Assembly (NCBI GenBank): GCA_937922655.1
Contig: CALAJH010000001.1
Span: 124,001-188,000, forward strand
DNA: 64,000 nucleotides
DNA from: an uncultured Bacteroidia bacterium
GTDB taxonomy: Bacteria > Bacteroidota > Bacteroidia > J057 > CALAJH01
Direction: 5' to 3'
A program made the translations under genes and the position numbers. This document shows positions 1-64,000 of the stretch, one piece after another. Each line of letters opens with the position of its first letter. The stretch's first letter is position 1. The notes beneath the pieces were generated by a model, which did not search any database, was not told the origin of the DNA, and worked only from the letters and a program-made list of their open reading frames with translations.

Positions 1-258
1 GTTTAAAAGAAAATTTTTTCGGGCGGCAACGGAAAAATCATCGGCGCTTAAAGACAAAACGGCGGACGTGTTTTCCGCGTCGTTGGGTTTGCGGCCCAAG
101 AGCGAGATGTACGAACGGCTTACAAAGTTTTCAACGGTTACCGTCGGTACGGCGTCGTCGGGCGGAGGGTTGTTTCCCCCAACCGTTTTCAATACCTCGT
201 CTTGTTTGCAGGCGTTAAATAACAACGTCAACGCCAATAGCGGAACCGTATATCTCAT
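1..258 (-). CDS. Secreted lipoprotein, N-terminal part only (cut by left window edge)
   Basis: The first 86 codons of a gene that runs off the left edge. Residues 1-17 form a short hydrophobic signal peptide ending in a lipobox-like LLFNAC, with Cys17 as the probable lipidation site. A Pro/Asp-rich linker follows, then a stretch reading SRSYISLLGRKPNDAE. That stretch resembles the helical start of DUF1549-type proteins, but the match is too short to name a family. The ATG overlaps the TGA of the upstream gene (ATGA at 255-258), so it is probably translationally coupled to the DUF697 gene and co-transcribed with cmk. It should be an outer-membrane or periplasmic lipoprotein; its function is unknown. 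Confidence 0.6.
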   Translation of the reverse strand, partial: MRYTVPLLALTLLFNACKQDEVLKTVGGNNPPPDDAVPTVTVENFVSRSYISLLGRKPNDAENTSAVLSLSADDFSVAARKNFLLN

Positions 259-959
259 ATTTCGCTAATGATTTTGGCTTTGAGTTCGGAAAACTCCTCG
301 GCGGTGACCACGCCCATGTCGAAAAGTTGTTTGAGTTCGGCGAGTTTGGCGACGAGCGCGTCGATATCCGCAGATTTTTGGGCTTGGGGCGGCGGTGCGG
401 CGCCGGCTTCTCCCGATTTTCCTCTTTGAAATTTTTCGGCGTATTTTTTCTTTAAATTTTCGGCATACGCCCTGCCTTTTTCGTAGCTTTCTTTAAAGTA
501 TTCTTTGAACGTGGCGGGGTCGAAATTTAGATACGTGCCGCCGGATTCAAAATGTTTAACAAACACTTTGCCGAGGGCATAAGTCGTTGCGCCCGAAAGC
601 GCCGACTGTGCCACGCCACCGACAATCGTGCCGACGACGGGAATAAATTTAAGTGCGTCGGCGGCAAGTCGTGCGCCCGTCGAACCCGCCAACGCCCCCA
701 CCCACGCTTTTACTTGGGTTTCCGACGCCGGCTGCCGGTACTTGTCGGATATGCGTTTAATCAGATCGACTTGCAGGGCGGTAACGGCGGCGATATCCAA
801 GAGCGGCAACGGCAACAGTCCCGCTCCCATCGACCACATGACGTAGTTGCGGATGAGTTGGTCCAACGCCTTGCGGCGCTCGTCGTCGTTGACCACTTCG
901 TATTCGACGGTTTCGACGTCGGCGGTTTCGTCTTTTTCGTAAAAAAAAGGATTGCTCAT
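255..959 (-). CDS. DUF697 membrane-associated protein with C-terminal SHOCT domain
   Basis: A 234-residue protein. The middle part, with the segment GAGLLPLPLLDIAAVTALQ followed by a second Gly/Ala-rich hydrophobic hairpin, matches the DUF697 (YcjF-like) membrane-hairpin family. The last ~30 residues (LAELKQLFDMGVVTAEEF and on) are a typical SHOCT oligomerisation motif. A Lys-rich helix and an Ala/Pro linker join the two. The start is set at ATG 959 because it overlaps the TGA of cmk in an ATGA junction; an earlier ATG at 995 would lie deep inside cmk. DUF697 domains often accompany GTPases, but none is adjacent. The molecular function is unknown; inner-membrane association is inferred from the hairpins. 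Confidence 0.75.
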   Translation of the reverse strand: MSNPFFYEKDETADVETVEYEVVNDDERRKALDQLIRNYVMWSMGAGLLPLPLLDIAAVTALQVDLIKRISDKYRQPASETQVKAWVGALAGSTGARLAADALKFIPVVGTIVGGVAQSALSGATTYALGKVFVKHFESGGTYLNFDPATFKEYFKESYEKGRAYAENLKKKYAEKFQRGKSGEAGAAPPPQAQKSADIDALVAKLAELKQLFDMGVVTAEEFSELKAKIISEI

Positions 960-1648
960 ACGGGAACGGGAATGGCGGTGCGTTCGTGAACCCAAGAGAT
1001 GATTTGCGCCACCTGCCCTTCGACCGAAAGATGGGTGGTGTCGAGTTCGAGGGCGTCGTCGGCTTTGCGAAGGGGGCTGTCGGCGCGGCCGGCGTCGAGT
1101 TGGTCGCGGCGGACAAGGTCTTGACGAACGGCGTCTTCATCGACCTCGAAACCGGCGGCTCGAAGTTCGGCCACGCGCCGAACCACGCGCGCATCCAATT
1201 CCGCAACCATGAACACTTTGAGTTCCGCGTCGGGAAAAACGACCGTGCCAATATCCCGGCCGTCCATGACCACGCCGCCGCCGGCGCCGATTTTTCTTTG
1301 CCGTTCGACCATGTATCTACGCACGGCGGGATACGCGCTCACGACGCTCACCCCCGCGGATACCTCGGGGGAACGAATTTCCGTGCCAAGCGCCGTGTCG
1401 TTTAAGGTTACCCGTTTGATTTTTTCGTCTTGGGTAAAGCCGACCTTTACCCGGGAAAGATAATCCAATACGCCCGTTGAGTCGTCGAAATCAATTTTTT
1501 CCAACAGAAGGCCGTAGGTAAAGGCTCGATACATCGCGCCGGTGTCGATGTACAAATATTCCAATACTTGGGCGACTTGTTTGGCGGTCGTGCTTTTGCC
1601 CACCGCCGCGCCTCCGTCTATCGCTATCGTTATCCGACGCGCTTTCAT
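956..1648 (-). CDS. cmk: Cytidylate kinase
   Basis: Phosphorylates CMP and dCMP to the diphosphates with ATP in the cytosol, feeding CTP and dCTP synthesis. The 230-residue length is normal for bacterial Cmk. The P-loop GGAAVGKST lies at residues 12-20, followed by YIDTGAMYRA and the GRDIGTVVFPDA segment that carries conserved CMP-binding residues. ATG 1648 is chosen because it puts the P-loop at the usual distance from the N-terminus; the longer reading frame adds 15 unconserved residues. The stop overlaps the DUF697 start, so Cmk is the first gene of a coupled three-gene unit downstream of alaS (119-bp gap). Confidence 0.95.
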   Translation of the reverse strand: MKARRITIAIDGGAAVGKSTTAKQVAQVLEYLYIDTGAMYRAFTYGLLLEKIDFDDSTGVLDYLSRVKVGFTQDEKIKRVTLNDTALGTEIRSPEVSAGVSVVSAYPAVRRYMVERQRKIGAGGGVVMDGRDIGTVVFPDAELKVFMVAELDARVVRRVAELRAAGFEVDEDAVRQDLVRRDQLDAGRADSPLRKADDALELDTTHLSVEGQVAQIISWVHERTAIPVPV

Positions 1649-1767
1649 GCCCCAAAGATACAACAATTCGACGAACCCCGGCGCCCCTTGCACACGGAAT
1701 TTTTCAATTGTTCGGTTGTAATTTTTGTAAAAACGTTCCGAAGATAGGGATAAAACGCCCCGAGGCG

Positions 1768-4377
1768 TTATTGCATCAATATTTTACGGGCTTCGTCGAG
1801 GGCTTTGGAAAGGTTATGGGGTTCTTTTCCGCCGGCGGTGGCGTAATATTTTTGTCCCCCGCCCCCGCCTTTGACTATCGGCCCGATGGCTTTTATCAAC
1901 GCGACCGCGTCGATTTCCGTCAAATCTTCGGTGGCCATGACGCTCAAATAGGCTTTGCCTTCGGCTTCGGCCCCCAAAACAAAAAGCGTATTTGTCGCGT
2001 TTTTGCGCAATTCCCACGAAAGTTGTTTGAGTTCGTCGGCGGATTCCACGGGTGCGAGGGCAAAAACCGCGCGATAATTTTTGACGGCTTCGGTTTGTTG
2101 TAAGAGTTTGTCGCGCAAAGCGATGATTTCGGCGTTGCGCAGGGCCGCGATTTTATTTTCAAGAGCGGATTGACGGTCGAGTAGGTCGCGTAGGGCTTTT
2201 TCAACGTCTTTGGGCGCTTTGAGCAGTCCACGAACGGCCTCGAAACGTTCGAGCTTGTCTTCAAGAAACGCGACGGCCGCACGTCCGGTCAGCGCCTCCA
2301 CCCGTCGAACGCCGGCGGAAACGGCCGTTTCGCTCGTAAAAAGAAAATGACGGATTTCATATGCCGAAGGTACGTGCGTACCGCCGCAAAGCTCGGTGGA
2401 AAATCCGTCCTCCGTTTTAACGACGCGAACGTAATCGCCGTATTTTTCGCCAAAAAGCGCCATCGCACCCATGGCTTTGGCTTCGTCCAGCGGCACGTCG
2501 GTCAGAACTTCAAATTTTGTTCCCGCCGCAACGCGTTCGTTGACCAACTCCGCAACGGCTTTGAGTTCGGCGTCGGAAGTTTTTTGGAAGTGGGAAAAAT
2601 CGAAACGCAGGTGGGTGTCGGTAACCAGCGAGCCGCGTTGTTCGACGTGTTTGCCCAACACCTGCCGAAGGGCGGCGTGCATGAGGTGGGTGGCCGAATG
2701 GTTGGCCCGAATTTTGGCACGACGAAGCGTGTCGATTTGTGCCAACCACGGCCCCTCGGCTTTACTCGGAAATCGGTCAAGAACGTGAATCGTGAGTTCG
2801 TTTTCTTTGACGGTGTCAAGCACGCGCAGGGTTTGGTCGTTTTGGCGCAGCGTTCCGACGTCGCCGACTTGTCCGCCGCTTTCGGCGTAAAAAGGCGTAA
2901 CGTCCAAGACGGCGTGATGCACGGGACCTTTGGCCGTTTGCACCGTACGCATTTTGACGATTTCCACCGTCGTCGATTCGTGGTCGTAACCCAAAAATCG
3001 GGAATGAACCGTTGCATGCGATATTTCGTGCCAATCGCCGGCTTGGACTTTGGCCGCCGTTCGCGAACGTTCGCGTTGTTGCTCCATGCGGGCGTCGAAA
3101 CCTTTGACGTCCACGGTCATGCCGCGTTCCCGCGCCATGAGTTCGGTCAAATCGAGCGGAAAACCATAGGTGTCGTAGAGTTCGAAGGCGAAATCGCCGT
3201 CGACCGTCGACGACGAGCGTTTGAGCGCATAATCCTCAAAAAGTTGCGAGCCGCGAAAAAGTTTGTTTAAAAAGCCCGCTTCTTCTTGTTCGACAACCGT
3301 GGCCACGAAAGCTTTTTGAGCGTACAATTCGGGAAAAACATCTTTGAACTGTTCGGCCAAGACGTCCACCAACCGATAAATAAAGGGTTTTTGCAATTCG
3401 AGGAAACGAAAAGCGTAACGCGAGGCGCGTCGCAAAAGCCTTCTGACCACGTAACCCGCCCCCGTATTGGACGGAACCTGACCGTCGGCGACGGTGAAGG
3501 CCACGGCCCGAACGTGGTCGACCAAAACGCGCAAAGCCACGTCGCGCATCTCCATGCCGCCCGTGTATTCGAGGGCGTATTCGCGGCGCATAAAATCGAA
3601 AAGGGGGGCGAAAACGTCGGTGTCGTAAGTGGATTTTTTGTTTTGAAGCGCCATGCACAAACGCTCGAAACCCATGCCGGTGTCCACGCTTTTGAGCGGC
3701 AGGGATTCGAGCGAACCGTCGGCTTTGCGGTTGTATTGAATGAAAACGACGTTCCAAATTTCTATGACCTCCCAATGGCCTTGATTGACGAGCGCGGCGC
3801 CGGACGTCGCGGCACGGTCGTCGTCCGAACGTAGGTCGATGTGGATTTCGGTACACGGCCCGCACGGACCGGTATCCCCCATTTCCCAAAAGTTGTCTTT
3901 TTTGGAAAAAAACAGTACGCGATCCTCGGGCAAGTATTTGCGCCATTCGCCGGCCGCCTCCTCGTCTTTGGGAACGCCGTCCTCGCCCGCAAAACACGTT
4001 ACGTACAGCCGTTCTTTGTCCATACCCAAAACCTCGGTCAAAAATTCCCACGCCCAAGCGATGGCCTCGGTTTTGAAGTAGTCGCCGAAAGACCAGTTGC
4101 CCAGCATCTCGAACATCGTGTGGTGGTAGGTGTCGTAACCGACTTCTTCGAGGTCGTTGTGCTTGCCCGAAACGCGCAGGCATTTTTGGGTGTCGGCCAC
4201 GCGGGGATAAGGCGCGGTTTTATGGCCCGTAAAAATGTCTTTGAACGGGTTCATACCCGCATTGGTGAACATGAGCGTGGGGTCGTCCCTATTGACAATG
4301 GGCGCGGACGGGACGATGCGGTGATTTTTGCCCTTAAAAAAATCCAAAAACTTTTGGCGTACTTCGGCCGATTTCAT
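1768..4377 (-). CDS. alaS: Alanine-tRNA ligase
   Basis: Charges tRNA-Ala in the cytosol and, through its editing domain, removes mischarged Ser or Gly. The 869-residue length is normal. The aminoacylation core is at the N-terminus (RQKFLDFFKGKNHRIVPSAP, then FTNAGMNPFKDIF). The editing domain carries the zinc-binding HSATHL motif and the downstream CGGTHV. A C-Ala domain rich in glycine ends the protein (GGGGGQKYYATAGG). The start at 4377 begins MKSAEVRQ, the family's usual N-terminus; 47 upstream in-frame residues are dropped because they are unconserved and would overlap fmt. It lies 65 bp downstream of fmt on the same strand. Confidence 0.97.
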   Translation of the reverse strand: MKSAEVRQKFLDFFKGKNHRIVPSAPIVNRDDPTLMFTNAGMNPFKDIFTGHKTAPYPRVADTQKCLRVSGKHNDLEEVGYDTYHHTMFEMLGNWSFGDYFKTEAIAWAWEFLTEVLGMDKERLYVTCFAGEDGVPKDEEAAGEWRKYLPEDRVLFFSKKDNFWEMGDTGPCGPCTEIHIDLRSDDDRAATSGAALVNQGHWEVIEIWNVVFIQYNRKADGSLESLPLKSVDTGMGFERLCMALQNKKSTYDTDVFAPLFDFMRREYALEYTGGMEMRDVALRVLVDHVRAVAFTVADGQVPSNTGAGYVVRRLLRRASRYAFRFLELQKPFIYRLVDVLAEQFKDVFPELYAQKAFVATVVEQEEAGFLNKLFRGSQLFEDYALKRSSSTVDGDFAFELYDTYGFPLDLTELMARERGMTVDVKGFDARMEQQRERSRTAAKVQAGDWHEISHATVHSRFLGYDHESTTVEIVKMRTVQTAKGPVHHAVLDVTPFYAESGGQVGDVGTLRQNDQTLRVLDTVKENELTIHVLDRFPSKAEGPWLAQIDTLRRAKIRANHSATHLMHAALRQVLGKHVEQRGSLVTDTHLRFDFSHFQKTSDAELKAVAELVNERVAAGTKFEVLTDVPLDEAKAMGAMALFGEKYGDYVRVVKTEDGFSTELCGGTHVPSAYEIRHFLFTSETAVSAGVRRVEALTGRAAVAFLEDKLERFEAVRGLLKAPKDVEKALRDLLDRQSALENKIAALRNAEIIALRDKLLQQTEAVKNYRAVFALAPVESADELKQLSWELRKNATNTLFVLGAEAEGKAYLSVMATEDLTEIDAVALIKAIGPIVKGGGGGQKYYATAGGKEPHNLSKALDEARKILMQ

Positions 4378-4442
4378 GCGTTGCGGATTGAACGCGCAAA
4401 TTTCGATAAAATGCGGCGAAAACGTGAAAGCGAATGCGTCGA

Positions 4443-5360
4443 TTATTCGTCGATGCGGTCGGGAAAGCGGCTTCCGCGCAAAAGCTCTTCGACGGACATG
4501 CGTTTTCTTCCTTCCCATTGCGCATCAACGACTTGGACGGCGCCGTCGCTCGTGCCGATATACAGTCGATTGTTTTCGACGACGATGTTTCCGGGGCCGG
4601 GTTTGCGGTCGTAAACGGCTTTGGCGAAATAAATTTTGAGGGTTTTGCCGGCGACGACGGTGCGGGCGCCCGGAGCGGGCGACAAACCCCGTACCAAATC
4701 GACGATTTTTTTTGCCGAAACGGAAAAATCAATAACGCAATGGTGCGGAAAAATCTTGGGGGCTTTGTGGACGGCCAACGCCGGGTCTTGAGCGCGAGCC
4801 TCCAAACGTCCCGCTTCCAGTTCTCGCAACGTTTGGGACAAAAGTTCGGCTCCAACGATTTGCATACGGTCGTGAAGGTCGCCCGCGGTATAATCTTCCG
4901 GAATGAGAACGGGGGTTTGCAACAAAATTTTGCCCGTATCGATGACGGGTTCGATGAAAAAAGTCGTCAATCCGGAATGGGTTTCGCCGTTGATGACGGC
5001 CCACTGAATGGGAGCGGCGCCGCGATAATCGGGTAAAAGCGAAGCATGCAGATTAATCGAGCCAAGACGCGGCGCCGAAAACACCGCTTCGGGCAATTTT
5101 CTAAACGCCACGACCACCCCCAAATCCGCATGCAACGCCCTAAACTCGTTGATGAAGGCGGGGTCGTCCAAATTTTCGGGCTGCATGAGCCGCATACCGG
5201 CGTTTTGAGCAAAAATTTTTACCGGCGGTGGCGTCGGTTTTTGACCGCGACCGGCCGGTTTGTCCGGCGCCGTCACCACCGCCGCCACCTCGTGTTCGCC
5301 CGACAACCGCGCCAACGACGGTACGGCAAACTCCGGCGTCCCCATGAATACGATTTTCAT
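4443..5360 (-). CDS. fmt: Methionyl-tRNA formyltransferase
   Basis: Formylates Met on initiator tRNA using 10-formyltetrahydrofolate. The protein has 305 residues, the normal length. It starts MKIVFMGTPEFAVPSL, the conserved N-terminus, and contains the folate/catalytic segment INLHASLLPDYRGAAPIQW with the invariant Asn-His pair, then the C-terminal OB-like domain. In-frame codons upstream of ATG 5360 are not conserved. It is followed by alaS and then cmk on the same strand, so these translation and nucleotide genes may be partly co-transcribed. A 102-bp gap separates it from the HmuY-like gene. Confidence 0.96.
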   Translation of the reverse strand: MKIVFMGTPEFAVPSLARLSGEHEVAAVVTAPDKPAGRGQKPTPPPVKIFAQNAGMRLMQPENLDDPAFINEFRALHADLGVVVAFRKLPEAVFSAPRLGSINLHASLLPDYRGAAPIQWAVINGETHSGLTTFFIEPVIDTGKILLQTPVLIPEDYTAGDLHDRMQIVGAELLSQTLRELEAGRLEARAQDPALAVHKAPKIFPHHCVIDFSVSAKKIVDLVRGLSPAPGARTVVAGKTLKIYFAKAVYDRKPGPGNIVVENNRLYIGTSDGAVQVVDAQWEGRKRMSVEELLRGSRFPDRIDE

Positions 5361-5462
5361 ACCTGATTTTACTGCAATCGTGAAAACCGGACGCGTATCA
5401 AGATAACGAATATATCCATTCAATTTTCTTGTGCCGGCGGCAAATGCGTTGCCTCGTCTTCG

Positions 5463-6497
5463 TCATAGACGCTGATACTCGAATTGTGGCACGCCTTTTC
5501 GTCCCGACGCGTTGTAAAAACCCACAAAACGTAATTTGTAGTAATCGTCGTCGGGCGTGCGAATCAAATAATAGACGTTCGGCACGATTTGGTACATCGC
5601 CGTTTCAAAACCGTACTGTTTCCAGTCGTAGCCGATGACGTCGCGGTCGTTGGACAAGGGATATTTATCCACATGTTTTCCGGTCAGCGAATCGAAAGGA
5701 ATGTAACCCGGCGTTTGCGGCGTGATTTTGGCCGCTCTGACCCCCGCAAGGTGATTAAGCAACACGCCCGTGGCCGAATAAAATTTATAATCCGCGGCGG
5801 CGGCTTCTTCGGACAGGTTTATGGTAAAGCGCGTAAAAAGCAAGTGCCAATCGTTTTTGGGCGGCTCGACGGCGACTTGCCCGTTTTCAAACGAAAAAAA
5901 GACTTGCGTAAAAAGCGGGTCTTTGGACAAAGTCGTCAACGTGCCGACGGTGTCGTCGGGTTTGCCGTAACGGAAGGTCCATTCGTTTTCGGAAACCGAA
6001 AGAATCTGCACTTTTTGAAACGGGCCCGCGGGCGCGTCGGATAAAAAATCGCCGCGATAAAGCAAAAAAACCGGGCGTTTTTCGCTTTGGTCCCATGCAT
6101 CAAAGGCGAGCGAGTCGTGCCGGGCGTGTGAGGCGTCGGCGTTGAAAACCGAGTCGGGATAATTCCCCGGCCGTACGGCAAGGGAAAAATCGTCGTTGCC
6201 GGTATTGACGGCACGGGCAACGTTGGCAAAATTGACAAAGACGGCGCGTCCGTCGGGAGCGGATTCAAAGGCTAGGTCGTAAATATTCGTTTGAACGCGT
6301 GTGCTTTGCCCCGTCTTTAAATGAAAATAGACCCGCCATGCGTAAGTTCCGCCCAAATCGGCTTCGGCGGAGGTCAAATCGCCGGGCGGCGGCAAAGCGA
6401 TTTTTTCGTCGGCGGGTAGGCATCCGTTCAACCCCACCCAAAACACAAGCGGCAAAGTCCACATGCCAATGCGCCCTCCAATATTTTTGCCCCTCAT
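5463..6497 (-). CDS. HmuY-like lipoprotein
   Basis: A 344-residue lipoprotein: the signal peptide ends in VGLNGC (Cys26). The C-terminus, YYKLRFVGFYNASGRKG followed by PQFEYQ, is the most recognisable part of the HmuY family, whose founding member is a haem-binding outer-membrane lipoprotein. The haem-ligand residues cannot be confirmed by eye, and many HmuY relatives have other or unknown ligands, so haem binding is not claimed. No TonB receptor is adjacent. A 12-bp perfect inverted repeat spans the first ATG. If that repeat is a terminator for the upstream phosphodiesterase gene, translation would start at the second Met (6464). Confidence 0.75.
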   Translation of the reverse strand: MRGKNIGGRIGMWTLPLVFWVGLNGCLPADEKIALPPPGDLTSAEADLGGTYAWRVYFHLKTGQSTRVQTNIYDLAFESAPDGRAVFVNFANVARAVNTGNDDFSLAVRPGNYPDSVFNADASHARHDSLAFDAWDQSEKRPVFLLYRGDFLSDAPAGPFQKVQILSVSENEWTFRYGKPDDTVGTLTTLSKDPLFTQVFFSFENGQVAVEPPKNDWHLLFTRFTINLSEEAAAADYKFYSATGVLLNHLAGVRAAKITPQTPGYIPFDSLTGKHVDKYPLSNDRDVIGYDWKQYGFETAMYQIVPNVYYLIRTPDDDYYKLRFVGFYNASGRKGVPQFEYQRL

Positions 6498-6521
6498 TCA
6501 ATTTCCGATTGAGGGGCAAAA
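6485..6521. promoter_or_regulatory. 12-bp perfect inverted repeat spanning the HmuY-like start codon
   Basis: Arms 6485-6496 (TTTTGCCCCTCA) and 6510-6521 are perfect reverse complements separated by 13 bases. The repeat lies 41 bp after the stop of the phosphodiesterase gene and covers the first ATG (6495-6497) of the HmuY-like gene. It could be a terminator (though no T-run follows), an operator, or an mRNA hairpin that hides the start codon. The sequence does not decide between these. Confidence 0.5.
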
Positions 6522-6561
6522 TAAGCGACAAAATTTGAAGACGACGTGAATTTTGTCCGTG

Positions 6562-7611
6562 TTAAGCCGGACGAACGACGCCGCGCGTATTGAGCATGTT
6601 CGGATAGTCGCTGATGATTCCGTCGACGCCCATACGTATCAGACGATTGGCCTCGGGAATGGTATTAACCGTCCAAGGAATGATTTTCATATTTTTTTGC
6701 CGGCACTTTTTGACCAATTCCGGGGTGACCAAGCGATAGTGGGGCGAATAAACCTGAGGAACGAAGCCCAACGTTTTGATATGTTCTTCAAGGGGTTTGT
6801 CGTCCTCGACCAGCAACGAAAGCGGAATGTCGGGCGCCACTTTTCGGAAAGCGACCAAGAATCTAGGGTCGAACGATTGTACCGTTACTTGGTTTTGAAC
6901 GCCGGCCTTGAAGATTTCTTCGGCGAGAATTTCGGCGAAAACGGCGGGCGGCGGGGTGAGCGAGTCGTCCCACTCGGGTTTACACTTGGCTTCGATATTG
7001 TAACGGGGGGGCTTGCGTGCCGTGCCGGGCAAAATCATTTGTTTGGTGATATTGAATACCTGCTCCAAGCTCGGCTTGGCCGTAACCCGCTTTTTTTGCT
7101 CCGGAAAATCGGGGTGACCTTTTCCCCCGCAATCGTATTTTTGGATTTCGATGTAGGTCATGCGGTAAATGGGCCTGCGGGCCACGTCTTTTTCCGTCAA
7201 TTCGGCGCCGGTTCGCTCGCGGCAAATGACGGGGTTGAACCACGGCTCGTGGGAAACGAGTACTTGGTGGTCGGCGGTAACGACGACGTCCATTTCAAGG
7301 GTCGTCAGGCCTTGATATTGCATGGCCTCGATGAATCCTTGAATCGAATTTTCGGGCATGAGCCCCCGCGCCCCGCGATGACCTTGAAAATCAAAATTTT
7401 CGGGCAAGGGAAGCAGGGCTTCGTCCAAAGAATCCGCCGGCGCCGACGCCGAAGCTTGGGAAGAGTCGTTTTTGACGGGCGTAACCACGGCAGGCTTGTC
7501 GCCCACGGACTGCGAACAGCCCCAAACCATCCATAGCCAACAACAATGCCACGCCGCCGTGCGAAGGTTTCGCTTGCCGCCGTAACATCCGATGAAGGCT
7601 AAAATATTCAT
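6562..7611 (-). CDS. Glycerophosphodiester phosphodiesterase, probable lipoprotein
   Basis: Hydrolyses glycerophosphodiesters to glycerol-3-phosphate and an alcohol. The GDPD signature is clear: HRGARGLMPENS (catalytic His, Arg and Glu), then EMDVVVTADHQVLVSHEP with the acidic metal ligands and second His. The TIM barrel ends with PWTVNTIPEANRLIRMGVDGIISD, the usual C-terminal motif. The N-terminus is hydrophobic and ends in a lipobox-like MVWGCSQ, suggesting export and lipid anchoring; a Ser/Ala/Asp linker precedes the domain. It is the first minus-strand gene after the 464-bp AT-rich gap at 7612-8075. In bacteria such enzymes recycle phospholipid headgroups. Confidence 0.9.
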   Translation of the reverse strand: MNILAFIGCYGGKRNLRTAAWHCCWLWMVWGCSQSVGDKPAVVTPVKNDSSQASASAPADSLDEALLPLPENFDFQGHRGARGLMPENSIQGFIEAMQYQGLTTLEMDVVVTADHQVLVSHEPWFNPVICRERTGAELTEKDVARRPIYRMTYIEIQKYDCGGKGHPDFPEQKKRVTAKPSLEQVFNITKQMILPGTARKPPRYNIEAKCKPEWDDSLTPPPAVFAEILAEEIFKAGVQNQVTVQSFDPRFLVAFRKVAPDIPLSLLVEDDKPLEEHIKTLGFVPQVYSPHYRLVTPELVKKCRQKNMKIIPWTVNTIPEANRLIRMGVDGIISDYPNMLNTRGVVRPA

Positions 7612-8075
7612 TTCCCTTGTTAAATTAAACTTGGATTATTGCACGGCGAACGGCCCGTTTTCACGCATGAACCGTTCACAATGCAAAATTAAGCCTCTTT
7701 CACAAATTATCAACCTTTTCAAAAAAAATAATTTTGAGTATCCGTGTTATCAAACGGTTGTAATGTGGATTCCGTACAAGTCAATAAAATACATCGCATA
7801 TGCTTACATTCAATTTTGGCGTTAAAATCTACGGAATCCGCGTGCCGATAGAAGATATTATGTTTGGGTTAAACAAATATCGATACTTGAACTTAATGAT
7901 GAAAATTCCACCGACTATTTTTTTATGTGTAACGACTAATAAATTATTGCCATTATCCGTCATTTTGATTAATTAACGGCAATTTTTTTTTTTTTTCATA
8001 AAATGCAACATTCTTTGTGTTTTTTGCGTAAACAATGCGAACGATAATTTCAAACCTTTAATCTAACGTCAAATC
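7612..8075. other. AT-rich intergenic region between divergent genes
   Basis: 464 bp between the phosphodiesterase start (minus) and the response-regulator start (plus). It is clearly more AT-rich than its surroundings and has a run of 14 T at 7983-7996, just after a weak CCGT/ACGG inverted repeat. No consensus -7 element could be placed with confidence; a weak candidate on the plus strand lies near 8044-8051 (TAATTTCA). A 58-residue open frame at 7800-7976 is not supported as a gene. Confidence 0.5.
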
Positions 8076-9707
8076 ATGAACAATTACGACGTTTCCGTAC
8101 CTAAATCGGAAAAAAAACGGAATGACAACAAGCTTTTCGTGCAACGCAAGCCCGTCATTCTTTGCGTCGACGACGAAAAGGCTTTGTTGGAAACGCTCGA
8201 ACGCCTTATCGTTCGGCGCTTCGGCCGCGAATTTGACGTGGAAACGGCGGATTCGGGCGACGAAGGCCTCGAAGTACTCGAAGAGTTTGCGGCCGAAGGA
8301 AGGCCCGTCGCCCTTATCGTTTCCGACCAACTCATGCCCGGCCTCAACGGCGACGAGTTTCTCGCCCGGAGCATGAAATACGCCCCCGACACACCCAAAA
8401 TTTTGCTTACCGGCCAAGCCGACATGGAAGCCGTCGTTTACGCCATCAACTACGCCCGCCTGTTTCGCTACATTCCCAAGCCGTGGGACGACGAAGACCT
8501 GATTCGCAGCCTTCGCGAAGCCACTCAAATCTATCGTCAAAAAATTACGCTAGACCGATATGCACGTTTGTTCCATTCCATCAACCTCGCCACCCAACGG
8601 ATATCCACTTTGCTGGACAAATGCTCGATTTGCCGGATGTTGGCCGAATCCGCCGTTCAAACCTGCGCCGCCACACGCGTTGAAGTCATGCGCAACGATT
8701 GCAAGACTTGCGAATACTTTGACCGCGAATACATTCGTCAATTGAGCGGCGCGTCCGCGACGAACGTTTTGGACGTTCCCATCTATCACGGCGAGCAGTG
8801 CATAGGACGCATGATTATGGAGAACGGCCACCGGTTTGACCAAGTGGATTTGGAGGCGGCGGAAATTTTGGCGTCCCAAGCGGCGATTTCACACACCACC
8901 GCCCGGCTTTACGAAGAACTCACCGCCACCGCCCGACAACTCGACGAACACCGCCAAGCCCTTGAAAAATACAACCGCGACGTCAAAGACAGCATCGTCT
9001 ACGCACACCGAATTCAACAGGCCATTCTCCCCGAGCGCGAAACCTTCGACCGCCTTTTACCCGAAAACTTCGTTTTGTACCAGCCCAAGGATATCGTCAG
9101 CGGCGATTTTTACTTTTGGCGCGAGAGCGAAGGAATATTGACGCTGGCGGTATGCGACTGCACGGGTCACGGCGTGCCGGGCGCATTCGTTTCTTTGATT
9201 GCCTCCGAATGCCTGCATAGTTCCGCCAAGACTTGCGACGACCCCGCCGCCGTCCTCGAATCCATGGAAGCCAAGTTTAAACGTCGAATTAAAGGCCGGC
9301 TTGACACCGTCGACATTGCCGTCGTTCGTCTGGACTTTAAAAATCAAACGGCACGATTTGCGGGCGCGCGTCGACCCTTGTGGATCGTTCGCAACGGGGA
9401 ACTCTTGTCCGTTTCAGGAACGCGAAAAAGCCTCGGCGAAAACACGAACGTCTCGTATACCGGCCATGAAATACAACTTTTGCCCGGCGACGTCGTGTAT
9501 CTCTTTACCGACGGCGTCGTCGACCAATTTGGCGGTGAAAACAACCGCAAATTCAAGCCCCAACGCCTAAACAAAACCCTTCGCCGCATATACGCCCTTC
9601 CCCTTGCCGAACAAGCCGAAATCTTACGAAACGAAATCGAATCGTGGCGCGGCGACAACGAATACACCGACGATATATTGATGGTCGGCTTTCGTTTTCC
9701 GGGATAA
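8076..9707 (+). CDS. Receiver-GAF-PP2C (SpoIIE-type) response regulator phosphatase
   Basis: A 543-residue cytosolic signalling protein. Residues ~26-153 are a receiver domain with acidic pair Asp32/Asp33, phospho-acceptor Asp84, Thr112 and Lys135. Residues ~165-285 look like a GAF domain but include an unusual cysteine set (Cys183, 186, 197, 209, 212, as CxxC...C...CxxC). A coiled coil follows (~290-325). The C-terminal half is a PP2C/SpoIIE phosphatase with SGDFYFW, CDCTGHGVPGAF and YTDDILMV, which carry the metal-binding Asp residues. Such proteins usually dephosphorylate an anti-sigma antagonist or other Ser/Thr phosphoprotein after receiver phosphorylation. No cognate histidine kinase or anti-sigma gene is adjacent. 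Confidence 0.9.
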   Translation: MNNYDVSVPKSEKKRNDNKLFVQRKPVILCVDDEKALLETLERLIVRRFGREFDVETADSGDEGLEVLEEFAAEGRPVALIVSDQLMPGLNGDEFLARSMKYAPDTPKILLTGQADMEAVVYAINYARLFRYIPKPWDDEDLIRSLREATQIYRQKITLDRYARLFHSINLATQRISTLLDKCSICRMLAESAVQTCAATRVEVMRNDCKTCEYFDREYIRQLSGASATNVLDVPIYHGEQCIGRMIMENGHRFDQVDLEAAEILASQAAISHTTARLYEELTATARQLDEHRQALEKYNRDVKDSIVYAHRIQQAILPERETFDRLLPENFVLYQPKDIVSGDFYFWRESEGILTLAVCDCTGHGVPGAFVSLIASECLHSSAKTCDDPAAVLESMEAKFKRRIKGRLDTVDIAVVRLDFKNQTARFAGARRPLWIVRNGELLSVSGTRKSLGENTNVSYTGHEIQLLPGDVVYLFTDGVVDQFGGENNRKFKPQRLNKTLRRIYALPLAEQAEILRNEIESWRGDNEYTDDILMVGFRFPG

Positions 9708-9903
9708 TCTCAAGACAAAGTCCGGTGAGTTTACCGGCGCCGCTCGCGAGGCTGGTGATAGTCAAACCCAACGATAAGGACCATGGGCCGCACAACGCAC
9801 GTCCAGCGGCAGCCGTCGCATGGATTTAATTCTTCGCCGGCAGCCGGCAAGGACGCACTCGCGATTGAATGCGTTTATAGTATCGGTTGAACGGATGCGT
9901 TTT

Positions 9904-10425
9904 TTATCGTCGGTCGTTTTTTTTCTGCGCCGTTTTCTTCTTTTTCACCCACCCCTGAAAACCAAAACCGACCATAAATGCGTCGAGGCCGCGTCGGTCG
10001 GGGCCGATTTTCGCGTTAAAATACATATATTGAGCCACAATTTCGAGTGCAAAGTCTTTTTTGACGGCAAAAGAAGCTCCCGCACCCAAGTGCGGGGCGG
10101 TAAAAGCTCCGGCGCCGAGGGTGGAAACGCCGTATTCGACGCCGGCTTGGACCATCGGCGTGATTTTTGAAGAAAAAAAATAAAATCGCGTCATGGGGCC
10201 GGCGGTGAGGTAAGAATCGTTGCCAACGCGGAAAGCCGCTTGCCCCACGCTTATTTTTATTCCCAAAAACCAGCGATGGAGTGGATAAGCGCCCAAATAA
10301 GGCGTGGCAAAATATACCGCGGAACTATGCCCCACGCCCGCCCAAGCATTCAATCCCATGGCCGTCGTTCCTTTTTCGGGCGACTGTGCCCAGAGCGCCG
10401 TACAAATCCAAAGCAGGGCAATCAT
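9904..10425 (-). CDS. Small outer-membrane beta-barrel-like protein
   Basis: A 173-residue protein beginning MIALLWICTALWAQSP, a clear signal peptide cleaved after WAQ. The rest alternates hydrophobic and aromatic residues and is Gly-rich (GLNAWAGVGHSSAVYFATPY and on), as in small beta-barrels, and ends in a basic Lys/Arg tail. The start at 10425 overlaps the TGA of the upstream VWA gene (ATGA at 10422-10425), so it is coupled to it; the longer frame starting at 10482 lies inside that gene. It is the last gene of the minus operon with the dioxygenase and the VWA protein. The family is not recognised. Confidence 0.7.
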   Translation of the reverse strand: MIALLWICTALWAQSPEKGTTAMGLNAWAGVGHSSAVYFATPYLGAYPLHRWFLGIKISVGQAAFRVGNDSYLTAGPMTRFYFFSSKITPMVQAGVEYGVSTLGAGAFTAPHLGAGASFAVKKDFALEIVAQYMYFNAKIGPDRRGLDAFMVGFGFQGWVKKKKTAQKKNDRR

Positions 10426-11357
10426 TCGGAAAGCAGATTGTAAATGCCGAAAAATTTCAAAACGCCGGCCAAAAACAGGCAAACAATGGCGCCGGCCAAA
10501 AAACGCGGGTACTCGTCGACGGGCCGGTTTTGGGAAAATTCTTTGCGGGTTTGGGAAAGGCGGAGGGCGAAGTTGGCGATTTTGAGGGCGGCCTCGGAGT
10601 CGCCGGAAGGGACGTAAACGCCGTTTCCCGCGCGGGCGATGCGTTCCATCGTTGCCGCGTCGAAATCCGCTTCTTCCCCGGGTCGGCCGAAGGCAACGGA
10701 ATGAACGACCATGCCCCGCGCCGCCGCGGCCGCCGCCAACGACGACGGCTCGCCGTAACCCACGTTGCCCCCGCCGTCCGAGAACGCCACCATCATTCCC
10801 GTTCCCGATTTTGAGTCTTCCAATCGTACGATTCCCGCTACTATCGCCGTGCCCAAAGCCGTCCCTTCTTTGGGTAAAATGTCGGTTTTGAGGTCTGAAA
10901 TTTGACGCTTGACCAAAGCCAAGTCCCGCGTGGGGGGTAAAAGCGTCAATGCGTCCTCGGAAAAAACAACCACGCCGACACGGTCGTAAGGCCTAAGGCT
11001 CAGGTAGTCGAGGGCTACGCTTTTGGCGGCTTCAAGTCTGGAGGGGACGACGTCTTTCGCATCCATGCTTGCCGAAACGTCCATAAGCAAAACAACATCA
11101 ATTCCGGTGGATTCGTCTACGGCCAAACGCAACGACTGCGGACGCGCCAAAGCGACGACGGCCAACGCGCCCGCCAAAAACATGAGCGCGGGCGCAACCC
11201 ACACCCCCCAACCCATGCCAAAGCGCCGGCCGCCATCGGAGTCGTAGCTGACGGCCAAACGCAAACCCCGCGTACGCAAGCGCCATGCGTACCATCCCGC
11301 CAAACCCACCAAGGGCGCCAAGAGCGTCAGTGCAAAAGGATATGCCAACGAATACAC
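10422..11357 (-). CDS. BatA-like VWA-domain membrane protein
   Basis: A 311-residue inner-membrane protein. Two N-terminal membrane segments (~6-26 and ~53-72) precede a von Willebrand A domain with the MIDAS sequence LLMDVSASMD (Asp-x-Ser-x-Ser), and a third membrane segment is near the C-terminus (FLAGAIVCLFLAGVLKF). This is the BatA/BatB (aerotolerance) layout, normally found with a MoxR ATPase, a DUF58 protein and other Bat proteins. None of these is adjacent, so the symbol is withheld. It lies 13 bp downstream of the dioxygenase gene and overlaps the barrel gene. It probably serves as an envelope protein-interaction platform. Confidence 0.85.
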   Translation of the reverse strand: MYSLAYPFALTLLAPLVGLAGWYAWRLRTRGLRLAVSYDSDGGRRFGMGWGVWVAPALMFLAGALAVVALARPQSLRLAVDESTGIDVVLLMDVSASMDAKDVVPSRLEAAKSVALDYLSLRPYDRVGVVVFSEDALTLLPPTRDLALVKRQISDLKTDILPKEGTALGTAIVAGIVRLEDSKSGTGMMVAFSDGGGNVGYGEPSSLAAAAAARGMVVHSVAFGRPGEEADFDAATMERIARAGNGVYVPSGDSEAALKIANFALRLSQTRKEFSQNRPVDEYPRFLAGAIVCLFLAGVLKFFGIYNLLSE

Positions 11358-11370
11358 GCTTTTTATCTTT

Positions 11371-11880
11371 TTATCTTTCCATCACCGTGCCGCACGTTCG
11401 ACAGGTGCGCTTGGCCGCGTCCGAAAAGAAACGCTCGAAAACCGGCGGAAAATCCGTTTCCACGCTTTTCAAGACGAAATACTCTTCATACAACTTGTCC
11501 CCACACGCCTCGCAAAACCACGCCAAACCGTCCCGCATGCCCTCGGGCCGAAGCTGTTCAATGACCAAACCCACGGTGCCGGCGTTGCGTTGAGGCGAAT
11601 GCGGCACCCCCGACGGCAAAAGAAATATCTCCCCTTCGCGTATGGGAATATCCTCCGTGCCGTTCGACGTACGTACCCGAAGCGTCATATCGCCTTCGAT
11701 TTGGTAAAAAAATTCGGGCGTGCCGTTGATGTGAAAGTCTTTGCGTTGATTCGGACCGCCAACGACCATCACGATAAACTCTCCGTCGGGCCAAACCATT
11801 TTGTTACCCACGGGCGGCCGAAGCAAGGGACGATTTTCGTCAATCCACGCCTTGAAATGAATGGGATTCAAACTTTTCAT
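11371..11880 (-). CDS. nbaC: 3-hydroxyanthranilate 3,4-dioxygenase
   Basis: Opens 3-hydroxyanthranilate with O2 to the semialdehyde that cyclises to quinolinate, in kynurenine-type tryptophan catabolism or NAD synthesis. The 169-residue cupin has catalytic-iron ligands His50, Glu56 and His94 and substrate-binding Arg46 and Arg98 at the family's usual spacing. Four Cys (123, 126, 160, 163) form the rubredoxin-like structural iron site of bacterial enzymes. ATG 11880 gives the typical N-terminus NPIHFKAWIDENR. The longer reading frame to 12006 would begin upstream of the putative promoter at 11952-11959 and is rejected. No other kynurenine gene is in the window; the downstream VWA and barrel genes seem functionally unrelated. 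Confidence 0.95.
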   Translation of the reverse strand: MKSLNPIHFKAWIDENRPLLRPPVGNKMVWPDGEFIVMVVGGPNQRKDFHINGTPEFFYQIEGDMTLRVRTSNGTEDIPIREGEIFLLPSGVPHSPQRNAGTVGLVIEQLRPEGMRDGLAWFCEACGDKLYEEYFVLKSVETDFPPVFERFFSDAAKRTCRTCGTVMER

Positions 11881-11931
11881 GTCGTCCGCGAAAATAAGTT
11901 TTTTTGGCATTGACGCCACCCAAAACAAGAC

Positions 11932-11971
11932 CGGTGCGTCATAATTAACGTCAAATATAAAAAACGCACCG
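11932..11971 (-). promoter_or_regulatory. Promoter -7 element bracketed by an 8-bp inverted repeat, dioxygenase operon
   Basis: On the minus strand TATATTTG (11952-11959) matches the Bacteroidota -7 consensus TAnnTTTG exactly. It is bracketed by perfect inverted arms CGGTGCGT (11932-11939) and ACGCACCG (11964-11971), which would place a dimeric repressor directly over the promoter. No -33 TTG lies at the ideal distance. Transcription would start near 11945, about 65 bases before the chosen ATG. Confidence 0.5.
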
Positions 11972-12198
11972 ACGTTCGGAACGACAACACGAAATCTTTC
12001 GGGCAATACCGCCCTTAAATCCGAAGCCTGAAAAACAAATTTTCAACAACCTTGAACGGCGCCGTTACGGTCGCCTAGGCATAATTTAGGTTTGTAGTTT
12101 GGACATAACCCGCTTCAAATTAATGCAAGTCGCAAAGGCACGGATGGATAAGCTTGCCGATATCAACATACGGTGTAAAACCACGCATTTTTAATTCT

Positions 12199-12206
12199 TA
12201 ATTTTG
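12199..12206 (+). promoter_or_regulatory. Candidate -7 element, TonB receptor gene
   Basis: TAATTTTG fits TAnnTTTG on the plus strand 120 bases upstream of the receptor start. No TTG is found at the expected -33 spacing, so this is a candidate only. If used, it gives a leader of about 110 bases. Confidence 0.35.
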
Positions 12207-12325
12207 CACTCCTATAAAAGGCTTCATTTCAAAAAAAATTACGCAAAATTGTTTTTTTGTGATTATATGCAACCATTTGCGTAAAAGTACGTACAAGTTC
12301 AAGCAAATAATCCACGTAAGACATC

Positions 12326-15256
12326 ATGAAAATATTTTTATCGCCTTTGTTGGTCTTAATGGTTTTGGCAAATTTCTTATACGGACAAGAATACCGACGG
12401 CGTAAACAAGCGGCCGTCCCTCGTTCGTCCGAAACGACGGTCAAGCCGTCGACGGTTCGCCTCGAACCGGGCTATATTGTTGGAAAGGTCATCGACTCGG
12501 AAACGGGCGAAGGCCTGCCGGGTGCGTTGGTTAAAGTTCCGGGAACCACGTTTGCGTATCTTACCGACGACGAGGGCGGGTTTATACTCAGAAATTTGCC
12601 GCAGGGAATCTACGAAATACAAGTAAGTTATGTTTCCTACGGAGTACAAACGGTAAAAGATTTGAAGGTCAACCCCGGAAAGGAAACCAAAGTCAATGTC
12701 TCTCTGGTAGGTGAGGGGACGACTTTGTCCACGATAAACGTGGTATCGAGTTACCGGGCCACCTCGGACGCGGCGCTGATATCCGTTCAACGCAACGAAA
12801 TTCATGTCTCCGACGGTTATTCCGGGGACATGATTCTCAAAGAGTCGTCGGACTTGCAGGTCAATACCGTTTTGAGACGCATGCCCGGCATCTCGTTGCT
12901 CGAAGACCGCTACGTGATTTTGCGCGGTTTGTACGAACGCTACAACCTCACTACGCTCAACGGAAGCGTTTTGCCCGTAACCGACGTCGAACGTGCCGCC
13001 TTCGATTACGGTTTGATACCGTCCAATTTGCTTTCTCAAGTTCGCTTGTTTAAGACGGCGACGGCGGAAATGATACCTGAATTCAGCGGAGGGGAAATCA
13101 ACCTCAACACCGTGGACATTCCCGACGAAAACGAATTTCGGGTGTCGTTGCGCGGCACGTACAATGCCGGCACCACCTTTCGCAGGACTTATTTCATGCC
13201 CACCGATTTTCGGACGCTGGGAATATTCCCCGAGGCACGCGGCATCCCGCTGGACCAACCAAGCCCGAGCGAAGTCAATTCTTATCCCGAAGACAGTCCC
13301 GAACGATACGCGTTCGCCCGTTCCCTGCCCCGCTCCATTCATCAAGACACCGTCCTTACCCCGCCGGGGTACAATTTTAACCTCACATGGCAACGGCGCG
13401 GACAAATCGGAGGGCGCGACGCCGGATTCACCGCGTTTTTTAATTTTTCACGGATGCACACCCGACGCGACGCCGAAATCGGTATCCTCGCCGACTTCGA
13501 CCCCGAACTCGGTTATTGTCCCTACTCCGATTCCGCATACGCCTTGCAATACGTTCATTCAACCAACACAACGGCCCTGCTCAACGGAGGCGTCAAATTG
13601 GGAAGCCACGGTCGGCAATCGTGGAAAAACCTTTTTTCCGCCAACTACGAAAATTTCGCATCCCAAGCCTATGGGTATTACATCTCTACTTTGGACACCG
13701 TTCAAGATTATACCTACTATTTTTTTACGCCCATGTGGATGACGCGCAACCTGACGTACTCGACCCAACTGCCGGGTGGTTACCGCATCGGCAAAGTCGA
13801 ATGGGAATGGAACGCGCACTATACGGGCATGGACGTATACACCCCCGTGTATCGCGCCGCCAACTATGCCGACTATCGAGACGGAAGAGGGTACGTTTAC
13901 GAATACTACGGCGCGAATTATGCACAAATCTTTTCGGGTAGGCAGGCGGCGCACGTGGTCGGCGCACGCTCGGACTGGACGCTCCCCATCGCTTTCTCTC
14001 AAAAATACAAAGCCAAAGTAAAAACCGGGGTTTACGCCAATTTTCGGATTCGGGACTTTCGTTCGAGGCTGGCGGGGCATTACGTTCAATTCGACGAAGA
14101 CGGACCCATATCCGAACTTACCGACGAGCAGATACACGTTTCCAACATTCGCAATATCCACTCGGACGCCTATATTGGCCCGGGGATGTTCACCGCCTTC
14201 GATTTCACTAGCGATTATCACAATTATTACGCACGTGCAAACAATTTCGCGAGTTATGCAAGCTACGAAATGCGATTTCCTTACCGTTTTCGGGTAAACG
14301 TAGGCTTGCGCTACGAATATTTTCGTCAGAACATCCGACTTCGCCCCGTTTACGACGAAACCGACCCGAATTTGCTTTCGAGCGTCAAAAACGACCTGCT
14401 TCCCTCCGGGACGTTGATTTGGTCGCCGAACGAAAAATCCAACCTTCGTGCCGCGTATTCCCACACCCTCGTTCGACCGGGCGACAGGGACTTAACCCCC
14501 CTTCCTTTTCTTAATCTTCCTTTTGGCGTTTACACCCGCGGCAATCCGAACATTCAACGCACGCTTTCCCAAAATTTCGACTTGCGCTACGAGTTTTTTC
14601 CGTCCGGAACGGAGCTGTTGTCCGTTTCCGCCTTTCGTAAACATCTAGAGAATCCGATTGAACAGCGCATCACGCGAGGCATAATTGGAGAAAACCTCAA
14701 CACGTACGAATTTTCCAACGCCACCAACGCCGACATCGTCGGTATCGAATTTGAAATGCGCGTTAACTTGGGGAGAACGTTTAAATCTTCGTTCTTGGAA
14801 AACTTTGTTTTATACGGCAACGCCACCTTGTCCAAGTCGAAGGTGGAAAACAGCGGTATTTTCGATGTATTCAAGGACGGTCGCAGCCTTCAAGGGCAGT
14901 CGGCAACGATAATCAACATGGGAATCATTTTTCAAGAACCAAAAACCAAAATCAAACTCGGGGCTTTTTACAATCGTGCGGGGCGTCGCATCGCCCTGGT
15001 CGGCGTCGGCGACGACGTTTTTCCCAGCGTTTACGAACTCCCAAGAAATATTATCGACCTGCAAATTTCCAGAGTATTTTTTAACAAACTTGAAATACGC
15101 TTGGACGTACAAGACGTGTTGAACAACCCTATCCGCTGGGTACATATTTACACCGACCGTCCGATGTTCGATGCTTTCGTCGAAGGCCGCGACCGTTACA
15201 TTCGCAACATCAAGGGACAGGTCAATATAAGTTTCACCGCTTCGTATAGGTTTTAG
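12326..15256 (+). CDS. TonB-dependent outer-membrane receptor with CarboxypepD_reg-like domain
   Basis: A 976-residue outer-membrane receptor for energy-dependent import; the substrate is unknown. The signal peptide ends in FLYGQ. A carboxypeptidase-regulatory-like beta-sandwich follows (~50-130: YIVGKVIDSETGEGLPGALV), then the plug (ISVQRNEIHVSDGYSGDMIL, and ISLLEDRYVILRGLYERYNL) and a beta-barrel ending SFTASYRF with a terminal aromatic residue. No SusD-like partner is adjacent, which argues against a SusCD glycan importer. An 80-base region with nested inverted repeats follows the stop. The low GC of the upstream leader contrasts with the gene body. Confidence 0.9.
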   Translation: MKIFLSPLLVLMVLANFLYGQEYRRRKQAAVPRSSETTVKPSTVRLEPGYIVGKVIDSETGEGLPGALVKVPGTTFAYLTDDEGGFILRNLPQGIYEIQVSYVSYGVQTVKDLKVNPGKETKVNVSLVGEGTTLSTINVVSSYRATSDAALISVQRNEIHVSDGYSGDMILKESSDLQVNTVLRRMPGISLLEDRYVILRGLYERYNLTTLNGSVLPVTDVERAAFDYGLIPSNLLSQVRLFKTATAEMIPEFSGGEINLNTVDIPDENEFRVSLRGTYNAGTTFRRTYFMPTDFRTLGIFPEARGIPLDQPSPSEVNSYPEDSPERYAFARSLPRSIHQDTVLTPPGYNFNLTWQRRGQIGGRDAGFTAFFNFSRMHTRRDAEIGILADFDPELGYCPYSDSAYALQYVHSTNTTALLNGGVKLGSHGRQSWKNLFSANYENFASQAYGYYISTLDTVQDYTYYFFTPMWMTRNLTYSTQLPGGYRIGKVEWEWNAHYTGMDVYTPVYRAANYADYRDGRGYVYEYYGANYAQIFSGRQAAHVVGARSDWTLPIAFSQKYKAKVKTGVYANFRIRDFRSRLAGHYVQFDEDGPISELTDEQIHVSNIRNIHSDAYIGPGMFTAFDFTSDYHNYYARANNFASYASYEMRFPYRFRVNVGLRYEYFRQNIRLRPVYDETDPNLLSSVKNDLLPSGTLIWSPNEKSNLRAAYSHTLVRPGDRDLTPLPFLNLPFGVYTRGNPNIQRTLSQNFDLRYEFFPSGTELLSVSAFRKHLENPIEQRITRGIIGENLNTYEFSNATNADIVGIEFEMRVNLGRTFKSSFLENFVLYGNATLSKSKVENSGIFDVFKDGRSLQGQSATIINMGIIFQEPKTKIKLGAFYNRAGRRIALVGVGDDVFPSVYELPRNIIDLQISRVFFNKLEIRLDVQDVLNNPIRWVHIYTDRPMFDAFVEGRDRYIRNIKGQVNISFTASYRF

Positions 15257-15645
15257 ACGGGCGTTGCAATATGTACGCGATGTAAGCGTTAAGCGTGGAA
15301 GCCTCGAAAACAAGGCTCCCCGTCTAACGTCGCAACGCCAATATGCATCCGGCGGAGCGGCAAACGATAAACGCTCAAATTTCGGCGAGCAGACACGGCA
15401 GCGGAAAAACAAGGCGATATCTCGGGCGTGGCGGCAACGAACGGCGAATAATTCGCGCAACAACCCCGCGCCGTGGCGGAAACTTATTTTTTGTAATTTT
15501 GCTTCGGTTGTAAATTTGGGGCCTTGGCAAAAGAAAGGACGTATTTTGCACCGAATTCTTACGCTTCGATTATAACGGTCTTTTCACTGCCACCCAATTT
15601 TTATTTCAAAATCAACTCATTACTTATCTTAAAAATAAAAAATAG
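15257..15645. other. Intergenic region with nested inverted repeats and tandem promoter candidates
   Basis: 389 bp after the TonB receptor. At 15260-15339 three nested inverted repeats occur: GGCGTTGC/GCAACGCC (15260-15267, 15332-15339), CGTTA/TAACG (15287-15291, 15325-15329) and AGCCT/AGGCT (15300-15304, 15313-15317). Together they could fold into one long imperfect hairpin without a following T-run. Further on are -7 candidates TAATTTTG (15494-15501) and TAAATTTG (15511-15518). No supported coding frame was seen. Confidence 0.5.
15491..15518 (+). promoter_or_regulatory. Promoter candidate, methyltransferase gene
   Basis: TTG at 15491-15493, preceded by a T-run, lies 17 bases before TAAATTTG (15511-15518), a consensus -7 element. 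An overlapping second -7 candidate, TAATTTTG, starts at 15494. The leader to the methyltransferase ATG would be about 120 bases. Confidence 0.45.
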
Positions 15646-16296
15646 ATGTTTAAACAAGCGATACGGGCTATGCTAAAACCTTTCGGGATTATCGTAACCC
15701 GTTCCCCCTACATTCTTAATACCACTTTTTTATTGGAAAAAGTCCGGGGTCATGCGCTTTCCGTGGAGAGACAAGAATCGATGGATTACGACGGTTCGCC
15801 TTTGCCGTGGATAACCTACCCTGCCATTGAATATTTGTCGAGTTTGGATTTGCGCGATAAGAAAGTGTTCGAATGGGGATGCGGAAATGGAAGCCGTTGG
15901 TTTGCCCAACACGCCAAATTGGTTGTTTCCGTAGAAAGGCGGGAGGAATGGGCCCAAAAAATTGCCGCTTATCGTTTACCCAACCTCGAAATCGTCGTCG
16001 AACCCGATATACCCAAAACGGTTGAGGTGATTGCCCAACGTCCCGAAGCCCCGTTCGACGTCATCGTCATCGACGACGAACTTCGGGACCAATGTTGCGA
16101 AATCGCTCCCAAATATTTGGCCGAAAACGGCTTGATTATCTTGGATAATTCGGAACAAACGGAATTGGGCGCCAGCCAAGGAGCCAAATATTTAAGGGAG
16201 AACGAATTCATCCAGGTAGACTTTTACGGGTTTGTACCCATTGTATCGTTTACCAGCGTCACTTCGTTTTTCTTTTCAAGAAAATTCGAACTTTAA
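15646..16296 (+). CDS. Class I SAM-dependent methyltransferase-like protein
   Basis: A 216-residue protein. VFEWGCGNGSRWFA (residues ~85-98) is a typical motif I for S-adenosylmethionine binding, followed by VVSVERREEW (motif II acidic turn) and FDVIVIDDE plus GLIILDNSE (motif IV/V region). The N-terminal ~60 residues resemble those of sugar- or glycan-cluster methyltransferases, but the substrate cannot be read from the sequence. Along with the next gene it stands out by higher AT content than the window average, as expected for recently acquired surface-polysaccharide genes. No glycosyltransferase is adjacent. Confidence 0.7.
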   Translation: MFKQAIRAMLKPFGIIVTRSPYILNTTFLLEKVRGHALSVERQESMDYDGSPLPWITYPAIEYLSSLDLRDKKVFEWGCGNGSRWFAQHAKLVVSVERREEWAQKIAAYRLPNLEIVVEPDIPKTVEVIAQRPEAPFDVIVIDDELRDQCCEIAPKYLAENGLIILDNSEQTELGASQGAKYLRENEFIQVDFYGFVPIVSFTSVTSFFFSRKFEL

Positions 16297-16387
16297 GCCG
16301 TTGAACGAGCGTATGCCGACCGAGCCTATTGGTTCTCCAACCTGTGCGCGTTATTTAAAGCTTTCAAAAGACCCTAAAAATTTCAGG

Positions 16388-16395
16388 TAAATTTG
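16388..16395 (+). promoter_or_regulatory. Candidate -7 element close to the asparagine-synthase-like start
   Basis: TAAATTTG lies only 9 bases before the ATG at 16405. The predicted transcription start, about 7 bases downstream, would leave almost no leader. There is no good TTG at -33. Confidence 0.4.
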
Positions 16396-16404
16396 AATTG
16401 AATT

Positions 16405-17793
16405 ATGACGACATCCGAGATATTGTTGGCCTCCACCGACTGGTTGGGGCGTAAAACGATTTTTTACAACGACCGCAATTTCTCAACCAACATCAACGAC
16501 CTCGTAGAAACAGAATTCGAATGGGATAGGGAAGGTTTATATCATTATCTGGATTGGGGGATGAGTGTATTTTTTCATACCCCGGTGAAAGGAATTCGTT
16601 TTTTACCTCCAAATCATGACTTGGTTCGCGAGGAGTCGGGTAAATTGAAGGCCGTTGCCCGACCTGAACCCGATTGGCTCAACGTTCTCAACACGCCGTC
16701 CCGTCCCGACGATGTTCTCCACAAAATTGAGGACTGCATACATAAGCGGGAAAAAAATTCGCGGGGGAACATCATTCTTCCTTTAAGCGGGGGATACGAT
16801 TCGAGACTTATTGCCTTGATGATCAAGGATAAAAAAAGGATAAAGGCATTTTCTTACGGACTTTCAAAAAATCAAGCCGAATCTTTTGAGGCGGTTTACG
16901 CCCAAGAAATAGCGCGTAGACTAAACATTTCATGGCGAAGAATCGAACTTGGAGAATATAACAAGTACATTCCCGACTGGTATGAGCGGTTTGGCGCGTC
17001 GACTCATGCCCATGGAATGTATCATATCGAGTTTTACAAAAAAATTCGTGAGGATAATGTGGTTGGCCCTTTGCTTTCAGGTTTAGTGGGTGACTTGTGG
17101 GCCGGAAAGTCCGTTTTTCCCGTTAATCACTCCAACGAATTGGGTAACTTAAAGCTTACACACGGAGTGGCTATTTCCGGGGACGTGATGAAATTCAAGC
17201 CATCTTCGTTCGTTTACGCTCAAAAATATTACGAAGAAAAAAGAGAACTGCTTAGGGATTCAAAATTTTGCGTCTTGGAATTGATTCGGCACAAGATGAT
17301 ATTGTTGAATTATCTTGAAATTATCCCGGAATCCATGGGATTCGAAGTTTTTTCGCCTTTTTGCGAACAAGAAGTGGCTTTGGCAATGTTGGCGCTTCCC
17401 GAAGATTTAAGAAAAGCAAGAAAATGGCAAGTGGATTTTTTCCGTAAGAATGATTTGTATCCGGAAGACCAATTTTTAAAATGCGACTATCGCAACGACC
17501 TCAATCGTCAAGCTTGGCACAAATCAAAAACGCAATTCGAGCTTTTGGATTCACGTGCATTGGCCGATATCGTCAATCCGAACTATGTCGAGTGGGTAAA
17601 TAGCCGCATTCGTAATCCGCCATCGTTTTTTAAATATCACTTTCGTCACAACCTCAAGTTGCTGGCCGATAGATTTCGCGTCGGACGTTGGTTTGGCTTT
17701 ACGATGCATGAACATTTAAAACCTTATCTTTCCTATCTCATTCTTTATCCGTTGCATCGTTTGGCGTTAAAACGCATGCAAAAACAATCCTAG
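16405..17793 (+). CDS. Asparagine-synthase-like protein lacking the N-terminal glutaminase Cys
   Basis: A 462-residue protein. The C-terminal part is an asparagine-synthase-type PP-loop ATPase: LPLSGGYDSRLIALM (residues ~127-141) carries the SGGxDS loop and LSGLVGDLWAG the usual downstream Gly-rich loop. The N-terminal ~110 residues look like a shortened Ntn-type domain without the catalytic Cys2 of glutamine amidotransferases, so ammonia transfer from glutamine is unlikely. Related proteins modify sugars or lasso-type peptides in polysaccharide and natural-product clusters. It follows the methyltransferase by 108 bp with a candidate promoter of its own. Codon use is more AT-rich than in neighbouring housekeeping genes. 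Confidence 0.75.
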   Translation: MTTSEILLASTDWLGRKTIFYNDRNFSTNINDLVETEFEWDREGLYHYLDWGMSVFFHTPVKGIRFLPPNHDLVREESGKLKAVARPEPDWLNVLNTPSRPDDVLHKIEDCIHKREKNSRGNIILPLSGGYDSRLIALMIKDKKRIKAFSYGLSKNQAESFEAVYAQEIARRLNISWRRIELGEYNKYIPDWYERFGASTHAHGMYHIEFYKKIREDNVVGPLLSGLVGDLWAGKSVFPVNHSNELGNLKLTHGVAISGDVMKFKPSSFVYAQKYYEEKRELLRDSKFCVLELIRHKMILLNYLEIIPESMGFEVFSPFCEQEVALAMLALPEDLRKARKWQVDFFRKNDLYPEDQFLKCDYRNDLNRQAWHKSKTQFELLDSRALADIVNPNYVEWVNSRIRNPPSFFKYHFRHNLKLLADRFRVGRWFGFTMHEHLKPYLSYLILYPLHRLALKRMQKQS

Positions 17794-17809
17794 TTAATTT
17801 AGTTTCCCC

Positions 17810-18706
17810 TTAATATCCAAAACGTTTCAGCCGGCGTTCGTCGTTTCTCCATTCGGGAGCGACGCGTACGTAAAGGTCGAGAAAGACTTTGACGCCAAGC
17901 ATATTTTCGATGTCGCGGCGGGCGGCGGTTCCGATGCGCGTAAGCGCCGAACCTTTCGAACCTATCAATATCCGTTTTTGCGATTCGCGCTCGACGTAAA
18001 TCTCCGCCGATATGCGCGTTAAACTTTCCTCTTCCTTAAAATCCGTGACGACGACCTCCGTCGAATACGGCACCTCTTTTTCAAAATACAAAAAAACCTT
18101 TTCCCGAATGATTTCCGCACAAACGAAACGTTCGGTTCTGTCGGTGAGTTGGTCGGGGTCGAAAAGCGGGGGGGATTCGGGTAGATGCGGAGCGACGACT
18201 TCGGCCAAGGCCTCGACGTTAAAATTGTGTAGGGCGGAAACGGGCAAAACGGCAACGGCGTAGTCAAAGCGATGGCGTATTTCTTCGAGCGCCGTTCGTA
18301 CCTTTTCTTGGTTGCCCAAGTCGATTTTGTTGAGCGCGACGACGACGGGCTTGCCGCACGACCTCAATAGATGAGTAAAGGTTTCGGGAAGTTCGGGGCG
18401 GTCGAAAGGCGCGACGAGGACGACTACGTCCGTATCGCCGAGAGCCGCCTCGATTTCTTTGGCCATTGTTTCGTGAAGTTTGTAGCGCGGGGTCAGTAGG
18501 CCCGGGGTATCGGTAAAGGCCAGCTGAAAGTCCGGCCTCGTATAAATACCGACGATACGCCTACGCGTGGTCTGCACCTTCGGCGAAACGCCGGATATTT
18601 TCCGCCCAACCATGGCGTTCAAAAGCGTGGATTTACCGGCGCTGGGCATTCCCACCAAGGCCGCAAAACCCGCCCGATGCACCCGATTTTCCGTCTCTTG
18701 CTTCAC
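17810..18706 (-). CDS. era: Ribosome-assembly GTPase Era
   Basis: Binds GTP and 16S rRNA during 30S subunit maturation. The 298-residue protein has the G1 P-loop GMPSAGKST (residues 19-27), the switch TTRRR, the G3 DTPG, the G4 NKID, and a C-terminal KH domain (RILIGSKGSALTRIGTAARRDIE). Length and order match Era. It is convergent with the asparagine-synthase-like gene (16-bp gap) and 59 bp downstream of nuoM on the same strand, so read-through from the nuoM promoter is possible. Confidence 0.96.
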   Translation of the reverse strand: MKQETENRVHRAGFAALVGMPSAGKSTLLNAMVGRKISGVSPKVQTTRRRIVGIYTRPDFQLAFTDTPGLLTPRYKLHETMAKEIEAALGDTDVVVLVAPFDRPELPETFTHLLRSCGKPVVVALNKIDLGNQEKVRTALEEIRHRFDYAVAVLPVSALHNFNVEALAEVVAPHLPESPPLFDPDQLTDRTERFVCAEIIREKVFLYFEKEVPYSTEVVVTDFKEEESLTRISAEIYVERESQKRILIGSKGSALTRIGTAARRDIENMLGVKVFLDLYVRVAPEWRNDERRLKRFGY

Positions 18707-18765
18707 GCCGGAATAACGTCGGATTCTCGCAGACCCATGCCGATGTTGTCGCGCCTATTCATAAA

Positions 18766-20358
18766 TTATTTCATGGCGCTTTGGCCAACGGCCTTCAACA
18801 CGCCTTGTACGATAACGTCCGAACTCTTGCCGATGTGCTCCAAAAACGGCGTGGCGTAAAAGCCGATGACGAACATCAAAACAATCAAAGGCATGAGCGT
18901 CAGAACCTCCGAACCCGTCAAATCCGTCAGCTCTTGATTTTCTTTTTTGTCCAACGCTCCGAAAAGGACGCGCCGAAACATCCACAGCATATAAACCGCG
19001 GCAATAATCACTCCCGTCGTTGCAATGACCGTGATGGCTTTGGAGAATGCCACGGACTTAAACGAACCCAACAAAATCAAAAATTCCCCGACAAAACCGT
19101 TCAATCCCGGCAGACCTATCGACGAAAGCGTCGTTATCATGAACATAAGCGTAAAGGTCGGAACCACTTTGGCAATACCCTGATAGTCGGCGATTTCCCG
19201 CGTGTGGCGTCGGTCGTAAATCATGCCGACCAAAAAGAACAGGGCGCCGGTGGAAATGCCGTGGTTGACCATCTGCAACACCGCCCCGCTCATCGCTTCT
19301 TCGGTCATGGCGAAAATACCCATAATCACAAAGCCCATGTGTGCGACCGACGAATAAGCCACCAGCTTTTTAATGTCGGTTTGCACCATGGCGGCCATCG
19401 CGCCGTAGGTAATGCCAATCAGACCCAAAAACGCCATCGTCGGGGCAAAGTCAAAGCTGGCGTCGGGGAAAAGAGGCAAACAAAAACGAACGATGCCGTA
19501 AGTGCCGAGTTTCAACAATACGCCCGCAAGCAACACCGAACCTGCGGTCGGCGCCTGAACGTGCGCGTCCGGAAGCCATGTATGGAAGGGGAAAAGCGGC
19601 ACCTTTATCGCAAAGCCCAATATAAAGCCCAAAAACAGCCACGTCTGCACGTTTTCCGGCACGGCGTAGTGCTTGAGAATCAAATACAGATCGGAAGTAA
19701 AGCTCAGGCTTTGTTCCGTTTTGACGGCCACCGTTTCCGCCGCCGTAAAGCCCAAATACAATATCGCAATGAGCATCAACAACGAGCCGACAAGCGTGTA
19801 AAGAAAAAACTTCACCGCCGCATAGACCCTTTCCTTACCCCCCCATATTCCTATGAGAAAATACATCGGAATGAGGCCCACCTCAAAGAAAATATAGAAC
19901 ATGACCACGTCCAACGAAACGAACACCCCCAAAACCCCCACTTCCAACAGCAAAAGCAAAAGATAATAAGGCTTTTCAAGTTTGTCAATCGAGTTCCATG
20001 AGAAAAAGATGGACAACGGAAAGAGCAGCGTGGTCAATAAATAAAGATATACCGAAACGCCGTCCAAGCCGGTGATGAACTTGACGTCGAACGGGGCCAC
20101 GAAACCGTCTTGAGTCGAATAACCGAGCCAATAATATGCTTTTTTGAAAACGAAGTCGCCGGTTTCGAGGGCGGGATTGGCGTATTGTAGGTAGCCGCCG
20201 AAGACCCAAAGCGATACACCCAACGTCGCCAACGACGTGAGCAGGGCGATAATTTTCGCGTGCCGAACGCCGGCGAGCAATATCAACACCGCACCGACCA
20301 ACGGCAAAAACACCGACACGTTCAGCAGCAAATTGTATAAATCGTTTACCGGACCCAT
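18766..20358 (-). CDS. nuoM: NADH-quinone oxidoreductase subunit M (proton-pumping antiporter-like)
   Basis: A 530-residue integral membrane subunit of complex I with about 14 membrane helices. FFEVGLIPMYFLIGIWGG carries the conserved helix-5 Glu, and KVPLFPFHTWLPDAHVQAP the conserved Lys, His and proton-channel residues; LKLGTYG follows. The start is set at 20358 because a near-ideal promoter occupies 20389-20418, and the upstream in-frame ATG (20391) would overlap the -7 element. It is isolated: neither nuoL nor nuoN is adjacent, and the next gene on the strand is era. It may complete a nuo operon located elsewhere, or belong to a related NDH or Mrp-like complex. Confidence 0.93.
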   Translation of the reverse strand: MGPVNDLYNLLLNVSVFLPLVGAVLILLAGVRHAKIIALLTSLATLGVSLWVFGGYLQYANPALETGDFVFKKAYYWLGYSTQDGFVAPFDVKFITGLDGVSVYLYLLTTLLFPLSIFFSWNSIDKLEKPYYLLLLLLEVGVLGVFVSLDVVMFYIFFEVGLIPMYFLIGIWGGKERVYAAVKFFLYTLVGSLLMLIAILYLGFTAAETVAVKTEQSLSFTSDLYLILKHYAVPENVQTWLFLGFILGFAIKVPLFPFHTWLPDAHVQAPTAGSVLLAGVLLKLGTYGIVRFCLPLFPDASFDFAPTMAFLGLIGITYGAMAAMVQTDIKKLVAYSSVAHMGFVIMGIFAMTEEAMSGAVLQMVNHGISTGALFFLVGMIYDRRHTREIADYQGIAKVVPTFTLMFMITTLSSIGLPGLNGFVGEFLILLGSFKSVAFSKAITVIATTGVIIAAVYMLWMFRRVLFGALDKKENQELTDLTGSEVLTLMPLIVLMFVIGFYATPFLEHIGKSSDVIVQGVLKAVGQSAMK

Positions 20359-20388
20359 TTCTTTAAATTTCTGGCGGGAATGAGGCCT

Positions 20389-20418
20389 CAAAAATACGCA
20401 TTATATCGCAAAAGCCAA
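20389..20418 (-). promoter_or_regulatory. Near-consensus promoter for nuoM
   Basis: On the minus strand TTG (20416-20418) is followed after 19 bases by TATTTTTG (20389-20396), an exact TAnnTTTG match with consensus spacing. Transcription would start near 20382, giving a leader of about 24 bases before the ATG at 20358. This decides between the two possible nuoM starts. Confidence 0.6.
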
Positions 20419-20551
20419 TTTTAACCGTGAAAAATTTGACGCACGTGCCCAACCACCAATGAAAAAGTTTGAACGCACCCAAGTCAAACCGATTCTCTCA
20501 TCGTTTTTGGGGTTTTAACAAAAAGCTAACGGAGGATAAAAATTCCGGCTT

Positions 20552-20559
20552 TATTTTTG
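20552..20559 (+). promoter_or_regulatory. Candidate -7 element, small 55-residue protein gene
   Basis: TATTTTTG matches TAnnTTTG on the plus strand, 91 bases before the small gene's ATG. No TTG lies at the usual -33 distance. Confidence 0.35.
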
Positions 20560-20650
20560 TACTCTATCTTGCGAATCTAAATTTCAAAAAAGAAAAAAAT
20601 CGAATGACGGCCATCGAAACACCTTTACTCCACCTTAATCAATTTTCATC

Positions 20651-20818
20651 ATGGAGTACGCCGTTGAAATTCTGGAGCGCGAACTTCGTCAAATTGACAA
20701 GTTCGTCAAAAATTCCCCTCGTTTGCAACAAAACGTTCGCGAGGGACGGGTTTATTTACAGCAAATGAACGAAATTCGTTCGGCGCTCAAGGTCATCAAA
20801 AACCGTATGCGCCCCTAA
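20651..20818 (+). CDS. Small helical protein, 55 residues, unknown function
   Basis: An open frame of 55 codons starting MEYAVEILERELRQIDK and ending KNRMRP. The composition is coding-like and strongly helical: heptad-like Leu/Ile spacing, many Glu, Arg and Lys, no Cys, no signal peptide. It reads as a short charged cytosolic coiled-coil or helix-hairpin protein. The case for a real gene is its position: a candidate promoter lies 91 bases upstream, and a 20-bp hairpin terminator starts 3 bases after the TAA. No family is recognised. An ATG at 20604 is in another frame and is not an alternative start. Confidence 0.65.
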   Translation: MEYAVEILERELRQIDKFVKNSPRLQQNVREGRVYLQQMNEIRSALKVIKNRMRP

Positions 20819-20820
20819 AC

Positions 20821-20863
20821 AAACAACGAACGGGGGCGGCTATGCCGCTCCCGTTCGTTGTTT
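20821..20863. terminator. Strong bidirectional hairpin terminator
   Basis: Arms 20821-20840 and 20844-20863 pair over 20 bp with one G-U, around a 3-base loop. The outer part is A-rich on one side and T-rich on the other, so it can act in both directions. It sits between the small plus-strand gene (stop 20818) and the convergent DUF2490-like gene (stop 20989). Confidence 0.8.
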
Positions 20864-20988
20864 ACCCCAAACTCCTCCGTTTTCCCCAATTTTTGTTTTC
20901 GACCGCCGTCGTCCGACGATTTCGTCGCCGTAATTCGCCCGCCAAACCCAAGCCGTCGTTTGGTTTTTTCAACGAGGATAAATATGCT

Positions 20989-21855
20989 CTATTCCCCCGA
21001 TTCCCAATCGTCTTTTGCGCCTGGGAAAATGCGTTTGGGCGGAGTTCGCGCCTTGGAAGAAATCTTGAACGGGTCACGCAACGTTACATCGACGCCCACG
21101 TTCACGCCCGATCGCGGCAGGCCAACGTTAATCAACTGTATCGCCCCTAGGCTTATCGTCATTTTCGGCAAACATAAAGAATAGTACGCCGAGACGCGCG
21201 TATCCCGCAATTGAAACGGTCTAGGACTTCGGTTGGTAAATATCGAAAAGGAGAAAAGTTGTTCGGCCCGAAAAGTGAATCGATGCTTAAGTTTGGAGTC
21301 CAAATAAGCGGCAAGTTCGGCGCGAAAGCGGCTTCGAGGTTGCAAGACTTCGTTACTTAAAACGAAGTCCACCGTTGAGAACAGACGAAACTCTTGACGA
21401 AACACCAACGCGAACTGCATTCGACGGGTCTCAAGCAAGTAATACAAGCGGGCGTAAAAACGGTATTCCTGACGCAACGACGTTTCCCCCGCGCCGTGCG
21501 GCGGGTCGCGATATTCGTTATGGAACCGGTAACTCAACGCCGTCGAAAACATAAACCGTGGATGGAAACGTTGAAAATACTCGGCGTTGGCAACCAAGAT
21601 GCCTTGACGGACGGTGGGAAGGTTGTTGCCCGGAGCCGAAAGCCGTCCGTTGCCCAAGTACGCGATGATTTTTCGGTTGCCCGTTGTATCAAGGTTCTGC
21701 TTGACCGCCAATGCCGTCCACAAACCAAAATCTCGTCCTCCCATTGCCGGCGGCGCCACCTGAGCGTGCGTCCATCCCGCAAAAAAAAATTCAATAAAGC
21801 AATGCGTTCCCACCCACAATTTTATGGACGTAAAACACAATCCAAACTTGTCCAA
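20989..21855 (-). CDS. DUF2490-like outer-membrane beta-barrel protein
   Basis: A 288-residue protein with a hydrophobic N-terminus ending near THAQ, a plausible signal peptide. The body is made of alternating aromatic and polar strands (DFGLWTALAVKQNL, YRFYARLYYLLETRRMQFAL, AYYSLCLPKMTISL) with the FGLWT start and the strand pattern typical of DUF2490 putative barrels. Function in that family is unknown. A candidate -7 element lies at 21878-21885, giving a short leader and supporting the start at 21855. The last residues are basic and non-barrel-like. It stands alone, convergent with the 55-residue gene across the shared terminator. Confidence 0.7.
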   Translation of the reverse strand: MDKFGLCFTSIKLWVGTHCFIEFFFAGWTHAQVAPPAMGGRDFGLWTALAVKQNLDTTGNRKIIAYLGNGRLSAPGNNLPTVRQGILVANAEYFQRFHPRFMFSTALSYRFHNEYRDPPHGAGETSLRQEYRFYARLYYLLETRRMQFALVFRQEFRLFSTVDFVLSNEVLQPRSRFRAELAAYLDSKLKHRFTFRAEQLFSFSIFTNRSPRPFQLRDTRVSAYYSLCLPKMTISLGAIQLINVGLPRSGVNVGVDVTLRDPFKISSKARTPPKRIFPGAKDDWESGE

Positions 21856-22204
21856 AACTCGATATGTTAACGGGAGGCAAAAATAAAGACTTTTCAGCCA
21901 ACTTTTCGGCGGCGCAAACGAGAAAACAACGAACGAAAGGCGGCAAGAGCGGAAACGAGCATGAAAACAATCGCCGTTCTTGCCCCGAAGGCTTTGACCG
22001 GGCCGTTGTTTGCCGCAAACGAATATAAACGCTTTCGCTTAGCGGCCGCACCTTTTCGGCCACAATTCAAGAAAACATTTTGCACGGCTAAGGCGCGACA
22101 CGAAACCCAAACCCAACAATAACGCAAATACCCTCCCAAATCTCCGCCCGCGCCGACCGTCGGAGCCGCAACCTCTTGATTGCGAAGAGTCAAAACCGTT
22201 TCGA
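21856..22204. other. Intergenic region between gpsA and the DUF2490-like gene
   Basis: 349 bp. It contains the -7 candidate TATTTTTG (minus, 21878-21885) for the DUF2490-like gene. No strong terminator follows gpsA; only a 5-bp CTCTT/AAGAG hairpin is visible near 22171-22187. A 53-residue plus-strand frame at 21961-22122 has no supporting signal. Confidence 0.45.
21878..21885 (-). promoter_or_regulatory. Candidate -7 element, DUF2490-like gene
   Basis: TATTTTTG on the minus strand, about 23 bases upstream of the ATG at 21855; a TTG lies too close (13 bases) to be an ideal -33 element. Confidence 0.4.
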
Positions 22205-23188
22205 TTAACTCAACGCCGAACGCAACCTCAAAAGCGCGTTCCCTGCGGAAACGTCGTGGTGCAAGGTTTCGTAAATGATTTTCACGATAGGTTTGTGGCA
22301 ATGGTGCTTTTCGACGATGAGTTTGGCGGCGTTGAAGCCTTCGGCCACCATTTTCATCTCGGCCAACGCTTCGGCGACGGTTTTTCCGCTTCCCAAAAGC
22401 CGCCCCAACGTTCGGTTGCGGCTATGAGCGCTGTAAGCGGTAACGAGCAGATCGCCCGCGTAAGCCGACGTGGTAACGTCGCGGTTGCCCGGAAGCGTTC
22501 GCGCCAAATATTCTTTCATTTCGTTGAGACAGCACGCGACGTAAACGGAAAGAAAGTTGTCGGGATAACCCGCGCCGACGGCCATACCCGCGCCGATGGC
22601 GTAAATGTTTTTGAGTACGCCGGCGTATTCCACGCCCGCCACGTCTCCGGTATATTCGATGCGGATGGCGTCGTTGGCAAAGTGGCCGAAAATGTCGGAA
22701 GCGACGGTAACGTCGGCGGCGGCCAGCGTCAAATACGCCGGGTAACGCTTGACAACCTCCTCGGCATGGCTCGGCCCCCCGATGACGGCGTAACGCGCCG
22801 ACGGCACCCCGAATACCTGCGAAAAAAAGCCCGAAATCAATCGCCCGCTTTGCACCTCCAAGCCTTTTATCGCCGAAATGACCACCTTGCCGTCCAAAGA
22901 CACCCCCAAAAGCGGACTCAGCGTCGAGCGCAAATACGCCGACGGCACCACGAAGAGCAAATGCGTCGACGCCCCTACCGCGTGGGGAAGCGAGTCCGTC
23001 AAGACGATGCGTTCCATGGGCAGTTCGGTGTCGGTCAAGTATTTGGAGTTTTTTCCCGTCGTTTGCAGCGATTGTCTCACCCCGTCGTTGGGTACATACC
23101 ACACGACGTTCGTGCCGTTTTCCGACGCCAACTTCACCAGCGCCGTCGCCCAACTTCCGTGGCCGACGACCGACAACGTTTTTTCCAT
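22205..23188 (-). CDS. gpsA: Glycerol-3-phosphate dehydrogenase (NAD(P)+)
   Basis: Reduces dihydroxyacetone phosphate to sn-glycerol-3-phosphate for phospholipid synthesis, in the cytosol. The 327-residue protein begins with a Rossmann motif, VVGHGSWATALVKLASENG, and has VISAIKGLE, GGPSHAEEV (catalytic-region segment), VEYAGVLKNIYAIGAG with the catalytic Lys, and TSAYAGDLLVTAYS. It starts 2 bp after the PorE-like gene and is the last gene of the T9SS-associated operon. That is an odd place for a lipid-precursor enzyme and may only reflect transcriptional convenience. Confidence 0.95.
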   Translation of the reverse strand: MEKTLSVVGHGSWATALVKLASENGTNVVWYVPNDGVRQSLQTTGKNSKYLTDTELPMERIVLTDSLPHAVGASTHLLFVVPSAYLRSTLSPLLGVSLDGKVVISAIKGLEVQSGRLISGFFSQVFGVPSARYAVIGGPSHAEEVVKRYPAYLTLAAADVTVASDIFGHFANDAIRIEYTGDVAGVEYAGVLKNIYAIGAGMAVGAGYPDNFLSVYVACCLNEMKEYLARTLPGNRDVTTSAYAGDLLVTAYSAHSRNRTLGRLLGSGKTVAEALAEMKMVAEGFNAAKLIVEKHHCHKPIVKIIYETLHHDVSAGNALLRLRSALS

Positions 23189-23190
23189 CG

Positions 23191-25683
23191 CTATCGTCTA
23201 AAAATTCCTTGCAATCCTTCGAACTCCGCGGACGTAAACTTTTGTTTGCGCACGTGAATTTCGGTGCGGCGATTGATTCGATACAAACCGATGAGTTCGG
23301 TAATCAAATTGCGCTCGCCTTCATAAAAAAGTATCATGCGGTCGGGGTGGATGTTGCGGCGTTTCAAAAAGTTGAAAACCGCGTCCGCCCGCCGACGCGA
23401 AAGCCGAACGTTGTATTCATCCGAACCGATGGGGCAGGTATGACCTACGACCTCCAAGGCCACGTCCGGACGGTCCAAGAGCCATCGTGAAAGTTTGGAG
23501 AGCATTATCGAATCGGGCCGGCGTATCAACGCGCTGTCGAAGCCGAAATATACGGGGTAAATCACTTTCTCCAATTCGATTTTCTTCTGAACGCGATTGT
23601 CCTTGAACTCCGATCGACTAATAGGCAAGCGCAACAGCTCCGTCGTTCCCGTTTTGACGACGAGGTGAAGGTTTTTGGGTTGGGAAATCTTAAACGCGGC
23701 GCTTCCTTTGCGGTCGGTATAGGCCATTTCAGCTTCTTTGCCGTCGCTTTCCAACACAACGAGTGCGTTTTCCAAATCGTAAACTCTGGTTTCGTTCCAC
23801 CTCCCGTAGGTTTTGTACACCGCCTTTTCGACGACTTTCACGTCCACGAAATAGGGTTTGCGGTCGTAGGTCAGGGGGTCGGGAACGTCGGGAAAACGAT
23901 GGACGTACAATCCCGGCGCTTTAAGCGGTTTAAGTTTGTTCACCGGCGGCGTGCAATACAAGCATGTGTCGGCACGAAGACGATAAATGTCGAAAAATCC
24001 CGCGCCTCCCGGACGGTTCGAGGTCAAATATCCCGTCTTTCCGAGGCTGTCCAAAAAATATATGCCGATTTCGTCGTGCGACGTATTGACCGACGAACAG
24101 AGCGTATTAAGATTTTGAATGGAGGAAAACCCGGCGCCCGACGCTACGAAAACGTCGTATCCCCCCATACCCGGGTGCGCGTCCGACGCGAAATAAAGCT
24201 TGCCGTTGAAATAATAAGGAAAGGCCTCGTTGCCCAAGGTATTGACGGCTTTAAGATTTTGGGGTTTGGACCACTTTTTTCCGTCAAAACGGGTTATATA
24301 AATGTCAAAATCGCGAAGGGCGTTGCGAAGTATTTTGTTTTTGGATTTTTTCTTTTGCTCTTGCGACAATTCCGAGCCGCGTTGGGCGAACTTGCTCGTA
24401 GAATCTTTTTTAAGGACGGCTTTGTTTTTGCGCGTGGGTTTGTTGGCGGCGAAAAACATGGTTTTTCCGTCGGGGGTGAGGGCGGGGTGCGCCGTCGAAT
24501 AATTGTTCGAGCAAAAATTCAACGGTTTTACGCCCGTCCATTTGCCGTTTTGAAACTTGGCAGAATAAATTTTGAGTATTTCCTGCCCGGGAGCGCCCGG
24601 GTCGGCGGCGCCCGAGCTGACCAAAACGTTTCGGGTGAAGTAAAGGATTTGTGATACGCTGTCGTAGGCGGCGGCGCCGAAATCCACTCCCGACTGCACA
24701 AATTCGCCGTCCATGAGCCGCGGATATCCAAGGTAACGTCCGTTTTCCCGTTCGATGGTCAAAAACTTGGAGAACGGTTCTCCCGGGCGAGAGCTAACCG
24801 GCCCTGCGGACTTGTCTCCGCCGCGTGTTTTGGTTCCATCCGGCTTGCGCGACGTCCAAACCAAATCCCCGTTGACGACCAACGGAGAATAGTCCGATTG
24901 TTCGGTACTGAGCGTTTGGTCGAGTTCGGTTTTATAACATATGGTTGGAAAGCAATCGAGCGGACGTTTTTTGCCCGGTTTGTAATCGCAACGTATCGTT
25001 ACGCGCGGAGCCAAACTTTTTTCCATGTTTTGGATTTTGAGGGCGCTGTCACAGGCGGCGTAGAGCCGTTCGTACCTAAGGGCGTCGGCCCCCGGCAAGC
25101 CGTTCGTACGTTCCAATACATTTTGCGCTTCTTGATAACGCCCTAAAGCTTTAAGCGTAAACGCGTATTCAAATGCATCTTCCCCGCTTCGAAGCGGCAA
25201 TTTTTCGTACCATTTCAACGCGTCTTTATATTGATAATTTTTGCGATAAGCATAGGCCAGCCTTCGCGCGATTTCATATTCCGCCGTGTCGTTTTCCGTA
25301 AGTTGTAAATACAGGTTGATGGCCGCGCCATAGTCCATCGCGTCGAAAGCGTCTTGTGCTTGGGCAAGCAGGCGCTTGCGACGACGTTCCGCCGCCTTGA
25401 CCGAATCGCTCGCCGCCGTGTTTTTTTCCGTTTTGGCCACAACTTTTTGGGCGCTGTCGGATTTGTTTCGGGAAACGTCCGCTTTAACCACCGCCTTTTG
25501 CGATGTATCCCGATTTTGCGCTTTGACGCGCGGCGTACGGGACAAAGAATCGTTTTTGGCGGCGCCAACCGTTGAATCGCGCTTTTCGGCCTTGATTTTG
25601 GGCGTTTTGGCGGGCGGGTTTTCGTCGGTTTGCGCGCAAACCGTCGTCCAACACAAACTTAATGCAAGAATTATCAGCCTCAT
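23191..25683 (-). CDS. PorE-like protein: TPR, WD40-like (PD40) propeller, carboxypeptidase-regulatory and OmpA domains
   Basis: An 830-residue exported protein. The signal peptide ends TTVCAQ. A Lys/Ser-rich linker holds an imperfect repeat (TPKIKAEKRDST, TPRVKAQNRDTS). TPR-like helices lie at ~120-220, then PD40 beta-propeller repeats (LVWTSRKPDGTK, ALTPDGKTMFFAANKP, YFASDAHPGMGGYDV, GYLTSNRPGG), a small regulatory beta-sandwich, and a C-terminal OmpA domain (VVGHTCPIGSDEYNVRLSRRRADAV) that would bind peptidoglycan. This order is that of T9SS PorE and of the OmpA proteins encoded beside SprF. It probably anchors the SprF-like barrel and its adhesin to the cell wall. Gaps of 5 and 2 bp tie it to its neighbours. 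Confidence 0.85.
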   Translation of the reverse strand: MRLIILALSLCWTTVCAQTDENPPAKTPKIKAEKRDSTVGAAKNDSLSRTPRVKAQNRDTSQKAVVKADVSRNKSDSAQKVVAKTEKNTAASDSVKAAERRRKRLLAQAQDAFDAMDYGAAINLYLQLTENDTAEYEIARRLAYAYRKNYQYKDALKWYEKLPLRSGEDAFEYAFTLKALGRYQEAQNVLERTNGLPGADALRYERLYAACDSALKIQNMEKSLAPRVTIRCDYKPGKKRPLDCFPTICYKTELDQTLSTEQSDYSPLVVNGDLVWTSRKPDGTKTRGGDKSAGPVSSRPGEPFSKFLTIERENGRYLGYPRLMDGEFVQSGVDFGAAAYDSVSQILYFTRNVLVSSGAADPGAPGQEILKIYSAKFQNGKWTGVKPLNFCSNNYSTAHPALTPDGKTMFFAANKPTRKNKAVLKKDSTSKFAQRGSELSQEQKKKSKNKILRNALRDFDIYITRFDGKKWSKPQNLKAVNTLGNEAFPYYFNGKLYFASDAHPGMGGYDVFVASGAGFSSIQNLNTLCSSVNTSHDEIGIYFLDSLGKTGYLTSNRPGGAGFFDIYRLRADTCLYCTPPVNKLKPLKAPGLYVHRFPDVPDPLTYDRKPYFVDVKVVEKAVYKTYGRWNETRVYDLENALVVLESDGKEAEMAYTDRKGSAAFKISQPKNLHLVVKTGTTELLRLPISRSEFKDNRVQKKIELEKVIYPVYFGFDSALIRRPDSIMLSKLSRWLLDRPDVALEVVGHTCPIGSDEYNVRLSRRRADAVFNFLKRRNIHPDRMILFYEGERNLITELIGLYRINRRTEIHVRKQKFTSAEFEGLQGIFRR

Positions 25684-25688
25684 GGGTC

Positions 25689-26618
25689 TTAGAAATATTC
25701 GGGGGTGATGAGGTTGTAGGTGCGTCCGGATTTGCGGCCCGGACAAAGCCGATAGCCCACGGTAACTTCATGCGTTCCCAGCGTGTTGCGCATCCCCAAA
25801 CGTGCGACCGTTACGTCAAACGAATAACCGACGCGCAACGAACGTTCAAGTAAAAACACGCCCGCGTTGAACACCATCGCGTCGCGGAAGCGGTAGCCGG
25901 CGCCAACCCAAAACAGTCGGTAAAGCATGACGTTGGCGTTGAGGTCGAATTGGAACGGGGCGTGGGCCGCGAATTTGACGAGCGTCGAAGGGGTAAGGGT
26001 AATATCTTCGGTAAGATATACGTCGTATCCGCCGGTAAAAAAGAAGTGGCGGCGAAGCGCCGTTCCCAGCGCCTGATAATAAACGGGCATGGGAAATTCG
26101 GCCAAACGCAAAATGGAAAATCCTGCGTAAGCCCGGCGGTTGTGATAAAAAATCCCGGCGCCAAAGTCGGGCAAAACCGCCGTTTTATGTCCCGCCAAAA
26201 ACAACGGGTCGTCGGCATCGGCGTAACGAATCATATCGGGGTCGACGCCGTAGATTTGCATGGCCGCCTGCAGGCCCAAAGCCAACGCACCGTCGCCAAC
26301 GGGAATGCGAAACGCATAACTCAGTCCCAATCCCCCGTTGCGAAACGCCCCCAAAACATCGGTGTGAATAAACGCTCCAAAGCCCGAACGCAATTTCGGA
26401 ACCCCAATATGACCGTTGGCTCCGAAGGTGCGCGGCGCACCCGGAAAACTCGTCCATTGATGGCGGTATTGGGCATTGAGTTGAAGGCACGACGACGGCC
26501 CGACGCTCGCCGGATTGTACGCCGCACGATTGAACATATACTGGCTAAACGTCGTCTCTTGTTGTGCAGCGGCGTTCAACGCCGTTGTCGTCGCAATAAT
26601 CGTCAGTAGCTTTTTCAT
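25689..26618 (-). CDS. PorP/SprF family type IX secretion outer-membrane protein
   Basis: A 309-residue protein starting MKKLLTIIATTTALNAAAQ, a signal peptide. It has the family's N-terminal pattern (TTFSQYMFNRAAYNPASVG) and barrel strands through GAGYRFRDAMVFNAGVFL to the C-terminal VGYRLCP segment. PorP/SprF proteins sit in the outer membrane and are required for secretion or surface attachment of cargo with the type B C-terminal domain. Exactly such cargo is encoded 5 bp upstream. ATG 26618 is chosen because it gives the signal peptide and follows the adhesin stop; the longer frame adds 50 non-conserved residues. Confidence 0.92.
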   Translation of the reverse strand: MKKLLTIIATTTALNAAAQQETTFSQYMFNRAAYNPASVGPSSCLQLNAQYRHQWTSFPGAPRTFGANGHIGVPKLRSGFGAFIHTDVLGAFRNGGLGLSYAFRIPVGDGALALGLQAAMQIYGVDPDMIRYADADDPLFLAGHKTAVLPDFGAGIFYHNRRAYAGFSILRLAEFPMPVYYQALGTALRRHFFFTGGYDVYLTEDITLTPSTLVKFAAHAPFQFDLNANVMLYRLFWVGAGYRFRDAMVFNAGVFLLERSLRVGYSFDVTVARLGMRNTLGTHEVTVGYRLCPGRKSGRTYNLITPEYF

Positions 26619-26623
26619 CGTTA

Positions 26624-29548
26624 TTAGCGCAAAATGGTCAAATGGCTTTTTATCGGCTCGGTTTCGCACTTGTTGAATTGCAAAAGAAAATAGTAAGTTC
26701 CTTCGGGAAGGTTGTCGCCCGTCCAGTCGTTGCGGTAGGGTGCGGCTTCGTAAACCAACGTTCCCCAACGGTTGAACACCTGCAAGGTCGCCAACGGAAA
26801 TCGGTCGGTAAGGTTGTCCACGACCTCGAAAACGTCGTTTTTACCGTCGCCGTTGGGAGTAAAGGCGTTGCGCAATTCAAACGGCCCGATGGGAACGACG
26901 ACGACGTTGCCCGGCGCGGAAAGTTCGTCCTCGTCGTCGAGGACGTCGTTACAGTTGCGGTCGCTTTTGACACGGGCGTAAACCGCGTCGCATTCTCCAA
27001 TAGCACGGGGCAAATCGGGCGTTTCCCAACTTCCGTCAGGTGCAACAACGGCCAAACCCACCGGTTGGTCGTTTATATACAGAGTTACCGCGGCTTGTAA
27101 AACGGCGCCCGTGGTCAAGCGCGAAAAATTCACCCGTCCTTGGGCCGAGGTTCCGTTGACGGCGACCGACTTCGGGTCTACGAACGGCGGCGAAACCACG
27201 GGTGAAAAACGCACTTCCACTCGCGCCGTATCCGTGCATCCCGAAACGGTGTCCGTGCCCATAACGGTATAGGTCATGGTCGAATCGACGTAAAACGCCC
27301 GAACCTCGGCGCCCGAAACGGCGCTTAAGCCCAAGGCGGGAGACCACGCGTAAACATGGGCTCCGCTTGCGGTTAAACGGCCGTCGTTTTCTTCGGGCAA
27401 AACGCAAAGTTTTGCGTCGTCGGCGCCGTTGACCACGACGTTGGGCGGCGGTACGACTTCCAACGGCACAAGTATGTTGGCCGTACAACCGTCGGGATGT
27501 CGGGCGAAAACGGTATAATAACGCGTTCCGGGCGGACCGACGACGTCGACGTCCAGTACGGCGCCGACTCCTACTTCCTCCTCGTCCAACTCCCATGTGT
27601 AAACGCAGTTGTTGCAAGGAGTGCGGTCGCTGAAAACGGCGCGGGCGACGAGCGTTCGTGATTGCCCCGGACAAGCACGGCGCGGCGCTTCGGCTTCAAC
27701 GCTCATCGTCACCGTTTCCACACGTACGCTTCGCGTCTGTTCGCAAATTACGCCGTTGGGAAAGGTCGCCGAATTCGGATAAACCGCACGAACCGTAACG
27801 GTGTAGGTTTGGTTGAAAAGCGGAGTAACGCTAAACGTCGGCCCGGAGGCGTTGCCCGGTTGCCAATTGTACTCTATTTGCCCCCCTTTGGCCTCGACTT
27901 CGTCAAGGTTCAACACGCCGACGGAAAGCAAGGCTTGGTTCGGTAAACACAATTTGACCAACGGATTGACGGCCACCTCGGGCGACGGTAAAAACGAAAC
28001 GCTCACCGTCGTTTCGTCGAAACAACCCGTGCCGGGTTCGACCGCCCTAACGTAATAAGTAACGTCGGTAACGCCGGGTGGGGGAAAAAGAATGTTGGTG
28101 TTGCCGTTGCCTTCAAAAACGTTGCCGGCATCGTCGCGCCAAAAAAATTGCGCGGGACGGTTGGCAACGGCGGTAACGGTAACGCCGGTACGGGTGCAAC
28201 CGCCCGCCGTCGCCGTCGCCGTCACCGTCAAAGGGCCGACTTGCGTCGGCGTGCCGAGCGTATAAGTGGCGGTGCAGGTATCGACGTCGTCGGCGCCGGA
28301 GGGATGGAACTGCCATGCGGTAACGGTGTACGACGCACCGGGCGTATGCGAAACCGAGGCCCGGCTGCACAACGGCGGATTCAAACACGGATTGAGTATA
28401 TTCGGACCGGGCGTCCAAACATAACGAAAAGTGGAAGCGTTTTCGGGGTCGAGAAGATTGACGGCGGTGAACGTGCCGTTTATCGGCCCTTGCGAACTTT
28501 GACACCACAACGCCGACGGGTCGGAAACGACCTGTATTTCGGGTGCGGAATAAATTTCCACTTCCAACGTTCGGGTCGCGGTGCACCCGTCAACGCTTAA
28601 TCCTTCGAACGTCAGGGTGTATCTTCCCGGCGGACCGCTGAAAGTATAATCCCCGCCCACCACCGCAGGCGGAATTAAATTGCCGACGGGAGGATCGACC
28701 CTACCGGTAAACGTTCCGTTGCCCAAGACTTGAATGGAAATCAAGTCGTTTTCGCATACCGTTGGGTCGGGAGAAAACAAAACAAAATTAAACGGCGAGG
28801 CTCCGGGATTGACGACGACGTCGACGCTCGTGGTGTCCGAACAGCCGGCGACGTTCGTCGCCACACAGGTAAAAGATTGAGACGTTTGCATCGAAGAAAT
28901 CGTCAGCGTCGAACCCGAATGCCCGCCCGGAAGCCACTCGTAAGTTACGCCGGGGTCGCCGCTGTTGTTGTTGGCGGTAAGCACAACGTTGGCGCCGGGA
29001 CAAATCAATCCGCCCGGACTAACGTTCACCGCAATCGACGGCGTAGGTACGGCAACGACGGTAAACGTCTGCAAAGAAGTACAGGCGCCTTGCGTTCCCG
29101 TAACGGTGTAGGTCGTTGTCTGCGTAGGCGTTACGCTTATCGAAGAACTTTGAATGCCACCGTTCCAAACCCATTGGGTTGCGCCCGAAGCGCTTAAAAC
29201 GACCTCCGTCCCCGAACAAACGACCGTATCCGTCGCGGAAATCGAAATTTGCGGCAAAACAACGACCGTCGCGCTGTCGATACACGTCGTCCCGCCTACG
29301 TTTATCACGACGGTGTAAACGGTGGTGGTCGCGGGATTGGCAACGGGATTGGCGATATTGGGGTCGCTCAAGCCCGTAGCGGGACTCCATTGGTAACTTG
29401 CGCCGCCGACGGCCGTCAGTTGCACCGAGTTTCCGCCGCAAAGTTGGGTTTGCGCGGGAGTTATGCCAACGCTCGTACAATTTTGCGCGACGGCGACGTG
29501 CCAAAACGATATTAGCATCATTATTGACACGGCAACATTAGTTATCAT
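26624..29548 (-). CDS. Ig/PKD-repeat surface adhesin with type B gliding-motility C-terminal domain
   Basis: A 974-residue exported protein. The signal peptide ends HVAVAQ. About ten Ig-like or PKD-like modules follow, each with the CxG...V.LTA...YQWSPATGLS kind of core. The last ~85 residues, FTPNGDGKNDVFEV...FNRWGTLVYEA...LPEGTYYFLLQF, are the gliding-motility-associated (CHU_C, T9SS type B) sorting domain. It is predicted to be exported by T9SS and retained on the surface. It heads the operon with the SprF-like, PorE-like and gpsA genes, downstream of a good promoter. The start at 29548 is supported by the promoter at 29585-29612, which excludes the longer frame. Confidence 0.9.
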   Translation of the reverse strand: MITNVAVSIMMLISFWHVAVAQNCTSVGITPAQTQLCGGNSVQLTAVGGASYQWSPATGLSDPNIANPVANPATTTVYTVVINVGGTTCIDSATVVVLPQISISATDTVVCSGTEVVLSASGATQWVWNGGIQSSSISVTPTQTTTYTVTGTQGACTSLQTFTVVAVPTPSIAVNVSPGGLICPGANVVLTANNNSGDPGVTYEWLPGGHSGSTLTISSMQTSQSFTCVATNVAGCSDTTSVDVVVNPGASPFNFVLFSPDPTVCENDLISIQVLGNGTFTGRVDPPVGNLIPPAVVGGDYTFSGPPGRYTLTFEGLSVDGCTATRTLEVEIYSAPEIQVVSDPSALWCQSSQGPINGTFTAVNLLDPENASTFRYVWTPGPNILNPCLNPPLCSRASVSHTPGASYTVTAWQFHPSGADDVDTCTATYTLGTPTQVGPLTVTATATAGGCTRTGVTVTAVANRPAQFFWRDDAGNVFEGNGNTNILFPPPGVTDVTYYVRAVEPGTGCFDETTVSVSFLPSPEVAVNPLVKLCLPNQALLSVGVLNLDEVEAKGGQIEYNWQPGNASGPTFSVTPLFNQTYTVTVRAVYPNSATFPNGVICEQTRSVRVETVTMSVEAEAPRRACPGQSRTLVARAVFSDRTPCNNCVYTWELDEEEVGVGAVLDVDVVGPPGTRYYTVFARHPDGCTANILVPLEVVPPPNVVVNGADDAKLCVLPEENDGRLTASGAHVYAWSPALGLSAVSGAEVRAFYVDSTMTYTVMGTDTVSGCTDTARVEVRFSPVVSPPFVDPKSVAVNGTSAQGRVNFSRLTTGAVLQAAVTLYINDQPVGLAVVAPDGSWETPDLPRAIGECDAVYARVKSDRNCNDVLDDEDELSAPGNVVVVPIGPFELRNAFTPNGDGKNDVFEVVDNLTDRFPLATLQVFNRWGTLVYEAAPYRNDWTGDNLPEGTYYFLLQFNKCETEPIKSHLTILR

Positions 29549-29584
29549 AATGTATTTAACTTTTGAATAATGGCAATCGCGGTG

Positions 29585-29612
29585 CAAATATAAGCACATT
29601 TTTGTCTTGCAA
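29585..29612 (-). promoter_or_regulatory. Promoter of the adhesin/SprF/PorE/gpsA operon
   Basis: On the minus strand TTG (29610-29612) precedes TATATTTG (29585-29592) by 17 bases; the -7 box is an exact TAnnTTTG match. Transcription would start near 29578, giving a leader of about 30 bases. It excludes in-frame starts upstream of 29548. Confidence 0.55.
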
Positions 29613-29953
29613 GTCCCCCACCCTCCCCTATTTCTAATCAAATCATAAGAACGCTCCTTTTTGGGGTTACAAGGGTTGCGTTGAAAAAAACAATTTTCCG
29701 TTTTATTTTGGTTTTCGAGCGGGATTTTTCGTGCGATTCGGGACTTTTCGACCGGGCGCCACGAAGCCATGCTTTACGGCCGTGATTTTAGGAACTTCCA
29801 CGGGGAATGAACGTCTTCATCCGTTCCCGCGCCGTTCGACCAAACGTTCGGATTTTTTAATCCAAGTAAAACAAAGGCTGTGGACTTTTGCCAAACGATA
29901 CAAATTACGAATGCGTTATGAATACGGACAAAACGAGACGCCGAAGATTATTT

Positions 29954-29985
29954 TTTGTATGTTTCACACAAGGTTCGTAAAATTG
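29954..29985 (+). promoter_or_regulatory. Promoter candidate, mqnA operon
   Basis: TTTG (29954-29957, in a T-run) is followed after 20 bases by TAAAATTG (29978-29985), one mismatch from TAnnTTTG. The ATG lies 8 bases beyond, so the transcript would be nearly leaderless. Confidence 0.45.
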
Positions 29986-29993
29986 CATAAAAT

Positions 29994-30752
29994 ATGAAAA
30001 AGGTCGTCGCGGTATCGTACTTGAACACGCGGCCGTTCACCGACGGAATTACGCGGGGGATGGATGCTTCGGAATACGTCTTGGAAACGATGACGCCGTC
30101 GGAATGCGGACGCGCGTTTCTTTCGGGCGAGGCGGACGTGGCGTTGGTTCCCGCCGCCGTCTTGGCCGATCCCCGTTTCGACGGAGAGATGCAAACCCGG
30201 TTTTGCATCGGCGCCAAGGGCAAGGTGGATTCGGTCTATTTGTTTTCCGACGTCCCCGTTCGACAAATCGAAACGATGATTTTGGACGCCGATTCACGCA
30301 CCTCCAACCAATTGGCGCAAATTCTGGCCCGCCACCATTGGAAAATCAATCCCGAAATACTGCCGCCCGGCGCCCCCGTTTACGGTACCCGATACGGGAC
30401 GGTTTCCATAGGCGACAAGGCCGTGCCGCTAAAAGACAAGTTTGCTTACGCCTACGATTTAGCCTCCGAATGGGCCGACTTTACCGCCCGCTTTTACGGC
30501 GAAAGACTCCCTTTTGTTTTTGCGGTTTGGGTACACAAAAACGTCGAAGAGCCGTGGCTTCAACGTTGGTACGCCGCGCTCGAAGACGGCGTCAAGCACG
30601 CCGCCGAATCCGCGCGACGTTGGGCCTCCTTTTACGGCATGACCCCCGAAAAAGCCCAATATTACCTTACCCAATCGATTGATTATGAATTGAACGATTG
30701 CAAATTCACGGCGTTGTCGTTGTTTTTGGATTTGTGCGGCGTAAAAGTATGA
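29994..30752 (+). CDS. mqnA: Chorismate dehydratase MqnA (futalosine menaquinone pathway)
   Basis: Converts chorismate to 3-enolpyruvylbenzoate, the first step of the futalosine route to menaquinone, in the cytosol. The 252-residue protein has the MqnA start VVAVSYLNTRPFTDG, then GEADVALVPAAVLAD, LDADSRTSNQLAQIL and GDKAVPL, a periplasmic-binding-like fold used as an enzyme. Length and motif order fit MqnA better than the paralogue MqnD. It overlaps the next gene in an ATGA junction (30749-30752). Other mqn genes are not in the window. It implies menaquinone respiration, consistent with nuoM. Confidence 0.9.
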   Translation: MKKVVAVSYLNTRPFTDGITRGMDASEYVLETMTPSECGRAFLSGEADVALVPAAVLADPRFDGEMQTRFCIGAKGKVDSVYLFSDVPVRQIETMILDADSRTSNQLAQILARHHWKINPEILPPGAPVYGTRYGTVSIGDKAVPLKDKFAYAYDLASEWADFTARFYGERLPFVFAVWVHKNVEEPWLQRWYAALEDGVKHAAESARRWASFYGMTPEKAQYYLTQSIDYELNDCKFTALSLFLDLCGVKV

Positions 30753-32248
30753 GAACGATATTACCGTTGTTATTGGCGACAATCATGGGCACGGCGTTGT
30801 CGGGATGCGGCGCGATGTACCGGATATCGGCGGATCTCGCCGCCGACATCCAGCGTGTTACCGCCTTTCCCACCGTTTCCATACCGCCGTCGTCGAAGCC
30901 CAAGCCGTTGCCGCAATTGTCGCGCAACAAACCCCTACCCCACCTCGAACAGTGGATTTACCCCTTCGACTCCAAAGGCCGGCGTTACATAAAAAAGTCC
31001 AAAAACTTCAAGGATTTTTTGAAACGCACGGGTACCACGGCGTTCATCGTCTGCAAAAACGATACAATAATCCACGAAAGCTATGCGGGCAAAGGCAATC
31101 GGCGACACACGCCTCAAATCTATTCGACGACCAAGTCCATTGTGTCGGCGTTGGTGGGCATTGCGTTGGCAGAGGGCGCCTTCGCGAGTTTGGACCAGAA
31201 AGTCAGCGATTTTTTCCCCGAATTTGCCCAAGACGAACGGCGGCACATCACCCTCGGGCATTTGATTCACATGCAATCGGGACTCAACCATCAGGATTGG
31301 AAATACATTTCAAAGGTCATTCGTCTTTATTACGGCGGCAGTCCCGACGGTTTGATACGTCGTTCCAAAGCCATCCATCCCGCCGGCACGCATTTCGCCT
31401 ATAAATCGTTGGACACCCAGATTTTGGGCATGTGCCTTGAACGGGCGACGGGCAAACCGATTGAAAAATACTTTTACGAAAAACTTTGGAACCCTCTGGG
31501 CGCCGAATCCGGAGCGAAGTGGCTATACAGCAAAAAATGGGGCGGCTCGGCGAAAATGTACGGGGGATTGTGCGCCACGGCCCGCGATTTGGTACGCTTC
31601 GGACAAATGTATCTGCATTACGGCGCGGTGGACAGCCAACAAATCGTACCCCGCCGGTGGACGGAACTTCCCGCCATCCCCGACACCACCGACGGCAAAT
31701 TTTGGGCCTATTCCTACGGTTGGTGGCGTTTTATGATGATGCGCGACTTTAGCTTTTCGCCCACGCCGTTTTTCGCCACGGGTTTGGGCTGGCAAAGGAT
31801 TTACGTGGACAGACAAACGAATACGGTCATCGTACGATTGGGTAAAAAGCGTGGCCATGTGGAATGGACGCACGCCTGCCGGGTACTTTCCCGTTATCCC
31901 AACGAGCCGTTGATATACGAAACCGCGCCGCGCAACGCCATGCCGCTTGTCGGACGTTATCGTTCGTTGGACGGAAAGTCGGCCGTCGTCCAATATTCGC
32001 AAGGGAACCTTTCGGTCAAGGCATTCGGCAAAAAAATGAATTTTCTGCCCGAAACGGACTTGTCGTTTTCCGCGCCCGAACACCGCGCCAAAGCCTTGTT
32101 TTTGCGGGAAAACGGAAAAATTGCCGCCGTGCAAGTGGACACATGGAGCGAAAGCGGTTTGTTTTACAAGGTAGTAACTCCCCGGAAACGTTCCGCGTTG
32201 GAATTTCGTAAAGAAGCCGACGCCGTGGCTTTTCAAAGGGGTCGATAA
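30749..32248 (+). CDS. Serine hydrolase of the beta-lactamase (class C) family, lipoprotein
   Basis: A 499-residue lipoprotein: the signal peptide ends TALSGC (Cys20). The hydrolase domain has the nucleophile motif STTKSIVSALVGIAL (Ser-x-x-Lys), then the YKSLDT segment in place of Tyr-x-Asn and a C-terminal beta-sandwich extension of ~90 residues. Family members include D-aminopeptidases, esterases and penicillin-binding-type hydrolases; true beta-lactamase activity is not implied. The ATG at 30749 overlaps the mqnA TGA, and its own TAA shares one base with the recO ATG (TAATG at 32246-32250), so the three genes are translationally coupled. Confidence 0.85.
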   Translation: MRTILPLLLATIMGTALSGCGAMYRISADLAADIQRVTAFPTVSIPPSSKPKPLPQLSRNKPLPHLEQWIYPFDSKGRRYIKKSKNFKDFLKRTGTTAFIVCKNDTIIHESYAGKGNRRHTPQIYSTTKSIVSALVGIALAEGAFASLDQKVSDFFPEFAQDERRHITLGHLIHMQSGLNHQDWKYISKVIRLYYGGSPDGLIRRSKAIHPAGTHFAYKSLDTQILGMCLERATGKPIEKYFYEKLWNPLGAESGAKWLYSKKWGGSAKMYGGLCATARDLVRFGQMYLHYGAVDSQQIVPRRWTELPAIPDTTDGKFWAYSYGWWRFMMMRDFSFSPTPFFATGLGWQRIYVDRQTNTVIVRLGKKRGHVEWTHACRVLSRYPNEPLIYETAPRNAMPLVGRYRSLDGKSAVVQYSQGNLSVKAFGKKMNFLPETDLSFSAPEHRAKALFLRENGKIAAVQVDTWSESGLFYKVVTPRKRSALEFRKEADAVAFQRGR

Positions 32249-32898
32249 TGTTGGTTCGGGTGGAGGCGGTGGTTTTGCGCACCGTTGCATACCAAGACTA
32301 TTCGAAGATACTCACCGTCTATTCCGCCGACGAGGGCCTGACGGACCTCGTCAAAAAAGGACGTCGTCCGCCCGTACAGCCCTTGTCGCTTTTCGAGTTC
32401 GTTTACCGCAAAAAACCGGGTTACGAACTTTACACCGTCCGGGATTGTGTGCCTTCGCGGGTCTACGCCACGCTCAACGACGAGCCGCTCAAAATGATGT
32501 ACGGCATGTACGCGGCCGAAGTGTTTTTGAGTTTGGTGGTGGAAAGGGAGGCGAACCCCGAACTTTTTGCCCGGCTTCGACGGTTTTTGGTGGAGCTCGA
32601 CGAATCGGTTACGGGCCTTTACGGAATAACGACCAATTTTTTAGCGGATTTGACGGCGTTCGCGGGTTATTCGCCCGAAGGCAGGGTGTTCAACCCCAAA
32701 ACCGGACGCCTCGAAGAGGACGGCGCCGACGAGGCCGGACGATGGATGGCCCGTTATTTCGGGTCCGTCCCGCCGCCGGAGCCGCCCAAGGCCTTGCGAC
32801 CTAAAATTTGGGAAGCTTTTGTACGTTTTTGGGAGTTGCACGTACCGGAATTCCGAAGGCCTAAATCGTGGGACGTTTTCAAAGAATTTTTTGAATAA
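32248..32898 (+). CDS. recO: DNA repair protein RecO
   Basis: Helps load RecA on SSB-coated single-stranded DNA and anneals strands in the RecFOR pathway. The 216-residue protein has the N-terminal OB fold (VLRTVAYQDYSKILTVYSADEGLTDLVKKG) and the helical C-terminal domain. The zinc-finger cysteines of some RecO proteins are absent. It is the third gene of the coupled mqnA unit; the functions appear unrelated. Confidence 0.85.
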   Translation: MLVRVEAVVLRTVAYQDYSKILTVYSADEGLTDLVKKGRRPPVQPLSLFEFVYRKKPGYELYTVRDCVPSRVYATLNDEPLKMMYGMYAAEVFLSLVVEREANPELFARLRRFLVELDESVTGLYGITTNFLADLTAFAGYSPEGRVFNPKTGRLEEDGADEAGRWMARYFGSVPPPEPPKALRPKIWEAFVRFWELHVPEFRRPKSWDVFKEFFE

Positions 32899-32974
32899 CC
32901 ATTGATGAATTTTTTTTCATTCAAATGTGTTTTCAAAACAAATCGTTAATTTTACGCACTTAATTACAATTCAA

Positions 32975-33304
32975 ATGGCAACAAAACTTTCCGTGGAATT
33001 GACGGATTCCAATTTTCAAGGTTATTTGGCGTCGGGCCGGCCGATGATGGTGGATTTTTGGGCGGCGTGGTGCGGTCCATGCCGTGCCATTGCTCCGGCC
33101 GTCGAGGAGTTGGCCGCCGAATTTGAAGGCAAGGCCGTGGTTGGCAAAGTCGACGTCGACGTCAATCCTCAGGTGTCCGCTCAGTACGGTATTACCAGCA
33201 TCCCTACCCTCCTTTTCTTTAAAGACGGAAAATTGGTGGACAAAGCCGTCGGCGCCCAACCCAAACCCGCCCTTAAAAAGAAACTTGAAGCGCTGTTGAA
33301 TTAA
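32975..33304 (+). CDS. trxA: Thioredoxin
   Basis: A 109-residue cytosolic thioredoxin with active site WCGPC (Cys33, Cys36), the preceding FWAAW and the cis-Pro loop SIPTLLFF. It lacks a signal peptide, so it is the cytosolic reductant rather than an envelope oxidoreductase. The ATG at 32975 gives the standard length; an upstream in-frame ATG would add 16 unconserved residues. A 13-bp hairpin terminator follows at 33330-33366, so it is probably transcribed alone. Confidence 0.95.
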   Translation: MATKLSVELTDSNFQGYLASGRPMMVDFWAAWCGPCRAIAPAVEELAAEFEGKAVVGKVDVDVNPQVSAQYGITSIPTLLFFKDGKLVDKAVGAQPKPALKKKLEALLN

Positions 33305-33329
33305 CCTTTTGTTTACAAGCTTGGGTTTA

Positions 33330-33366
33330 CGTCAAGGGCGGCGCACGATATATGCCGCCCTTGACG
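33330..33366 (+). terminator. Hairpin terminator after trxA
   Basis: Perfect 13-bp arms CGTCAAGGGCGGC (33330-33342) and its reverse complement (33354-33366), an 11-base loop, then AATTTT. It lies 26 bp after the trxA stop. Confidence 0.75.
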
Positions 33367-33623
33367 AATTTTAACGCGACTATTCACAATACGCGCAAAC
33401 CGCGCCAACGCCAAGCCGCTAATCCCCGTTCGTTGATTCGCCCCCCAATTCAAACGTCAACCGACAAAGGCGATGAAAGCCGTTATCGTCGGAAAGCATC
33501 GTTTTTTCGCTCAATGTTGGTTTTGTCTACAACGTCCTCTGTTTTTTTCCACATTCTTCACAAAATTTACCGATTTTAGCCGTAGGATTGTAAGATTTTG
33601 TAAAGGCGTTGGAAAAAAAACGA

Positions 33624-33631
33624 TAATTTTG
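33624..33631 (+). promoter_or_regulatory. Candidate -7 element, NlpC/P60 gene
   Basis: TAATTTTG matches TAnnTTTG. A TTTG ending at 33600 lies 23 bases upstream, slightly too far. Transcription from here would start near 33638, upstream of both possible ATGs (33640, 33670). Confidence 0.45.
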
Positions 33632-33669
33632 CATCCACAATGCAACACAATCCGAGTAACGCTCGTAAA

Positions 33670-34416
33670 ATGAAGTTATTGGCGACGATAACGGCCCTTT
33701 TGTTTGCGGGCCTGACGCAAGCGCAAAACAACGCCGCATTTCAACTGCTTAGCACGGCCTTTGACGAGGCCGAAGGCGACAAAAATCATACGGTGGTTTC
33801 GCCGGCTCCCGTCCTTCCCGAAGAATTGTCCATTTATTCCCCTCAGGCGGCGGACTTTTTACACCATTACGGCCTGTTGCCCACGCCCGACGACGACAGG
33901 CTTTTGTTTGAGAACGCGGCCCGTTGGTGGGGGGTAAGGTACCGTTGGGGCGGTTTGGGAAAAACGGGTATGGATTGCCAGGGTTTGGTGCGCGTAGTCG
34001 TCGATTCGACCTACGGCTTAACCCTTCCCGCCGGCGCCGGCGCGCAATATCAAATGTGTACCCCCATACGTAACAAAGCCGACCTTCGTCCGGGCGACCT
34101 CGTCTTTTTCAAAATTGGCGGCGGATACATTTCCCACGTCGGCCTTTATCTCAAAAACAACAAGTTCATTCACGCTACAACGTGTTGCGGGGTCATCGTA
34201 AGCGACTTGAACGAATATTATTACCGGCTTTGGTATTTTTCGGGGGGACGTCTGCCCTACGAATTGGCGACGCGCCAACCCGAACCCGCGTTTTGTCCGC
34301 CGATACTCGAGCCGTTCATACCCGAAGAAAACGACGGCCATGCCCCGGAAATAGAATCCTGCCGCGGCGTTTGGCCCGCAGACCGGGGTTTGGTCTTACC
34401 GTTCTTGGAACAATGA
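33670..34416 (+). CDS. NlpC/P60 peptidoglycan endopeptidase, exported
   Basis: Cleaves the D-Glu-diaminopimelate bond of cell-wall stem peptides in the periplasm. The 248-residue protein begins MKLLATITALLFAGLTQAQ, a clean signal peptide; an ATG 10 codons earlier is possible but gives a poorer one. The NlpC/P60 domain has catalytic Cys103 (GMDCQGLV), His156 (ISHVGLYL) and His168 (KFIHA), in order. A Pro/Glu-rich tail of ~40 residues follows. Its stop overlaps the next gene (ATGA at 34413-34416). Confidence 0.9.
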   Translation: MKLLATITALLFAGLTQAQNNAAFQLLSTAFDEAEGDKNHTVVSPAPVLPEELSIYSPQAADFLHHYGLLPTPDDDRLLFENAARWWGVRYRWGGLGKTGMDCQGLVRVVVDSTYGLTLPAGAGAQYQMCTPIRNKADLRPGDLVFFKIGGGYISHVGLYLKNNKFIHATTCCGVIVSDLNEYYYRLWYFSGGRLPYELATRQPEPAFCPPILEPFIPEENDGHAPEIESCRGVWPADRGLVLPFLEQ

Positions 34417-34706
34417 AAATCTTGCGCATCGTTCGCTTGGAATTTTTACCCGAGCATGCCCCGGCGTTCGCCGATTACTTTTCCACCGTTCGCGGCCATA
34501 TCTCCGCCTTTACCGGCTGTTTGGAACTCCGCCATTACCGCGACGCCAACCATCCCCATGTTTACTACACGTACAGCGTATGGGCGCGGATCGAGGACTT
34601 GGAAGCCTATCGCAACAGCGAATTTTTTCGGGCGACGTGGAAAACGGTCAAGCCGCTTTTCGCGGCGCCGGCCCAAGCGTTTTCCCTCGTTTCGCCCGAC
34701 GAATAA
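34413..34706 (+). CDS. Antibiotic-biosynthesis-monooxygenase-like dimeric alpha/beta-barrel protein
   Basis: A 97-residue protein starting MKILRIVRLEFLPEHAPAFADYF. The pattern of strand, helix, the segment GCLELRHYRDANHPHVYYTYSVW and the following helix with W and F residues fits the ABM/ferredoxin-like dimeric barrel family. Members include haem-degrading and quinone-forming monooxygenases as well as proteins of unknown role. Catalytic residues cannot be assigned. The ATG overlaps the NlpC/P60 stop; the GMC oxidoreductase follows 39 bp later on the same strand. Confidence 0.7.
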   Translation: MKILRIVRLEFLPEHAPAFADYFSTVRGHISAFTGCLELRHYRDANHPHVYYTYSVWARIEDLEAYRNSEFFRATWKTVKPLFAAPAQAFSLVSPDE

Positions 34707-34745
34707 ATTTGGCGTCTGCGGCGTTTTAACGTATCTTGCGGGATA

Positions 34746-36296
34746 ATGCGGTACGACTTCGTTATTATCGGGAGCGGGTTTGGAGGGTCGGTTTCGGCGC
34801 TCAGGCTGACGGAAAAAGGCTACAAAGTTTTGGTTTTGGAAAAAGGCCCGCGTTTTACGCCGTCCGATTTTCCCAAGACCAACTGGCAGCTGCGCAAATG
34901 GCTTTGGGCGCCGTCGCTGGGTTGCAAAGGGCTTTTTAAAATTTCGCTTTTTCGCCACGTAACGGTTTTTTCGGGCGTGGGGGTGGGGGGCGGCTCGCTC
35001 GTTTACGCTAACACTTTGCCCGTGCCGAAGGACGCTTTTTTTGAGGCCGAGTCGTGGGCGCGATTCGCCGACTGGAAAAGCGAGCTTACGCCGCATTATG
35101 CCGAGGCCTTGCGAATGCTGGGTGCGACCCCGAACCCGCTCATGCACCGGGGCGACGAGGCCTTGCGTCAAGTGGCTCGCGAAATCGGCGCGGAAGAACG
35201 CTTCGGCCCCACCGACGTCGCCGTTTTCTTCGGCGAACCCGGCGTTACCGTTCCCGACCCTTATTTCGGCGGGCGCGGCCCCGAACGTACGGGATGTATG
35301 CATTGCGGCGCGTGCATGTTGGGTTGCCGACACGGCGCCAAAAACACCCTCGACAAAAACTATCTTTGGCTTGCCGAACTCGGCGGCGCCGAAGTTGTAC
35401 CCGCCGCCACCGTTCACGACGTTTCGCCCCTCGACGGTGCATCGGGAAAAACGGGGTATCGCATCGGTTGGAAAAACACTTTCGCCCCCAAACAAAAACA
35501 TACCGTCGAGGCCCGAGGAGTGATTTTCGCGGGCGGGGTTTTGGGTAGCGTTCCCCTGCTCTTAAAATTGAAGACCACGAATTTGCCGCGTTTGTCCGAA
35601 CGTGTCGGCCGGGCCGTACGCACCAATTCCGAAAGCCTTTTGGCCGCCGTCTCCTTCGAAAAAAACATCGAGCTGAGCACGGGCGTGGCAATAAGTTCGA
35701 TATTGCACACCGACGCGCACAGTCATTTGGAGGTGGTGCGTTACAATTCAGGTTCGGGATTTTTTCGCTTGGCCATGGCGCCGGCTTCGATGGGGCGCGG
35801 CCCCCTCGGACGCATCGCGGGCATGGTTAAAGATTATTTCACCGACCCGACGGGCAACTGGCGCGGCCTGACGGTCGACGACCTTGCACGCCGTTCGCAA
35901 ATTTTACTCTTTATGCGAACGCTGGACGGAACGCTAAGATTTAGACGCGGACGCTTCGGCCTGACAACGGACTTGGAAAGCGGCGACCCACCCACGCCTT
36001 TCATTCCCGAAGCACACGAACTCGCACGGCGTTTCGCCAAACAAGTCGGCGGAAAAGTCTTTGCGCTGGCAACCGAAACGGTCATGGGCATTCCGAGTAC
36101 GGCGCATATTTTGGGCGGCGCCTGCATCGGCGACTCCCCCGACAACGGGGTCGTCGCTCCCGACCAAACCGTTTTTGGTTACAACAACATGTGGGTCTGC
36201 GACGGCTCGGCCGTTTCCGCCAACCCCGGCGTCAATCCTTCGCTGACGATATGCGCCCAAACCGAACGCGCCATGAAATTTATCCCCCCCGCCTAA
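34746..36296 (+). CDS. GMC-type FAD oxidoreductase (cholesterol-oxidase-like subgroup)
   Basis: A 516-residue flavoenzyme. FVIIGSGFGGSVSALRLTEKG is the FAD-binding Rossmann motif and VGVGGGSLVYANT the second flavin loop. The Cys-rich segment GCMHCGACMLGCRHGAKNTL (~180) is typical of the cholesterol-oxidase-like GMC subgroup. The C-terminus has GSAVSANPGVNPSLTI with the usual catalytic-side Asn. There is no signal peptide. The substrate is unknown; sterol use should not be assumed in Bacteroidota. The stop overlaps by 3 bp the stop of the convergent gene at 36293. Confidence 0.85.
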   Translation: MRYDFVIIGSGFGGSVSALRLTEKGYKVLVLEKGPRFTPSDFPKTNWQLRKWLWAPSLGCKGLFKISLFRHVTVFSGVGVGGGSLVYANTLPVPKDAFFEAESWARFADWKSELTPHYAEALRMLGATPNPLMHRGDEALRQVAREIGAEERFGPTDVAVFFGEPGVTVPDPYFGGRGPERTGCMHCGACMLGCRHGAKNTLDKNYLWLAELGGAEVVPAATVHDVSPLDGASGKTGYRIGWKNTFAPKQKHTVEARGVIFAGGVLGSVPLLLKLKTTNLPRLSERVGRAVRTNSESLLAAVSFEKNIELSTGVAISSILHTDAHSHLEVVRYNSGSGFFRLAMAPASMGRGPLGRIAGMVKDYFTDPTGNWRGLTVDDLARRSQILLFMRTLDGTLRFRRGRFGLTTDLESGDPPTPFIPEAHELARRFAKQVGGKVFALATETVMGIPSTAHILGGACIGDSPDNGVVAPDQTVFGYNNMWVCDGSAVSANPGVNPSLTICAQTERAMKFIPPA

Positions 36297-37081
36297 ACCA
36301 ACAGCCTTCGCGCCAATTTTTGTCCGACGGCGGCGATGATTTCTTCCAAAAACGGTTGGGAAAAACCGCTTTTGCCGAATTTTTGCCCGCCGATAAGAAG
36401 TTTGCGCCGCGCGTCCAAACGCACCATCGCCTCGAAACCAATCGAACTGGCGTATTCAAGCCGTAGAAACTCAAACGACGCGCCGTTTGATATTTTCCCG
36501 TCCACCAAGTGATAGGGTTCGAGGGTGAAGTAGTTGCGGAGAAAAAACGAATCGGAAACCCGGCTTTTTTTGTAAACTCCGTTTTTGTCTTCGACGACGA
36601 GACAGGAAAATTCCGCGCCGCTGATGGCCGAAACGCGGTCCAAAACGAATTGTGGCAAACGTTCGTTTTCGACGGAGTCCATGTCGGTCAAGAGACGGCG
36701 CAAGGCCTCGCGCAATCGGCTTTCGATGAAGGCGTTTTTTTCTTGGCTGACGTCTTCGCCGCGCATTTCCACGGCGGTGCGAAATTCGGGCTTTTGTTCG
36801 AGCGTCAATCGATACCACGTATGGTCGGAAACCTGACGCTCCAAGCGCCAATGTTCGCCGTCAAGGGCTTGTTTAATGACCTTCGACCAATCGGGAGTAA
36901 AGGCGGGTACGTCGTTGATGCGCAACGACGCGCCGAAAAGCCCGGGGGCCAAACGTTCCGCCGGCGCGTTGAAGGCCAAGACCCGCAGGCCCTCGCCAAA
37001 AAGCCACAGCGGAGCCGTCTCCCGTGCCACACGCCGTTGATACGCTTGTACGTGATTAAAATTAAGCTCCGCGACAGCCAT
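36293..37081 (-). CDS. PAS-like / GAF-like sensory protein, unknown function
   Basis: A 262-residue soluble protein. The first ~105 residues (TAPLWLFGEGLRVLAFNAPAERL) look like a PAS domain, and residues ~140-262 (ERLPQFVLDRVSAISGAEFSCLVVED) like a GAF domain, with a helical linker between. No kinase, cyclase or DNA-binding domain is present, so an output partner would be separate. It is divergent from upp (221-bp gap) and convergent with the GMC gene. The family is not recognised; the domain reading is by pattern only. Confidence 0.5.
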   Translation of the reverse strand: MAVAELNFNHVQAYQRRVARETAPLWLFGEGLRVLAFNAPAERLAPGLFGASLRINDVPAFTPDWSKVIKQALDGEHWRLERQVSDHTWYRLTLEQKPEFRTAVEMRGEDVSQEKNAFIESRLREALRRLLTDMDSVENERLPQFVLDRVSAISGAEFSCLVVEDKNGVYKKSRVSDSFFLRNYFTLEPYHLVDGKISNGASFEFLRLEYASSIGFEAMVRLDARRKLLIGGQKFGKSGFSQPFLEEIIAAVGQKLARRLLV

Positions 37082-37164
37082 AAACGTATCCTAAAAGGTA
37101 TATGAATACTTGCCAAGTACGGCATACTTATAACGTAACACGACAAATATTCGACAAGTGCGGC

Positions 37165-37202
37165 TTTTGGGGCGACGAAACGGCCAATTTCGTCGCCCAA
37201 AA
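37165..37202 (+). promoter_or_regulatory. Hairpin in the upp leader region
   Basis: Arms 37165-37180 and 37188-37202 pair over 15 bp with one bulged G, around a 7-base loop. It lies 100 bases before the upp ATG, and no T-run follows on either strand. It could be an attenuator, an RNA-binding site or a double-stranded DNA operator for the divergent pair. Confidence 0.4.
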
Positions 37203-37302
37203 TATTAAGGCCGTCGAATTTCGTCGGATTGACGCACGACTTCGGGCAAAAGATGAAAATAATCGACGAAAAGTTCGTTATTTTGGCCTTGAATTCAAAC
37301 CC

Positions 37303-37959
37303 ATGAACAGACCGGTAATCATGACCGAACGTCCTTCGGCGTTCAGCCACGTCATGGCGCAAATGCGGGACGTAGAGGTGCAAAAAGACCGAATGCGCTT
37401 CCGATTTAATTTGGAGCGTTGCGGGGAAATGATTGCCTACGAGGTAAGCCGACGTTTGGGCTACGTCGAACGCAACGTTATTACGCCCTTGGGGGAAATT
37501 TTCGTTCCCGTCTTTGAAGAACGTCCGGTAATCGGGGCGATTCTTCGCGCCGCCCTGCCCATGCAACAAGGCTTTTTGAGAATATTCGACGACGCCGACA
37601 ACGCCTTCGTTTCCGCTTACCGCAAACACACCTCGGGCGACAAATTCGTCATCCAAGTGGACTATATTTCCACGCCCGATTTGGAAAACCGCACCCTGAT
37701 ACTCCTCGACCCCATGATGGCCACGGGGAAAACCATCGTTTTGGCCTACCGCGAACTTTCGCGCTTCGGAAACCCCAAGCAAACGTTTTTTTGCGGCGTG
37801 ATAGCATCCGAAGAAGGCATGGAACATATGCAAAGAAACGTGCCCGAGGCTCAAATTTTCGTCGGCGCGGTGGACAACGAACTTACGGCTAAAAGTTACA
37901 TCGTACCGGGCCTCGGCGACGCGGGCGACCTTGCGTTCGGTTCCAAATATGGCGAATGA
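37303..37959 (+). CDS. upp: Uracil phosphoribosyltransferase
   Basis: Salvages uracil to UMP with PRPP in the cytosol. The 218-residue protein has the PRPP-binding loop LLDPMMATGKTIV and the uracil-binding C-terminus VPGLGDAGDLAFG. ATG 37303 gives the standard length; the longer frame from 37102 adds 67 unconserved residues and crosses the leader hairpin. The next gene starts 1 bp after the stop, so they are co-transcribed, although uracil salvage and acyl-CoA chemistry have no evident link. Confidence 0.93.
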   Translation: MNRPVIMTERPSAFSHVMAQMRDVEVQKDRMRFRFNLERCGEMIAYEVSRRLGYVERNVITPLGEIFVPVFEERPVIGAILRAALPMQQGFLRIFDDADNAFVSAYRKHTSGDKFVIQVDYISTPDLENRTLILLDPMMATGKTIVLAYRELSRFGNPKQTFFCGVIASEEGMEHMQRNVPEAQIFVGAVDNELTAKSYIVPGLGDAGDLAFGSKYGE

Positions 37960-37960
37960 C

Positions 37961-38743
37961 ATGACCCAATTTCAACACGTGCTGGTCGAAGCCGGGGAAC
38001 GCATTGCACGCATTACCCTCAATCGCCCGGAAAAAGCCAACGCCCTCAACTACGTCGTGGTGCAGGAACTCAAAACGGCGCTTGTCGCCGCGGACAACGA
38101 CGACGCGGTCAAGGTCGTTATTCTTAAAGCCGCCGGACCGACCTTTTGCGCCGGTTTGGATTTGGAATACCTCTACAAACTCCAACAGTACGGCGTGGAA
38201 GAAAACCTTTACGACGCCCGACACGTTGCCGAACTCTATCTGCTCATGGCCAAAATGCACAAAATCATCATTGTGCAGGTGGAGGGGCCGGCATTGGCAA
38301 CGGGGTGCGGCTTGGTGGCGGCGGCGGATTTCGCCTATGCCACCCCCGAATCGAGCTTCGGGTTTCGCGAGGTCAAAATGGGTTTTATCCCCTCGCTGCC
38401 GATAAAAACCCTGATACGAAAAATCGGCGAAGGACGAACGCGTCAACTGCTTCTTTCCGGCGACCTCATCAGCGCCCACACCGCCGCCGACTTCGGCCTT
38501 ATCGCGGGCGTCGCCGAAGCCGATACCATAGAAAATTACGTGCTTTACCGAGCAATGCAGTTTTGTCGAGAAAACTCCCAGTCGGCCATCGAGGTAACCA
38601 AACGGCTCATCCACGATACGGTCGAAATGCCTTTCGACGACGCCCTAACTTTTTCGGTAAAGATGAGCGCCCACGCGCGAATGTCCTTGGAATCGCGCTT
38701 CGGTACCCAAAACTACCTCACGGGACAACCCATCGAATGGTAG
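37961..38743 (+). CDS. Enoyl-CoA hydratase/isomerase (crotonase) family protein
   Basis: A 260-residue crotonase-fold enzyme acting on acyl-CoA. The oxyanion-hole segments FCAGLDLEYL and GPALATGCGLVAAADF are present. Compared with classical enoyl-CoA hydratase, the first catalytic Glu (in CEL) is replaced by Gly (CGL), while the second (in GFREVKMGFIPS) is kept. That pattern suggests a methylglutaconyl-type hydratase, isomerase or other crotonase, not a standard beta-oxidation hydratase. The start at 37961 follows the upp TGA by 1 bp; ATG 37949, in the same frame and overlapping upp, is also possible. Confidence 0.85.
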   Translation: MTQFQHVLVEAGERIARITLNRPEKANALNYVVVQELKTALVAADNDDAVKVVILKAAGPTFCAGLDLEYLYKLQQYGVEENLYDARHVAELYLLMAKMHKIIIVQVEGPALATGCGLVAAADFAYATPESSFGFREVKMGFIPSLPIKTLIRKIGEGRTRQLLLSGDLISAHTAADFGLIAGVAEADTIENYVLYRAMQFCRENSQSAIEVTKRLIHDTVEMPFDDALTFSVKMSAHARMSLESRFGTQNYLTGQPIEW

Positions 38744-38975
38744 CGCTCCTCGATGTTTCGGTTTCGTTGCGAGTGCAAACAAACGCCGAAACGCGGCAAG
38801 CGTTGGGTTTGCAAAAGAAGCAGGATTTCGAAGCCTTTATTTTTACGGAAAGTTTTTGCGAAACTCAACGCTTTATGAATGTAAAAGCCGGACAAAGTCC
38901 GTGGGGATTTTCAAAAAAAGTTTTTCCAAACCCGCGAATAAATGAGCAAAATTTCTATTATTTGCGTTAAGGGTT

Positions 38976-38983
38976 TAATTTTG
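38976..38983 (+). promoter_or_regulatory. Candidate -7 element, acidic secreted protein gene
   Basis: TAATTTTG matches TAnnTTTG 15 bases before the ATG at 38999, giving a leader of about 9 bases. No well-spaced TTG is present. Confidence 0.4.
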
Positions 38984-38998
38984 TTGTAAACTACAAAC

Positions 38999-39763
38999 AT
39001 GCGATTGCGACTTATAGGCTTGGCCGCGGTTTGGATGCTCTCTTTTTCAAATTTGGCGGCTCACGAACCTCCGGAGACGCGTACCTTTTTCACGTTTGCG
39101 CACCCTTCTTCTTTTGTCGCCGCAAAAGTAGCCCGTGCGCTCGACAGGCTTGCGCAAAAAGAAGACGACTACGTGCACATCCACACCCCGATCGACGAAG
39201 TGGATTGGCTCGCGCTTGTTGAACGCCCGTTCGTTACCGTTCACGACAGCGTTTTGGCCGACGCCTCGGCTTGGGATGCGCAAAACCCCGAGGCCGAATG
39301 GTTTATTGCCGACTTTGCGCAGGAACGCGCCGAAAAAAAACGCCGACGCAAAACCAAACTTCAAAACGAGTTTGCCGCCGAATGGGATTTGTTCGTCGAC
39401 GACGATGAATGGGAGCTTGAATTCGACGAAGAAAACATCGAGGAAGAGCTTTCGGCCATGGAAGCCGACCACTACGCCGAATTGGCGCAACGGGAGGCCG
39501 ACAGCCTACGCGCATGGGCAATGGAAACGGACTTTGCCGAAGACGATTCGCCGGAAGACGACTTGGAAATCACCGAAACCCAAACCGACCCCCTGTGGGG
39601 CGCACTGGCCTTAGCCGACGATTTGGTGGACGAGCTCTGGAACCTGTGGTGCGACGCCCGCCCCTCCCCCGAAGGCATTTACGGTTTTTACTTTTTCCCC
39701 GACGACGACGAAAAAGAACTCCCCCCCGCCAATCCGGGCTTTGGCGGATTCGTCCCACGATAA
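38999..39763 (+). CDS. Highly acidic exported protein, unknown function
   Basis: A 254-residue protein. Residues 1-21 are a signal peptide (MRLRLIGLAAVWMLSFSNLAA). The first ~80 mature residues are ordinary, then residues ~125-200 are extremely acidic and Trp-rich (DLFVDDDEWELEFDEENIEE, and later FAEDDSPEDDLE), broken by one basic patch (ERAEKKRRRKTK). It ends with a Gly/Pro tail. No domain is recognised. Its stop is 1 bp before the Rieske lipoprotein start, so the two are co-transcribed. The acidic segment could bind divalent metal ions or basic partners; that is inference only. Confidence 0.7.
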   Translation: MRLRLIGLAAVWMLSFSNLAAHEPPETRTFFTFAHPSSFVAAKVARALDRLAQKEDDYVHIHTPIDEVDWLALVERPFVTVHDSVLADASAWDAQNPEAEWFIADFAQERAEKKRRRKTKLQNEFAAEWDLFVDDDEWELEFDEENIEEELSAMEADHYAELAQREADSLRAWAMETDFAEDDSPEDDLEITETQTDPLWGALALADDLVDELWNLWCDARPSPEGIYGFYFFPDDDEKELPPANPGFGGFVPR

Positions 39764-39764
39764 C

Positions 39765-40154
39765 ATGAGCCTTTGTAGACGCGAGTTTTTGGCGGTCGCA
39801 AGCTTAACCCTCGCCCTGCCTTCGTGCAACTGGTTCGACGAACCCGAAGCCCCCCTTTTGCCCCTCGAAGAACTTCTTGCCAAACGCCGACATATCGCCG
39901 ACTTCAACGGCGACGCGGTTTTCGTTGGTTTGGACGACGACGACTGTCCTTACGCTCTGAGTTTGGTTTGCACGCACAAAAAATGCACCGTCGGTTTCAA
40001 ACCCGAACTCGACGGTTTTCTTTGCCCCTGCCACAAGGGGCGCTACGACCGCTTTGGTCAAGTGATTTCGGGTAAGCCGCCCCGTCCCCTCGAACGATTT
40101 GCCTTACAAGAACGCGACGGCGTTGTTTGGATACTCAATCGTCGGCCGGCGTAG
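39765..40154 (+). CDS. Small Rieske [2Fe-2S] protein, probable Tat-exported lipoprotein
   Basis: A 129-residue protein. The N-terminus CRREFLAVASLTLALPSC combines a twin-arginine motif with a lipobox (Cys21), so it is probably exported folded and lipid-anchored. The Rieske cluster ligands are Cys69-x-His71 (CTHKKC) and Cys87-x-x-His90 (CPCHKG), with Cys74 and Cys89 placed for the stabilising disulfide seen in high-potential Rieske proteins. It has no cytochrome b or oxygenase partner here. Its neighbour upstream is the acidic secreted protein. It could serve as a periplasmic electron carrier or a small arsenite-oxidase- or bc-type subunit homologue. Confidence 0.88.
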   Translation: MSLCRREFLAVASLTLALPSCNWFDEPEAPLLPLEELLAKRRHIADFNGDAVFVGLDDDDCPYALSLVCTHKKCTVGFKPELDGFLCPCHKGRYDRFGQVISGKPPRPLERFALQERDGVVWILNRRPA

Positions 40155-41319
40155 CGCGGCGTTCGTTCTTGCGGCGGCGTTTCAGGCGTTTTGGGGATGG
40201 CGGGCTTTAACCAACGGCGAATGGCTTTTGGACGATTCGATTACGTATTTGGAAATCGCCCGAAATCTCCCCAACGAATACGCCCGTTTTCCCGGCGTTG
40301 CCGACGTTCAACGCCCGCCGGGCTATCCTTTTTTCTTGTTTGTGCTTTATTTTCTCCTCGGCACGGGGGCGACGGGAACGATAATCGCACAAAAAATATC
40401 GGTGTTCGTTACCGCGCTGGGAATTTACAAAACCGCGACCCTCTTTTCCCCGCGTAATTACGCCCGAAAATCGGCGTTGTTGTATTTGTTTTTGCCTTAT
40501 CCGGCGTTGTTTTCGTCGTTGTTGCTAACGGAAACGCTGTTCGTCGCGCTCTTGGTATGGGCGGCTTACGGAGCGTTGAAGAGCCGTTATGTCGTATCGG
40601 GATTGTTGTTGGCGGTCGGCACGTGGGTCAAACCGTTGGCGATGGTTGCGGCGGCGTTTTTGTTTGCGGCGGCGGCGGTGCAAGAATTACGACGCGGAAA
40701 ATTTTCCATGAATACGATTTTCATTGTTTTTTTACCCGCGGCGGCCGTTTGGGTATGGCAATGTCGGAACGCCGTCGTTGCACAAACGCCGTCGTTTTCC
40801 ACTTCGGGCAATACGGCCAAACTGTACGGTATCGGTGCGGCAATAGACGCGTTGGCCGACAAGGCGGATTGGAGCGAGGAATCGCTGATATATTACGGTG
40901 AAAAGCGGCGGGGCGAAACACGATTCGTCGCCGGCTTTCCCGCTCAGGAAACGGCGGTTTTTCACGCCCCGTTTCCATGGGGTACGATGTTCGAGCGTCC
41001 GGAGGAGACGTTAAAATTTTATGCTTTATCCTTGTGGGGCATGGCGCGAGGAACGGGTTGGGCGACGGCGGAAAAAATTTCGCATTCGAGAGTGGCGGCC
41101 GTCGTTGTTGCCGTATGGGGAGCAATCGTTATATTTGCGTTGTGGATGGCGGCTTTTTGGCCGCAAAGACGCTTCGAATCGGCGACGATGCTCGTCGTTG
41201 CCGTCGGTTTGGTTTTGGCCCACGCTAGCGCATGGGCCGACGGCCGCTATCGTATGCCCTCGGACGTTTTCATTTTAATTGCCGCCACGCCAACGTTATG
41301 GAACCGAAAACGCTTTTAA
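40099..41319 (+). CDS. Polytopic glycosyltransferase-like (GT-C) membrane protein
   Basis: A 406-residue protein with about nine membrane helices. The first periplasmic loop contains LLDDSITYLEIARN followed by VQRPPGYPFFLFVLY, the acidic pair and Pro-rich segment typical of GT39/GT83-like GT-C transferases that use polyprenyl-phosphate sugars. Substrate and acceptor are unknown. The ATG at 40099 makes it overlap the Rieske gene by 56 bp; a TTG at 40123 is a possible alternative. Its 3' end overlaps the SixA-like gene by 22 bp. It is probably part of one operon with the acidic protein, Rieske and SixA genes. Confidence 0.7.
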   Translation: MPYKNATALFGYSIVGRRSAAFVLAAAFQAFWGWRALTNGEWLLDDSITYLEIARNLPNEYARFPGVADVQRPPGYPFFLFVLYFLLGTGATGTIIAQKISVFVTALGIYKTATLFSPRNYARKSALLYLFLPYPALFSSLLLTETLFVALLVWAAYGALKSRYVVSGLLLAVGTWVKPLAMVAAAFLFAAAAVQELRRGKFSMNTIFIVFLPAAAVWVWQCRNAVVAQTPSFSTSGNTAKLYGIGAAIDALADKADWSEESLIYYGEKRRGETRFVAGFPAQETAVFHAPFPWGTMFERPEETLKFYALSLWGMARGTGWATAEKISHSRVAAVVVAVWGAIVIFALWMAAFWPQRRFESATMLVVAVGLVLAHASAWADGRYRMPSDVFILIAATPTLWNRKRF

Positions 41320-41813
41320 TTATTCGCCACGGGGAGGCGACTGCCGAAGGAGAAAGCGATCTGTTGCGCAGACTCACCGAAAAAGGAGTCTTTGAGGCCA
41401 AAAGTTTGGGTGAACGCCTGCGTGTAAAACAAGCCATCCCCGACCTTATCGTATGTAGTCCCGCGGTGCGTACCCAGCTGACGGCCATGTTGGTGGCCAA
41501 AGCCGTCGGTTATTCGCCTTTGTCGATAAAAGAAGCTCCGGCGCTTTACGGCGCGACGCCGCGCACCTACCTCGAAGTCATTAACGGCACGGACGACGCG
41601 GTTAAAGTGCTTGCCATCGTCGGCCACAATCCCGTGTCGTCGGCCATGCCCGTGTATTTGACGCAAAAACCGTTCGGAACCTTGCCCACCGCCGGATGCG
41701 TAGCCATAGAAATCAAAACCGAACGTTGGGCTTACGTATCGTTGGGAACGGGGACTACAAAGTGGCAGTTTCAGCCCCCGCCTTTCATCCGTCCCGACCC
41801 CGGAAATGCATAA
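41298..41813 (+). CDS. SixA-like histidine phosphatase
   Basis: A 171-residue phosphoglycerate-mutase-fold phosphatase. LLIIRHGEA (His9-region) is the catalytic His motif, followed by SPAVRTQLTA and IVGHNPVSS with the second catalytic His. The short length and lack of extra inserts fit SixA, which dephosphorylates phosphohistidine proteins. The ATG at 41298 lies inside the end of the glycosyltransferase gene; the longer frame lacks conservation. It ends 7 bp from the convergent 145-residue gene. Confidence 0.85.
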   Translation: MEPKTLLIIRHGEATAEGESDLLRRLTEKGVFEAKSLGERLRVKQAIPDLIVCSPAVRTQLTAMLVAKAVGYSPLSIKEAPALYGATPRTYLEVINGTDDAVKVLAIVGHNPVSSAMPVYLTQKPFGTLPTAGCVAIEIKTERWAYVSLGTGTTKWQFQPPPFIRPDPGNA

Positions 41814-41820
41814 CGGCAAT

Positions 41821-42258
41821 CTAGAGCCGGTCTTCGCCGCCGAAGTATTTGCGTTCGACGTCGTCGGCGAGGACGGCCACCTCGTGAATCAAGTAGCGTA
41901 ATTCGTCGAAGTCGGCGGAGGCGGCGATGGTGGACGCAAAAGCGGCAACGATTTCTATTTCCTGTCCGGTGCGCAAACGGTCGGAAGTGATGGTCAGGCC
42001 GGCATAAATCGAATGCAGGTTGGCCTTCATGAGCTTGTAAAGGTCGGTTTGCGGGGTGTAGCGGCCGCAGCGCGAAGTAAATAGATAAACCTCTTTTCCG
42101 TTGCGCACCTCTTGCTGGGCATAGACGTATTGGCGTCGATTTTCTCCTTTGTCGGTAACGATAGGGTAGTCAATCATTAAGACGCCGCCGTCCAATTGTT
42201 TGACGGTTTGTCCGAGTTCTTCGGCCACTTTGTACATAAATTCGTCCAACGCTATCAT
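41821..42258 (-). CDS. YbjN-like small protein, unknown function
   Basis: A 145-residue soluble protein. An N-terminal helix, a sheet with VYAQQEVRNGKEVYLFTSRC, a DLYKLMKANLHSIYAGLTI segment, and a C-terminal helix (FDELRYLIHEVAVLADDVERKY) together resemble the YbjN/type III chaperone-like fold. That family is found in many bacteria with poorly defined regulatory or chaperone roles. It lies 42 bp downstream of the photolyase gene on the same strand and may be co-transcribed. The assignment is by fold pattern and is tentative. Confidence 0.55.
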   Translation of the reverse strand: MIALDEFMYKVAEELGQTVKQLDGGVLMIDYPIVTDKGENRRQYVYAQQEVRNGKEVYLFTSRCGRYTPQTDLYKLMKANLHSIYAGLTITSDRLRTGQEIEIVAAFASTIAASADFDELRYLIHEVAVLADDVERKYFGGEDRL

Positions 42259-42300
42259 ATCGTGCTCGCCAACTCGACCGCAAAGATAAAAGATTGTCTC

Positions 42301-43758
42301 TTAGTTTCCGGTTTTTTCGCGTTGGTTTTTATGAACGAATTTTCTTAGTCGGGAGCTTGCGCCTTTGACTTCGGCGTCCTGCAAGGCCTTCAAGTATCGT
42401 CCCTCGCTTTTTTTGACGGCTTCGGGCGGACATACCGGCGCCGGATAACCGCACGTCTCCCTCAACAACCGTGGCAAAGGCCCATAAATGTCGGGCGGAC
42501 GAACGGCGGCCAGTTCGGGTACGTACTTTTTGACGAACTCCCCTCGCGGGTCGTGTTCCGCCGCCTGTTTGGCTACGTCGAAATAACGAAATCCCCGGGC
42601 GTCGTTGCCCACGCCCGCGCAATAGTTCCAATTGCCGTAGTTGGAAGCCACGTCGTAATCCAAGAGCAGGGACTCGAACCATTCGGCGCCCATTCGCCAA
42701 TCCAATTCCAGATTTTTAGTTAGAAACGAGGCGACGATTTGCCTTCCGCGATTGGACATAAACCCCGTTTGGGCAAGTTGGCGCATACAGGCGTCGACGA
42801 GGGGGTAGCCCGTAACGCCGTTGCGCCACGCGTCGAAGGCGTTTTCATCGCGCCGCCACGGAATGGGCAAATTCCGGATGCCGCCGGCGCGAAAAAGCTT
42901 GGCCCCGTGTTTGCGGGCAATGCAATAAAAATAATCGCGCCACAAAAGCTCGAAGTATATCCAATACGTCGAATCGTTGCGCCCGTGCCGGGATTCGTAA
43001 CGCTCCAGTTCGCGGAAAATCGTTCTTGGCGAAAGGGCTCCGACGGCCAAATACGCCGAAAGTTGCGTGGAAAAATGGGGGCCGTCGAATTGGTTGCGCG
43101 TTAATTTGTAATTGGAAGCGAGCCGGGACTCAAACAAGTAATAATTGAGGCGTGCGAGTGCGGCGGTTTCGCCGGGCGGAAAAATCAGCGGCACGTCGGG
43201 AGCGTCCGGCGGAGACGGAAAATTCAATGTCAAAACGCCCGAAAAACGCAAACGCTCGGGAGCGGCAAGCGGAGGACGAACCAACACCGAATGTTCGACC
43301 CTTCGCCGAAAGTCCGTAAACATTTCGGGCGTTTGTGAAAAAGAAAACGGCAAATCCTCGGGGGAAAGCAGGGTGCGTCCCTCGAATTCCACGGCCGGCA
43401 AACGCTTTTTGACTCGCTTGGCGACGTACTCCTCTTCCGTTCCCGCCTCGGCGTGGAAAAAGACTTTGTCGGCGCCCCAGTGGGAAAAAATTTCGGGCAA
43501 TACGGCCTCGGGTTCGTCGAAAACGACAAGGGCCTTTCCTCCCAACGCCGCTATGCTTTGCGCCCATTCGCGTGCCGTTTCCAAAACAAACCTTAGCCGA
43601 TACGGCCCCGTCTTTGCAAATCCAAAGGTCGTGGCGGCCGATGTTTGCCTAGGGTCGAGGCAATAGACGCACAGCGCCTCGCCGATTTTGGCGGCCTCGT
43701 AGAGCGGCGCGTGGTCGCGCACCCGCAAATCGTTTCTGAACCATACAACCGTTTTCAT
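42301..43758 (-). CDS. Cryptochrome DASH / deoxyribodipyrimidine photolyase
   Basis: A 485-residue flavoprotein that repairs cyclobutane pyrimidine dimers, in DASH enzymes mainly in single-stranded DNA. The N-terminus TVVWFRNDLRVRDHAPL is the antenna-domain start. The FAD domain has YKLTRNQFDGPHFSTQLSAYL, LLWRDYFYCIARKHG and SNYGNWNYCAGVGNDARG; the YFDV and AGVGND features point to the DASH subgroup. Residues for folate binding cannot be fixed by eye. It is divergent from dprA. Confidence 0.9.
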   Translation of the reverse strand: MKTVVWFRNDLRVRDHAPLYEAAKIGEALCVYCLDPRQTSAATTFGFAKTGPYRLRFVLETAREWAQSIAALGGKALVVFDEPEAVLPEIFSHWGADKVFFHAEAGTEEEYVAKRVKKRLPAVEFEGRTLLSPEDLPFSFSQTPEMFTDFRRRVEHSVLVRPPLAAPERLRFSGVLTLNFPSPPDAPDVPLIFPPGETAALARLNYYLFESRLASNYKLTRNQFDGPHFSTQLSAYLAVGALSPRTIFRELERYESRHGRNDSTYWIYFELLWRDYFYCIARKHGAKLFRAGGIRNLPIPWRRDENAFDAWRNGVTGYPLVDACMRQLAQTGFMSNRGRQIVASFLTKNLELDWRMGAEWFESLLLDYDVASNYGNWNYCAGVGNDARGFRYFDVAKQAAEHDPRGEFVKKYVPELAAVRPPDIYGPLPRLLRETCGYPAPVCPPEAVKKSEGRYLKALQDAEVKGASSRLRKFVHKNQREKTGN

Positions 43759-43901
43759 CGTTTGCTAAACCGCGCCAAACGCCGTTGCGTTCATTTATCT
43801 TTGAAACCTGCTTGAATCTTTAATGCAACGGCAAAAGCCCGTGCCCAACGCAAAACCGAAAAATACGAACAGGGGTGGGGGGAAATGGACAAAAACCGGC
43901 G

Positions 43902-43909
43902 TATCTTTG
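43902..43909 (+). promoter_or_regulatory. Candidate -7 element, dprA
   Basis: TATCTTTG matches TAnnTTTG, 22 bases before the GTG start. A second identical box lies at 43796-43803. Neither has a TTG at the ideal distance. Confidence 0.4.
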
Positions 43910-43931
43910 CACATTCAGCCAATAAAAAAAC

Positions 43932-45044
43932 GTGAGTAAGGAACTGGTGGCGCTGACGATGGCGGACGGGGTCGGGCCGGTGACGGCGAAAATCCTCGTT
44001 TCCCATTGCAAGGGCGCGGACAAAGTCTTTTCCGCCGACAAAAAAGAACTTTTCCGCATACAGGGCGTGGGCGAGGCCGTTGTTCAAAATCTCATCGAAC
44101 AAAAGGCCGCCCTTTTCGCCGCCGCGGAAAAAGAACTCGAGTTTTGCGAAAAAAACGGCGTACGCATCGTTCCCTACTATGATTCGGCCTATCCGCAAGA
44201 CCTCAAAATGATGACCTCCGCCCCGACGCTGTTGTACGTCAAGGGCAAGGCCGACCTCAACAAGGTTTCGATGGCGATAGTCGGCACGCGTACGCCCACC
44301 GATTACGGAAAAAAACAGGCGCGTCGTTTCGCCGCACATTGGGCCGGCAAAGGCGTTACGATAGTAAGCGGCTTGGCTTTCGGTATCGACGCCGAGGCGC
44401 ACAACGCCACGATGGAAGCGGGCGGTACGACCGTTGCCGTTTTGGGACATGGTTTGGGTACCGTTTACCCCCGCGAACATAAATCGATGGCGGAAAAAAT
44501 TGCGGAAACCGGGGCGTTGGTTAGCGAATATCCGTCGCATTACAAGCCCGACCCCCGTCATTTCCCGCATCGCAACCGCATTGTTGCGGGAACGTCCCGG
44601 GCGACGCTCGTCGTCGAGGCCGCCGCCCGAAGCGGCGCCCTCAACACCGCCACCCACGCCCTCGAACTCCGCAAACGGATTTTCGCCGTACCGGGGCCGC
44701 TGGGCGCAAAACTTTCCGAAGGAACCAACGCCCTCATCCGCGACGGCGCCGCCGAACTCGCCTACGACCCCGATTGGGTGTTGGGGCGTGTGTTCCAATA
44801 CGAAATGGATTTTGCGCCTACGATATATTCCAACCCCGCAGGCCCAATCCCCGAACCCGTCGTCGAACTCAACGACAACGAGCGAACCCTGTACGAACTG
44901 CTTAAAATCAAGGACTGTCTCCTCGACGAACTTCTCGAAGCAACGGGATGGACGTTGGCCGGACTCATGACCACGCTTTTGACCTTGGAGTTCAACGGCG
45001 TAGTTACACAACTGCCGGGCCGTCGATTTACGTTGAGCAAATGA
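43932..45044 (+). CDS. dprA: DNA-processing protein DprA
   Basis: Binds incoming single-stranded DNA and loads RecA during natural transformation. The 370-residue protein starts with GTG. It has an N-terminal helix-hairpin-helix region (DGVGPVTAKILVSHC), the Rossmann core (MAIVGTRTPTDYGKKQARRF, VSGLAFGIDAEAHNATM, VAVLGHGLGTVYP, SEYPSH, FPHRNRIVAGTS) and a C-terminal winged-helix DML1-like domain. All usual DprA motifs are present. Other competence genes are not in the window. Its TGA overlaps the ATG of the next gene. Confidence 0.95.
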   Translation: MSKELVALTMADGVGPVTAKILVSHCKGADKVFSADKKELFRIQGVGEAVVQNLIEQKAALFAAAEKELEFCEKNGVRIVPYYDSAYPQDLKMMTSAPTLLYVKGKADLNKVSMAIVGTRTPTDYGKKQARRFAAHWAGKGVTIVSGLAFGIDAEAHNATMEAGGTTVAVLGHGLGTVYPREHKSMAEKIAETGALVSEYPSHYKPDPRHFPHRNRIVAGTSRATLVVEAAARSGALNTATHALELRKRIFAVPGPLGAKLSEGTNALIRDGAAELAYDPDWVLGRVFQYEMDFAPTIYSNPAGPIPEPVVELNDNERTLYELLKIKDCLLDELLEATGWTLAGLMTTLLTLEFNGVVTQLPGRRFTLSK

Positions 45045-46573
45045 GGGCGGCATGGGTGTATTGGCTGGGCTACGGCGTTTTGGCGTGGATTTTCGCATGG
45101 GAACGCGTACATTACGACGCGCCGCTCTACATCATGAAAATGCTCAAAACCGGACAATTCACCTTCGAGCATTTTCGCACTACGGGGCCGCTTTTTGAAT
45201 GGGCGCCGCTTTTGGCCACAAAATTCGGCGCCGGCCTCGAAACGATAGTCCGTTTGCATTCGCTCAACGACTGGCTGATGGGCTTCGGGGCTTTTTTGAC
45301 GCTGGCCTACGGTGTGCGTTCGCCGACGGCCGCCGGCGTGTGGACTTTCGCCATGGCCGTCGGCTACCGTTACAATTTCGTCGTTCCGGTTAGCGAATTG
45401 TATCCCGGATTGGCTTTGTTGATGGTTGCGGCTTATGTCAAGCGCAACGCCGGGTTTGCCGCTTTGTGGGGATGGACGGGCCACGTTTTAACCCTTGCCG
45501 CCGCCGCCGGATGGATGCTTTGGCACGCCCTCAAATTCGGATTAACCCGAAAACTCTATTGGACGGCCGCATTATCCGTTGTTGCCTTGGCTTATCACCT
45601 CGCCGTTTCCACCGACTACCAAACCTCGCAATCCGCCTCTTTACTTTCCACCGCCGCAACAGAAATTCAAAACCTACCCTGTCCCATTCAACCTTATTTC
45701 AAATCTAAACTTAAAGATTGGCTTTACGTCGCCGTTTTCGGTTTGGAACTTTTTGTTTTGGGCGTTTGGGGATGTATGCTGTTGACGCGTGGGCGCTTGG
45801 CCAAACCCGAAGCGGCGTTGTTCGCTTTGGCCGTCGTCGGATTTTTGGTTTTCTTGTCCCGTCCGCGAACCCTCATGGCTTGGGGATTCGACATGAGCGA
45901 ACGCTATGTTTTCGTCTTTATTCTTTGGGCGATTTGGGCGTTGTATTTTCACGCACCGCGGGCAAAAATCTGGACGCTCGTCGCCTTCACGTCCGTCGTT
46001 CAGCTTTTTTTCTTCTTGAACCGACATCGCGACGTGCGTTTCCGACGTTTGGAACTCTTGTGCCAAACCATGAACCAATATCCCGAACAAAGATTTTTGA
46101 TTCGGGAGTCGAATTGGGTGACGGAAAAAATCGGTACCGACGTAGGGTTGTGGGGCGAAACGCCCTTGTTTTCCACGGCCCGATACGGAACGTCCAAACA
46201 AGCGGTTTCCGAGGAGGCGATAGCCGTTGCGGGAATACAATTCATCGAACCGGGAGAATATCGGCATTTTGATTTTCGAGCCGGACCTATACGTATTTTG
46301 AACACCGACGGCGCAAACAACGAAGAATCGGTGAAAAAACTGCATCTTGAAGCCCAAGGCGGGCGCGTAAACGTTTTCAACCCCGGTACCGACACCGTCT
46401 TCTCGGGCTTGTGCAAAACGCCCGTCAAAATAGGTTACGAAAGCGGTTCCAAACCCGTACCCCTAACCACCGACCTTCCCCCCAACGCGCAATGTACGGT
46501 CTTGATACGTCCGGGCAAGGGAAAATTGGGCGTTTGGTGGGAAAATAGATTTATTCTACCATCATCGTATTAA
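45041..46573 (+). CDS. Polytopic membrane protein with extracytoplasmic C-terminal domain, unknown
   Basis: A 510-residue protein starting MRAAWVYWLGYGVLAWIF at ATG 45041, which overlaps the dprA stop (ATGA 45041-45044). About nine membrane helices fill residues ~5-335; a loop with YDAPLYIMKMLKTGQFTFEHF follows the first helix, as in some GT-C glycosyltransferases, but the diagnostic acidic pair is not clear. The C-terminal ~170 residues are soluble and beta-rich. No family is recognised. Its 3' end overlaps by 12 bp the 3' end of the giant PKD gene on the other strand. Confidence 0.65.
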   Translation: MRAAWVYWLGYGVLAWIFAWERVHYDAPLYIMKMLKTGQFTFEHFRTTGPLFEWAPLLATKFGAGLETIVRLHSLNDWLMGFGAFLTLAYGVRSPTAAGVWTFAMAVGYRYNFVVPVSELYPGLALLMVAAYVKRNAGFAALWGWTGHVLTLAAAAGWMLWHALKFGLTRKLYWTAALSVVALAYHLAVSTDYQTSQSASLLSTAATEIQNLPCPIQPYFKSKLKDWLYVAVFGLELFVLGVWGCMLLTRGRLAKPEAALFALAVVGFLVFLSRPRTLMAWGFDMSERYVFVFILWAIWALYFHAPRAKIWTLVAFTSVVQLFFFLNRHRDVRFRRLELLCQTMNQYPEQRFLIRESNWVTEKIGTDVGLWGETPLFSTARYGTSKQAVSEEAIAVAGIQFIEPGEYRHFDFRAGPIRILNTDGANNEESVKKLHLEAQGGRVNVFNPGTDTVFSGLCKTPVKIGYESGSKPVPLTTDLPPNAQCTVLIRPGKGKLGVWWENRFILPSSY

Positions 46574-49500
46574 ATTGACCGTTCCGTAAACTTCGACGGG
46601 GTCTGCGTTCGGCAGTACGGCGCGAAATTTATACGTATAAACCCCTTCGGGTACGGGAACGCCCTTGGGATTGTTGCCGTCCCAAAAAACGTCGGGACGA
46701 CGCGACTCAAACACCGGCATTCCCCACCGGCCGTAAATCGTCATGTGTACGCTTTGATAAACGGACAAATTTTTGATTTCCAGCACGTCGTTGAGACCGT
46801 CGCCGTTGGGGGTGAAGGCTGAGGGTATGGCCGGCGCCGCCGGTTGTATTCGTACCGTATCTTCGTCCGTTGCTTCGCACCCTCCCTCGCCAAGGACCCG
46901 TACGGTTACGGGGTAGCGGCCCGGCAGGAAATAAGTTTTTTCCGCGTACGGCAAATCCGGGCCCTGTTCTCCGTCTCCAAAGTCCCAAAAATAAACAACG
47001 TTGCCCGTCGCGCCGCGTACACGAAATTCAACCGTCGTCGGCGCCCTGTATTCTTCCGCCCAATGCTCCAATACGATTTCGGGCGCCGTGCGAACGACTA
47101 CTTTTTTTTCTTCAACGACCGACGAACAGGCGTTTTGCACCACTTGCAAACGCACGGTTTTGGTTCCGGGGTTGGTCCAACGGACGCGATGCGGCCCCGG
47201 CCCCCAACCCGGTTCGCCGTAGCCGCCGTCAAAATCCCACAAAAACGCCGTTCCCGTACTCGTTGGAACACCCGCGTAACGAACACCGACAAAACTGTCG
47301 ATACACGCGAACGACGGCGCGATAAATTCGGCGTCGGGCGTACCGACCTTTACCGTCCTTTCGTAAACCGACGAACCGCAACCGTACGCTTCGACGCGCA
47401 AACGCACGTATTTGACCCCCGGCGTATTCCAGCGCACCAAATGCGGCCCGCGTCCAAAACCCGGTATCGCTTTGCCGCCGTCGAAATCCCATTCGTACGT
47501 CGCGTTCGGCTCCGAGGTCCCCGTGTAGGTCACTTTCAACGAATCGGTAACGCATAATTCCCCCGGACAATAAAATTGCGAAGACGGCACGGGCCGAACC
47601 CGTATTGTCGCACTCGTTTCGTTGGACGGACAACCTTGACGTTCGACGCGCAAGCGTACGATTTTCGTTCCGCTGTCGGGCCAAACGATTAACGGCGTAG
47701 CGTCGGAACCGCCGACGCGTTCCCCGCCCGCAAAATCCCAATGGTACGTCGCGTTCGCGTCGAAAGGATGTATCGTGCCGGCAACGGCGAACGCTTCCCC
47801 AACGCAAGCCGTCTTGTTCGGAGGTGCAATTTCCGCAACGGGTATGGGTTGGACGGCCACGTCCCGTATCCACACGTCGGAAACGCAACCGTTTTCCTCG
47901 ACGCGCAAACGCACCCGATACACGCCCGGTTCGCGCCAAATCACCGTCCCCCATCCAAGCGAATCCCCGTTTTCGTATTCCCAAAGATATTGCGCCGACG
48001 CACCGGCCGTTCCCGTAAACGCAAAGCGTACCGTATCCGAAACACACACCGACGACGGCCCCTCAAACGACGAAAACGGCGTTTGCCGAACCTCCATCGT
48101 ATCGGTAAAAACCGAGGAAGTACAGGCGTCGAAAACGACGTATAAGCGAACGGGAATTTTTCCCGAAGCCAACCATGCGGCCAACCACCGCCCCGTACCC
48201 GCCGGTTCGTACGCTCCGCCCGGACCAAAGTCCCACACGTATTCCGAACCCTCGGGGGCGAACCCCGTAAACGTAACCGTTGCCCCGTCTCCCGTACACG
48301 TCCACGTTTTGTCGAAAACAAAGGCCGCCTCGGGACGTACGTCGTTGACCCGTACCCGCGCGGTGTCGTAGTATTCGCATTCGTCGTTGAGGCGGGAAAA
48401 CAAAACGTATTCCGTGTTTTCGCTCGGAAAAACGTTCAAAGACGGCGAATGGGAAATCACGCTGTCGTTGAACATCCAAAACAGTTCCAACTGGGGCGCG
48501 TTGCCGGGCAGTTGGGCCGTGAGTGTCAGTGTGTCGCCAAGGCATATCAATACGGTGTTGGGATACGCTTGCGCCAAACGTTCGTAAACCCATATCGTAT
48601 CTCGGAACGCGGCCGACGTGCATTGTCGGTCTTCGACCGTTAGTTCGACGATTTTCGGCCCTTCGCTTTCCCAAACGAACGTCGGGATATCGTCGGCCGA
48701 GGCGACGCTTGTTTGTCCGGCAAAGTTCCAAGTCAAAATCGCGTCGGGGCCGGCGTTTCCGTCAAACGAAAACACTACGGGCCGCCCCGTGCACACCGCA
48801 CGGGGATGGGCGACAAACGACGCCGTCGGCACGGGCTTGACAACTATCGGATGCGATACCGGCCCGTCGGTACAACCCGCGTGGTCGAGCGTCAAACTTA
48901 CGACGTAATTGCCCGGCGCGTTAAACACGACCCGCAAAGGGTTCGACGACACGATTTGTCCCGGCCCCGCTTCCCACTGAAAAACGGTTTGAGGCGGGGC
49001 GAAGCCCGTGAACGAAACCGTAAGCGTTTCTCCCGCACAGGCCTCGGCCGGCAAATCGAAGGCCGCCGTCGGAAAAGCGTTCACACGAATCAAGCGGCTT
49101 ACCGTTTGGGAGGTGCAAGCGTTTTCTACGACGCGCAAACGCACGTTTTTCGTGCCCGCTTCGTTCCAATGAACGGTGTGCGGGCCTTGACCCGTTCCGG
49201 GGAACGCCGTGCCGCCGTCGAAATCCCAAAAAAATTCCGCCCCCGTACCGGCTTGTCCCGTAAAGGTCAGCGTCGCCGGCGACCCCGAACACACTTGCGT
49301 CAAAGACGTTGAAAAATCCGCCGTCGGTATGGGGTAAACCATGACGTTTTGCGTAAAAACAGACGAGGTACACGCCCCGGAAACGACGTACAATCGAAGG
49401 GTTTTGGCGCCGCCGGTATTCCAACGAACGGTGTGCGGGCCTTGACCCGTTCCGGGGAACGCCGTGCCGCCGTCGAAATCCCAAAAATACTGACCGCCCG

Positions 49501-52500
49501 CCACGCCCGTAAAAGTCGTCGTCAAACTTTCATTGACGCACAAGGCGTTTCGGGACAAAGAAAAATGAGCCGTCGGCGTTAACGAAACGGAAAACGCAAT
49601 TTGCGCAACGGTCGTACAACCGTTGGCGACGGCCGTCAAAGTTACGGTTTTGTTTCCGGCGGTGTTCCATACGACGGATTGATTTTGAGCGCCCGAACCC
49701 GGCGAAGCCGTGCCGCCGTCAAAATTCCATGTGTACGTCGTTCCCGCAGGGCCCGTTCCCGAGAATTGAACGGCGACCGTTTCGCCCGTACAATAAAACG
49801 CGGCGGAAGAGAAAAGTTGGACCGTCGGGCGCAAACGAACGTTCAACGTCCGTTCAAAAACCGCCGACGTACATCCCCCCGCAACGACCGTTAAGGACAA
49901 GTTCTTGTCGCCCGGCGTGTCCCATGTAACGGAGTGCGGCCCCGCTCCCGTTCCCGGGACTGCCGTGCCGCCGTCAAAGTTCCAGACGAAAATTCCCGTA
50001 CCTTGCCCGTCGAAAGCGATGTTCGTCGCTTGTTCGGTACAGGCAAAGGCCGGAAGGGTGAACGATGCAACCGGAGTCGGAGCAACGACGAGGGTACGCG
50101 TCGCGACCGCGGAGGTACATCCGTTTTCCACGGCGTAAACGTTGATGGTTTGGGTTCCCGCGCCGTCCCAACGAACGATGCGATTCGGGCCGTCGGAAGC
50201 GACAACGCTTCCCGTCCCCAAATCCCAAACGATTTGCGCTCCCGTTCCCGTATAGGTTAGCGTTACGTTTTGGCCGACGCAAGCGGGAGAAGGATGGACG
50301 GTGAAATCGGCCGTCGGGGTGGGCCTGACGACCACGTTTTGACTTGCGACATTGGACGTACAACCTTCGAAAACGACGGACAAACGCACGGTTTTGTTTC
50401 CCGGAACGTTCCAAACAACGTTGTGCGACCCCGAAGGGCCGGGGGTGGCCGTACCGCCGTCGAAATCCCACAAAAAATTGGAACCGGCGGGCGCGGTTCC
50501 CTCAAAAACGATGTTCGTGTTTTGACCTGTGCAAAGCGTGGACGCGGAAACCGAAAACGCCGCCGACGGCACGGGGGTTACCGTTACGGCCATCGAATGG
50601 ACAGTGGAGGTACAGCCGCCGACAAAGGCGTAAAGCGACAACGTTTTCGGGCCGGGGGTATTCCAACGGACGGTATGCGGCCCCGGCCCCACGCCCGGAA
50701 CGGCCGTGCCGCCGTCAAAATCCCATACGTACGTCGCACCCGGCGTAATGCTTCCAAGGTTGGTGGTAATTTGTCCATCCAAACAAACGGACGTCGAACT
50801 TACGTTGAAGAGCGACGACGGCGTTGGGGCGACGTTCACCGTATAACTTAGGGTTTGGGACGAGCAGGCGCCCGCCACGACGGTGAGGGTAACGTTCTTC
50901 GTTCCGGGGCTGTTCCAAACGAGTTCGTGCGGACCGGGGCCCGTGCCGGGGGTAGCCGTCGCGCCGTCGAAATTCCAGATAAAACCGGCGCCCGGCGGGG
51001 CGTTACCCGTAAAGGTCAGGGTGGACGGACGGCCCGTACACGCCGATGAAGATAAGTTGAATTGCGCCGTCGGCGTTTGTACGACCCAAATCGAGCGTTG
51101 GAAAACGGTCGAAGAACAACCGGCGCTAACGGCCAAATGTCGAACGGTTTTGAGGCCGGGGGTGTTCCAATAAACGTTGTGCGGGCCTTGTCCCGTACCC
51201 GGAACGGCCACGCCGCCGTCGAAATCCCAAGTCAATTGGGCGCCGAGGGGAGCGGGTTCGACACGCGCAACGGTCGTTGTTTGGCCGGTGCAAAGCGTTT
51301 CCTGAGCGACGGTAAACGCCGAAGACGGAACGCCCAAAATCGTCAGCGTCCGTGTCGCGACGGTGGAAGTACATCCCCCGGCCACGACCCTAAGGGTAAG
51401 AATTCTCACGCCGGGCGGGTTCCACAACACGGTATGCGGACCGACGCCGTTGGGGGGAAGGTTCATTTGTCCGTCACCGAAATCCCACAAATACGTCGCT
51501 CCCCCCACAACGTTGCCCGTATACTGCACGACGGCCGTTTGCCCCGAACAGAGTGTTTCGGGGGTGACGGTAAAGACGGCCTCGGGCGTGGGACGCACCG
51601 GAACGTTCAACGACGCGGGCGGCGCCGGACAGCCGTTGACCGAAACATTGAGCGTAACGGTGCGGTTTCCGGGGGTGTTCCACGTAACGGTATGCGGGCC
51701 CGGGCCCGTACCCGGAACGGCCACGCCACCGTCGAAATTCCATGCAAAAGTCGAACCCGGCGGAACCACGCCGTTCGCCGTAACCGTAAACGCCTGTCCC
51801 GTACAGGCAAAGCTTTCCGAACCCGACAACGACACCGGCACAAGCGCGACGACCTGAACCGTTCGGGTTTCGACGTCGGAAGTGCAACCGTTGGCGATGA
51901 CGCGAAGCGTCAGGGTTTTGGTTCCGGGCGTTGTCCAAGAGACGTTGTGGGGGCCGGGACCGGTTCCGGGGACGGCGTTGCCGCCGCCAAAATTCCAAAC
52001 GAAAGTGGCGCCGGGCGGAGCGTCGCCAAGGTAGGTTACCAAACCTTGCGTACCGATGCACAAACTCGCGGGAACCGAAAACGCCGACGAAAGCCCCTCC
52101 GAAATGACCACGCGCACCGTGTCGCGTTGTCGCGAACCCGAACACGACCCGCGCTGCGCTTCCAGGACGTACATCGTATTTTGCGACGGCGAAACGGTGA
52201 TGGACGTGGCGTTGGACGTAAATCCCGCGGGAATCGAACGCCAAGAATAATGAATTTCCCCCGGAATGTGGGCTTGAACGTTGAAAGTGACCGACTGGCC
52301 CGGACAAATAACGTGAACGGAAGGGGTAACGGAAGCCAGGTCGGCTTGTTGGAGGCAAACGTCGTTGCAATCGCCGGGGTTGGGCGGCGGTCCCAAACGG
52401 TTCCATGCGCCGCCGTCGGGAACGCGGTAAAATTTTCCGTTGGGCTGAAAAAAAAAGTCGGAACCCGTATGGGAAGCGTATTCCATTTGGCCCGCCAAAA

Positions 52501-53116
52501 AAATTTCCCGCGCCGACGGCAACGTTATCGCTTGCCCCGAACAGTTGCATTGAATCGTGTAAGGGCTTTGAAAGCGATAGTCGGTGAGGATGTTGTTGGC
52601 GCCGTTGGGGTTGTCGGCCCAAAAAACGGCGTCTATCGGTACGCCTTGCGGGGAAAAAAGCCCTATCCAACCATAGGAATTGTTTAAAAACCAACGCCGG
52701 GACGTGCAAAAATACTGGGTGTTTCTGTAATCGGCGAGGTTGAAGTCGGGTTGGATGATACCGTTGGGGCCGCCGACGACGATAAAACCGTAAGGGGGAA
52801 TGCGCGTTCCGGGCGGAAAAACAAAAGCGCCCGCGTTCTCGCCTCCAATGCCCGCGGTGCAAAGTCCGGCTTCGTTACCCATGTTGGAGGCAAGGATGTG
52901 GCAACTCAAATCCACGGTGTCGCAACCGCCGTTGCCAAGGTTGAAAATTTCTATCCATTCGGCGGCTTGGGTGGCGCCGCTTACCGGCGGACACGTCGTA
53001 TGGATGGAATTGGTGGCAATACCGCCCGGCGGCGCAACCATGATTTCGTTAATGACCAATTGCGCGCGCAGCCCCCCAAGGGGCCAAAGCATTCCTACCA
53101 GTACCCAAATTTTCAT
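46562..53116 (-). CDS. Giant PKD-repeat surface protein with lamin-tail domain and T9SS type B C-terminal domain
   Basis: A 2184-residue exported protein. The signal peptide (MKIWVLVGMLWPLGGLRAQ) is followed by a lamin-tail domain (~20-260: LVINEIMVAPPGG, AAEWIEIFNLG, SYGWIGLFSPQG). Then come about 19 tandem PKD-like modules of ~85 residues with the core WDFDGGTAVPGTGPGPHTV and a Cys in NGCTS, two Ig-like modules among them, and a classical PKD module. The last ~85 residues (SAFTPNGDGLNDVLEI, YGRWGMPVFES, VPEGVYTYKF) are the type B sorting domain. It should be secreted by T9SS and displayed as a long adhesin or matrix fibre. No SprF-like gene is adjacent; the set at 23-29 kb could serve it. 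The start is set by the signal peptide. Confidence 0.92.
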   Translation of the reverse strand: MKIWVLVGMLWPLGGLRAQLVINEIMVAPPGGIATNSIHTTCPPVSGATQAAEWIEIFNLGNGGCDTVDLSCHILASNMGNEAGLCTAGIGGENAGAFVFPPGTRIPPYGFIVVGGPNGIIQPDFNLADYRNTQYFCTSRRWFLNNSYGWIGLFSPQGVPIDAVFWADNPNGANNILTDYRFQSPYTIQCNCSGQAITLPSAREIFLAGQMEYASHTGSDFFFQPNGKFYRVPDGGAWNRLGPPPNPGDCNDVCLQQADLASVTPSVHVICPGQSVTFNVQAHIPGEIHYSWRSIPAGFTSNATSITVSPSQNTMYVLEAQRGSCSGSRQRDTVRVVISEGLSSAFSVPASLCIGTQGLVTYLGDAPPGATFVWNFGGGNAVPGTGPGPHNVSWTTPGTKTLTLRVIANGCTSDVETRTVQVVALVPVSLSGSESFACTGQAFTVTANGVVPPGSTFAWNFDGGVAVPGTGPGPHTVTWNTPGNRTVTLNVSVNGCPAPPASLNVPVRPTPEAVFTVTPETLCSGQTAVVQYTGNVVGGATYLWDFGDGQMNLPPNGVGPHTVLWNPPGVRILTLRVVAGGCTSTVATRTLTILGVPSSAFTVAQETLCTGQTTTVARVEPAPLGAQLTWDFDGGVAVPGTGQGPHNVYWNTPGLKTVRHLAVSAGCSSTVFQRSIWVVQTPTAQFNLSSSACTGRPSTLTFTGNAPPGAGFIWNFDGATATPGTGPGPHELVWNSPGTKNVTLTVVAGACSSQTLSYTVNVAPTPSSLFNVSSTSVCLDGQITTNLGSITPGATYVWDFDGGTAVPGVGPGPHTVRWNTPGPKTLSLYAFVGGCTSTVHSMAVTVTPVPSAAFSVSASTLCTGQNTNIVFEGTAPAGSNFLWDFDGGTATPGPSGSHNVVWNVPGNKTVRLSVVFEGCTSNVASQNVVVRPTPTADFTVHPSPACVGQNVTLTYTGTGAQIVWDLGTGSVVASDGPNRIVRWDGAGTQTINVYAVENGCTSAVATRTLVVAPTPVASFTLPAFACTEQATNIAFDGQGTGIFVWNFDGGTAVPGTGAGPHSVTWDTPGDKNLSLTVVAGGCTSAVFERTLNVRLRPTVQLFSSAAFYCTGETVAVQFSGTGPAGTTYTWNFDGGTASPGSGAQNQSVVWNTAGNKTVTLTAVANGCTTVAQIAFSVSLTPTAHFSLSRNALCVNESLTTTFTGVAGGQYFWDFDGGTAFPGTGQGPHTVRWNTGGAKTLRLYVVSGACTSSVFTQNVMVYPIPTADFSTSLTQVCSGSPATLTFTGQAGTGAEFFWDFDGGTAFPGTGQGPHTVHWNEAGTKNVRLRVVENACTSQTVSRLIRVNAFPTAAFDLPAEACAGETLTVSFTGFAPPQTVFQWEAGPGQIVSSNPLRVVFNAPGNYVVSLTLDHAGCTDGPVSHPIVVKPVPTASFVAHPRAVCTGRPVVFSFDGNAGPDAILTWNFAGQTSVASADDIPTFVWESEGPKIVELTVEDRQCTSAAFRDTIWVYERLAQAYPNTVLICLGDTLTLTAQLPGNAPQLELFWMFNDSVISHSPSLNVFPSENTEYVLFSRLNDECEYYDTARVRVNDVRPEAAFVFDKTWTCTGDGATVTFTGFAPEGSEYVWDFGPGGAYEPAGTGRWLAAWLASGKIPVRLYVVFDACTSSVFTDTMEVRQTPFSSFEGPSSVCVSDTVRFAFTGTAGASAQYLWEYENGDSLGWGTVIWREPGVYRVRLRVEENGCVSDVWIRDVAVQPIPVAEIAPPNKTACVGEAFAVAGTIHPFDANATYHWDFAGGERVGGSDATPLIVWPDSGTKIVRLRVERQGCPSNETSATIRVRPVPSSQFYCPGELCVTDSLKVTYTGTSEPNATYEWDFDGGKAIPGFGRGPHLVRWNTPGVKYVRLRVEAYGCGSSVYERTVKVGTPDAEFIAPSFACIDSFVGVRYAGVPTSTGTAFLWDFDGGYGEPGWGPGPHRVRWTNPGTKTVRLQVVQNACSSVVEEKKVVVRTAPEIVLEHWAEEYRAPTTVEFRVRGATGNVVYFWDFGDGEQGPDLPYAEKTYFLPGRYPVTVRVLGEGGCEATDEDTVRIQPAAPAIPSAFTPNGDGLNDVLEIKNLSVYQSVHMTIYGRWGMPVFESRRPDVFWDGNNPKGVPVPEGVYTYKFRAVLPNADPVEVYGTVNLIR
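49171..49487. repeat. 62-bp identical direct repeat inside the giant PKD gene, 255-bp period
   Basis: Bases 49171-49232 and 49426-49487 are identical over 62 bp, exactly 255 bp (85 codons) apart. They encode the conserved WDFDGGTAFPGTGQGPHTV core of two adjacent PKD modules. Other modules are similar but diverged at the DNA level, so this pair is a recent duplication or gene-conversion product. Confidence 0.85.
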
Positions 53117-53179
53117 TCTCAACCTTAAAAAGAAACGCAAAAAGCGGGCCAATCGTTACAAAAAATTATGGCTTGGAGA

Positions 53180-53187
53180 CAAAAATA
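53180..53187 (-). promoter_or_regulatory. Candidate -7 element, giant PKD gene
   Basis: TATTTTTG on the minus strand fits TAnnTTTG and gives a leader of about 57 bases to the ATG at 53116. No clear -33 TTG is present. Confidence 0.4.
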
Positions 53188-53286
53188 CTCAAAATGCCGC
53201 TTCGCACGCGTGATTTCTCTCGCCAAATGTGGATTTTGGTCGCCATAAAACGTAATCGAACGGCAACGGGTTGGGGATATTTTCTT

Positions 53287-53294
53287 TATCTTTG
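53287..53294 (+). promoter_or_regulatory. Candidate -7 element giving a leaderless subtilase mRNA
   Basis: TATCTTTG fits TAnnTTTG and ends 5 bases before the ATG at 53300, so transcription would start at or next to the start codon. A TTG at 53271 is only 13 bases upstream, shorter than ideal. Confidence 0.45.
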
Positions 53295-53299
53295 CAAAA

Positions 53300-56200
53300 A
53301 TGAAGATTTGGGCGACGGTGACGGCAATCGCCGGATGGTCAACGGGCTTGTTTGGCCAAGTCGTGTCCTACAACGTCAGGACGGCGCCGGAATTCGAAGG
53401 CTTTGCGGGTTGGCCGGCGACGGTGGAATCCATCGTGCCGCCGACCTCGTCCGCCGTGCGCCACGGCGTAGGCGCGATATACAATTTATCCGGCGATTCC
53501 ACTCTGCTCGCCCCGTTCTTCGAACGCGGTTTGCGCGAAAAATCTTTGGTTTTCGTCGAAAAAAACCGCATCCTAAGGCTCAACGCCGTTCAATCGGGCC
53601 GTGCGGTCAACGGCGCCGACTTGAACGCCTATCCCCATTCGTTGATACGTTCGGCCGCCGCTCAAACCCTAACACGGGGCGGCGGGGTGACGGTGGCGTT
53701 TATCGACACGGGTTCCGATTACGAACATCCCGACTTGACGGGGCGTCTGTGGGTCAACGCCGCCGAAGACCTCAACGCCAACGGAAAGCCGGACGGTTTG
53801 GATTTCAACGGCGTCGACGACGACGGCAACGGCTACGTCGACGACGTTATCGGCTATGATTTTGTGCATCAACCGCGTTCGTTGGGCGGGGGCGACTATC
53901 TTTTTGCCGACCCCGATCCTATGGACGACAACACCCACGGCACGATGGTCGCGGGTTTGGCGCTCGAGGTCATGCCCGAAATTCGGGTCATGACGATACG
54001 GGCGTTCGCGGCGGGCGGCGGCGGCGAGGACGACGACGTCGCCCGCGCCTTCGTCTACGCCGCCGACAACGGCGCCCGTGTCATCAACTGCAGTTTTGGC
54101 GACATTTATCCGTCGCTGACGATGCGGGCGGCGGTCGAATACGCCCAAAGCCGGGGGGCGGTCGTGATTGCCTCCGCCGGCCAAACCACGGGCGACAAAC
54201 CGCATTATCCGTCGGACTATTTGGGGGTGATTTCGGTGTCGGCAACGGGACAAATCGCTTCGGGGGAAGAGTATTTTGTGCCGTTGTCGAACTTTGGCGT
54301 ACGGGTGGCGTTGTCGGCGCCGGGGGCGTTCGTGCGTACGCCCGCGCTTAGAACCTACGGCGATTCGACGGGTTACGGCGTGTTCAGCGGTACGAGCGTT
54401 TCGGCGCCGCAGGTTTCGGCCGCCGCCGCCGCCGTTCTGGCCTTGTATCCCGGATTGAACGCCGACGCCGTCAAAACGGCCTTGACCACTTCGGCCGACG
54501 ACCTTTCCCCGCCCGGATGGGATGTCTACACGGGTGGTGGTCGTTTGAACGTGCTTCGCGCCCTTGAATTTGCCGGCCAAGCCTACGGCGCAACGTTGCG
54601 CGTGCATTCGCCGCCGCACGACGGGGTCGTCAACGACGACTCGGTTGCCGTCGTCGTATCCGTCGTTCATCCGTATTATTTGTCCCACCGCATCGGTTCG
54701 GGCGCCGATTACTTCGGGCAAACCCTTGGAGATACGCTGTTTTATCTCAAAAAATCACAAACGCCCCCCGGAACGCAAATTTTGACGCTGAAAACGACGT
54801 TGAGCAACGGACGAAATCTTCAAGAATCGGTACGGTTTCGTTTCGTTTCCGATACCCCCAAAGTTGCCGTTTTGCGGGCCGCGCCGATATGGGAAGAGAA
54901 CGTCCGCAAGGCGTTCATCGTTTTTCGCGGCGACGAACGCGCCCAAGCCCGGCTGGAATGGACGCACGCCGACGGACGAACCGAGTTTTTTCTGCACGAC
55001 CGCCTGACGCGCAACGGCGAATTTGTTTTACCCGTTGAACGGGCGGGAGAATACCGGTTTCGAATTCACGTCACGTCGTCGGGAGATACGTTGGCGCGTT
55101 CGGAGGAGCGGGTGTTGGCGGCGGAAACGGGCTACATCGCCGGTCGTCGGCCCGACACCCTTTCCGCCCGTTTACCCATGGGCCTTTACCTCAATCGCGC
55201 GTTCGACTTTGACGGCGACGGACGTCGCGAACTGGTCATGACCCGCCTCGATGACAAACTCGTTCCCGCGGGCGTGGATTTTTGGGAATACGCCGACACG
55301 GGATTCGCTCTTGTGGATTCGATTCGCACGGGCATCGTACTCGTCAAGGACGCGGCGGATTTCGACGGCGACGGACAAACCGACCTTTTGGCCAATTTTT
55401 CCGACAATCTTTACATATTCTCGGGTTCGCCTTACCCCTCGGAGACGAAATACTCGTTTGCGAATACGGGAATGTTTCCGTCACGGTGGGTGGACTTGGA
55501 CGGCGTTCCGCCACTCGAACTTATCGCCAAAGACACGCTCAATTATCTGGTTTGTCGTTGGGAAAACGAACGTTACGTGGTTGCGGACGTTTTGCGGGAT
55601 ACGACAAGGGATTTTTTCGGTTCGACGGCGCCAAACGCGCTCTTCGGAGACTTCAACGCCAACGGCCGTTCGGAAATCGCGTTCATGGACGGGGACGGGG
55701 ATATTTTCGTTTATGAACGGACGGATACGGGTTGGGAACAACGCCTGCTCGTTCGCGACTCCGACCACGGGGAATCTTCGGATTTTTTTACGTTCGGCGA
55801 CTTCGACGGCGACGGCAAAATCGAATTTTTTTCGGCGGTTCGGCCGCATCTCTTGCGCAACGAGGCCGATTTTGAATACCGTCCGCGCTATTGGCGCCTG
55901 CGCGTCTACGAACCCGATTCTTTTCGGACGCTCTGGGAGGATTACGTTTACAACGTCAATTCGGAAACATGGAACGCGGCGACGGTCGGAGATTTGGACG
56001 GCGAACCGGGAGACGAAATCGTATTTTCGTCGTTTCCGCGCACCTACGTCGTGCAAGGCCGAGGAGGCTACCGAATGCGGTGGTTCGGATACGGCGGATT
56101 GACCCTGCGCCACGCCGTTGCCGATTGGGACGGCGACGGACGCAACGAACTGGCGGCGGGGCGCGGGGATTCGACGTTTTTCCTGCGTTTTTCGACGGGG

Positions 56201-57328
56201 GACAATCCACGCCTTCTTTTTCTTGGCGGCCGTGCCAAAACCACTTGCGACGATTCGCTGTTCGTCGAACTCGAATGGGACGCGGCAAACGCCGATTTTT
56301 ACGTCGTCTACGAAGGAGAGTACGACGCCGAAGGCAATCCCCCCGAAACGCTGACGTTCTTTGCGCAGACGTTTGAACCGAAACTGTCGCGTTTGCACGC
56401 GCCCGCACGCGTCGTTTACGTCGTTGAGGCGTACAAAAACGGCGTAAAAACCGACGAATCGTATTTCGCGGAAGTTTGGGTACGAAAAACAAGCGTTCGG
56501 GCCGAAGTCGTTTCCGACAACGAACTGCTTTTACGCATCGACGGTCCGATTTTTCCCGAAGATTATCCCGCGGACAAGTTTGTCGTCGGCGACCGTCGCG
56601 CGATTTCGGCAATCGTCGCAAAAGATTCGGCCTTGCTTTTAACGTTCGAAAAAAGTTTTTCCGCCGGAGCGAACACGTTGAAATTCATCAACTTTCGCGA
56701 CGGTTACGGAAATTCGGGTTGCGATTCGACGACGTTCCTTTTTTCCCCTCTTGCGGGAAAAAAATATTTGTGGCCCGTACGTTGGGACGTATACGACGAA
56801 AAGAACGCGTGGATAGAATTCAATGCCGATTTAACGACGGCGGCTTCGGAGAATTTTGTGCCGTTTCCCGCCGGGGCAACGACGGCGGTGGAATTGGAAA
56901 GTTGGCGACGCGTGAAAATCACGATAGGGCCGTCGCGCTTCGGGCCGACGGGCGAGCCGTTGTGGGTACGAATCCGGGGGTTGAGGTCGGCGGACGGACG
57001 GGCGCAACGCTCGGACGAAGGGGACGTGGTGAATTTTGGCGGGCGCGGGGATTTTGAGGGCGGCGTTTTCGTTTATCCCAACCCGGTACGCGGTGGACGC
57101 TTCGAAGGTTGTCGATTCGCCGGCGTGCCTCGCGGTGCGGCCATCGCCGTGCTGACCGCCGCAGGCGCTCCCGTTCGCACGCTTGTCGAAACCGAAGGTT
57201 GGGGCGGCATTGGGTGGGACCTAACCAACGCCCAAGGACAAAAAATACAGCCCGGAACCTATCGTTTCATTGTTACCGCCCCCGACGGCAAAGTGATTCA
57301 ACGCGGGGGATTTGCCGTTTTGGAGTAA
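53300..57328 (+). CDS. Subtilisin-like (S8) protease with FG-GAP repeats and T9SS type A sorting domain
   Basis: A 1342-residue exported protease. The signal peptide ends GLFGQ. The S8 catalytic triad is complete: Asp136 (FIDTGSDYEHPDL), His213 (NTHGTMVAGLAL) and Ser366 (SGTSVSAPQVSAA). An insert with EDLNANGKPDGLDFNGVDDD lies between Asp and His and may bind calcium. After a beta-sandwich, about six FG-GAP/VCBS-like repeats (FDFDGDGRRELVM, DFDGDGQTDLL, DFNANGRSEIAFMDGDGD, DFDGDGKIEFF, DWDGDGRNELAAG) form a propeller. The last ~85 residues (VFVYPNPVRGG, GWDLTNAQGQKI, GTYRFIVTAPDGKV) are a type A sorting domain. It is probably surface-attached or released by T9SS, and is divergent from the giant PKD gene. 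Confidence 0.93.
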   Translation: MKIWATVTAIAGWSTGLFGQVVSYNVRTAPEFEGFAGWPATVESIVPPTSSAVRHGVGAIYNLSGDSTLLAPFFERGLREKSLVFVEKNRILRLNAVQSGRAVNGADLNAYPHSLIRSAAAQTLTRGGGVTVAFIDTGSDYEHPDLTGRLWVNAAEDLNANGKPDGLDFNGVDDDGNGYVDDVIGYDFVHQPRSLGGGDYLFADPDPMDDNTHGTMVAGLALEVMPEIRVMTIRAFAAGGGGEDDDVARAFVYAADNGARVINCSFGDIYPSLTMRAAVEYAQSRGAVVIASAGQTTGDKPHYPSDYLGVISVSATGQIASGEEYFVPLSNFGVRVALSAPGAFVRTPALRTYGDSTGYGVFSGTSVSAPQVSAAAAAVLALYPGLNADAVKTALTTSADDLSPPGWDVYTGGGRLNVLRALEFAGQAYGATLRVHSPPHDGVVNDDSVAVVVSVVHPYYLSHRIGSGADYFGQTLGDTLFYLKKSQTPPGTQILTLKTTLSNGRNLQESVRFRFVSDTPKVAVLRAAPIWEENVRKAFIVFRGDERAQARLEWTHADGRTEFFLHDRLTRNGEFVLPVERAGEYRFRIHVTSSGDTLARSEERVLAAETGYIAGRRPDTLSARLPMGLYLNRAFDFDGDGRRELVMTRLDDKLVPAGVDFWEYADTGFALVDSIRTGIVLVKDAADFDGDGQTDLLANFSDNLYIFSGSPYPSETKYSFANTGMFPSRWVDLDGVPPLELIAKDTLNYLVCRWENERYVVADVLRDTTRDFFGSTAPNALFGDFNANGRSEIAFMDGDGDIFVYERTDTGWEQRLLVRDSDHGESSDFFTFGDFDGDGKIEFFSAVRPHLLRNEADFEYRPRYWRLRVYEPDSFRTLWEDYVYNVNSETWNAATVGDLDGEPGDEIVFSSFPRTYVVQGRGGYRMRWFGYGGLTLRHAVADWDGDGRNELAAGRGDSTFFLRFSTGDNPRLLFLGGRAKTTCDDSLFVELEWDAANADFYVVYEGEYDAEGNPPETLTFFAQTFEPKLSRLHAPARVVYVVEAYKNGVKTDESYFAEVWVRKTSVRAEVVSDNELLLRIDGPIFPEDYPADKFVVGDRRAISAIVAKDSALLLTFEKSFSAGANTLKFINFRDGYGNSGCDSTTFLFSPLAGKKYLWPVRWDVYDEKNAWIEFNADLTTAASENFVPFPAGATTAVELESWRRVKITIGPSRFGPTGEPLWVRIRGLRSADGRAQRSDEGDVVNFGGRGDFEGGVFVYPNPVRGGRFEGCRFAGVPRGAAIAVLTAAGAPVRTLVETEGWGGIGWDLTNAQGQKIQPGTYRFIVTAPDGKVIQRGGFAVLE

Positions 57329-57515
57329 ATTGCACGGGGTTGTCGGCCGTTTTCTTTGAGTACTAGGCGTATTCATTACCCCTTTCCAATAATTTGGACG
57401 GTATAGGTCGGAAATATTGTCAAGACGGTTGCAATTTGTACAAACGCCAATATTTTTTTCCATTTCTTGTCAAATTTTCGGTGTTGATTGACCCGATTTT
57501 GTATATTTTGCCAAA

Positions 57516-59204
57516 ATGATAAAACAAACAATAATGAAACTTGGAATTATAATTTTGTCGTTTTTGCTTTTTTCAAGCGGAAGGGCATTGGGTCAAGTGG
57601 TGATTAATGAACAATACACTCGCGACAACACGCTTCAACCGGGCTTGACGGGGCCGGTACGTTGCGGCGCCCTCGCCCCCGACGGACAATTTTATTTCGG
57701 CTATCGGTTCAATCCGGACTTCGTCCGTTACGACCGTTACAACCGGTTTTATGGGGTTGCGAATGCGATGACGGCGTCCGGCGGGATTTCGGGTATCGCC
57801 TTTGACGGCAACGGAGTGGCGTTCATGGCGTGCAACGGCGCCCCGGGAGCGGGTGGATTTATTCGCTATGCGCCGGGACAAACGCCCGTATCGACCCCTT
57901 TGCCCGGTTCGTACAACAATGAACTGACCTCCGTCGCCTTTTACCCCGGGGACGAAAGGCTGTGGTTCGGTTCGATGAACGGACTTGCCATTTTCGACCC
58001 CCAAACCCAACAATGGTCGTCCCTTGCGCCGACACAATACGCCCAAACCTCGCCGTAGGTACAGGACGTTGCGGCGGGCGCTTTCGCAACCCTTTGGGTC
58101 GCCACCGAAACCGGACTTTCCCATTACGACGGCGGGGCTTGGTCGAACGTAACTTCCGAACTCCCCCATCCCAACGTCCGCGACGTTTATTTCGACCCCG
58201 ACAACTTGGAAATGCGGTTCGCCACCGCCGCCGGCCTTGCCGTTTATGATTTGCAGTTTCAGACGTGGACGGATTATTCGGCGAGCCTTGGCGACTTCCC
58301 CGCCAATGAAGACAATTTTGCGGCCGTAGCCGTCGGGCCGGACGGTAAAGTCCGGGCTTCGGCCACGAACGGAACTTTGTGGGGCTTTAACGGCACGTGG
58401 ACGGCGGAAAGCGTCTCCACCCTGCGCCGGCCAAATCGCTAATGCCCGTCGAAAACTACGTTTACATCGTCGGCAACGACTTTGGGGTTTACAAATATTC
58501 GACGTTTACGGGCGCAATTTTGCTTACCGCCGAAAACACCCAATATCCGGGGCTTGCTTCAAACCGCGTCAACGACGCGGCGCAGGACGTCGACGGAAAC
58601 ATGTGGTTCGCCTTACAGGATTCGGGCGTGGCGCGTTTCGACGGAACCCATTTTTACGCTCGACGTCGATTTTCAACCTTTGTCCGACGTTTACGAATCA
58701 AGCTTCGGCCCTTATTTTTGCATCGGGGGGAATAATTTTACCGTCCGTGCCGAAGCCTTGAATCCCGTTTTGACGTTGTTTGCACGCTCGGGAACGTCTA
58801 GCGAACGGGTATATTCCCAATCCGGATACAACCGCGTTTTTCAATATCCGGGCATGAACTTGGAGGATACTTTGGTTGTTCGCGTCGAATACGACCACAA
58901 CGGATGCCGATACGTTTATTATGAAAACCAAGAAATTCCCGACGTGTGCGTTTCAAGAACGGGAGAGAAGAATTCGACGGCGGTCGTTTACCCGCAACCC
59001 GGCCGAGAAACGATTTATTTTCGTACGCCCGCACCCCTGATTCCGGGCGCAAGCGCGACGATATTCGAACCTTCGGGTAAAACGGTGGCCCGGCTTTCGA
59101 TAGAAAACGATTCCGTGCGCTTGCCTCGGCTTGCCCCGGGTTGGTACCTGTGGCGAGTCGTTTCGGGAGACCGGGTCATGAACGGAAAACTAGTCGTGGA
59201 ATAA
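57516..59204 (+). pseudogene. Decayed propeller-type surface protein with T9SS type A sorting domain
   Basis: The parts of one ~560-codon gene lie in order but in broken frame. 57516-58055 encodes a signal peptide (LFSSGRALGQ) and propeller start. An in-frame TAG at 58056-58058 interrupts it, and the same frame continues with LWVATETGLSHYDGGAW to 58442. A frameshift near 58421-58440 moves to the frame of MPVENYVYIVGNDFGVYKY and MWFALQDSGVARFDGTHF; a second shift near 58646-58658 restores the first frame (DVDFQPLSDVYESSFG). The 3' end encodes a type A sorting domain (VVYPQPGRETIYF, GWYLWRVVSG). The repeats resemble two-component-regulator propeller units. Three independent lesions argue for a pseudogene; sequencing errors are the alternative. 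Confidence 0.8.
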
Positions 59205-59221
59205 ACGCCGATTTTGAAAAT

Positions 59222-62197
59222 TTAGCCCGCGAAAGGGCGACGGGGCACCCTTTCGCGGCTACTTTTTTTTGGTTTCTTTTTACCATCCATACCGATAAGA
59301 TTCATCACGTCGTTGTACAACCGTTTGGAAACGCGGTAAGCGCGGTATTTTTTCCTGCTGTTTGAAGGTTCGCCTCGTGCGTTTTGAAAATCCGTCCCCT
59401 CGGCACACATAAGCGAACAGACTTTGTCCAACACCCGTGGCAATCCCACTTCGTTCCTTACCCGCAAAACTTCGTCTTTGTTGTCAAGCTCGAACACTTT
59501 TTTCCACCAATCTTTTCCCGATTTGGTTGCTTGAGCAAGGTAATGATAAAACATGAATTCTGCAAAATTCCTTAACAAATAAGCTTTGGCCAAAGAATTG
59601 GTTTTGCCCGAATTTTTTTCCTTGAAATACGCCGAACTCCAATCGTACTCTTTGTCTTCTTTACCGGCTTTGCGAATCATATGGACTTTTCTCAGTTTTG
59701 CGGATTTCAACTGCGACATAGGCATGAAAGCCCGTTGATTTGCATCGAAGTATTCCCATTCGTCGCGATTGATTTTGTTTAAATCGAAATCGATGCTTTT
59801 CAATTTGTTTTTTCTATCCGTTTTTTTTAAGTAAGCGTCAATGTCCAAACTTATGAGTTTAATCAATTCGGAAAACGACACGCAACCCGACGACGAGTCA
59901 TTCAGGTCAATTTCAATCTTGTCGGACTCGCATTGTAAACCCGTTTTTCGGGCGAATTTGCAGAAATCGTAGGCGCTTTTGAACGTCAAATAGACGGCGG
60001 TGGGCAGACCTTTGGCGGATTTATATTCGGGTACGAGGTTGAATTCGGTGGCGGTTAGGAAAATTTCCCGCAATTTTTGAGGTGTTCTTGCACCGACGTA
60101 AGCGAATTTTAAGGGGTTGTCGTATTGCGAAACCAGCGCGGGCGGCAGAACTTTCACCCGGGTTTTGGGGTCTTCGGATTCCCAATCCACATCCAAATAT
60201 CCGTGCGGTTCGAAACGGGAATAGTAAATTTTTCCCTCTGCTTCGGATTCAAAATATTGCTTTGCTTCTTTCAATTCCCACCATGACAATTCGTTTTTAA
60301 ACGTCAGCCAATAAAGCATTAAATCGGCGGGAGTTTGGGGAATGAAAACATCCGAAGGAAGAGGATTGGTTTTGAGGAGGTTCAAATCCAAATTTTGGAG
60401 TATTTCCGCAATGAGCGGACACATGGGCTTAAAGTTTAGAGCGCCGAGCGCCGCATCGTTGAGTTGCAAGCCTCGATAACACGGAATATTTTCGTTGTCG
60501 CAACGCTCTCCGTAAACGTTGCGCCACGGAATGCCGACTCCCACTTTGGGATGGATTTCGGCTTCGACGATCCGTATCGGTATTTTGTTTAGCGGTTTTT
60601 CACCGGCGTAAACAATGTAATTTCCGGCCGGAAAAAACGCCGGAAACGCCCACGCGTGAATTCCGCTTTCGGGATTTTCACCATGGTAGCTTAATATGTT
60701 TTCTTGCCCCGTTTCCGATTTTGCAACGACCGTTGCAGCGGGTTGGAGAAACTCGATTTCCAAAACAACGGGAACAATATTTAAAAACGTACGTTTTTCT
60801 TTATCCGGCTCAATTCCTTGGGGATTGCCGCGAATTCGGGGTTGGAAGCCGAGATGTTCTATAAGTACGGAGGCGTTTTTTAGCGGATGACAACGGTATA
60901 TTTTATATGCTTCTTGGTCGTCGGCAAGGACTTGAAAACCTGCGATGTTTTCTTCAAAAAGGCGTTGTTTTTCGGGCGGGCAAACAAATACAACGTCTTC
61001 GCCTTGCAAACTTTGGATGTTTTCGCCGACAAATTCGGCATAGTCCGCCCCCTCAAGCTCCGAATAAGTCGTTAAGGCGACGAGGCGTCTCAATCCCGAC
61101 TTGCCCGTGTAACGAAAGCGTATTTTTTTGCCCGCCTCGATGTTTTTCAGCTCTTGACGGGAAATCGCACGTCCGTAAGCGTAGGTTTTTCCTTCGTGTT
61201 CGAAGTCGGTTGCGGGAAAAAGTTTGAGCGTTCGGGATTCGAGCTCGAAGCACCAAAAAAGCGGGACGATTTCCGTTTTTTTACCGGATTGGATTTTAAG
61301 TTTTTTTATATCTCTTCGCGAACCGATGCCCACCGTTCCGCCGCCGGAACAATAAGAGCTTGATTTGTCTCCTTCTTTTTGTCGTTCTTCGTTCCACTTT
61401 GTCCATTCGGATTTGACAAAATCGACGACGAAGGCGGGATTCTCGAATTTGGACGCTTTTTCAAATTTTCTCTTGAATTCCGGATGTTTAACGACCTCGT
61501 TCCAATCTTCGGGTTCGGATTTGACAAACAATCTGAAGAATTCCGGCAAATCACGGCTTCGGTGTATGGGTTTGAAAATCAGTTGGGAAAGGGGTATGCG
61601 AACGTGAATCCGAGGGTCTTTGTCGTCTTGATTTAAATGCCAAACGCCGTATTCGCCTTTCAACGTTTTGTTGACGTACGTTTCCAAATCCCGCCAAACG
61701 TATTGTAATAGGCCAAAGTTTACACCCAAATTTCTAACCAAATAATCGGTACTGTTTTGGGCAAATTCGGCGTTGATTTTTTGGAAATACTTTGCCAAAC
61801 GTTCGTAATATGCGCTTGAGGGTAGTCTTCTCGCTTCTTCTTCCGGAAGCCTGTCGTATTCGGAAACGGCCAGAATGGTTAAAAGCAAATGAATGAAGTA
61901 TTCCGGACCGTAAGGTTCGCCGGCAGGTTTTTTTCTATGGTAAAAGTATTGAGAAGCCTGGTTTATCCAATGCACCGGGCTTGTAAAGTCGCCGAATTTT
62001 CGCTCAAAATCGAGAAATATGTCGTCGTCGTTTTTTCCGTTCAGCGACTCGAAATTAATATCGCCGGACGCGACGGCTTTTTTACCGACTTCGATAATCA
62101 CATCGCGGTCGCAATAAAGCAAAACCTCTTTTCCTTCGTTTTCACGGTTGAAGTAATGCCGAAAAAGGACGTTGCACCAGTCTTGATTGGAGGGCAT
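59222..62197 (-). CDS. Large soluble protein of unknown function, 991 residues
   Basis: No family is recognised. There is no signal peptide and no convincing membrane segment, so it is probably cytosolic. The N-terminal ~300 residues are helical and rich in aromatics (WCNVLFRHYFNREN, SPVHWINQASQYFYHRKK). A Ser/Gly loop (SSSYCSGGGTVGIGSRRD) near 300 precedes a mixed region with WCFELESRTLKLFPATDFEH. The middle (~420-650) looks beta-rich and the C-terminal third is helical and basic, ending in a Lys/Arg tail (GKKKPKKSSRERVPRR). No P-loop, nuclease, protease or methylase motif is visible. Base composition is more AT-rich than the housekeeping genes. Size, isolation and the nearby reverse transcriptase suggest a defence-type or mobile-element gene, but only as inference. 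Confidence 0.8.
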   Translation of the reverse strand: MPSNQDWCNVLFRHYFNRENEGKEVLLYCDRDVIIEVGKKAVASGDINFESLNGKNDDDIFLDFERKFGDFTSPVHWINQASQYFYHRKKPAGEPYGPEYFIHLLLTILAVSEYDRLPEEEARRLPSSAYYERLAKYFQKINAEFAQNSTDYLVRNLGVNFGLLQYVWRDLETYVNKTLKGEYGVWHLNQDDKDPRIHVRIPLSQLIFKPIHRSRDLPEFFRLFVKSEPEDWNEVVKHPEFKRKFEKASKFENPAFVVDFVKSEWTKWNEERQKEGDKSSSYCSGGGTVGIGSRRDIKKLKIQSGKKTEIVPLFWCFELESRTLKLFPATDFEHEGKTYAYGRAISRQELKNIEAGKKIRFRYTGKSGLRRLVALTTYSELEGADYAEFVGENIQSLQGEDVVFVCPPEKQRLFEENIAGFQVLADDQEAYKIYRCHPLKNASVLIEHLGFQPRIRGNPQGIEPDKEKRTFLNIVPVVLEIEFLQPAATVVAKSETGQENILSYHGENPESGIHAWAFPAFFPAGNYIVYAGEKPLNKIPIRIVEAEIHPKVGVGIPWRNVYGERCDNENIPCYRGLQLNDAALGALNFKPMCPLIAEILQNLDLNLLKTNPLPSDVFIPQTPADLMLYWLTFKNELSWWELKEAKQYFESEAEGKIYYSRFEPHGYLDVDWESEDPKTRVKVLPPALVSQYDNPLKFAYVGARTPQKLREIFLTATEFNLVPEYKSAKGLPTAVYLTFKSAYDFCKFARKTGLQCESDKIEIDLNDSSSGCVSFSELIKLISLDIDAYLKKTDRKNKLKSIDFDLNKINRDEWEYFDANQRAFMPMSQLKSAKLRKVHMIRKAGKEDKEYDWSSAYFKEKNSGKTNSLAKAYLLRNFAEFMFYHYLAQATKSGKDWWKKVFELDNKDEVLRVRNEVGLPRVLDKVCSLMCAEGTDFQNARGEPSNSRKKYRAYRVSKRLYNDVMNLIGMDGKKKPKKSSRERVPRRPFAG
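59227..59270 (+). terminator. Hairpin terminator after the decayed propeller gene
   Basis: Arms CCGCGAAAGGG (59227-59237) and CCCTTTCGCGG (59248-59258), a 10-base loop, then a run of eight T (59263-59270) on the plus strand. It lies inside the last codons of the convergent 991-residue gene. Confidence 0.75.
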
Positions 62198-62218
62198 GGC
62201 GTTTATTGTCTAGCATTG

Positions 62219-62226
62219 CAAATTTA
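62219..62226 (-). promoter_or_regulatory. Candidate -7 element, 991-residue protein gene
   Basis: TAAATTTG on the minus strand is an exact TAnnTTTG match, giving a leader of about 15 bases to the ATG at 62197. The region where -33 should lie is occupied by the palindrome at 62246-62258. Confidence 0.45.
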
Positions 62227-62245
62227 AATCTTTTGACTTTGTGCG

Positions 62246-62258
62246 ATGTTTGAAACAT
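62246..62258. promoter_or_regulatory. Palindrome ATGTTTGAAACAT, possible operator
   Basis: A perfect 6+1+6 palindrome placed 20 bases upstream of the -7 element of the 991-residue gene, over its -33 position. A dimeric repressor bound here would block the polymerase. This is inferred from position and symmetry only. Confidence 0.4.
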
Positions 62259-62280
62259 GTGGATAAGTACGATTTTTTTA

Positions 62281-62508
62281 CCCCGAATTCGTTGGTAAAA
62301 TACGAAATTAACGAGAAAACATCGGGGCGAATGCGAAATCGCGTAAGACGAGACGAGCGTCGTTTGACCTATCTCGTTTTACGACGCGTTTTATGAAGAG
62401 CCCGGTCTTTTGCACATAAAACGCGTCGCCCGTAACCGGAGCATCGCATTTTTTAGTTGCGTTCAAATCTTCAAAAGGCGTTATAATTCTGCTCAAACCG
62501 CCTTTTTT
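62281..62508 (+). ncRNA. Candidate structured RNA or leader upstream of the flavodoxin-fold gene
   Basis: Several compatible helices: CCCCGA/TCGGGG (62281-62286, 62322-62327); AATGCGA/TCGCATT (62330-62336, 62444-62450), closing a three-way junction with two long hairpins, 62342-62353/62372-62383 (12 bp) and 62382-62395/62415-62428 (14 bp, perfect); and AAAAGGCG/CGCCTTTT (62473-62480, 62499-62506) followed by T6. A T-run also follows the closing helix (62449-62454). G-U pairs at 62347/62378 and 62329/62451 work only in a plus-strand transcript. It could be an independent small RNA or a terminator-type riboswitch for the reductase. No known class is recognised and no consensus plus-strand promoter was found. 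Confidence 0.45.
62473..62508 (+). terminator. Hairpin terminator/attenuator upstream of the flavodoxin-fold gene
   Basis: AAAAGGCG (62473-62480) pairs with CGCCTTTT (62499-62506) and is followed by a T-run. It ends 58 bases before the reductase ATG and may end the structured RNA or attenuate the reductase gene. Confidence 0.55.
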
Positions 62509-62566
62509 CTCCCGCGTAAATGTATAATTAACATAAGTTTTTTTTCTTTGAGAAAAATATGCCCTG

Positions 62567-63160
62567 ATGTCTTCCAACGAAAAGAAAATCTTGGTTCTGG
62601 ACGGAAATCCCAAAACAACGAGTCTGAGCCATTCGATAAGCGAGGCGATAGTCGAAGCGCAAAACAACGTCGGTCGCAAAGTCGAATATTTGCGTCTGAG
62701 TGAACTGAATTTCGACCCGAATTTAATCGGCGGTTATCAATACGAGTCGGTGCAACCGTTCGAGCCGGATTTGGAACGGGTTCGTCGAGCGGTTTCGGAT
62801 TGCAACGTCTTGGTCATCGTTTACCCGACGTGGTGGGGCGGCATGCCCGCCAAACTCAAAGGCCTTTTCGACCGCGCGTTCACCAGCGGCTTTGCCTACA
62901 AATACCACAAAAAAGGGCCGTTTTGGGACAAACTGCTTCAAGGACGAAGCGCCTACGTTGTTACAACGATGGACGCGCCCGGTTGGTGGTATTGGCTTTA
63001 CTACCACAACAGCAGCTTACTCCAATTCCGAAAGCCAATATTGTGGTTTTGTGGCTTTTCACCCATAAAAACAAAAATTATCGACAAAGTACGCTTCCGA
63101 ACGCGTGAAGATTTGGCCGAAAAAATTAAGGCCGTGGCCCAAGCGTCGCTTAAAATTTAA
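62567..63160 (+). CDS. Flavodoxin-fold NAD(P)H:quinone oxidoreductase family protein
   Basis: A 197-residue cytosolic flavoprotein. ILVLDGNPKTTSLSHSISEA is the N-terminal FMN/FAD phosphate loop, and VIVYPTWWGGMPAKLKGLFDRAF the typical NQO/KefF/MdaB active-site segment. VTTMDAPGWWYWLYYHN follows with the aromatic residues that stack on the flavin. Such enzymes reduce quinones by two electrons for detoxification, or regulate K+ efflux. It lies directly downstream of the structured region, so it may be controlled by it, and converges on the reverse-transcriptase fragment. Confidence 0.88.
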   Translation: MSSNEKKILVLDGNPKTTSLSHSISEAIVEAQNNVGRKVEYLRLSELNFDPNLIGGYQYESVQPFEPDLERVRRAVSDCNVLVIVYPTWWGGMPAKLKGLFDRAFTSGFAYKYHKKGPFWDKLLQGRSAYVVTTMDAPGWWYWLYYHNSSLLQFRKPILWFCGFSPIKTKIIDKVRFRTREDLAEKIKAVAQASLKI

Positions 63161-63352
63161 TATTCGGGCCGAAAGTACAACGATTGTTGCGCGACCGGTT
63201 TGCCGTCCTGTAATTTAAAATTCGCACGTATGCGTCGTGAAAATCGCGGCGTGAAACCGGCAACGATAAAATCCATATCGACTCGAGAAAACAAAGTCTT
63301 TAAAGGGAATGGTTTGGGTCCATGCCGATTTTTCACCGTTACCCGTCGTACC

Positions 63353-64000
63353 CTATGATTTCTTAGGTTTGGGCGCCACGATGATTCCATGGCTTGCAAG
63401 TTCTTGATTAAGTTTTTGGTCGAGTATTTTCGCCGCATTCCTAAACTGTTTTTTAATTTTAGGGGGTAGATTGGGGTCGTAAGGATTCATGATTTTGGTG
63501 GCTTTTTTGACGTAGTCGGCAAAGTTGAACTTTCTTTTTTTCTTCGAAGGCAAAGTCGGCGCCGTTTTGCTTGCGGCGTCGGGGGAGGGACCGGCGCTTT
63601 CCGAGGAAAATTTGCTTTTTGCCTTGGGGTGGGCAACAACGAAACGACGCAACAGCCCGCGTCGAAACAACCTGTATTCATGATAGGGTATGGTAACGGT
63701 TGCGCTTTTGACGCGCACGACGAACTTCATGCGTTCAAGTTTTTCGTTGGCCAACTCTTCCTCCAACGCCTTGAGGATTCTTTGTCTTAATGCATAGACG
63801 GCCTTTTCGACGCTTTTTTTCATTTTTCGTTGCAGGCGGGCGAGCGTCGAATCCCGCAGGCGTATGTCTTTGCCGTCGAAAAGAAAACCGAGGTATTGGA
63901 TGTCGCTTTTTCGGCGCTTGGGTGGATTCTCCGTGATTTTGGCTATCGAAACGCCGTCTTCGTTTTTTTTGCAATAAAATCGTTCGCTTTTGGAGTCGTT
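63353..64000 (-). CDS. Reverse transcriptase, C-terminal part (runs off right edge)
   Basis: The frame is open from the right edge to a TAG at 63353-63355: 215 residues. The edge begins NDSKSERFYC, matching the (L)NxxKTE segment after the catalytic YxDD block of reverse transcriptases. Then IQYLGFLFDGKDIRLRDS and TLARLQRKMKKSVEKAV match the motif-7/thumb start (YLGFxFDG...IR..SL.R..RKM) seen in Abi- and unknown-group-type bacterial reverse transcriptases. The remaining ~150 residues are basic and helical with a Ser/Pro/Lys linker, perhaps a primer- or RNA-binding tail. The catalytic core lies outside the window, so the class (defence RT, retron, group II, DGR) cannot be decided. The ATG at 63823 is internal. 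Confidence 0.65.
   Translation of the reverse strand, partial: NDSKSERFYCKKNEDGVSIAKITENPPKRRKSDIQYLGFLFDGKDIRLRDSTLARLQRKMKKSVEKAVYALRQRILKALEEELANEKLERMKFVVRVKSATVTIPYHEYRLFRRGLLRRFVVAHPKAKSKFSSESAGPSPDAASKTAPTLPSKKKRKFNFADYVKKATKIMNPYDPNLPPKIKKQFRNAAKILDQKLNQELASHGIIVAPKPKKS

What the first reader, a model, noticed from the sequence alone, without database searches (positions are those of the whole stretch)
20552..20863. 55-residue small protein gene with dedicated promoter and 20-bp terminator
A compact transcription unit encodes a charged helical protein with no known family. The very strong terminator directly after the stop argues that the unit is real.
Basis: partly seen in the sequence, partly recalled or inferred. 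Interest (0 to 1): 0.5.

Follow-up and report, generated by a model that had tools for sequence, protein, structure and literature searches.

The report
Lineage-specific 55-residue helical protein gene
A bacterium of the Bacteroidota carries a tiny stand-alone gene, with its own start signal and a strong RNA hairpin at its end, for a 55-residue helical protein; it looks like a real but otherwise ordinary orphan gene whose nearest look-alikes are small accessory genes in viral DNA.

Summary
A + strand unit runs from a Bacteroidota -7 promoter box (TATTTTTG, 20552-20559) through a 55-codon ATG ORF (20651-20818) to a 20-bp hairpin (20821-20863, -36 to -37 kcal/mol). The ORF is probably real: its codon use is gene-like and its helical amphipathicity, carried by the first helix, exceeds all 105 spurious ORFs of similar size in the window; AlphaFold2 gives confident helices. 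The overlapping frame shows neither signal. The only lead is a group of 50-70-residue ORFs in viral contigs with a similar start (M-x-Y-A-[IV]-[EQ]-x-L) and end ([IL]xxA[ILV]xx[IL]). A profile of viral members alone ranks this gene first among 395 phylum genomes (E 1.6e-5), but they were chosen by motifs modelled on it; outside the motif the match is modest (0.3-2.4% of shuffles do as well) and was absent with the first set. Verdict: a probably real, lineage-restricted small-protein gene, possibly phage-derived; function is inference.

The parts
20552..20559 (+). Bacteroidota -7 promoter box TATTTTTG (TAnnTTTG); start of transcription expected near 20564
   Evidence: 21 intergenic sites against 4.5 expected; 99 nt before the ATG; position rule (box at -12 to -5) from a passage of PMC9723704; consensus from passages of PMC6847099 and PMC7366714
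20564..20650 (+). Presumed 5' untranslated leader, about 87 nt, without marked structure; A at position -3 of the start codon
   Evidence: 20566-20650 folds no better than 100 shuffles (z 0.84); start context; A-3 as a positive determinant from passages of PMC6847099
20651..20818 (+). 55-aa ORF (P0001), predicted all-helical: helix 2-21, break near 22, helix from 23 or 29 to 53
   Evidence: ORF; codon score; amphipathicity; AlphaFold2
20821..20863 (.). 20-bp hairpin 2 nt after the stop codon, presumed transcription terminator, possibly for both convergent genes; all 20 pairs form in the + strand RNA (one G-U), one A/C mismatch in the - strand RNA
20604..20768 (+). Overlapping 54-aa ATG ORF in another frame; judged not coding
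   Evidence: codon score 0.02 bits/codon; amphipathicity no better than shuffles, 1041 of 2000
20989..21855 (-). Convergent neighbour (288-aa ORF, no Pfam family at E 0.001), which may share the hairpin; has its own TATTTTTG at 21885
18766..20358 (-). Divergent neighbour, NuoM-like proton-pump subunit (Proton_antipo_M), with its own TATTTTTG at 20396

Best explanation
This is a real monocistronic gene for a 55-residue, basic (12 K/R against 7 D/E) helical protein found only in this lineage among what could be searched. Steps supported by sequence analysis: a Bacteroidota-type -7 box, a gene-like 55-codon frame with a strongly amphipathic first helix, and a stable 20-bp hairpin right after the stop. 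Inferred: transcription starts near 20564 and ends at the hairpin, which probably also stops the convergent gene. Inferred: the protein folds as an antiparallel helical hairpin that dimerises into a four-helix bundle and works as a small adaptor or regulator by binding a partner protein or nucleic acid, as Rop and Aqs1 do in principle. Inferred and weaker: it is a distant relative of 50-70-residue accessory mini-proteins (start M-x-Y-A-[IV], end [IL]xxA[ILV]xx[IL]) seen in viral contigs, so it may be a phage-derived gene kept in the chromosome. My odds: real translated gene about 0.8; relation to the viral group about 0.5; adaptor or regulator mechanism about 0.35.
For: Codon score in the range of real genes (30% of 305 55-codon chunks of the 35 training ORFs score lower; 12 of 125 spurious ORFs reach it). 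Mean hydrophobic moment reached by 2 of 2000 shuffles and 0 of 105 spurious ORFs; the overlapping frame shows no such signal. AlphaFold2 mean pLDDT 88.6 with the viral rows and 92.5 from the single sequence. Promoter box in the right place and strand. Hairpin z -8.49. Viral small ORFs with the same start: in 16 of 28 stretches matching the motif it begins, or nearly begins, a 50-65-aa ORF (several of the 16 near-identical). Profile of 15 viral members without this protein: E 1.6e-5, best of 395 genomes and the only one of 5 hits in a short open frame. C-terminal motif in 18 of 19 viral members and in this protein, against 347 of 20000 shuffled tails and 29 of 389 windows of other window proteins. 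Match outside the selected start, wider set: 14-32 of 3000 composition shuffles with profiles, 8-10 of 3000 with pairwise scores; 42-73 and 21-36 of 3000 when the hydrophobic pattern is kept.
Against: No homologue by single-sequence search: own order 1 of 22 genomes, itself; class sample 10 of 395 at E 0.1, its own and nine weak hits; none confirmed in genome contigs or viral contigs; none in phages; plasmids 3 weak hits, E 2 to 8, under ParA annotations. The reverse-complement frame of the ORF scores slightly higher in codon use (0.282; it holds a stop, longest listed ORF 30 aa). Amphipathicity is significant only for the first helix (5 of 5000 shuffles); the second helix alone is not (1007 of 5000). 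No control sequence was folded, and single helices get high pLDDT easily; the single-sequence model has pTM 0.52. Viral members were chosen with motifs modelled on this protein, so the profile E-value is inflated; with the first 12 members the rest of the protein did not match (1023 of 3000 shuffles as good), and the first profile matched positions 1-22 only. Four viral members tried had no match in the named phage collection. The ORF RNA is somewhat structured (z -2.55). No fold match reaches E 0.001.
Confidence: 0.6

Rival explanations
1. The unit makes a small regulatory RNA of about 300 nt (promoter near 20552, terminator hairpin 20821-20863) and the 55-codon frame is incidental.
For: Promoter and hairpin are also the marks of an independent small RNA; in F. 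[quoted passage not shown] The transcript without the hairpin folds better than 100 shuffles on average (z -3.24).
Against: No Rfam family at its gathering score anywhere in the window. Codon score and amphipathicity of the frame are not expected of an RNA gene. The leader itself has no marked structure (z 0.84).
Confidence: 0.13
2. The ORF is a chance frame in an intergenic region and the hairpin is the terminator of the convergent minus-strand gene 20989-21855.
For: The hairpin lies 125 nt past that gene's stop, and the minus-strand tail (TTGTTTGTTTAGG) is richer in T than the plus-strand tail (TTGTTTACCCC). No homologue by single-sequence search. The codon score alone is reached by 12 of 125 spurious ORFs.
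Against: The stem is fully paired only in the plus-strand RNA (-36.3 against -32.4 kcal/mol). A -7 box points into the ORF, and no other gene-like plus-strand frame lies before the convergent gene. The frame beats 105 of 105 spurious ORFs in amphipathicity.
Confidence: 0.12
3. The protein is a chromosomal copy of a phage accessory mini-protein that acts on a host regulator (anti-activator or anti-defence adaptor), kept as a moron-like gene with its own promoter and terminator.
For: Shared start and end signatures with viral small ORFs; self-contained transcription unit; in the 8 viral loci listed most of these ORFs lie among other short ORFs (read by eye). Aqs1, a 55-residue phage anti-activator, is among the weak fold matches (E 4.1).
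Against: No prophage gene was recognised in the Pfam scans of 11 window proteins; phage models were not run on the neighbours. Similarity outside the start motif is modest and was absent with the first set. Fold match insignificant.
Confidence: 0.2

Closest known systems
Unnamed 50-70-residue ORFs of viral contigs (21 rows among L158-L185, and L228, L230, L249, L250), start M-x-Y-A-[IV]-[EQ]-x-L
   Same: Length, start motif (by selection), C-terminal [ILMV]xxA[ILMV]xx[ILMV] (18 of 19 members and this protein); closest is L228, with a 16-column C-terminal match (NEIRSALKVIKN here, LEIKTALKVLKN there)
   Different: 7 of the 11 viral rows aligned share a middle section with YP[ED] that this protein lacks; they lie in viral contigs, this one between nuoM and a convergent gene; none of the four tried matched a named phage
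Rop (Rom), ColE1 RNA-binding helical hairpin
   Same: Size and shape of the model made with viral rows (3k79: TM 0.70/0.68)
   Different: E 5.3, 8% identity: no evidence of relation. Function of Rop is recalled, not from a call
Aqs1, phage quorum-sensing anti-activator
   Same: 55 residues (6v7v_D: TM 0.74/0.74)
   Different: E 4.1, 18% identity: no evidence of relation
PHROG 5386 (unknown function)
   Same: Weak match of residues 1-18
   Different: E 0.091 only; the family rang in none of 149 genomes searched nor in the controls, so absence is not shown

Membership tests
Bacteroidota sigma-ABfr-type transcription unit | -7 box TAnnTTTG upstream of the gene, same strand | tested here: met
   TATTTTTG at 20552, 99 nt before the ATG
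Bacteroidota sigma-ABfr-type transcription unit | -33 TTTG element | tested here: not met
   No TTTG in the 30 bases before the box (sequence). The element was also not identified in F. johnsoniae (PMC7366714 introduction, passage), so this is not decisive
Intrinsic (Rho-independent) terminator | Stable G+C-rich stem-loop after the gene | tested here: met
   20 bp, -37.1 kcal/mol, z -8.49
Intrinsic (Rho-independent) terminator | Run of U directly after the stem | tested here: not met
   TTGTTTACCCC; not listed by the scan that asks for 5 T in 8 bases
Viral MxYA mini-protein group (described here) | Short stand-alone ORF starting M-x-Y-A-[IV]-[EQ]-x-L | tested here: met
   the motifs were modelled on this protein, so this is not independent
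Viral MxYA mini-protein group (described here) | C-terminal [ILMV]xxA[ILMV]xx[ILMV] | tested here: met
   Present; 18 of 19 viral members; 347 of 20000 shuffled tails; 29 of 389 windows of other proteins
Viral MxYA mini-protein group (described here) | Profile match outside the selected start | tested here: inconclusive
   Negative with the first 12 members; 14-32 of 3000 shuffles with the wider set; 42-73 of 3000 with hydrophobic pattern kept
Any Pfam, NCBIfam or PHROGs family | Score above the curated cut-off, or a significant E-value in PHROGs | tested here: not met
   Only hits: PF14071 E 0.054 (14.2 of 27 bits), NF038266 E 0.015 (14.7 of 290 bits), phrog_5386 E 0.091
Rop-like dimeric four-helix bundle | Homodimer of helical hairpins binding RNA | not testable with these tools
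   Only the monomer was predicted; no RNA-binding assay possible

The most novel reading that the evidence does not exclude
The gene is a chromosomal member of an undescribed, very divergent superfamily of two-helix mini-proteins that phages carry as accessory genes, here kept by a bacterium under its own promoter and terminator to act on a host regulator or on infecting phages.
Probability: 0.2. Interest if true: 0.5.

Novelty: new member of a known kind. Interest (0 to 1): 0.25.

Why it matters
Small proteins are common and mostly unexplained: in a catalogue of microbial small ORFs only 6.1% of families had a conserved-domain assignment (PMC11364881, passages). This case adds one probably real example with clear transcription signals, and a lead that some chromosomal orphans may descend from phage mini-proteins that sequence searches miss because they are short and divergent. 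If the link holds, the motif pair (start MxYA, end AxxxL) would be a handle for collecting the group.

Tried and rejected
Single-sequence homology searches in the own genome, relatives, order, class, genome contigs, viral contigs, phages and plasmids gave nothing usable. Synteny: a NuoM match at E 1e-60 was found in 46 of 60 genomes, its own included; stretches around it from 12 of them, all of the same order, were fetched, some of them short contigs, and none has an ORF like this one (1200 ORFs of 35-130 aa in 29 locus ids, some of them the same DNA under two ids; best score apart from itself 42, a 38-aa ORF antisense to a longer one). The convergent neighbour has a match in 1 of the 21 other order genomes; gpsA matches in 7 of the 21, and those loci were among the ones scanned. 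PHROG 5386 as a family: nothing rang, controls included. Six viral small ORFs against PHROGs: nothing better than E 0.0089. A profile search of viral contigs returned 9 confirmed loci of 68 candidates, all on contigs already held; a stricter motif returned 3 stretches, all already held. First viral profile: the rest of the protein did not match; I then widened the set with two other motifs (2 of 6 new stretches are members, L228 and L230; 7 of 34 stretches hold members, three of them new ORFs, L160b, L249, L250). This is a second look and is reported as such. From the 21 rows of viral small ORFs I used 12 in the first profile, 19, and 15 in the last; L162, L169, L173, L174, L179 and L180 were left out of the last as near-duplicates. 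The other stretches matched by the motifs (12 of 28, 4 of 6 new ones, 27 of 34) were not used: internal to longer frames, very short, or of other make-up. Structure libraries gave no significant match. The circular rotations of the tail (30 of 45 score as high) are not an informative control, since local scores survive rotation. Literature on such a group: 73 papers, 8 listed, none opened for this except PMC11364881; no paper; these are narrow searches and do not show that none exists. A search on terminators in Bacteroidetes found no paper. Papers: passages only of PMC6847099, PMC9723704, PMC7366714 and PMC11364881; all others were seen only as search listings.

Full report
What was checked. 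Its first base is the start of TATTTTTG, an exact match to the Bacteroidota -7 box TAnnTTTG (consensus in passages of PMC6847099, PMC9723704 and PMC7366714). In the window 21 TAnnTTTG sites start in intergenic DNA where 4.5 are expected after mononucleotide shuffling; they include this one (99 nt before the ATG), one for nuoM at 20396 and one for the convergent gene at 21885. With the box at -12 to -5 transcription would start near 20564, giving a leader of about 87 nt, longer than the medians of 24 and 32 quoted. The leader has no marked structure (z 0.84 for 20566-20650) and the start codon has A at -3, a favourable context in F. johnsoniae.

The frame. The ORF 20651-20818 encodes 55 residues. 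Length alone is weak evidence. A codon log-odds score trained on 35 longer ORFs of the window gives 0.261 bits/codon; 30% of 305 55-codon chunks of those same training ORFs score lower, and 12 of 125 (9.6%) spurious ORFs reach it; the reverse-complement frame scores 0.282 but holds a stop (longest listed ORF there 30 aa). The mean helical hydrophobic moment is reached by 2 of 2000 shuffles and by 0 of 105 spurious ORFs of 45-100 aa; 10 of those 105 reach the codon score and none reaches both. Taken apart, the first helix carries this signal (5 of 5000 shuffles); the second helix alone (1007 of 5000) and the middle (1104 of 5000) do not. The overlapping 54-aa ORF at 20604 and the 99-aa frame containing it show neither codon nor amphipathicity signal. 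AlphaFold2 predicts helix 2-21 and helices to residue 53, mean pLDDT 88.6 and pTM 0.67 with viral rows, 92.5 and 0.52 from the single sequence. I take the protein as real with odds of about 0.8.

The hairpin. Arms 20821-20840 and 20844-20863, 20 nt, 95% complementary, -37.1 kcal/mol with flanks, z -8.49, first of the 14 inverted repeats listed for the window; its core pattern is unique in the genome. In the plus-strand RNA all 20 pairs form with one G-U; in the minus-strand RNA the same place is an A/C mismatch (-36.3 against -32.4 kcal/mol for the same 43 bases), though with wider flanks the minus strand is also very stable (-36.2, z -5.66). The U-tract is poor on the plus strand and somewhat better on the minus strand, and a scan that asks for a T-run did not list it. 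It lies 2 nt after this ORF's stop and 125 nt after the stop of the convergent 288-aa ORF.

Genome context. The window is from a Bacteroidota genome (3.58 Mb, 84 contigs): PorP/SprF, CHU_C type IX secretion signals and the promoter type agree. The nearest NuoM among the 80 loci kept from genome contigs is 64% identical, in a Bacteroidetes MAG. Of the 59 relatives, 21 are of the same order and none of the same family or genus. The protein was found in 1 of 22 order genomes, its own. In the class sample 10 of 395 had a match at E 0.1 or less: its own genome and nine weak hits (best 0.00265), most in long frames or with stops inside. The 12 relatives whose nuoM neighbourhood was read (L146-L157) have other genes there and no similar small ORF. 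The frame-conservation test is therefore not available.

A possible family. I recalled, from no call, that phages of Bacteroidota carry mini-proteins beginning MxYAIEVLE. A DNA pattern for M-x-Y-A-[IVM]-E-[IV]-L-E in viral contigs hit 28 stretches; in 16 of them it begins, or nearly begins, a 50-65-aa ORF (some of the 16 near-identical); the other 12 are internal to longer frames or very short. Two other patterns added L160b, L228, L230, L249 and L250; most of the other new stretches are unrelated. The group ends in [ILMV]xxA[ILMV]xx[ILMV] in 18 of 19 members; this protein has it too, against 347 of 20000 shuffled tails and 29 of 389 windows of other proteins of the window. In the same test the best pairwise score of the tail was reached by 20 of 3000 shuffles and 1 of 389 windows. 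A profile of 15 viral members without this protein hits it over model positions 1-50, E 1.6e-5, the best of 395 phylum genomes; 5 of 395 have a hit at E 0.01 or less, the other four in frames of 132-877 aa. An earlier 12-member profile gave E 4.4e-4 over positions 1-22 only, the best of 149 genomes. Because members were chosen with motifs modelled on this protein, those E-values are inflated. Tested outside the motif, the first set failed (1023 of 3000 shuffles as good); the wider set gave 14-32 of 3000 (from residue 10 or 13 on) with profiles and 8-10 of 3000 with pairwise scores, and 42-73 and 21-36 of 3000 when shuffling kept the hydrophobic pattern. This is modest evidence, from a second look. 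I put the relation at about even odds.

How it may work. A helical protein of 55 residues with a strongly amphipathic helix usually needs a partner to bury its hydrophobic face; dimerisation into a four-helix bundle is a common solution (established knowledge; not tested). With 12 K/R and 7 D/E the protein is basic, so nucleic acid or an acidic protein surface is a possible partner. Weak fold matches include Rop and Aqs1 and small uncharacterised phage proteins such as A0A6J5N6A5 (TM 0.80/0.86, E 0.68), all insignificant. An adaptor or regulator is my working model at about 0.35; it rests on shape only.

Verdict. Observation confirmed, interpretation partly supported. A probably real orphan small-protein gene of a common kind, with an unproved phage link.

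Noticed in passing
32927-33304 (+); L109 and L110: A thioredoxin-family ORF (PF00085). In two relatives of one family a homologue (46-51% identical) lies divergently next to nuoM, the slot that the 55-aa gene holds here.
   Followed up: partly
46562-53152 (-) and 26624-29770 (-): Two long proteins (2196 and 1048 aa) ending in CHU_C type IX secretion signals, the larger with PKD domains; the second is next to a PorP/SprF-type gene at 25689-26768.
   Followed up: partly
20989-21855 (-): 288-aa ORF with no Pfam match at E 0.001; a distant match in only 1 of 21 other genomes of the order.
   Followed up: partly
whole window: TAnnTTTG is about 4.6-fold enriched in intergenic DNA (21 against 4.5); 9 of the 21 sites lie within 40 nt of a start codon on the same strand.
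   Followed up: yes
18766-20358 (-): A NuoM-like gene with no other nuo gene recognised beside it in the window; a second match, 37% identical, lies on contig C26 of the same genome.
   Followed up: no
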